Positions 1 through 35,025 of a DNA stretch of 35,025 nucleotides are shown one piece after another. This stretch comes from Thermoplasmata archaeon (GTDB lineage Archaea; Thermoplasmatota; Thermoplasmata; Thermoplasmatales; ARK-15). The stretch is taken from the NCBI GenBank assembly GCA_023261745.1, contig JAGDXR010000009.1:1-35025 (forward strand), read 5' to 3'. The notes beneath the pieces were generated by a model, which worked only from the letters and a program-made list of their open reading frames with translations, was not told the origin of the DNA and searched no databases. Both the position numbers and the translations under genes were made by a program. Each line of letters begins with the position of its first letter. Positions within the stretch are counted from its first letter, which is position 1.

Positions 1-123
1 CTCCCTGAAGGTCGGAGTTTTACTGCTTCCCCCAAACCCCTAACTTTTCTATAAATCTTTCTTTTGGGGTAAGTCAGGTATATCATTGCTGAAGCGTTGA
101 GATTTAAAGATTCCCCAGATCCC

Positions 124-1290
124 TTACTTATCTTTAATTTTTTGAAATTCTTCCTTTATTTTTTTTATTGCATTGTCCCTGAATATATTCAGTATTGCAT
201 TATATGATGAATAAATCCCGATCATCAGACTTTTATATGCTTTATCAGGGCTTGAAGCCTCCCTGAAATCGTCACTATGACCAGGAATTCCGGGATAACC
301 TATCTTGATATCAATATGTCCTGTTGGTACAACCCTGCTAACATTTGCTTCATCCGTTGAACCTGAGGGAATGATGTTTTCCAGATCGATTCGTCTCGGG
401 GTTATATTCAATTTTTTAAGTTCATTCTCTAGATAATCATTGATTGTTGTGCTGTTAACATAATTATCATAAAATGGCGTTATTCTTTCATAAACAGCCC
501 TTGTAAGGAATCCTTTGGAAATACTGACTACCAAATTTTCAACTTTTTTTTCAAAATCTTTCAGAAATTCACCCGATGTTGAACGCATATCTATTTCCAT
601 TACTGCCTTTTCCGGTACAATGTTTGTTGCAACACCACATTCCCTGAATATCATACCAATGACAAGATGATTTTTTATATTAACACTGTCACGAAACATA
701 TTTATGTTTATATAGGATGAAACCGCAGCATCAAGTGCATTTATTCCTTTTTCGGGAGAATCTGCCATATGTGATGATTTTCCATAGAATGTGACCTTTG
801 ATGTTACATCAGCCAGGGTAACTGCACCTAAATTCCACGAATCGTCAGGATGCATGCCTATGACAAAATCAATATCATTGAATGCTCCTTTTTCAACCAT
901 TATCACCTTGCTTCCAGCATATTCACCTATACCCTCCTCTGAAGGTGTGCCAAAAACCACAATTTTTGCATCCTTCAATTTCTTTGAGAGATTTATTGCT
1001 ACACCAAATGCCCATGCACCTATGAGATTGTGGCCACATGAATGCCCGTTTGGAAGGGCATCGTACTCAGCCAGTATTCCAACAGAATACTGCCCATTCC
1101 CATACTCTGCCCTGAATGCCGTTTCCATGTTCATGTATGGCTTAATAACGGAGAATCCATAATTCTTCAATTTTTGTACCAGTAAATTTGATGATTTATA
1201 TTCCCTTGAACCTATTTCAGAAAATTCATAAATAGATTTTGAAACTTCAAGAATTTCTTCCCAGCAACATACTTCTTTTTCAATATCCAT
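124..1290 (-). CDS. M20-family amidohydrolase/peptidase (AbgB-like)
   Basis: 388-aa ORF; LAEYDALPNGHSCGHNL, GTPSEEGIGEYAGSKVIMV and IGMHPDD are typical of M20D metal-dependent amidohydrolases. Confidence 0.85.
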   Translation of the reverse strand: MDIEKEVCCWEEILEVSKSIYEFSEIGSREYKSSNLLVQKLKNYGFSVIKPYMNMETAFRAEYGNGQYSVGILAEYDALPNGHSCGHNLIGAWAFGVAINLSKKLKDAKIVVFGTPSEEGIGEYAGSKVIMVEKGAFNDIDFVIGMHPDDSWNLGAVTLADVTSKVTFYGKSSHMADSPEKGINALDAAVSSYININMFRDSVNIKNHLVIGMIFRECGVATNIVPEKAVMEIDMRSTSGEFLKDFEKKVENLVVSISKGFLTRAVYERITPFYDNYVNSTTINDYLENELKKLNITPRRIDLENIIPSGSTDEANVSRVVPTGHIDIKIGYPGIPGHSDDFREASSPDKAYKSLMIGIYSSYNAILNIFRDNAIKKIKEEFQKIKDK

Positions 1291-1328
1291 AATATATGAA
1301 AAAATATTTTCTATAATACCTTTTTCAA

Positions 1329-3287
1329 TCAGATAAGTCTTATTTCATCGTATGCCGCCCGTAAAATTTTGAGATAGTATGAAATTGAATAATCTACATC
1401 TGAACCCTCGGATGCTGCCTTTAGAGGCTTTTCAGAATATATTATGTATCTGATCTTTTCTGATGGCCTGTAGATGACATTTTTTCCATAAAATTCTTCC
1501 AGTACCTGTTTGGAAGGGTTTGTTGATGTATATTCCCATGGATATCTATTGACACGCTTTTCAATTAACAGTTTTTTTATTTCAACATCCCTTGTCTCAA
1601 TCTTTTCCTTGTATTCAATGAAAATTTTTTTAATGTCATATTTCTCTGTATCTGCAGGGACCTTAACATTTTTCAATATCTCAAGTGCTTCATTCTGAAA
1701 TTCCTTTACAATTTCCGGAGTATCATGCCTTCTGAGCATTATACCCCTTATCTTGTAATTTCCATCCATACCCCTGGCTACATATCGCCCCGGGATTCCT
1801 AAGGAAATGTCCCCCTTCATAGGCAGAATTTTTATCCAGTAATATTTGTCGGATAATTCTATCGGCAGGTCGGTCACCCTCTCTATTTCCTCTATAATGC
1901 TGGAATCAACAAGTCCAGAAACCCAGAGGGAATCCACTATCATTGAAATTACATTGAAACCATATTTTTCCACTATCTCTTTGGCCCTTAATAAAAATTC
2001 TCGTGCATATGCATTGATACTTTCATGAACCTCTATGCTACCGAATTTAGCATTTCTGTATCCCGTATATCCAAAAGATGTTACAAGCATCCATTTAAAT
2101 GCTTTATCCACGCCTTCCATGCTTTTCATGTTCTTTTTCAGTCTTTTGATACCTATTCTCAGATTCAGAAAATCTTCAAGGGCATACGAAAGAAAACCTT
2201 TTTTATCAATACATACATTATATCCAAGTTCGGGGACGGTTTCATAACTTTTGCATTTTCCATTCACCGTTTCAAGAGATAAATTCTTTTTCACTATTAT
2301 TGATGGATACATCGATGTAAAATCCAGTTCAGAAACATTCCAGTATAACCCTGGCCTGACCTGGTAGACCAGGCCACCCCTGTCTGCCTTTATTAAAGTT
2401 TCGATATTCTTTTCCCTCTCAGGATGCGATTTATGATATGGTACAGATAATCCATTTCTCAGTGCTTTTGATACTTCCAGGCTTGATATCAGTGTTCCAG
2501 GCGTAGATCTAGAAGCATATGAAGGATCGAGGGAGGATATTGCAGATGAGGCCAGAACACCGAATAAACCTCCTTCAGAATAAATGAAACTTGTCTGAGG
2601 ATCTATCAATGATCTTCCCCTGGGTATATATGTCATTTCCTTATGGTAGGTATAGCCATAGGAAAAATATTCCTTTTCCCTTATCACATTCCATCCTGGC
2701 ATTCTTCCCAGATAGAAATCATAACCTTTTTTATTGGATTCATATATCCAGTCCGGGATGATGGAATCCGCTCCTTCCATTATTATTATGTCGGGATCTT
2801 CATCTATAACCGTATCCATTAACTTCAAATAATCATTAAAATAATATTCCCTGCCACTGTATTCATAATAATTGGTATGTCTTTTGAAATTCATTATTTC
2901 AATTCCACTGAAATCCGGTATCCCATTTTTGTAATCATAATAGTTAAAATTCTTTTCAGAGATATATCTAAGCGGTAACCTTATATCAACATTGTAAAAA
3001 TCCACAAGATAATAATTGAAATATCTTTCCACCATGCTTGATAATTTGAAAAATGATTGTGAATACGTTTTAATGTAATATCCATCATATTCACCAAAAA
3101 TTGTCCTGAATTTTTTTCTCCCCTTTTCCAGTATACCAGGATAATCGAATTCCAGAACCTTTTCAGAAATACCCTTTTCATCATACAACAATATTTCAGG
3201 GAAGTATTCTTCGGAAATGCTCCTTACCCTCCCGTTTTCCCTTAAAAAAAGATGAGCTTTTTTCTGAACTTCTACTGAGACGAGCAT
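1329..3287 (-). CDS. Divergent family-B DNA polymerase, PolB2-like (probably 'inactivated' clade)
   Basis: [18 protein letters not shown] (motif A), [19 protein letters not shown] (degenerate motif B), [15 protein letters not shown] (motif C with DTD->IVD), [26 protein letters not shown] (post-motif-C region); exonuclease motifs degenerate. Confidence 0.85.
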
Positions 3288-3517
3288 TTCTTTTCAAGTT
3301 CCATTAATTCTCTTTCCATTTCAATAAGCACAGATAATATTACAGCTTCAAGTGGATCTTCGAGGGAATATGAGGATTCCGCAGTATGCCTCTTTGCCTT
3401 CTCGATTATCTTTTCCATATACTGTTTGTCTTCCGCATGCATGGCCTTCATGAAAGATTGCCATCTCTCTATGATGGCATTTATTTCCTGTCTCATTGTT
3501 GAAATGTTCCTTCCCAT
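3272..3517 (-). CDS. Small charged helical protein of the PolB2 cassette
   Basis: 81-aa ORF overlapping the PolB2 start by 16 nt, same strand, predicted largely helical and charged; no recognised domain. Confidence 0.7.
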   Translation of the reverse strand: MGRNISTMRQEINAIIERWQSFMKAMHAEDKQYMEKIIEKAKRHTAESSYSLEDPLEAVILSVLIEMERELMELEKKCSSQ

Positions 3518-3529
3518 GATATCACCACC

Positions 3530-4081
3530 TCATTCACCATCAAAATCAAAAATGGATAGCTGCCCAGGTATATAATAGAAGTGATATATTCTGTCACCAT
3601 ATTTTATTGTATACCCATTCTGGTGCTTTTCAGTCAGTATATAAGGAAACCTTGCCAAAAAAGGAAATGAATAAGAGGAAAAGAATAACGTTATTGAATT
3701 GTTTTCGCTTGTATATTCCAGCATTCCATTCACAATTCCGGAAATGAGGGAAAACTTTTCATCATTTCTCAAATCTGAATATGAAATGGGATCAAAATAA
3801 TAGATCAATAAGTCATACTTATTTTTCAATTCCTTTAAAATTTCGATTATCTGGTAAAATGTGAACCCCCTTCTCACCGTGATTTTTATATTATTTTTGA
3901 ATTTTTTGATCATATTGTAAGATGATCTAAGATCTGTGGGTGTATAATTCCCCATTATTAAATAATCGTTCATTCCTGCGAGCTGTGATTCAACCAGTAA
4001 CCTCTCGGATGGAAATGCGTCAGGGTTTTTTATTATATACATTTTCCCATAATCAAAAATATCGTAAAGACGAATTAACAT
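3530..4081 (-). CDS. RecA-fold-like protein without Walker A, with C-terminal PIP-box-like peptide (PolB2 cassette)
   Basis: 183 aa; YDLLIYYFDPISYSD is Walker-B-like, no GxxxxGK[TS]; C-terminus GQLSIFDFDGE; 12 nt upstream of the small gene. Confidence 0.65.
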   Translation of the reverse strand: MLIRLYDIFDYGKMYIIKNPDAFPSERLLVESQLAGMNDYLIMGNYTPTDLRSSYNMIKKFKNNIKITVRRGFTFYQIIEILKELKNKYDLLIYYFDPISYSDLRNDEKFSLISGIVNGMLEYTSENNSITLFFSSYSFPFLARFPYILTEKHQNGYTIKYGDRIYHFYYIPGQLSIFDFDGE

Positions 4082-4084
4082 TTT

Positions 4085-4127
4085 GTGAATATGATCAAAA
4101 AATTAATTTAAAATATTTTTGATTCAC
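4085..4127. promoter_or_regulatory. Inverted repeat flanking a TATA-like AT-rich core upstream of the PolB2 cassette
   Basis: ATCAAAAA (4094-4101) / TTTTTGAT (4116-4123) perfect arms with outer GTGAAT (4085-4090) / ATTCAC (4122-4127); core ATTAATTTAAAATAT lies about 25 nt upstream of the 4081 start codon. Confidence 0.4.
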
Positions 4128-4672
4128 GATAGCATTAAATCCATCTGGGCAAATGCTACCTGTTGCAATTCAGAGACGTTTTCAAAATAATATGTCCCTG
4201 TAATATTTATGAAATAATTGTAATAGTAAATGAATATTATTGCTTCATGAAAATGAGGTAAATTTGCCTCCCTGTACTGGAATACCTTATAATTCCCGTA
4301 CGTTGAATTGGGTAAAATTGTGTGTATGAAAGGGAAATATGCCTGTGAAGGAGAATCCATTTCCTGATAATATACTTCTAAGAAAGATTTGTATGGATAG
4401 AAATATGTCTGCTCAAAATACATCTTAAGATAATTGGATGTTGAAACATTGTATACTTTATAAGTCCCATTCTTAATATCATAATTATTGTATATTTTCT
4501 CGACAGTCGAAAGATTGACTATTGAATTATTAATCGGAACATACGGCTGCTGTGGCGAATTCCCCCAATACTTTGTATTCTGAAAATTATAAAACATAAC
4601 CTCATACATTGCAAATGCGAGGACAAAAATTACAACTACAATAATTATGATGAGTTTTTTCAATGAAATCAT
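4124..4672 (-). CDS. Hypothetical protein with N-terminal membrane anchor
   Basis: MISLKKLIIIIVVVIFVLAFAMYEVMFYN signal/TM segment, then Asn/Tyr-rich, N-glycosylation-sequon-rich extracytoplasmic domain. Confidence 0.65.
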   Translation of the reverse strand: MISLKKLIIIIVVVIFVLAFAMYEVMFYNFQNTKYWGNSPQQPYVPINNSIVNLSTVEKIYNNYDIKNGTYKVYNVSTSNYLKMYFEQTYFYPYKSFLEVYYQEMDSPSQAYFPFIHTILPNSTYGNYKVFQYREANLPHFHEAIIFIYYYNYFINITGTYYFENVSELQQVAFAQMDLMLS

Positions 4673-4756
4673 GATAATATTAAATCTTTAGAAATTAATA
4701 AATTTTTTTTACGATTTCACAAATATTTATGAACCCTTCTGGAATTAAGATTATCA

Positions 4757-7368
4757 ATGTCAGATGATCCTTTAGATGTTGATATTCTGCATGAAAAGGG
4801 GTTTGTTAAGAAAAAATGCGTAAAATGTGGATCGGTGTTCTGGACTGCTGATCCCAAAAGAGAAACATGCGGAGAATTTCCCTGTGATCCTTACATATTT
4901 CTTGATGAGAAACTGATGAATGTAGAATTGGATTTTTATGAGATGAAGAAAAGATTTGTGGATTTTTTCAAGGAAAGAAATCATGGAGAAGTTGAAAGAT
5001 ATCCGGTAGTTGCAAAGTGGAGAAAAGATGTATTTCTGGTCAATGCTTCAATATATGATTTTCAGCCGCATGTTACATCGGGGGAAGTCCCACCTCCATC
5101 AAATCCCCTGGTAGTGGCCCAGCCATGCATCAGGCTTGTGGATATAGATGATGTGGGCAGGACCGGTAGACATCTAACAAGTTTCATAATGATGGCACAT
5201 CACGCCTTCAATTATCCTGATAAATATGTATACTGGAAAAATGAAACTGTTAATTATGCAATAACATTTCTTGAGAGTCTCGGGATTGAAAGAAAATATA
5301 TAACGCTTAAAGAAAACCCTTGGACAGGGGGAGGAAATGGAGGGTATGCATTCGAGGTCATCGTAGGAGGAATTGAGCTTGCAACTCTTGTTTTCATGGA
5401 ATTCATTGAAGATCCTGATGGAAACATTGTTCTGAATGGCATAAGATTTAGAAGGATGGATATCAAAGTTGTTGACACGGGATATGGTCTGGAAAGGTTT
5501 GTCTGGGTATCTAAGGGTTCACCGTCAATATTTGATGCAGTCTATGGTGATTTTATTAAAAGGATCATGAGATTTTCAAACATGAATTTTCCTGAAAAAT
5601 ATGAGGATTTCATGAAAAGGTTTGTTTCAATAGAAAACAAAAGTGAAAATTTTTTGATTGAAAAAGCCAATAAAATCATAAATGATTTGAATTTGGATTC
5701 ATCATACATCGAATTTCTTAATTATATAAGAAAAATTGACATGATTGTGGATCATGTGAGGACAGCTATTTTCATGCTTAATGATGGAGCGGTTCCTTCA
5801 AACGTGAAATCCGGATACCTTGCAAGACTTATTTTGAGAAGACTCTTCAGGGTTCTGGAAGAGACAGGTCTGAGTAAAAATATGAAGAATATTTTTGAAA
5901 TGGAAATGGAATTTTTCAGGCCAATGCTCGATGAAGAAATGTTTCCGGTCATAATGGATATGGTAAATGTTGAATATGAGAGATACAGAGAAAATATTCA
6001 GAAATCCATGAATATTATAGAAAAATATATTCAGAAAAAAAATATAGATCTGAACACGCTTATTTATCTTTATGATTCATATGGAATTCTGCCTGAATTT
6101 GTGGCAGAAAGGGCGAAAGAGAAAGGCATAACTGTAAATGTTCCGGAAAATTTTAGGTCAATTGTTGCATCTAGGCATGAAAAGGCTCTTGAAAAAGAAA
6201 AGGAAGAGCAAATCAAGGTTGATTTACCCCCCACAAGACCCCTTTATTATGAAGATCAAGACATGAACGAATTTGATGCAGAAATAATATATGTTGGGGA
6301 AGATTTTGTAATTCTTGACAGAACTGCATTCTATCCTGAAGGAGGAGGACAGCCCGCAGATCATGGATATATCATTCAGAATGGAAAAGAATACTATGTA
6401 AAGGATGTTCAGAAGGTAAAAAATGTTATATACCATTATGTGGAAGGGAAACCAGAAACTGGCAAAGTACATGGAATAATTGACTGGGATAGAAGGTCCA
6501 GGTTGATGAGAAATCATACTGCCACACACATTTTATTGCACAGCTGCAGAAAGGTTCTAGGCAAACATGTATGGCAGGCCGGTGCACAGAAGGATGTACT
6601 TTATTCTAGGCTTGACATAACCCATTATAAAAAAATAACAGATGAAGAACTGAAAAATATAGAAAAAGAAGCATTGAAAATAATTACTGATTGTGTTCCT
6701 GTAAAAGCTGAATGGCTTGATAGAAACGAGGCTGAAAAGCTCTACGGTTTCAGACTTTATGAAGGGGGTATTCCTCCAGGAGAAAAGATAAGGGTTGTTA
6801 AGGTAGGTGATTATGATGCTGAGGGGTGTGGTGGCACTCATGTTAAAAATACGGGAGAAATCGGATTTCTGAAGATAATAAAAGAAGAAAAGATACAGGA
6901 TGGAGTTTCAAGAATCATATTCACATCATGGATGGGTGGACTTGAAGAAATACACAGAATGGAAAATATTTTGAGGGAATCATCAGCCATATTAAAAGTT
7001 GAGAATGAAAAATTGCCAAAGACCATACAGAGGTTCTTTGAAGAATGGAAGGAGCTTAATAAATATAAGGAAAGAATGCAGGAAAAACTTTCAAGATTAT
7101 TGGTAGAGGAAATTAAAAATAAAAAGATGGATATTAAGAATGGAAAAATATCTTATGGAGAAGTTGAAAAGGATATGCTTTTCATCATAGCAAAATACCT
7201 GAAGGAAATGAATGTTGATGCTTTACTGAAATCCGATAATATAATAGGAATAGTGGATTCCGGCAAAATAAGGATTCCGGAGGATGTAAAATATAAGGAT
7301 GCAGGTGTTATCAAGATAATTGAAAATATGGATATTAAGGATCTTTTATCCAGACTGGAGGTCAAAGA

Positions 7369-7372
<4 letters not shown>
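4757..7372 (+). CDS. alaS: Alanyl-tRNA synthetase (archaeal type)
   Basis: 871 aa; MRNHTATHILLHSCRKVLGKHVWQAGAQK, GCGGTHVKNTGEIG, archaeal N-terminal Cys motif CVKCGSVFWT. Confidence 0.97.
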
Positions 7373-11762
<4,390 letters not shown>

Positions 11763-11783
11763 AGTTCGTATTAAAAATACAGG

Positions 11784-13250
11784 GTGAATCAGTTGTATTC
11801 CATAAGTGAAATATTGTCCGATTACAAAATAATTGAAGCTCTGAACCATGGTAAGAGACTGATGTTATGGGACATGGAAACCATAATGCCCATGGCCGGA
11901 ATCGAAGAAAGATCAGAGGTTCTTTCAAACCTTGAAACTTACCAGAAAAAATTGTATATGAATTTAAATGAAAAACTGGACAGGCTTCATGATGAAAATA
12001 TTGATAATGATTTTTCAAAGGCTGTTGTGAGGATATTGAAAAAACAGATTCATTATTATTCATCAATACCTGATGAAATTCACAGGGAATTTATAAAGGT
12101 AACCACAATTTCTGAGGATATCTGGAAGATCGCCAGAAAAAGAAACAATTTTAAGATGTTTGAACCTTACCTTGAAAAGATTGTTGATCTTGAAAGGAAA
12201 ATTGCAGACTATTTGGGCTATGAAAAACATCCATACGACGCCCTTATAGATATTTTTGAGGAAGGATTTACCGTAGATGATGGTGACAAGATTTTCAATT
12301 ACATAAAAATGGAATCAAAAGGACTTGTTGAAAGGGCGATTGAAAGGGGATATGGAAAAAATTCAGGATTAAATTATGAAAGATACAGGAAAGAATGGCT
12401 GATAAATATATTTAGGGAATTGCAGAATAAATTTGATATATCTGATAAAAGGTTCAGGATAGACGAATCCGTTCATCCGTTCACGATAAACATATCCCCA
12501 GATGATGTCAGAATAACAACAAGGTTTGAAGGCATAGATTTTAAAAAGTCTCTTTTTGCTACAATACATGAAATGGGTCATGCGATATATTTACTGAACA
12601 TAAACAGAGAATTTGGCTGTACACCATTATACTCATCCGCATCTTATGGATTTGATGAATCACAATCTAGGTTCTTTGAAAATTTTATTGGAAAGAGCAG
12701 GGAATTCACAGAGTTTATTTATCCTGTATTGAAAAAAAATATTCCATTAATGAAAAAATATGATTCAGATGATATTTATTATTATTTCAACAGCGTCGGA
12801 AGAACACCTGTAAGGATAGATGCTGATGAATTAACCTACAATATTCATATTGCAATCAGATATGAAATTGAAAAAAATCTTATGGAAAATAAATATGAGG
12901 TGAAAGAACTACCCGAAATATGGAACTCCATGATGGAAAATTATCTGGGAATAAAACCAAGGAATTTTAAAGAGGGTATATTGCAGGACATTCACTGGTC
13001 CCAGGGAAGTTTCGGGTATTTCCCCACATATACACTGGGTAACATTATCGCCGCAATAATAAAATATAAAATAGCGGAAATGGATAAACATATCAGAAAT
13101 GGAAATTTCATCCCAATAATCAGATTTCTTAATGAAAAAATACACATTTATGGATCACTTTATGAACCCAAAGAATTGCTAAAAAAATCATTTAATGAAT
13201 CATACAATCCGGAATATCTGATAAAATATTTTAATGAAAAATATATTTAA
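11784..13250 (+). CDS. M32 (Taq-type) metallocarboxypeptidase
   Basis: 488 aa, GTG start; ATIHEMGHAIY HExxH, FDESQSRFFEN, IRIDADELTYNIHI-type motif (VRIDADELTYNIHIAIRYEIE), DIHWSQGSFGYFPTYTLGN. Confidence 0.95.
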   Translation: MNQLYSISEILSDYKIIEALNHGKRLMLWDMETIMPMAGIEERSEVLSNLETYQKKLYMNLNEKLDRLHDENIDNDFSKAVVRILKKQIHYYSSIPDEIHREFIKVTTISEDIWKIARKRNNFKMFEPYLEKIVDLERKIADYLGYEKHPYDALIDIFEEGFTVDDGDKIFNYIKMESKGLVERAIERGYGKNSGLNYERYRKEWLINIFRELQNKFDISDKRFRIDESVHPFTINISPDDVRITTRFEGIDFKKSLFATIHEMGHAIYLLNINREFGCTPLYSSASYGFDESQSRFFENFIGKSREFTEFIYPVLKKNIPLMKKYDSDDIYYYFNSVGRTPVRIDADELTYNIHIAIRYEIEKNLMENKYEVKELPEIWNSMMENYLGIKPRNFKEGILQDIHWSQGSFGYFPTYTLGNIIAAIIKYKIAEMDKHIRNGNFIPIIRFLNEKIHIYGSLYEPKELLKKSFNESYNPEYLIKYFNEKYI

Positions 13251-13351
13251 ATATGAAAATAATCTATTAAAGTAAATCGATATCTTTTTTTAAAATAAAA
13301 ATTTTATTATTTTTATTTTCAGTTTCAAATATAAATTTATTAAGTTTTCGT

Positions 13352-13370
13352 AAAATTTAAATACTATATA
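13352..13370 (+). promoter_or_regulatory. Archaeal TATA-box region for gar1-tfb (likely leaderless)
   Basis: AAAATTTAAATACTATATA immediately upstream; spacing of about 25 nt to the ATG at 13385. Confidence 0.45.
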
Positions 13371-13384
13371 AGTATTTAATCTAT

Positions 13385-13675
13385 ATGATTGAACTTGCCA
13401 GCAAGATAGGCAAGGTCATTGCTATAAGAGGAAACATGTTGATAGCAAAATCCTTCAGAGTTCCGGAGATTGGAGAAGAAATTTACGATTCTAATGGAAA
13501 CATAGTTGGGCGTGTGATTAACATTTTTGGACCTGTGAATTCACCGTATTTTAGAGTTAAATTGCTGAGAGGAAAGGATGTGAAAGGGTATCTCTTTACA
13601 AAAGGTGGTAAAAATGACGGAAGAGGAAAAGAAGGAAAAAAAGGACAAAAGGAACTGGATAGAAGAAATAGATAA
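13385..13675 (+). CDS. gar1: H/ACA RNP protein Gar1
   Basis: [16 protein letters not shown]...[32 protein letters not shown] Gar1 beta-barrel signature; adjacent to tfb as commonly in archaea. Confidence 0.88.
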
Positions 13676-14570
13676 ATGTCCTAAATGTGGTTCAAAACAT
13701 CTGGCTAGGGATTATGAGAGAGGAGAAATGACATGTTTGGACTGCGGATTCGTCATTGATGAAGGATACATAGATCAGGGACCAGACTGGAGAGCATTTG
13801 ATGCTGAACAGAAAGAAGAGAGGGTAAGAACAGGGGCCCCCATGACATATACAATACATGATAAGGGATTATCAACTGAAATTTCGTGGAAGAACAAGGA
13901 TTCATATGGAAAAAATATTCCAACAAGGAACAGGTCACAGCTTTACAGGCTCAGGAAATGGCAGAGAAGAATAAAAGTGTCCAATGCTGCCGAAAGAAAT
14001 CTTTCCCAGGCATTGCAAGAACTTGAGAGAATGGCGAGTAATCTCAATCTTTCAAAAGAGGTAAGAGAGGCGGCGGCTGTGGTTTACAGGAAAGCTGTGA
14101 GGGAAAACATGATAAGGGGAAGAAGCATAGAAGGGGTTGTTGCTGCAAGTATATATGCTGCATGCAGACAGTTAAATATACCCAGGACACTTGAGGAAAT
14201 TGCATCAATTACAAGGATAAAGAAAAAGGACATAGGAAGAATATTCAGGATCATGTCAAGAACACTGAAATTAAACCTGTTCCCATCCAAGCCTGAGGAC
14301 TATGTTGACAGGTTCTGTGCAAAACTCAATCTGTCACCTAGCGTTAAAAACAGAACTATGGAAATAATAAAACTGGCTGAAGAAAGAGGTTTATCTTCAG
14401 GTAGAGGGCCCACGGGCCTTGTTGCCGCAGCCATATACATAGCATCGGTAATGGAGAATGAAAGGAGAACACAAAGGGAAATAGCGGAGGTTGCAGGCGT
14501 TACTGAAGTTACAATTAGAAACAGGTACAAGGAAATGGCTGAAAAACTAGGGATGAAAATAGATATTTAA
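13614..14570 (+). CDS. tfb: Transcription initiation factor IIB (TFB)
   Basis: N-terminal zinc ribbon [27 protein letters not shown]-finger region, two cyclin repeats; ATG at 13614 chosen over upstream GTG at 13605. Confidence 0.95.
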
Positions 14571-14648
14571 AATTTTTTAAATTTATTTATATATCTTATT
14601 AGAAAGGTTTATATATTATTAGTTATTATATATTTAAGGTGAATTGGA

Positions 14649-15005
14649 ATGGTGGAATTTGACGAAAAAGATGAAGAACTTGTAAAGGATCTTGTTTCTG
14701 CCGGTTTACAAAAGAATATTGCAAGGAGTTTAGTTTATTTAAAGAAGGTTGACGAAGCCACATCTGTTGAAATAGAGAGGTCAGCCAGGTTAAGGCAGCC
14801 CGAAGTTTCGATTGCGATGCAATGGCTCGAAAAAAAGGGATGGATTACAAAAAGGGATATAAAAAAGGAAGGCAAGGGAAGGCCCGTATACAAATACAAA
14901 CTGGCAAAACCTTTCAAAGACATAGTTAATGAAATCGAAAATGATCTTAAGGCGAAGATTGATGAAATCCAGAAAGTTATTTCCGATATAAAATCTATTT
15001 CTTAA
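14649..15005 (+). CDS. Winged-helix transcriptional regulator (TrmB/ArsR-like, conserved in euryarchaea)
   Basis: 118 aa; RQPEVSIAMQWLEKKGWITKRDIKKEGKGRPVYKYKLA wHTH. Confidence 0.85.
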   Translation: MVEFDEKDEELVKDLVSAGLQKNIARSLVYLKKVDEATSVEIERSARLRQPEVSIAMQWLEKKGWITKRDIKKEGKGRPVYKYKLAKPFKDIVNEIENDLKAKIDEIQKVISDIKSIS

Positions 15006-15621
15006 ATTTTTTATTTCTATATATTTTATATATGATGTAAATTAAAATTAATATTGCTATTACAATTATTATAGGATCCATGGAGGATATTATATCAATC
15101 AGAATTGTCCATCTGCTGCCCAGAATATATGCAGAATATGCAAGGATCGCGCTCCAAATTATTGTTCCGGTGAATGTGTAAAATGAGAATCTGAGTACAT
15201 TCATATTCCCTATCCCAGCAGGAAGTGAAATGAACCCCCTGATTACAGGAAAAAGCCTTGCTATGAAAACCGATTCCGGACCATATTTATTGAACCATTT
15301 TTCAGCCCTAATGAGATCCTCCTCATATATGAAAAAATATCTTCCATATTTTATTATCAATTCCCTTCCCCCAAAATAACCTATGTAATAAGCTATAAGA
15401 GAACCTGCAAGTCCTCCCAGAGAAGAAAAAAGTATAACAAGATATATGTTCAGATAATTCAGATATGCCAGGTAACCTGAAAAGGGAATTATGACCTCAC
15501 TGGGAAGAGGAAGCATGGCCGATTCGAGTGTCATCAGAACAAAAATTCCCAGATATCCATGAACCCTCAGATAATCCATTATAAAATTTACAATAAAAGA
15601 AGAAAGAGACATTTTAATCAT
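14995..15621 (-). CDS. DedA family membrane protein
   Basis: LGIFVLMTLESAMLPLPSEVIIPFSGYLA and FIARLFPVIRGFISLPAGIGNMNVLRF. Confidence 0.93.
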   Translation of the reverse strand: MIKMSLSSFIVNFIMDYLRVHGYLGIFVLMTLESAMLPLPSEVIIPFSGYLAYLNYLNIYLVILFSSLGGLAGSLIAYYIGYFGGRELIIKYGRYFFIYEEDLIRAEKWFNKYGPESVFIARLFPVIRGFISLPAGIGNMNVLRFSFYTFTGTIIWSAILAYSAYILGSRWTILIDIISSMDPIIIVIAILILIYIIYKIYRNKKFKK

Positions 15622-15630
15622 TTAAAAAAT

Positions 15631-16992
15631 TTATCCTTCAAGAAATGCCCTGTATGCCTCGTATGCGCTGTAAAGATCAAATTTGCTGACTATTTCAAAT
15701 GGGGAATGCATGCTCATCAATCCCGGGCCTATATCTATTACCTCCATTCCATACTTTGCAAAATACTTTGCAACAGTACCTCCACCGCCCTCATCTACCT
15801 TGCCCAAAAGTCCAAACTGATATTTTATGCTGTGTTTATCGAATACTGATATTATTTCTGCCACAAGTTCTGCCCTGGCTTCACTTGTTGAATATTTTCC
15901 TCCAGAACCAGTGTATTTTGTCACTATAACACCGTGTCCGGCCTTGGCAGCATTTAACATGTCATGAACGCCTTTAAAGAGAGGATTTACAACCGCATTT
16001 ACATCTGCGCTTATTACTTTGCTTCTGTGAAGTATATCCAGATAAAGAGAATATGTATAATTTATGCCGGATGCATCAAGTGCTTTTGTCACTACATATT
16101 CGATGAAATTGCTCTGCGCTCCTGTATTTCCATCACTTCCAACCTCCTCCCTGTCGAGAAGTATCACTATCTCATTCGTCTTCTTATTTGAATCCATCAT
16201 CCCGAAAAATGATGTGAATGCACATATTCTGTCATCCTGACCATATCCTCCAATCATCGATTTATCCATACCCACATCCTTTGCCTGTCCAGCTGGAACA
16301 ACCTCTATGTCGGATGAATAAAGATCATTTTCATCAATGTTATACTTTTCCTTTAATAAATTTAAAATGAATGTCTTTAGGGGATTTTTCTCGTCATTTT
16401 TATCTGGCATATGGGAAATTATAATCTGCATATCTTCTCCTTCGAATCCTTCAAGCAATTTTTTTTCACCCTGAACCTTTCTTGCCAGGTGGGGTAAAAG
16501 ATCAGGAATGGTGAATACGGGATCGTTTTCACTGTCACCTATGTTTATTTTTATAGCAGTACCATCCTTCTTTACAACAACACCCCTTAATGCCAGAGGT
16601 CTGCTCACCCACTGATATTTTTTTATGCCACCATAATAATGCGTTTTGAAAAGTATTGTCTCGGTATCCTTGTCCTCAACCAGCGGATAAGGCTTAAGAT
16701 CCAGTCTGGGTGAATCTATATGCGCTGCAATGATCCTGAAACCTTCCTCTACTTTTCCTGATATGTTTACAAATGCAATAGCCTTATTGTTCTTCTTTAT
16801 GTAAAACCTCTTTCCTTTATAACTTGGGACATATTCTTCAAAACCGTAGAACTTGGCATTGTTTTCAAAAAATTCCACAGCTTCCCTTTCCGTTTTAACT
16901 TCACTCAGAAATTTCCTGTATTTTTCAGCAAAATCTGAGATCGCTTTGATTTTGTTTTCATCCAATCCATACCAACCACTCTTGTTTTCCAT
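15631..16992 (-). CDS. M18-family aminopeptidase
   Basis: AAHIDSPRLDLKPYPL, LDREEVGSDGNTGAQS, DVNAVVNPLF, DIGPGLMSMHSPFEIVSKFD. Confidence 0.93.
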   Translation of the reverse strand: MENKSGWYGLDENKIKAISDFAEKYRKFLSEVKTEREAVEFFENNAKFYGFEEYVPSYKGKRFYIKKNNKAIAFVNISGKVEEGFRIIAAHIDSPRLDLKPYPLVEDKDTETILFKTHYYGGIKKYQWVSRPLALRGVVVKKDGTAIKINIGDSENDPVFTIPDLLPHLARKVQGEKKLLEGFEGEDMQIIISHMPDKNDEKNPLKTFILNLLKEKYNIDENDLYSSDIEVVPAGQAKDVGMDKSMIGGYGQDDRICAFTSFFGMMDSNKKTNEIVILLDREEVGSDGNTGAQSNFIEYVVTKALDASGINYTYSLYLDILHRSKVISADVNAVVNPLFKGVHDMLNAAKAGHGVIVTKYTGSGGKYSTSEARAELVAEIISVFDKHSIKYQFGLLGKVDEGGGGTVAKYFAKYGMEVIDIGPGLMSMHSPFEIVSKFDLYSAYEAYRAFLEG

Positions 16993-16996
16993 AAAA

Positions 16997-17812
16997 TCAC
17001 CTCTCTATCACAATTGATGCATAACCAACAACTTCACTCATCTTGGCAATATCTCCACTTGTAGCATATTTGAGAAGTTTCGGTTTCCCGCCAGTTGCCA
17101 TAACGACGGTTGCTATCGGTCCATAACCGCATGCCGTTACATCTCCATTCTCTATATATTCATAAAAACCTTTAATATCTCTATTCAGAAGTCTTTCTAT
17201 TGCCATCAGGTCATTCCTGTATGCCATTGCCTTTGGAACATAATGTGAAAAATCAGATGATGCAATTACCACAGCATCATGATCCTTTATTGCATCCTTT
17301 ATTATTCCTGCAAGTGCCTCAGCAAATTCATAATGCTGTGAGAGCATAATCAATGGTACAATCTTTATATCTTCCCTGAAATATTGTAGGAAAGGTAACT
17401 GAACTTCAATAGAATGCTCAAATGCATGAGCCTCCTTTGAAACATCCACGATATCCCTTATGATTTTTCTATTTATTTCCTCATCTATTCTTACCCTTCC
17501 AAAGGGAGTATAATAATCTTCCGTGGTTGCCGAGACAGCACTACCGACACCGGTATGGTTTGGTCCTATTATTATGAATGTTTCGGGATATCCATCTTCG
17601 GCAAGTGATGAATAGAAATGGGCTGCAACGGGACCAGAATAAAAATATCCGGCATGAGGTACAATACCGCCTATAACATTTCCTCTTCTCAAAGAATTTA
17701 TGGCAGGAACCCTTCCAGGACCCAAGGGATGAAGAAAAGAGTCCTCTATCATCCTTCTGAGGTCATCTACCTTTGATGGATAGAATTGACCTGCCACGGC
17801 TGGCATCCTCAT
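16997..17812 (-). CDS. MEMO1 family protein (AmmeMemoRadiSam system protein B)
   Basis: [60 protein letters not shown]. Confidence 0.95.
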
Positions 17813-18405
17813 AGGGGTGCCTCAAAGTCTTCAGGCTTGTAATGGAAGTCTTCGTATGATTTTATCTTACCGTAATTGAGCATTGCTTCCCTTGCAAGCA
17901 GATAATATACTAGGGATAATGCTTTCCTGCCCTTGTTATTCGTTGGAATGACAAGGTCAACATAAGATATTCTATTGTTGACATCACATAATGCTATTAT
18001 CGGAATTCCGATCTTTACGGCCTCTTTCATTGCCTGCTGATCTATTACAGGATCATTGATTATTATTAAATCGGCTTCAACATAATTTGGAAGCTGCGGA
18101 TTCGTAAGTATTCCTGGAATAAATCTTCCCGCTATTGCCCTTGTGCCAACAATTTCAGAAAATTTCTTTATGGGTTGATGTGCATACTGTCTCTGTGCAA
18201 CGAGCAAAACTTTAGATGGATCATATCTTGAAATGAACTTTCCTGCTGTTCTTATTCTCTGGTCAGTTTTGGATATGTCCAGTATATACAGCCCATCAGA
18301 CCTTATTTTGAATATGAATGCATTCATCTGCTTTGTCTTAACCTGCGTACCTATCTGCACACCTGCTTTTAAATATTCATCTTCTGATACCAACAAATCA
18401 GCCAT
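17809..18405 (-). CDS. rpsB: 30S ribosomal protein S2
   Basis: 198 aa; [49 protein letters not shown]. Confidence 0.97.
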
Positions 18406-18407
18406 GC

Positions 18408-19616
18408 CTAATCCTCCATATATTCTTCAATTCTTATCAGTTGATTCAGTTTTGATGTTCTTTCCCCTCCAATAGCACCGGTCTTTATATATTCTCCGCC
18501 TACACCAACTGCAATTTCAGCCAGTGCATTGTCCTCAGATTCCCCGCTTCTGTGCGAAACTACTGTAGTATATGCCGCCTCCTTTGCCAGCTTTGTTGTC
18601 TTTATAAAATCTGTCAGTGTCCCTATCTGGTTTGGTTTTAATAGGATTGCATTAGCAGCATCGGATTCTATGCCCTTCATCAGCCTCTCGGGATTTGTAA
18701 CAAAAAGATCATCACCTACAACCAGAGTCTTTGAACCCACAAGTCTTGTAAGTTTTGAAAATCCTTCAAAATCGTTTTCTTCCAGGGGATCCTCAAGATA
18801 TTTTATTTCATATTCATCAACAAGATTTACAAGAAACTCTATCTGCTCATCTTTTTCAAGTTCCTTTTCCTTGTATACATATTTACCATTGCTGAAGAAT
18901 GAAGAGGCAGCTACATCAATTCCTGGATATATGTCTATATCATATCTGCTTCTGAAATCATCAATTACGGATTTCAAAATCTTCAATGCTTCTTCATCAT
19001 TCAAGGGTACAACCCATGCCCTCTCATCACCAACACCTATGGACATATTTGGAAACTTTTCCTTCAGCTTTTTGCCAACCTGCCTGTGAATATCAGCATT
19101 CATGAAAACTGATTCGGATACCTTTTTAGCGTGTGAAATAACAAGAAATTCCTGTATTGTGGTACCGTTTATGGCATGCTTGCCCCCACCTATAACGTTT
19201 GCAACCGGTACCGGCATCCTTATTGATACATGACCACCTAAATACCTGTGCAATGGCAATCCAATATCATTTGCTGCGGCCTTTGCCACGGATATTGATG
19301 TCGCTATGGCCAGATTCCCCCCTATGTTTGCAAAATTCGTTGAACCATCGATGGTATGCAATATCTGATCAATATATTTTTGATTGTATATGTCCTGCCC
19401 TATTATTTCTGGTGCAACCTTTTCTTTGAAAATTTTCAATGATTCATCAATACCCTTGGGAGGATAATCCCTCACCTCATGGGACCCCTTGCTTGCACCA
19501 GAAGGTGCAATTGCAATTCCTACCGCATTGTTATCAGTATGGATTTCAACTTCAACTGTAGGATTCCCTCTTGAATCCAGAACTTTCCTGGCGAAAGCTG
19601 CATCTATTATACTCAT
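18408..19616 (-). CDS. eno: Enolase (phosphopyruvate hydratase)
   Basis: [27 protein letters not shown]...[14 protein letters not shown] track start at 19637 is probably 7 codons too early. Confidence 0.97.
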
Positions 19617-19633
19617 GATATCACCATAATATT

Positions 19634-22300
19634 TCATTTATTTAAATTCTTTTTATACTTGATTGTAGCCTGAGCTGCGGCCAATCTGGCAATGGGTATT
19701 CTGTATGGAGATGCGGATACATAGTTCAGACCAATAATGTGTGAAAATTCTATTGATGATGGCTCCCCACCATGCTCACCGCATATTCCTATTTCGAGAT
19801 TCGGATTTGTTTTTCTACCCTTTTCAACAGCGATCTTCATAAGTTCACCAACTCCATCCCTGTCCAGAATTTCAAAGGGATTATTTTTTAGAATGTTCAT
19901 TTCAAGATATCTGTTCATGAATGTAGCCTCAACATCATCCCTGCTGAAACCAAATGTCATCTGTGTTAAATCATTTGTACCGAATGAGAAAAAGTCTGCA
20001 TACTCGGCGATTTTATCCGCCGTAAGGGCACCACGAGGAACTTCAATCATTGTGCCAAACTTGAATTTGACTATGTTTTTAGACTCTTCTTCCGCAATGG
20101 TGAACAATTTTTCCCTGAGATATTTAAGCTCTGCATCTATTCCAACAAGAGGTATCATAATTTCTGGAATTACGGTCTTTCCTTCATTTTTGACCTTCAC
20201 GGCCGCCCTTATTATCGCCCTTACCTGCATCTCATATATTTCAGGATATATTATGCCGACCCTGCATCCCCTGAAACCGATCATGGGATTGAATTCCTTC
20301 AGGCTCCTGACAGTCTTAAGAATATTTTCCTTTTCATTTATCGTGGAAATTATACGGTCAATTTCCTTTGTATCCTTTGTATCCCTCAATTTAAATTTCA
20401 GTTCAAATATTTCATTCATAAGATTCTCTTCCTTGGGAAGGAATTCATGCAGTGGTGGATCCAGTAGTCTGATTATTACGGGATATCCATCCATAGTTCT
20501 GAAGAATTCGACAAAATCATTTATCTGCATTTCAAGGAGCTTATTGAGATTTTCAACCCTCTCATCCTTTGTCTTTGACATTATCATTGCCACCATTATG
20601 GGCAATCTATCCTCTCCAAGAAACATCCTTTCAGTTCTTGCAAGACCTATGCCTTCGGCACCCATCTCCCTTGCAAGAGATGCCTCTTCAGGAGTGTTGG
20701 CATTTGCCCTTACTCCAAGTACCCGTATTTTATCGCAGTGTTCAAGGAGCTCTTTCAATTCCTCTGTAAGTTCCGGCCTTATTAACGGGACTTCACCGAG
20801 ATACACCTTTCCTGACGTACCATCAACCGTTATTATATCAAATTCCTTTACGACATATCCATTTGACTCAAATTTCCTAGATTTCATGTCTATTTTTATT
20901 TCCTCGGCACCAACTACAGCCGGTTTGCCCATTGACCTTGCAACAACAGCTGCATGACTTGTCATTCCTCCTCTAGATGTCAGAACAGCCTGAGAAACCG
21001 CGATACCATGGACATCATCTGCCATGGTCTCAGGTCTTACAAGTATCAACTTTTCTCCCTTTGATGAAAGTTCAACGGCCGTATCTGGATCAAAAACTAC
21101 CTTGCCTATGCCAGCACCCGGAGATGCAGCAAGACCTTTCCCTATCTCTATCTTTTTTGCCCTTTCATCTACCTGTGGATGAAGCAAATGATCAAGGTGT
21201 GATGGATCAACCCTCTTTATCATCTCCTCTTCTGAAATTATGCCTTCGTGATACATATCCACTGCAATTTTTACAACTGCCCTGGCATTCATCTTTGCAT
21301 TCCTTGTCTGCAGAAGGTAGAATTTGCCCCTTTCAATTGTGAACTCTATGTCCTGCGGATGTCTGTAATGTTTTTCAAGAATTTCTGCGCTTTTTAACAG
21401 CTCCCTATAAGCTGATGGGATTTCCTTTTCCATCTCTTTTATTGGCTTAGGAGTCCTGATGCCGGCTACCACATCTTCCCCCTGAGCATTTGGAAGATAT
21501 TCACCATATATATCCTTTTCACCCGTACTCGGATTCCTTGTGAATGCTACGCCCGTAGCGGAATCAAACCCCATATTACCAAATACCATCTGGACTATAG
21601 TAACAGCAGTACCAAGTTCTTCAGAAATATTGTTGAGTTTTCTATAAACCTTGGCCCTGTCATTGTTCCATGATTCAAAAACAGCCTTTATTGATAATTC
21701 AAGCTGTTTATATGGATCCTGTGGGAATTCATATCCATTTTTAATGACAACTTCTTTAAACTGATTTACCATGTTTTTTAGGTCATTTGAATCCAGATCC
21801 ACATCATTTTTAACTCCCTTTCTCTTTTTCATTTCATCCATTACCTCATCAAAATATTTGCCGTTTATTCCTAGCACAATTCTTCCAAACATCTGAATTA
21901 ATCTTCTGTAAGAATCATATGCAAACCTTTCATTATTTGTTAGATTTGCAAGTCCTAGAACAGTTTCATCGTTCAAACCTACATTTAATACTGTATCCAT
22001 CATTCCTGGCATCGATACTGGAGCCCCCGACCTGACAGATACCAGTAATGGATTTTCCTTTCCACCAAACTTTTTTCCTGTTCTTTCTTCAAGAATATGC
22101 ATTGATTTTACAACATCTTCCCATAGACCTTCAGGAAGTTTCCCGGTACTTATATAAATCTTGCATGCTTCTGTTGTTATTGTAAATCCATGAGGTACAG
22201 GCAATCCAATCTTTGTCATTTCAGCCAGACCTGCACCTTTACCACCCAGAAGGTTTACCATCTCCTTTCCGCCTTCCTCGAAAAAATATATCAATTTCAT
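19634..22300 (-). CDS. ppdK: Pyruvate, phosphate dikinase
   Basis: LLGGKGAGLAEMTKIGLPVPHGFTITTEAC, GGMTSHAAVVARSMGKPAVVGAEE, GEHGGEPSSIEF. Confidence 0.97.
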   Translation of the reverse strand: MKLIYFFEEGGKEMVNLLGGKGAGLAEMTKIGLPVPHGFTITTEACKIYISTGKLPEGLWEDVVKSMHILEERTGKKFGGKENPLLVSVRSGAPVSMPGMMDTVLNVGLNDETVLGLANLTNNERFAYDSYRRLIQMFGRIVLGINGKYFDEVMDEMKKRKGVKNDVDLDSNDLKNMVNQFKEVVIKNGYEFPQDPYKQLELSIKAVFESWNNDRAKVYRKLNNISEELGTAVTIVQMVFGNMGFDSATGVAFTRNPSTGEKDIYGEYLPNAQGEDVVAGIRTPKPIKEMEKEIPSAYRELLKSAEILEKHYRHPQDIEFTIERGKFYLLQTRNAKMNARAVVKIAVDMYHEGIISEEEMIKRVDPSHLDHLLHPQVDERAKKIEIGKGLAASPGAGIGKVVFDPDTAVELSSKGEKLILVRPETMADDVHGIAVSQAVLTSRGGMTSHAAVVARSMGKPAVVGAEEIKIDMKSRKFESNGYVVKEFDIITVDGTSGKVYLGEVPLIRPELTEELKELLEHCDKIRVLGVRANANTPEEASLAREMGAEGIGLARTERMFLGEDRLPIMVAMIMSKTKDERVENLNKLLEMQINDFVEFFRTMDGYPVIIRLLDPPLHEFLPKEENLMNEIFELKFKLRDTKDTKEIDRIISTINEKENILKTVRSLKEFNPMIGFRGCRVGIIYPEIYEMQVRAIIRAAVKVKNEGKTVIPEIMIPLVGIDAELKYLREKLFTIAEEESKNIVKFKFGTMIEVPRGALTADKIAEYADFFSFGTNDLTQMTFGFSRDDVEATFMNRYLEMNILKNNPFEILDRDGVGELMKIAVEKGRKTNPNLEIGICGEHGGEPSSIEFSHIIGLNYVSASPYRIPIARLAAAQATIKYKKNLNK

Positions 22301-22478
22301 GATTTTACCACCTTTTAATATCGAAATATATTCTCTGAATATAATTTTTATTTTTTTTTAAGGAATGAAAATTTTGATAAAAATTTATTTGCAAAAAATT
22401 TAAAATTATATGAAATTTTTAAATTTATTACAAAAATCAATAAAAAGTTTTATTAACAAAAATTAAATATCGAGCCAC

Positions 22479-23039
22479 ATGACTAAAATCTGTCCAAGTT
22501 GTGGGACTCAAAATCCTGACAATGCAGTATTCTGCATAAAATGCGGCTATAGATTTATAGACCAGCAGGTTAATCAACAGACAAATGTACCGCAGACAAA
22601 TATGCAGCAGAATCCAATGCCTCCACCAGTACCCCAGCAGAGCATGAATCCCCAGTCACAGGCAAGAGGATCCACCTTATATATATGGATAGTCCTTTCA
22701 TTAGTATTCTCAATAATATCCGTCCTTGTTTTCCTTTCATTAACATTGGGTAATCTAATATCCCTCATTTTTGGATTAATGAATAGGACATTTCTTGTAG
22801 GGAGCTTAATATTTTTAATTTTATATGGAATATTGTTCATTGGATCCATTGTATTATTAACCAATGTGATGAAAATATATGACTATTTCAAAATCAATGA
22901 CCTTCAATCCATAAGAAATAAACTTACCACAGAGTTCATTGTAATTTCATTCATCTTTGGGCTTATAATTACCGGAGTTTTCATAATGCTTCTACAGTTA
23001 GATCTTGAAGGGTTTTTCATAAATACTAGAACATTCTGA
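22479..23039 (+). CDS. Zinc-ribbon membrane protein with Gln/Asn/Pro-rich linker
   Basis: [22 protein letters not shown] zinc ribbon, [22 protein letters not shown] linker, three hydrophobic helices. Confidence 0.8.
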
Positions 23040-23088
23040 AATTTTTTTATATTTTTTATACATTACTATTTTCTCTTGGGGTGTAAAA

Positions 23089-24021
23089 ATGGACAGAATT
23101 GTTGTAGCCGTTGGAGGTAATGCTCTTCAATTACCTGGAGATGCAGGAACATTCGATGAAATGGTCAGGAGGGCTGAAGAAACAGCTGAAAATATGTATT
23201 TTTTATTCAATGAATATGAGGTTGCCCTGACACATGGAAATGGCCCTCAAATAGGTTCAATTCTGCTACAGAATGAGCATTCAAGGGAAATTGTAAATCC
23301 AATGCCGCTTGACGTTTTGGGAGCCCAAAGCCAGGGAATGATAGGATATATTTTGACCCAGGGGTTTGAAAGGATTTTCGGTAAATATAATATCAAGAAA
23401 AATCTGGTAACTGTTATAACGCGGGTTGAGGTTGATGAAAATGATCCGGCCATGAAGAAACCTACCAAACCGATAGGTCCTTTTTACACCAGGGTTCAGG
23501 CAGAGGAACTCATAAGAGAAAAGCACTGGAACATGATAGAGGATTCTGGGAGAGGATGGAGAAGAGTTGTCCCATCCCCAGATCCAAAAAAAATAGTTGA
23601 AAAGGAAGAGATTTTATCATTAATAGATCAGGGATATGGGGTAATTTCCGTTGGCGGTGGAGGAATACCTGTTGTAAGGAGAAATGGTTATTATTATGGA
23701 ATAGAGGGGGTGATAGATAAGGATTTGGGTGCAGCAACACTGGGAAAGGATATTGATGCCTCAGAACTAATTATTTTAACTGCCGTTCCACAGGTATATA
23801 TTAACTTTGGAACTCCAAATCAAAAACCCCTGGAAAATATTTCTGCATCTGAATTGGAAAATTATTATAGGGAGGGTCATTTTAAGCCTGGAAGCATGGG
23901 GCCAAAGGTTCTTGCATCTATAAGATTTGTAAGAAATGGTGGAAAAAGGGCCCTGATCACAAGCCCGGAAGCTTTGAAAGATGCACTCAATGAAAAAAAT
24001 GGAACATGGATTTATCCATGA
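23089..24021 (+). CDS. arcC: Carbamate kinase
   Basis: VVAVGGNALQLPGDAGTFDEM, THGNGPQIGSILLQNE, RRVVPSPDPKKIVE, GVISVGGGGIPVV, GSMGPKVLASIRFV. Confidence 0.95.
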   Translation: MDRIVVAVGGNALQLPGDAGTFDEMVRRAEETAENMYFLFNEYEVALTHGNGPQIGSILLQNEHSREIVNPMPLDVLGAQSQGMIGYILTQGFERIFGKYNIKKNLVTVITRVEVDENDPAMKKPTKPIGPFYTRVQAEELIREKHWNMIEDSGRGWRRVVPSPDPKKIVEKEEILSLIDQGYGVISVGGGGIPVVRRNGYYYGIEGVIDKDLGAATLGKDIDASELIILTAVPQVYINFGTPNQKPLENISASELENYYREGHFKPGSMGPKVLASIRFVRNGGKRALITSPEALKDALNEKNGTWIYP

Positions 24022-24023
24022 CC

Positions 24024-26519
24024 TCATAGAAATTTTTTCAATTCATTGATTTTTCTTTTTAACTCATCGTATGTTGTATTTTCGGTATCAATGTTCTTTA
24101 ATTCCTCTTTTAGGATGATATCATTCAGGCTTACCTGTTTTACATTTCTCTTGACATCCAGTACATTTTCTTTCTCTATTTTTTCCAATATTTCTCTGGC
24201 TCTCTGAACAATACTCTGGGGTAAACCTGCCATTGAAGCTACCTCTATTCCATAGCTCTCACTCATTCCACCTTTTTTGATTTTTCTCGTGAAAATTATT
24301 CCATTTGAAGTCTTCTCAACTGGCATATGGTAGTTTTTTACTCCATCAAGATACCTTTCAAGTTCAATTAGATGATGGTAATGTGTTGCAAAGATTGTTC
24401 TTGATTTTATCTTGTTGTGTATGTATTCTGCAGAAGCCCATGCAATGGCCAGACCATCAAATGTTCCGGTTCCCCTTCCTATTTCATCAAGAATAATGAT
24501 ACTCTTCTCTGTGGAATAAACCAGAATCTTGGATAGTTCAACCATTTCCATCATGAAAGTGCTTATCCCCATGAGAATGTCATCTGAAGCCCCTATACGT
24601 GTGAAGATTCTGTCAACTATCCCTATTCTGGAATATGATGCAGGAACAAATGAACCTATCTGTGCCATTATTACTATATTTGCTATCATCCTCATGTATG
24701 TGCTTTTCCCAGACATGTTTGGACCTGTGAGTATTATAAATCTATTTTTATCTGTATCAATAAAAACGTCATTTGGAACAAAATTTTCAACGAATTCTTC
24801 AACCACTGGATGTCTCCCATCCCTTATTTCAATAATTCTGGAATCATCCATTACAGGCATAACATAATTTTTTCTTGCGGCAATGTCGGCAAAGGTTAGA
24901 AGAACATCCAGATCAGCAAAAACTTTTGATGTTTCGAGGATCTCATCGGAATTGGATATCTTTTCCAAAAGAGCTTTGAAAACCTCCTCCTCTCTGTATG
25001 CCATATTTTCCTTTGCATCCATCACCTTGAACTGAAGATCTTCCAGTTCCCTTGTGGTATATCGTTCAACATTTTTTAGAGTCTGTTTTCTTATGAAATG
25101 CTGGGGAACTTTCTGCAAATTTGATTTTGTTATCTCTATATAATATCCAATAACATCATTATAGCCTATTCTCAAATTTCTTATACCTGTTTTCCTTATC
25201 TCATCGTTTTCTATTATCCTGATATTCCTTTCAACATCCCTCAAAATCTTTCTATAATTGTCAAGGATTTCATCATAACCATCCTTTATAATATATTCCT
25301 TTGTTGCATCTTCTTCAATGGATTTCTCAATCTCCTTTTTAACTTCTTCAAAATCTTTTATGGATTTTAGATAATTTGAAATTAGAACAGAATGAAAATT
25401 TGAAAGGACTTCCTTTAGATTAGGTATCTGATACAAAAATGATTTTAACATTAAAAGATCATTTTTTGTAGCTTTACCGGTTTTTATTCTTCCCCATATC
25501 CTTTCAACATCCGGAATCTTTTCTAAAATTGAAAATATTTCCATCCTCAATATGGGTAAATCGTAAAATTCCTTTACCGCCTCAAGCCTCTCAGTTATCT
25601 TGACCCTATCTATTAAAGGAAAAGAAAGTAGATTGAAGAGTCTCCTAGAACCCATTTTTGTTCTGCATTTATCAAGAAGCCCAAAAAGTGAATTCTTTTT
25701 TTCACCTCTGTAATCGGAAAATATTTCCAGATTCCGTACTGTGGACTCATCAAGAAACATGTAATCATTTATCTGGGAGATCCTGATTTCCCTGATGTTT
25801 TTTAAAATCTCCTTATCACCCTTTTCAAGGTATTTTAAGAAACCCCCAAGCGAAATAACTATTTCAGAATTATTCAATACCTCACTTAAAATATTATTTT
25901 TCACATTTTTTGTTATTATTTCAATTGCTTCCTGATAACCAATATCAATTTTTGAAAGGAATATGGATTTTTCCTTGGATATCTTCTGGACATCATTATC
26001 ATTAACATTTATCAGTAATATTTCGCGTGGATTCAATTTATACATTTCAGATAATATCTCATCCTTATTTTTAGACTGTATGATCCTTATTTCTCCTGTA
26101 GAAATATCGGAAAAAACGGAAATGTAATTCTTATCATAATATAATGAAAATAGATAATTTGTTATTCCCACGAGAAGGTCTTCTTCAATTACAGTTCCTG
26201 GTGTGAAAATCCTTGTCACTTCCCTTTTAACAATGCCTTTGGCAAATTTTGGATTTTCAATCTGTTCACACAGAGCAACCTTATATCCCCTGTTTAAGAG
26301 TTTTGAGAGGTATGGGTAAAGAGCATGAAATGGTATTCCGGCCATCGGGATTTCATTTTTCTCTCTGTTTCTCGATGTCAAAACAAGGTTTAGTTCCTTG
26401 GAAACTGTTATAGCGTCATCCCCAAATGTTTCATAAAAATCTCCAACTCTATACAATAAGATTGCATCACGATAATTTTTCTTTATTTCATTATACTGTT
26501 TCATCAGAGGAGTTTCCAT
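24024..26519 (-). CDS. mutS: DNA mismatch repair protein MutS (MutS1 type)
   Basis: GDFYETFGDDA (Phe-x-Glu), ILTGPNMSGKSTYMRMIANIVIMAQIGSFVPA, ILDEIGRGTGTFDGLAIAWASAEYI, FATHYHHL. Confidence 0.97.
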   Translation of the reverse strand: METPLMKQYNEIKKNYRDAILLYRVGDFYETFGDDAITVSKELNLVLTSRNREKNEIPMAGIPFHALYPYLSKLLNRGYKVALCEQIENPKFAKGIVKREVTRIFTPGTVIEEDLLVGITNYLFSLYYDKNYISVFSDISTGEIRIIQSKNKDEILSEMYKLNPREILLINVNDNDVQKISKEKSIFLSKIDIGYQEAIEIITKNVKNNILSEVLNNSEIVISLGGFLKYLEKGDKEILKNIREIRISQINDYMFLDESTVRNLEIFSDYRGEKKNSLFGLLDKCRTKMGSRRLFNLLSFPLIDRVKITERLEAVKEFYDLPILRMEIFSILEKIPDVERIWGRIKTGKATKNDLLMLKSFLYQIPNLKEVLSNFHSVLISNYLKSIKDFEEVKKEIEKSIEEDATKEYIIKDGYDEILDNYRKILRDVERNIRIIENDEIRKTGIRNLRIGYNDVIGYYIEITKSNLQKVPQHFIRKQTLKNVERYTTRELEDLQFKVMDAKENMAYREEEVFKALLEKISNSDEILETSKVFADLDVLLTFADIAARKNYVMPVMDDSRIIEIRDGRHPVVEEFVENFVPNDVFIDTDKNRFIILTGPNMSGKSTYMRMIANIVIMAQIGSFVPASYSRIGIVDRIFTRIGASDDILMGISTFMMEMVELSKILVYSTEKSIIILDEIGRGTGTFDGLAIAWASAEYIHNKIKSRTIFATHYHHLIELERYLDGVKNYHMPVEKTSNGIIFTRKIKKGGMSESYGIEVASMAGLPQSIVQRAREILEKIEKENVLDVKRNVKQVSLNDIILKEELKNIDTENTTYDELKRKINELKKFL

Positions 26520-26613
26520 AAACGTTGAATATTAGAAGAATCGAATTAAAAATTTTTTCATTTAAAAAATTTTCTAAAAGAAAAATTTATATAATAATTA
26601 TAGATCATTAATT

Positions 26614-29600
26614 ATGAAAAGAATAAAAATATTTTCAATTTTAATAATAATGCTCATGATTATTTCTGTTTTTTCATTAACTCTGCCAGAATATAAGGAT
26701 ATTAAAAATCATATAATACCTGATACTTTTACAGATGAAATTAAATATGGATATATTGCAAATGGAAATCCATACATAAATTATATTACTGTAATTAACA
26801 GAAATAATATGACAATTGAATCAAATATTACGGTTGGATACGGTTCCGCCGGAATAGTTACATCTCCAAATGGATCATTTGTTTATGTTTCAAATTTTGA
26901 TTCTAACAATGTTTCAGTAATAAATACAGCAATTAATAAAGTGACGGCTTCAATCAATGTAGGAAGTGGGCCGGGAAGCATTGCAATATCTCCAAATGGA
27001 AAATATCTTGTTGTGGCAAACTCGGGATCGGCCACTATTTCAATAATAAATACGATTAATTATGGTGTAAGAACTGTGAATGTGGGTGGAAACCCTGGTG
27101 GTTATAATGGATTAATCACTTCAGGCTATCCAACGACCGTTCCTGATGGTATAGCCTTCAGTCCCAACAGTTCATATGCTTATGTAAGTAATTCAAATGG
27201 AAATATCACAGTAGTAAATGTTATAACCGGATTGGTCTTGAAACAGATATTAGTTATAAATGAAGGATATTTTAGCATTAACGGACTTGCTATTTCAAAT
27301 AATGGAACTTATCTTTATGTTCTGGTGAACAGATTTGATGGTTCAATAGACTATGGCAGCCATTTATCCGTTATAAATACAAATACATTTTCAATTCTAT
27401 ACAACATATCAACGGATTATGAACCTGAATCAATTGCGCTGGGCAACAATGGAAATATTGCTTACGTAACAAGCGGATATAATGATACTGTAGATGTAAT
27501 AAATTTAAATTCAAAAACTTTGGTCAATAAATTCCTTCTGCCTAAATTTTTAAGTCCAATTGGTCTTTCATTTTCTCCAGATTATCAATTTTTGTATGTA
27601 TGTGATGGTAACAATAATATTTCAGTAATAAATATAAAAAACAATTCGGTTTCAACATATATTATTGTGGGTACTGATCCCATGGCTATTTCAATGGCAG
27701 ATCTGTATCCAGTTAATTTTAGTGAGTATGGACTCCCTTCTGGGCTTAAATGGTCTGTCACCGTAAATTCAACTACAATCACAGGGAATACATCAAAAAT
27801 AGAGTTTCTGGAATCAAATGGTTCCTATACATATTCATTAGGTAGTATCCCTGGCTATCGGCCAAATAATAATCATGGAAACTTTACAGTTGCAGGAAAT
27901 TCTGTTTCAATTTCTGTTCAATGGATCCAAGTTAAGTACAGAATATCTTTTGAAGAAACAGGACTCCCTTCGGGAATCAAGTGGTCTGTTAAATTGAGCA
28001 ATATTACAAATTCTTCAGAAACAAACACAATTAATTTTTATGAGCCAAATGGTACCTATTCTTATTATATTCTCACTGAACCGGGATACACTGCATCACA
28101 AAATTCCGGACAGATCATCATTAAAGGAAAAAATATCACAATAAATATATCATGGTCGGTAAAAAAATATACTGTAACATTTACAGAATCAGGGTTGAAT
28201 ACTGGTGTCCAGTGGTCCGTAACATTTAACGGAACTACAGTATATTCAGAAAACACATCCATTACATTCAGTTGTCCAAATGGCACATATATTTATAGCG
28301 TCGGAAAGGTAAATGGATATATGACAAACAATGTTTCAGGAACTGTTGTTGTCTCCGGAAAAAATATTAAAATCGATATTCTCTGGAATCCTGTATTGTA
28401 TTCTATATATTTCAATGAAACGGGACTGCCCGCAGGTACATCATGGGCAGTACAGTTAAATGGTACAACAAAATATTCAAATACATCAACTATAATCTTT
28501 AAGGAACCTAACGGTTCATACAACTATAATATTTTAGCTGTTAATGGTTATTTTTCAAACATTACATCCGGATCAATAATCGTTTCTGGATCAAATTTGA
28601 TGGAAAATATACTATTTAAAACAATACCGAAATCATACTATGAAATAACATTTACAGAAAATGGTCTCCCAAATGGAACTAACTGGTCGGTTACATTTGA
28701 TCAGAGAACGATTTATTCCACATCACAATCAATAACCTTCTATGCTAAGAATGGAACATATACCTATTCAATATCCATCGTAGCAGGATATTCTATTTCC
28801 TCTTCAACTGGAAATATTGTTGTTTCAGGAAAAAATATTTACAAAAACATAACGTTTTATAAAACTTCCACAGGTCAATATGAACAGTATATGATAATGT
28901 TTGAAGAATCGGGTCTTCCTAACGGAACCAACTGGTCTGTTACTGTGAATGGTATTACAAAATATTCTACTGGAAATAGTATAACATTTAATGTTAGTAA
29001 TGGCTCATATACATACATCATTTCATTTCCTGATGGTTATTCTTCACAGACTCAAAAGGGAACAATAAATGTAAATGGTAATTCAATAACTGTCCCTGTG
29101 GCATATTACAGAACATCATCATTCCCATGGATTTTTATATTTATAATTATCATCGTGATTGTTTTAATCATTGTTTTTATACTGATGAGAAAGAGAAGGA
29201 ATCAGGGAAATATGAATAGTGGTGGTTCATATGGATATCCTCCATCAACAAATTTCCCGCAGAACCCTCCAACACCTCCCCTGCAACAGAACCCAAATAA
29301 CAATGTTTATCCCAATCAACAGACCATTCCTAATACAAATCCCTATCAGATCAATAACCAGAGTTTACAGCAACCACCGCAGAATATGTCAGTTCCGCAG
29401 GTAAACTCCATGGGGGAGAATGTTCTGGTGAATATACCGGGTGCTTTGCTTGCCACAATTGATGGGAAAAAATTGTCAATAATTTCATATTCAGGATCAA
29501 TAGTCATAACAGACCGCCATTTAATTTTTGCATCAAAAGGAAAAAAGGCCACTGCCATAACGGGAGCGCTTGCTGGGGGAATATTTACTGGATTAATATC

Positions 29601-29901
29601 AAAAGGGATGACAAAGGTTGATATTTCCGATTTAATGAATCAGATCAATGAACCCGGATCATTCATAACAGATTTATCGAATGTAAATTCAATAAATGCA
29701 AAGCCTTCAGGACTTTCAAGGTTCAGCCAAGGAAAAATAGATATATCGTTTAAATATCCGATAACTTTGAACGGGATTAACGTTTCAGGACAGAGTGTTG
29801 AATTCCTGTTCATGCCAAAAGGATATCCTGGAGGAACAAATTTAAAGAAAGAGATTGCTGATTACATAAACAATAGCATATCACAGCTCATAGGAAAATG
29901 A
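26614..29901 (+). CDS. Large surface protein: YVTN-type beta-propeller, six Thermoplasmatales repeats, TM helix, cytosolic PH/GRAM-like domain
   Basis: 1095 aa; N-terminal signal; SPNGSFVYVSNFDSNNVSVINT propeller repeats; six 'F.E.GLP.G..WSV..NG' repeats; FPWIFIFIIIIVIVLIIVFILMRKRR TM. Confidence 0.85.
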   Translation: MKRIKIFSILIIMLMIISVFSLTLPEYKDIKNHIIPDTFTDEIKYGYIANGNPYINYITVINRNNMTIESNITVGYGSAGIVTSPNGSFVYVSNFDSNNVSVINTAINKVTASINVGSGPGSIAISPNGKYLVVANSGSATISIINTINYGVRTVNVGGNPGGYNGLITSGYPTTVPDGIAFSPNSSYAYVSNSNGNITVVNVITGLVLKQILVINEGYFSINGLAISNNGTYLYVLVNRFDGSIDYGSHLSVINTNTFSILYNISTDYEPESIALGNNGNIAYVTSGYNDTVDVINLNSKTLVNKFLLPKFLSPIGLSFSPDYQFLYVCDGNNNISVINIKNNSVSTYIIVGTDPMAISMADLYPVNFSEYGLPSGLKWSVTVNSTTITGNTSKIEFLESNGSYTYSLGSIPGYRPNNNHGNFTVAGNSVSISVQWIQVKYRISFEETGLPSGIKWSVKLSNITNSSETNTINFYEPNGTYSYYILTEPGYTASQNSGQIIIKGKNITINISWSVKKYTVTFTESGLNTGVQWSVTFNGTTVYSENTSITFSCPNGTYIYSVGKVNGYMTNNVSGTVVVSGKNIKIDILWNPVLYSIYFNETGLPAGTSWAVQLNGTTKYSNTSTIIFKEPNGSYNYNILAVNGYFSNITSGSIIVSGSNLMENILFKTIPKSYYEITFTENGLPNGTNWSVTFDQRTIYSTSQSITFYAKNGTYTYSISIVAGYSISSSTGNIVVSGKNIYKNITFYKTSTGQYEQYMIMFEESGLPNGTNWSVTVNGITKYSTGNSITFNVSNGSYTYIISFPDGYSSQTQKGTINVNGNSITVPVAYYRTSSFPWIFIFIIIIVIVLIIVFILMRKRRNQGNMNSGGSYGYPPSTNFPQNPPTPPLQQNPNNNVYPNQQTIPNTNPYQINNQSLQQPPQNMSVPQVNSMGENVLVNIPGALLATIDGKKLSIISYSGSIVITDRHLIFASKGKKATAITGALAGGIFTGLISKGMTKVDISDLMNQINEPGSFITDLSNVNSINAKPSGLSRFSQGKIDISFKYPITLNGINVSGQSVEFLFMPKGYPGGTNLKKEIADYINNSISQLIGK
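27706..29110 (+). repeat. Six tandem about 75-80-aa coding repeats (GLPsGtkWSVtlNGttkyS...pNGtYtYsv...GY)
   Basis: Starts near 27706, 27935, 28165, 28396, 28638, 28887; each has the (E/N)xGLPxGxxWSV core. Confidence 0.85.
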
Positions 29902-29979
29902 TCTGAAAATAATATAATCATTTTCATAAATAATTATAAATTTGGAAAAGTTTTAATATTCTCATTTTCTAATTATAAG

Positions 29980-30417
29980 ATGCACGAGGTAATAAGGATG
30001 GCCATGAATAATGATAACATAGAACATGTTTATGACATAGTACCACTAAAGGTACTGGCCACCGCCATAAGAAACGGTATCAGATCCACCCCAAAGGTAG
30101 GAGAGGAGGAGGCCATCCATCTTGCAAGTCACATTTTAAATTTTTTTGGCTATGATGACAGGATAATAGATAATTATCTTGAACCAGACGACAGGGGATT
30201 ATTTTACATGATGGAAGAAATAGGTATTCTTGTTCCCGAAAGGGAAGAAATAACGTTATATGATGGAAGGGAATGGAGGATACATTACTGGAATTTGAAT
30301 ATAAAGAAAATTTTTGATCTACAGAAAGAGATAATAGTGGAAGAAGAGGAGGAAGAATCCTACGATGTATACAAGGAAATCCCTGATGAAATCTGGAACA
30401 GAGGAGAAGGAGAATAA
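29980..30417 (+). CDS. Conserved hypothetical protein with acidic tail, upstream of ABCE1
   Basis: 145 aa; coding context (start overlaps ABCE1 start), no recognised domain; EEEEEE-rich C-terminus. Confidence 0.65.
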   Translation: MHEVIRMAMNNDNIEHVYDIVPLKVLATAIRNGIRSTPKVGEEEAIHLASHILNFFGYDDRIIDNYLEPDDRGLFYMMEEIGILVPEREEITLYDGREWRIHYWNLNIKKIFDLQKEIIVEEEEEESYDVYKEIPDEIWNRGEGE

Positions 30418-32180
30418 TGCATATAGCAGTCATAAATTACGATTTGTGTCATCCAAAGAAATGCAATCATGAATGTGAATATTACTGTCCCCCGCAGAGG
30501 AATGGTATTAAGGTAATAGAATTCGCAGAAGATAATTTTCCACATATTCATGAAAAATTGTGTATAGGGTGTGGAATCTGTGCACATAAGTGTCCATACA
30601 GTGCAATCAAGATCATAAAATTACCCGATGAGATGCAAAGAGATATAATGCATAAATATTCTGAAAACGGATTCAGATTATACAGATTGCCTTCTATTTC
30701 AAGGGGTATCCCGATAGGAATAATAGGTCAGAACGGTTTGGGGAAGACCACCGCTATAAACATACTATCAGGCATTATCATTCCAAATTTCGGAGAATAT
30801 CAAAAAAAGGGGGATAAGGACAGAGTTCTGGATTATTTTAAAGGTTCCATATATTACGATTATTTCAGAAACCTTTACGATGGAAAAATAAAGGTAGCCC
30901 TTAAACCACAATATGTAGATTCAATTCCAAAAATGTATTCCGGAAAAGTCAGGGAGCTGATATCGAGAATTGATGGTAATAAAAAGGATGAGATAATTTC
31001 AAGATTCAGAATAGAAAACCTGATGGAGAGAGACATTAAGGTTCTTTCAGGGGGTGAGCTTCAATGGCTTGCAATTTCAACAACCCTGATGAAAGATGCT
31101 GATGTTTTCTTCTTTGATGAACCAACATCTTATTTAGACATAAAGCAGAGACTGGAATTGGCAAAAATTTTGAAAGAAGTTTCTGAAAAGAAGCAGGTCT
31201 ATGTGGTTGAACATGATCTTGCGATATTGGACTATTTGAGTGATCAGGTCCATTTACTGTATGGAAATGAAGGTGCATATGGAATTGTTTCAATACCACT
31301 TTCATCCAAACAGGGAATAAATGAATATCTACAAGGATTCATAAGAGAGGAAAATGTTAGAATAAGGGACTGGGAAGTAAAATTTTATGTACATCCACCA
31401 GGTTCATCCAGATCAAACATTCCGATAATCGAGTGGGATATGATTATAAAAAGATATGAGAATTTTAAATTAAATGTAAACAAGGGAATGCTGCTTAAGG
31501 GGGAGATTGTAGGTGTTGTGGGGCCAAATGCTACAGGAAAAACCACTTTTGTAAAAATGCTTGCAGGTGTGGAAAAACCTGATGAAGGTTATGTGAGTTC
31601 TCAGATGAAAGTATCTTACAAACCTCAGTACATAAGGATTGATGAAAACATAACCGTTTATGATTACATAAGAGGTAAAATAGGAGAAAATATGGATGAT
31701 AACTTTTTCAAGGTAGAGATATGGGAACCATTAAACCTAAAGATTATATCAGAGAGCAAAATAAATGATCTATCCGGTGGAGAATTGCAGATTGTAGAAA
31801 TAGCTTCATGCTTGGGAACGGATGCGGATATTTATCTTATGGATGAACCATCAGCATATCTGGACTCATCAAGAAGGATTTTTGTTTCAAAGGTAATAAG
31901 AAGGTTCATAGAAAACAGGAAAAAGAGTGCCCTTATTGTGGATCATGATATTTATTTGATTGACTTAATTTCTGACTCTCTCATGGTCTTTGAAGGTGAG
32001 CCGGGAAAAATGGGTATAGGGAATGGTCCATATCCTATGAGGGAAGGGATGAACAGATTTCTTAAAAATGTGGATATCACATTCAGAAGGGATAATAATA
32101 CAAAAAGACCTAGGATTAATAAGCCTGGATCTTACAATGACAGGGAACAAAAAAATAAGGGGGAGTATTATTATATATAA
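30417..32180 (+). CDS. Ribosome recycling ATPase ABCE1/RLI
   Basis: Fe-S N-terminus CHPKKCNHECEYYC / CIGCGICAHKCP; two ABC domains GQNGLGKTT and GPNATGKTT with LSGGELQ signatures. Confidence 0.97.
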   Translation: MHIAVINYDLCHPKKCNHECEYYCPPQRNGIKVIEFAEDNFPHIHEKLCIGCGICAHKCPYSAIKIIKLPDEMQRDIMHKYSENGFRLYRLPSISRGIPIGIIGQNGLGKTTAINILSGIIIPNFGEYQKKGDKDRVLDYFKGSIYYDYFRNLYDGKIKVALKPQYVDSIPKMYSGKVRELISRIDGNKKDEIISRFRIENLMERDIKVLSGGELQWLAISTTLMKDADVFFFDEPTSYLDIKQRLELAKILKEVSEKKQVYVVEHDLAILDYLSDQVHLLYGNEGAYGIVSIPLSSKQGINEYLQGFIREENVRIRDWEVKFYVHPPGSSRSNIPIIEWDMIIKRYENFKLNVNKGMLLKGEIVGVVGPNATGKTTFVKMLAGVEKPDEGYVSSQMKVSYKPQYIRIDENITVYDYIRGKIGENMDDNFFKVEIWEPLNLKIISESKINDLSGGELQIVEIASCLGTDADIYLMDEPSAYLDSSRRIFVSKVIRRFIENRKKSALIVDHDIYLIDLISDSLMVFEGEPGKMGIGNGPYPMREGMNRFLKNVDITFRRDNNTKRPRINKPGSYNDREQKNKGEYYYI

Positions 32181-32182
32181 GT

Positions 32183-32848
32183 ATGATAATCCTGGACTAT
32201 AGAGAAAGAAGTATCATTTCACTGATGTTTGATATAGATGATAGAATAGATATCTATAACCTTCCGGTAGGTGATATTCTTATACCTGTAAATGGTTCCG
32301 CTATTTTAATTGAAAGAAAAACACCATTGGATTTATCATCCTCAATAAAAACAAGGAGAATTTTCGATCAGGCTTCAAGAATTTTTAAAGAAGATAGTGT
32401 TTTGAATTATAAAATAAAGAGAAAAATTTTGCTGATACATGGAGAAATCATGGACTATGAAAATCTACTCGGTTTGAGTGTGGCATCGATATACGGGGCA
32501 ATACTGGAAATAAGATACAGATATAGAATCGATGTATTTGTATCCCCAAATGATTTCCATTTTAAGGAATTCATAAGGATTCTCAGGAAAAGAGAAATTG
32601 AGGGAAAAGATGACGGGAATTTTGAAGAAGTATGGGAAAGGAGAATTAATAAGTCGGATACATTGGAATCATGGAAAATTTACGTCCTAACATCTCTGCC
32701 ATATGTTGGCGATAAAACGGCAAAATTTCTTCTGGAGAGGTTCAGAACAATTGAAAATATAGCAAAAGCTCCTCTATCTGATCTAAAAAATATTCCTGGA
32801 ATTGGAGAAAAAAAGGCTAAAAAAATATATGATATATTTCATCAGTGA
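32183..32848 (+). CDS. XPF/ERCC4-type endonuclease, short form (nuclease + HhH, no helicase)
   Basis: ILDYRER...GDILIPVNGSAILIERKTPLDLSSSI (ERK nuclease motif), tandem helix-hairpin-helix LPYVGDKTAKFLLERF / IPGIGEKKAKKI. Confidence 0.92.
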   Translation: MIILDYRERSIISLMFDIDDRIDIYNLPVGDILIPVNGSAILIERKTPLDLSSSIKTRRIFDQASRIFKEDSVLNYKIKRKILLIHGEIMDYENLLGLSVASIYGAILEIRYRYRIDVFVSPNDFHFKEFIRILRKREIEGKDDGNFEEVWERRINKSDTLESWKIYVLTSLPYVGDKTAKFLLERFRTIENIAKAPLSDLKNIPGIGEKKAKKIYDIFHQ

Positions 32849-33588
32849 ACGATTTTGGATATTGTTATACCTGTCTCTGTAAGATTATATTTGAATACTC
32901 CAACCTTATCAGGATAATTTCTGAACTTTTTTATTGTGAATATCCTGTCAAAACCCATCGGTGCCCTAACATTTTCCATGGTCAATATGATATCCACAAT
33001 TTCTTCAATGGCGTTTTGAACCATGGATGGATAAAGGGATGAGACCTGGGTAAGGAGTGCAACTCCCTGGGTATACTGTGTATGCATTTTTATTGTCCTC
33101 ACCGTTGAAAGAGCTTCAGAATGATCCGTCTGGCTGAAAAGAAAATCTAAAGAATCCAGAACCATTCTGTAAGGTGATTTGACCGTGGAAAGTGCGTATT
33201 TAACAAGTGTTATTATTTCGAATTCCTTTTCAAGCTTGAATTTATGAGGCTTGAGTATTTCCTCAGCAGGAATTCCTTCCTCCCTATATTTACTTATTAT
33301 TATCTCCTTTTCCAGAACCCTCTTATAATATGCCTCACCTATATTTATTATCGATATATTATCAGTCTTCCATTTAAAATTCTTCATGGTATTCAAGATA
33401 TCTTCCGTTCTTTCATTTGTAGTAAGATAAACTGAATGTTCTCCCGGAATGTAACTTGATGCAAATTGCTTTGCAAATACCTCAATTCCAGACCCTGGCG
33501 TACCTGATAATAATATTGTATACCCCATAGGCACACCCATCATCAATGACGAATCAAGATTCTCAATTCCCGTTGGGACGGTTTTCAT
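32842..33588 (-). CDS. KaiC/RecA-superfamily protein with degenerate Walker A
   Basis: TGIENLDSSLMMGVPMGYTILLSGTPGSGIEVFAKQFASSY (GK[TS]->GIE), VYLTTNERTEDIL, YRMVLDSLDFL. Confidence 0.88.
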   Translation of the reverse strand: MKTVPTGIENLDSSLMMGVPMGYTILLSGTPGSGIEVFAKQFASSYIPGEHSVYLTTNERTEDILNTMKNFKWKTDNISIINIGEAYYKRVLEKEIIISKYREEGIPAEEILKPHKFKLEKEFEIITLVKYALSTVKSPYRMVLDSLDFLFSQTDHSEALSTVRTIKMHTQYTQGVALLTQVSSLYPSMVQNAIEEIVDIILTMENVRAPMGFDRIFTIKKFRNYPDKVGVFKYNLTETGITISKIVH

Positions 33589-33589
33589 G

Positions 33590-34150
33590 TCAATCTACCT
33601 CTATAATTTCATCGCTCACTATACTCATTATATTTTTTATTTCCTGCGTATTCTGGTCCCTTATTGATAAAATTATAAAGAATGCATTTTTAGACCTTAT
33701 TAATGTAGCGAATAAATGGAAAAATTCAGAGAGTATTTTTGTGTCATTGTGAACAGCCAGGGTATTGATTGAATCTATTATTATTGCAACGTCCCCCTTG
33801 ATATATTTTTCCATTATGTATTCCGTTTTGATCATTATCGTTTCAAGCATTGTTGGGCTCTCTACATAAAGAATATTGGGATTATTATATTCAGAAGCCA
33901 TCATAATGCTTGATATTGTATCAACAAAGTATATGTTATTCAGATCCAGGCCATAGACTTCAAGCAAACTTATAATGTTTTTACTGGGAATTGTTGAGGA
34001 TATGTAAATTACTGAAAGGTTCTTTTCCTTTGTAAATGCGTTAAGAAGATCTTTTATTCCTTCAAAAAATGATGTGATATTGAAAATGACACTAAAACTC
34101 TCAGGATCAGTTATGGATTTTAATTTTATCAGAAATTCATCATAATTCAT
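33590..34150 (-). CDS. KaiC/RecA-superfamily-like protein lacking Walker A
   Basis: 186 aa; Walker-B-like DVAIIIDSINTL in the order and context of neighbouring KaiC paralogues; no P-loop. Confidence 0.7.
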   Translation of the reverse strand: MNYDEFLIKLKSITDPESFSVIFNITSFFEGIKDLLNAFTKEKNLSVIYISSTIPSKNIISLLEVYGLDLNNIYFVDTISSIMMASEYNNPNILYVESPTMLETIMIKTEYIMEKYIKGDVAIIIDSINTLAVHNDTKILSEFFHLFATLIRSKNAFFIILSIRDQNTQEIKNIMSIVSDEIIEVD

Positions 34151-34885
34151 CTATTCACCCCCATTCTTTAGCAGGGGAACAAGCATTATTCCTATGGACG
34201 TTAATTCCAGAACATATGTTGCTCTTGAATGTGCGGTCCCTCTCATCTTTATTACTCTGAGTGTCCTGAGTAGATCCCCCCTTCTTTCATAATTTCCCAT
34301 CAGGATTATTCCATCCGCAATTGCTTCTTCAACTCCGTATTGTGAATAACCCTTTGCAAATGGTAATAGTTCTGATATCATTAAGGTGGTAGCACCGAAC
34401 TCCTGAAGAGCTTTTCCCAATCTCAGTATAAATTCCATTATTTTTTCTTCTGTCTCAAGCCTGTAACATATACTTGTAATTGAATCTATCACAACCCTCT
34501 TTATATTGAATTCCTTGACAATTTTTATAATATTTTCAATAAGAAGATTTATATCCTCAATATTAAACTGAAGTTTATTCAGGCCAAGTTTCTCATAAAT
34601 TTCAGGTATATCTATAAAAATTATATCCTTCTGAATGTTTTCTCTCGAGAAAAAATCGTATGTTATCAGATTTTCAACCAGTTTCCCTGAGTCTTCTGTA
34701 ACAGATATATAAAGGCCCTTTTCACCCATGATTGCTCCATGCACTAAAAATTCTATACTAAGGGTTGTTTTGCCTGTCCCGGCAGATCCAGAAATTAAAA
34801 CTGTATTACCAACAGGTATACCACCATTAAGAATTGTGTCCAGACCACGTATACCAGTTAGACACTTTTTTCTGGCTTCTGCCAT
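34151..34885 (-). CDS. KaiC-domain ATPase
   Basis: TGIRGLDTILNGGIPVGNTVLISGSAGTGKTTLSIEFLVHGA intact Walker A; VVIDSITSI Walker B; start taken as MAEARKK, not the upstream TTG at 34945. Confidence 0.93.
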   Translation of the reverse strand: MAEARKKCLTGIRGLDTILNGGIPVGNTVLISGSAGTGKTTLSIEFLVHGAIMGEKGLYISVTEDSGKLVENLITYDFFSRENIQKDIIFIDIPEIYEKLGLNKLQFNIEDINLLIENIIKIVKEFNIKRVVIDSITSICYRLETEEKIMEFILRLGKALQEFGATTLMISELLPFAKGYSQYGVEEAIADGIILMGNYERRGDLLRTLRVIKMRGTAHSRATYVLELTSIGIMLVPLLKNGGE

Positions 34886-34932
34886 AATTAAGTAAGTTAT
34901 ATTTGGTTTATTAAACTTTATTATTTCAAAAT

Positions 34933-35025
34933 GTGACCCTCTCAACTAAAGCATCAGTGCTTCCTAACTTGTCAGCTACTCCTCGCTAAAGCTTCGGAGC
35001 CTGTTGCTGGCCTCCTGCTCCACCC
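34933..35025 (-). mobile_element. Possible IS200/IS605-type element right end with 3' tail of a TnpB-like CDS
   Basis: GC-rich contrast; partial frame ...VEQEASNRLRSFSEE* (stop 34976-34978) followed by hairpin AAGCA-TCAG-TGCTT (34949-34962) and GAGAGGGTCAC. Confidence 0.4.

Follow-up and report, generated by a model that had tools for sequence, protein, structure and literature searches.

The three minus-strand genes at positions 1329-4081 of the analysed DNA are, with a probability of roughly 0.85, a PolB2 mutasome operon (iRadA-PPB2-polB2) of an archaeon of the order Thermoplasmatales, the products of which likely form one complex for the extension of primers at lesions. The trio is the already published archaeal PolB2 mutasome operon, consisting of arCOG07300/PPB2, an inactivated RadA and PolB2. 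An earlier sequence-only reading had proposed a mutasome, and its PolB2 cassette with co-conserved partners stands, in agreement with published work (PMC4104785; PMC11791011), although the system is not new. The present analysis establishes the gene order and the family membership, predicts the folds of PolB2 and iRadA, and shows interface and catalytic residues to be conserved.

The window, that is, the whole stretch of 35,025 nucleotides that was analysed, is one contig (41) of the assembly G000, which has a genome size of 1.07 Mb and is 82.6% complete, and is AT-rich (35% GC). Close relatives with named matches (Thermoplasmata MAGs, ARK-15, I-plasma) put it near the Thermoplasmatales. In the ORF list of the window, the genes encode iRadA (4081-3530, 183 aa), PPB2 (3517-3272, 81 aa) and PolB2 (3287-1329, 652 aa), all on the minus strand. 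A gap of 12 nt (3518-3529) separates iRadA from PPB2, and PPB2 and polB2 overlap by 16 nt (3272-3287); the tight same-strand packing described previously is exact to the base. The ORF upstream of iRadA (4124-4672) was rejected as a fourth member, its sole clear homologue lying on another contig of the genome G001, off the operon. Elsewhere in the window, a bacterial-type MutS1 is encoded at 24024-26519 on the minus strand (NF003810, E = 4.9e-274); using the codes f1 to f6 for families within the same order, with f1 as the family of the window itself, MutS was found in f1, f2, f4 and f5, and the f3 and f6 genomes searched had none. A 186-aa ORF without a family match (33590-34150, minus strand) lies between two genes for KaiC/RecA-like ATPases (32842-33588 and 34151-34945) on the same strand and is perhaps a degenerate KaiC-type protein. 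The G000 assembly gave no match to the replicative PolB3 that other f1 genomes have, most likely as a result of its 82.6% completeness.

The order iRadA-PPB2-PolB2 was found adjacent and co-directional in all 30 loci compared (the window and 29 relatives), mostly with short gaps or overlaps and with PPB2 homologues directly upstream of polB2, showing both small genes to be co-conserved with the polymerase beyond chance, in keeping with the earlier proposal of a cassette. PPB2 lies beside PolB2 in 65 of 84 additional loci, a set that shares some genomes with the first 30; several of the misses fall at contig ends, and some PolB2s of the Methanothrix type appear to be solitary. Methanothrix-/Methanomicrobiales-type PolB2s with no detectable PPB2 neighbour (L072, L075, L082, L083, L091, L092, L133, L138 and L142), several of which have EVD as motif C, are possible stand-alone PolB2 paralogues. 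One named haloarchaeal plasmid carries Cdc6, a 672-nt gene, a 273-nt gene and PolB2, in that order. The PolB2 system is dispensable, since the f1 genome G002 (96% complete) has a PolB3-type match only.

Regarding the polymerase, the best NCBIfam model was NF004416 (E = 1.7e-145; 486 of 516 bits, just below the curated cut-off), which was also the best model for one PolB2 each of Archaeoglobales, of an f1 relative and of a Leptospira phage, and DNA_pol_B was the only Pfam domain above the cut-off. The AlphaFold2 model (pLDDT 89.3) has the full archaeal family-B fold (Z 26.8, rmsd 3.1, 605 residues aligned). Motif A is kept as read earlier (residues 322-331, D322-FTSMYPSII; 2295-2324, minus strand), including the catalytic Asp322, with D322, S325, M326, Y327 and P328 invariant in 18 PolB2s. 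Motif C reads IVDS for DTDS (residues 450-453; 1929-1940, minus strand) in the alignment to PDB sequences, so that the previously noted IVD in place of DTD corresponds to I450-V451-D452, with the second Asp kept and V451, D452 and S453 invariant among the 18 relatives. In motif B (residues 398-407, K398-WMLVTSFGY; 2067-2096, minus strand), the change read previously as TSFGY for NSxYGY is real and its register was refined by the PDB alignment: Lys398 is kept, the canonical N-S corresponds to V402-T403, giving VTSFGY for NS(L/Y)YGY, and K398 and S404-Y407 are invariant in the 18 PolB2s. The exonuclease motifs are unrecognisable, as had been reported, with Ile at the position of the catalytic Asp where the Exo II stretch aligns to Y(N/D)GDNFDFAY and no match to the Pfam exonuclease domain in the window PolB2.

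The loss of the first Asp of motif C, of the NS of motif B and of the exonuclease signatures would fit a catalytically dead PolB2 that, together with iRadA, scaffolds or regulates replication or recombination, the view taken in 2014, when inactivation and a replication-related role were proposed (PMC4104785). This is nevertheless improbable, as D322 (motif A), K398 (motif B) and D452 (motif C) are strictly conserved over wide divergence in the 18 relatives, and as the Dpo2 of S. islandicus, whose motif C reads IID, actively extends primers (PMC8764526) and drives mutagenesis, being solely responsible for its damage-induced form (PMC7390963). The term degenerate, applied to the polymerase in the sequence-only reading, is thus not to be equated with inactive.

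Regarding its placement, a 57-row tree separated PolB2 from PolB3 (SH-aLRT 99 for PolB2 and 100 for PolB3) and a careful 37-row tree recovered the same split (100/100); in both trees, which contained no PolB1 sequences, the polymerase falls with archaeal PolB2 and away from PolB3, upholding the PolB2-type assignment. Its identity to haloarchaeal PolB2s is about 27-33%. PolB2 genes are carried by many haloarchaeal plasmids and occur in four Leptospira phage records, which would be consistent with derivation of the polymerase from a virus, a casposon or another mobile element; such an origin is nonetheless very improbable, considering that the trees place the polymerase among archaeal PolB2s, that four f1 genomes share an M20 amidohydrolase gene next to polB2 on its downstream side, amid apparently housekeeping genes, and that no integrase or cas1 was noted near the operon in the window. 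A possible acquisition of the f1 operon from methanogens received conflicting signals: a quick tree joined f1 to methanogens and Archaeoglobi (SH-aLRT 98), the careful tree groups f1 with f3 and f6 (80/68), and a grouping of f1 with methanogens is not rejected (p-AU 0.32). Many f4 genomes (L146-L151) have a separate B-family polymerase of ~580 aa, in which DTD is intact as motif C and the exonuclease domain is partial; no PPB2 was noted alongside.

The iRadA sequence had no Pfam or NCBIfam family above the cut-off, and its profile found no matching sequence in the PDB. Its AlphaFold2 model (pLDDT 82.9) has the fold of the RAD51/RadA core (Z 15.2, rmsd 2.8 A, 170 residues aligned, matching RAD51 residues 107-332), which bears out the earlier description of the third gene as RecA-like; the protein (3530-4081, minus strand) has no N-terminal domain and the Walker A motif GxxxxGK[ST] is absent from all 183 aa. 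A real RadA with a Walker A motif is encoded on another contig of the same genome. Aligned to VARAYNSSHQ of RadA, the iRadA signature R71-GFTFY-Q77 (3851-3871, minus strand) is the equivalent of the RadA ARAYNxxHQ segment, and R71 and Q77 are the sole invariant columns of the iRadA alignment. The f1 iRadAs matched the RadA profile weakly in hhalign (E 0.14), and iRadAs of a more typical kind, from haloarchaea and an f2 genome, did so with 87% probability (E 3.9e-6); the link between f1 iRadA and RadA is drawn from the fold, the bridging family members (E 4e-6) and the gene position. Sequence deterioration of iRadA has been described before (PMC4104785), and the window protein fits this description.

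The small, presumably helical protein PPB2 (arCOG07300-like) has the traits of its family in the window, namely an N-terminal MGR(T/N), Arg9 and a site beside polB2. Its N-terminal arm MGRN (MGRT-type motif; 3506-3517, minus strand) includes M1, G2 and R3, which are invariant in 18 sequences together with R9, and these residues are predicted to contact PolB2, iRadA and DNA (PMC11791011). On the side of the polymerase, D302-R303 (2379-2384, minus strand), the D(K/R) motif before motif A, is the predicted contact of the PPB2 arm, a role taken from PMC11791011; D302 is invariant in 18 PolB2s, and the motif reads DRGG or DKGG in 80/80 further loci. No homology of PPB2 to UmuD or ImuB was detected. 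In the Leptospira phage L180 (KF114878), an MGRT-type PPB2 lies immediately upstream of a PolB2-type polymerase.

The complex architecture, polymerase activity, lesion bypass and damage induction carry over by analogy from published PolB2s, and damage-tolerant primer extension past lesions is the most likely function of the operon. PolB2, iRadA and PPB2 would assemble into one complex, in which a PPB2 trimer would reach with one of its N-terminal MGRN arms into the cleft that PolB2 (at D302-R303) forms with iRadA, and iRadA, a RAD51 core without the ATP-binding loop, would dock on PolB2 at a RAD51-like oligomerisation motif. The C-terminal QLSIFDF of iRadA could bring PCNA, and the exonuclease-dead PolB2, which keeps D322 and D452, would extend mispaired or lesion-opposed primer ends, giving rise to damage tolerance and mutations. 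Literature searches found no biochemical or expression data on Thermoplasmata PolB2.

Regarding the clamp, the C-terminus of the window iRadA carries a candidate PIP-like PCNA-binding motif, QLSIFDF (3542-3562, minus strand), with Q..[IL]..[FY] present in 4/4 f1 members; its second PIP-box aromatic is replaced by Asp in the window iRadA, and model confidence is <50 at this terminus. A clamp-binding motif on either iRadA or PolB2 is frequent among PolB2 mutasomes without being universal. When C-termini were scanned with the pattern Q..[ILMV]..[FYW], the motif was found in f1 on iRadA (4/4) and never on PolB2, in f3 on PolB2 (14/14) and never on iRadA, and in f6, in its strict form, on neither of the two. 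ORFs matching iRadA in size and position have QxTLExF-type ends in methanogens and Archaeoglobi, and the FEN1 controls of the same genomes had the expected boxes, with ends of the QKNIDQWF type. Shuttling of the clamp motif between iRadA and PolB2 has already been proposed (PMC11791011); what is added here is a family-by-family switch, with the motif on iRadA in f1 and on PolB2 in f3, a clear lineage pattern that backs the published idea. For f1, a link to PCNA through iRadA may be inferred from the motif.

As for regulation, the AT-rich gap of 42 nt upstream of iRadA (4082-4123, minus strand) holds a TATA-like stretch and an inverted repeat and is a candidate promoter, as read from the sequence only. 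The inverted repeat, ATCAAAAAT / ATTTTTTGAT at 4093-4123 (minus strand), was not seen in three f1 relatives and is a possible operator. Induction of Dpo2 in Sulfolobus requires Orc1-2, a protein that binds to damage-responsive promoters at an ANTTTC element (PMC9738581). The polB2 operons of f3 (L005-L019) have a strict tandem TCAWTTTTT repeat, TCAWTTTTTCAWTTTTTTCAWTT, which is perfect in 13/14 and has two mismatches in the fourteenth, 69-72 nt ahead of the iRadA start and immediately upstream of a TATA-like box. Only a few sites per f3 genome were found for TCAWTTTTTCAWTTTTTTCAWTT, with near-zero counts for the reversed control, and the repeat also precedes a 75-aa gene (9 genomes), other small ORFs and genes resembling IS605 OrfB (L221-L240). 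The genes with TCAWTTTTTCAWTTTTTTCAWTT in f3 constitute a candidate damage regulon. No UVR motif is claimed for the 75-aa protein, the matches falling below the Pfam cut-off (E 0.07-0.12). The f3 repeat was not found upstream of the window operon and had only three 2-mismatch matches in the genome of the window, each within an ORF; TCAWTTTTTCAWTTTTTTCAWTT therefore bears on the relatives and not on the window.

Of greater interest than the cassette itself are the lineage pattern of the clamp motif and the absent Y-family partner. A search for the IMS domain detected Y-family polymerases above the cut-off in 8/61 genomes, all of f6, and none in f1, f2 or f3 genomes; several of the searched assemblies are incomplete, and the absence is consistent across families. 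Genomes with PolB2 and without a Y-family polymerase account for 4/5 in f1, 1/1 in f2, 14/15 in f3 and 13/21 in f6, and f4 genomes have neither. Mutual exclusion of PolB2 and Y-family polymerases was not borne out, there being no association over the 61 genomes (p 0.43); within f6 p was 0.012, uncorrected for relatedness. Without a Y-family polymerase in f1, the bypass role would be otherwise unfilled. Since the Dpo2 of Sulfolobus is good at extension and poor at insertion (PMC8764526) and no Y-family polymerase was found, the question of the inserter arises in f1 to f3, where the inserter that usually accompanies this known extender seems to be missing. A tentative possibility, and a rather doubtful one, is that in this seemingly Y-family-less lineage iRadA-PPB2-PolB2 is the only translesion machine, performing both insertion and extension, or recruiting PolB3 or PolD for insertion, unlike the Dpo2 of Sulfolobus, with a PCNA tether that moved between subunits (iRadA here, PolB2 in f3) and with the f3 operon belonging to a small regulon whose promoter repeat TCAWTTTTTCAWTTTTTTCAWTT could be a damage-response operator. 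The PolB2 experiments found in the literature were all conducted in Sulfolobales, with a coexisting Y-family polymerase, and those Thermoplasmatales in which PolB2 occurs without a Y-family polymerase are a clean natural setting for asking whether PolB2 complexes can complete lesion bypass by themselves.

Compared with known systems, the window operon shares with the Dpo2 (PolB2) operon of S. islandicus the three genes, the loss of the exonuclease site, the MGR arm of PPB2 and an iRadA without ATPase site (PMC11791011; PMC8764526), as well as the replacement of the first Asp of motif C by Ile, giving IID there and IVD in the window (PMC8764526). It differs in being a Thermoplasmatota-side member, in having the PIP-like motif on iRadA and in having no adjacent Orc1/Cdc6 gene; moreover, S. 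islandicus has Dpo4, whereas a Y-family polymerase was not found in f1. The haloarchaeal PolB2 operon on a plasmid of Haladaptatus salinisoli (L178) has the same order iRadA-PPB2-PolB2, together with an [M/V]GRT PPB2 and an ARAFTPWQH-type signature in iRadA that are likened to those of the window, but has a Cdc6 gene directly upstream and a larger iRadA. The bacterial ImuA-ImuB-DnaE2 system (ImuABC), of which the sequence-only reading had proposed an archaeal analogue, is a multi-subunit machine with a RecA-family partner and a clamp tether that carries out damage-tolerant synthesis. The searches did not find a link between PPB2 and ImuB, and the closest published functional parallel is rather Pol V (UmuC-UmuD'2-RecA), which resembles the PolB2 mutasome in its multi-subunit composition, RecA-family partner, clamp tether and damage-tolerant synthesis (PMC11791011). 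The polymerases of Pol V and ImuA-ImuB-DnaE2 are of the Y or C family and unrelated to the B-family PolB2, and in Pol V the RecA is active. By analogy, the PolB2 operon may work like Pol V and ImuA-ImuB-DnaE2 without being a member of either.

Follow-up and report, generated by a model that had tools for sequence, protein, structure and literature searches.

The locus raises the question of whether the last residues of a small RecA-like protein, encoded beside a degenerate DNA polymerase, dock that polymerase on the sliding clamp of the host. The window analysed here is a stretch of 35 025 nucleotides from a Thermoplasmata archaeon (contig JAGDXR010000009.1), and the peptide in question, the PIP-like QLSIFDFDGE, forms residues 174–183 of the protein (3533–3562, minus strand). 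It was studied by translation, orthologue conservation, disorder prediction and profile alignment. The results make it very probable that this tail is a genuine PIP motif tethering a PolB2 translesion mutasome to the host PCNA.

The RecA-like gene is the first of three on the minus strand, in the order iRadA (3530–4081), PPB2 (3272–3517) and PolB2 (1329–3287), with a 12-bp gap between iRadA and PPB2 and a 16-bp overlap between PPB2 and PolB2. PPB2 is an arCOG07300-type small helical protein of 81 aa, whose N-terminus, MGRNISTMRQ, carries the conserved MGR[TN] start; an MGR[NTS] start is kept in nearly all PolB2 operons examined, and the PPB2 profile matched 82 ORFs at 83 loci. PolB2 (652 aa) matched NF004416 with an E-value of 1.7e-145, slightly below the curated cut-off. 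Its motif A is intact (DFTSMYPSI) and the D(K/R) motif is retained as ADRGG, whereas motif C reads IVDS instead of DTDS, so that the first Asp of DxD is lost. A simple scan of the first 200 residues found no exonuclease D.E[TV] motif, and the C-terminus of the 652-aa polymerase carries no PIP. The degenerate polymerase partner assumed in the sequence-only reading is thus a family-B enzyme from the same operon. Judging from these sequence features, the three genes are the PolB2/PPB2/iRadA operon described in PMC11791011, whose products were named the PolB2 mutasome (PolB2–PPB2–iRadA) by Timinskas, Timinskas and Venclovas in 2025. The gene order, the MGR start of PPB2, the degenerate DxD and the iRadA without Walker A are the same in both, and there too the clamp motif lies on the C-terminus of iRadA and not on PolB2. 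QLSIFDF is weaker than the canonical QxxLxxFF; otherwise nothing essential differs.

The minus-strand ORF 3530–4081 encodes 183 aa with the C-terminus ...HFYYIPGQLSIFDFDGE, and the end of the protein sequence reads ...FYYIPGQLSIFDFDGE. A motif scan of the whole protein found no Walker A ([AG]xxxxGK[ST]), while the RRGFTFYQ signature is present. The AlphaFold2 model, based on an alignment of four orthologues, reached a pLDDT of 76.8 and a pTM of 0.76, and the first matches of a Foldseek search against the PDB were RAD51, RecA and RadA (E ~1e-6, TM-score up to 0.66). The protein corresponds to the core only and is devoid of the N-terminal helical domain. The predicted RecA/Rad51-type fold and the missing Walker A agree with the earlier description of a nucleotide-binding-dead RecA-fold subunit, and iRadA is taken here as the catalytically dead RadA homologue of the PolB2 mutasome. 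Elsewhere in the window, three neighbouring KaiC/RecA-like ORFs (32842–34945, minus strand) offer another example of RecA-fold partners that are inactive: the P-loop is intact in one (34151–34945, GSAGTGKTT), degenerate in another (32842–33588, GTPGSGIE) and not visible by eye in the third (33590–34150).

The ten codons of QLSIFDFDGE occupy exactly positions 3562–3533 on the minus strand and are followed by the stop codon TGA (3532–3530), as expected from the proposed protein end. The fit to QxxhxxF at the extreme C-terminus was likewise borne out, since Q174-L-S-I177-F-D-F180 (residues 174–180 of 183) is the sole match to Q..[ILMV]..[FYW] in the whole protein. Residues 174–183 are also the only stretch of iRadA with a pLDDT below 50 in the AlphaFold2 model and are predicted to be disordered; QLSIFDF thus presents Q-x-x-h-x-x-aromatic in an exposed flexible tail. 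The canonical double aromatic (FF, YF or WF) is missing, as F180 is followed by D181, and a single aromatic is also seen in other iRadAs, e.g., NQTTLDEFGRW. With Ile at +3, a single aromatic and Asp at +7, the tail obtained a FEN1-based score of 5.5, inside the top 5% of the background and outside the top 1%; owing to this weak variant, its affinity could be modest. The frequency of chance matches was estimated in two ways. When the whole iRadA was shuffled with its composition preserved, 0.97% of the shuffles matched within the final 15 residues and 2.6% within the final 30. The second estimate used flanking ORFs of related loci with a minimum length of 180 aa: 13 of 439 matched within the final 30 residues, but four of these were, by their tails, iRadAs left unassigned by the assignment script, which leaves about 2%. 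The motif alone is therefore more than chance, and what makes it solid is its conservation in orthologues.

The sequence-only reading had made its proposal depend on that conservation. In the family of the window (f1), represented by five genomes, the operon was found in four, three of them from one genus, and Q, the hydrophobic residue at +3 and the aromatic residue at +6 are retained in all four. The three relatives, the metagenome-assembled genomes Thermoplasmata archaeon KMA_Bin13, Aciduliprofundum sp. ARK-15 and Euryarchaeota archaeon MV2.Eury.2014, have iRadAs only 36, 34 and 32% identical to that of the window, and the tails of these three proteins read LQVPLDYFMEV, RQISLDYFMEV and HQTSLDYYMEV. 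A Q-type PIP is absent from the C-termini of the f1 PolB2s, those of the window and its relatives.

The host genome (82.6% complete) contains one PCNA match, which lies on the minus strand of contig C36 around 10410–10766 and ends in LLAPRIEG, and at this completeness no match to the beta-clamp (PF00712). The bacterial beta-clamp reading was rejected on this basis, and the resemblance to the bacterial motif QL[SD]LF, to which the peptide had been likened, is irrelevant in such a host. The comparison with the PIP peptide of archaeal RFC-L also failed: in the five f1 genomes, host included, no such peptide was found in the last 70 residues of RFC-L, which excludes it as an in-host comparator and makes FEN1 the better one within the lineage. 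The FEN1 of the same genome ends in QKNIDQWF, and Q-x-x-[LI]-x-x-[WF] stands at or beside the terminus in the 30 FEN1s examined from the order. Like them, the iRadA tail has Q-x-x-[LI]-x-x-aromatic only a few residues from its end, but FEN1 ends in a double aromatic (WF or FF) where iRadA has F followed by DGE. The window also encodes, judged by eye, an XPF/ERCC4-like nuclease with a helix-hairpin-helix end (32183–32848, plus strand), whose C-terminus AKKIYDIFHQ is without a Q-type PIP box, and an 831-aa MutS-like protein (24024–26519, minus strand) in this archaeal genome.

PolB2 operons were gathered from the order and from genomes sampled across the phylum, and their C-termini were scored; both iRadA and PolB2 were assigned in 115 operons. 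With Q-x-x-[ILMV]-x-x-[FYW] close to the C-terminus as the criterion, the iRadA motif occurs in 40 of the 45 operons outside the families f3 and f6. It is present in all operons of f1 (4/4), f35 (14/14), f9 (7/7), f10 (3/3), f11 (2/2) and f14 (2/2), in two of three from f7 and in the single operon each of f18, f19, f21, f45, f47 and f50, and absent in f22 (two operons), f24 (one) and f2 (one). NQTTLDEF and GQLRLEAFG are typical of these tails. The other families were out of reach of HMM searches that had only the f1 iRadA as seed, and gene order and profile–profile comparison were needed for this reason. Alignment of the f1 and f9/f10-type iRadA profiles with hhalign gave a probability of 90.8% and an E-value of 1.2e-6, and ...YIPGQLSIFDFDG fell on ...YRPVPRNQTTLDEYGG although no motif information had been supplied; the tail of the window is thus aligned with the NQTTLDEY/F tails of other families. 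Beside or downstream of four f35 operons (L188, L196, L199 and L207) lie ORFs starting with MCYRYS that look SRAP-like by eye; SQSSLF or SQKSLF forms the end of three of them and may be a further tail of the clamp type.

The reverse state was found in f3 and f6, sister families from the same order as f1. The iRadA motif occurs in none of 14 operons in f3 and in one of 56 in f6 (QGRLWKF, likely by chance), while a Q-type motif stands at the C-terminus of PolB2 in all 14 operons of f3 (e.g., QKSIEEYDTD) and in nine of 56 in f6 (e.g., QADLFSFSV and QSDLSWWF). Other f6 polymerases show Q-less variants such as RNLLDFFH and RVSLEDWF, and PIP-like C-terminal peptides, some containing the Q and some lacking it, are found on many f6 PolB2s. 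The iRadA candidates of f6 (L061–L119) are shrunk to about 116–170 aa and have highly variable C-termini. Their identity as iRadA, and that of the f3 proteins, rests on the position beside PPB2 and on the f3–f6 profile match (98.9%); their match to the f1 profile has a probability below 4%, and homology to the f1 protein is not established.

When PolB2 matches were counted up to four residues from the end, none of the 115 operons carried both motifs. On the PolB2 tree, six changes are needed for the iRadA motif and seven for the PolB2 motif; with only five independent pairs, statistical significance is unreachable and the mutual exclusivity is a pattern that falls short of a rule with statistical support. 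The matches QDRLRDF and QVRLGEF in f9 PolB2s were not taken as PIPs, because their position is seven residues from the end, and other families have the same segment but lack the Q. In the published survey the clamp motif was commoner on iRadA than on PolB2 and seldom present on the two together, and the motif was called "shuttling" (PMC11791011). We put forward, as a possibility that has somewhat less in its favour than against it, that iRadA is the default clamp-docking subunit in the phylum, that the shorter iRadA of f3 and f6 lost the peptide while PolB2 gained a Q-type PIP, each complex therefore having one tether, and that one PIP per mutasome reflects selection rather than shared ancestry. 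The PolB2 of the window family grouped in both trees with f11 and f24, which are outside its order, and not with f3 and f6. Since a clade of f1, f3 and f6 is not rejected by the AU test (p = 0.079), horizontal transfer of the f1 operon is not claimed.

The same data bear on other explanations of the tail. It could be a short linear motif for another partner (PolB2 or PPB2 inside the complex, or another repair factor) that resembles a PIP by chance. Short linear motifs are degenerate, and the tails of the window and of f1 match a PIP less well than the NQTTLDEF class does; nevertheless, the phylum consensus Q-x-x-L-[DE]-x-[FY] matches the PIPs of the order's FEN1s (Q-x-x-L-D-x-[WF]), and PolB2 bears the same motif class instead in f3 and in some f6 operons, consistent with a common role at the clamp. 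We consider this explanation unlikely. Even less probable, and by a clear measure, is that the f1 motif is a decaying ancestral PIP that binds PCNA poorly and leaves the complex distributive in this lineage. In the window the second aromatic is gone and +3 is no longer Leu, and the f3 and f6 iRadAs have lost the motif, all of which would suit such decay, but all four f1 operons retain the key positions even though about two thirds of the positions in the proteins differ. A functionless coincidence might draw on the background rate, as the pattern turns up near the C-terminus in 1–2.6% of shuffles and in about 2% of the flanking genes. It is contradicted by the conservation of the motif at the equivalent site in the relatives and phylum-wide, and has practically no probability left.

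For the preferred reading, a PIP motif on iRadA, we propose the following arrangement. The dead RadA homologue would carry the motif on its flexible tail and grip PolB2 by a RadA-type interface, PPB2 lying next to the pair, and the tail would reach the hydrophobic pocket on the PCNA ring of the host. The damage-tolerant polymerase may thereby be tethered to the clamp at stalled forks. The data show the sequence, the predicted fold, the operon, the conserved motif, the PCNA gene and a PolB2 devoid of a PIP in this family, and from there we infer formation of the complex, binding to PCNA and a role in lesion bypass. The PolB2 mutasome is described as a 1:3:1 complex of its three proteins, and in the published model iRadA and PolB2 meet at a RadA-type interface with PPB2 alongside (PMC11791011).

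The idea that iRadA binds PCNA is right in kind but already in print, as the 2025 report, using a PolB1 PIP-motif profile, described multiple archaeal iRadAs whose C-termini carry PCNA-binding motifs (PMC11791011). A literature search returned no experimental test of iRadA with PCNA; the abasic-site bypass kinetics of Sulfolobus islandicus Dpo2 were run without PCNA (PMC8721586), and an earlier genetic study deferred a Dpo2–PCNA interaction to future work. The Dpo2 operon resembles the present one in having a degenerate family-B polymerase in a conserved multi-gene locus. Dpo2 is damage-inducible and required for targeted mutagenesis in that organism (PMC7390963, PMC11791011), which belongs to a different phylum from the lineage of the window, known here from sequence. 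Escherichia coli Pol V (UmuD'2C–RecA) provides a working analogy, with a RecA-family partner and a clamp tether for an error-prone polymerase; unlike the archaeal complex, to which it is not homologous as a system, it has a Y-family polymerase and the beta-clamp motif on UmuC (PMC11791011).

In some archaea PolB2 is the principal polymerase for mutagenic lesion bypass, and its recruitment to the fork is the question addressed here. A clamp tether placed on an inactive recombinase, and not on the polymerase, would be a directly testable answer, and the distribution among lineages, mostly on iRadA but on the polymerase in f3 and part of f6, indicates which proteins may be compared.
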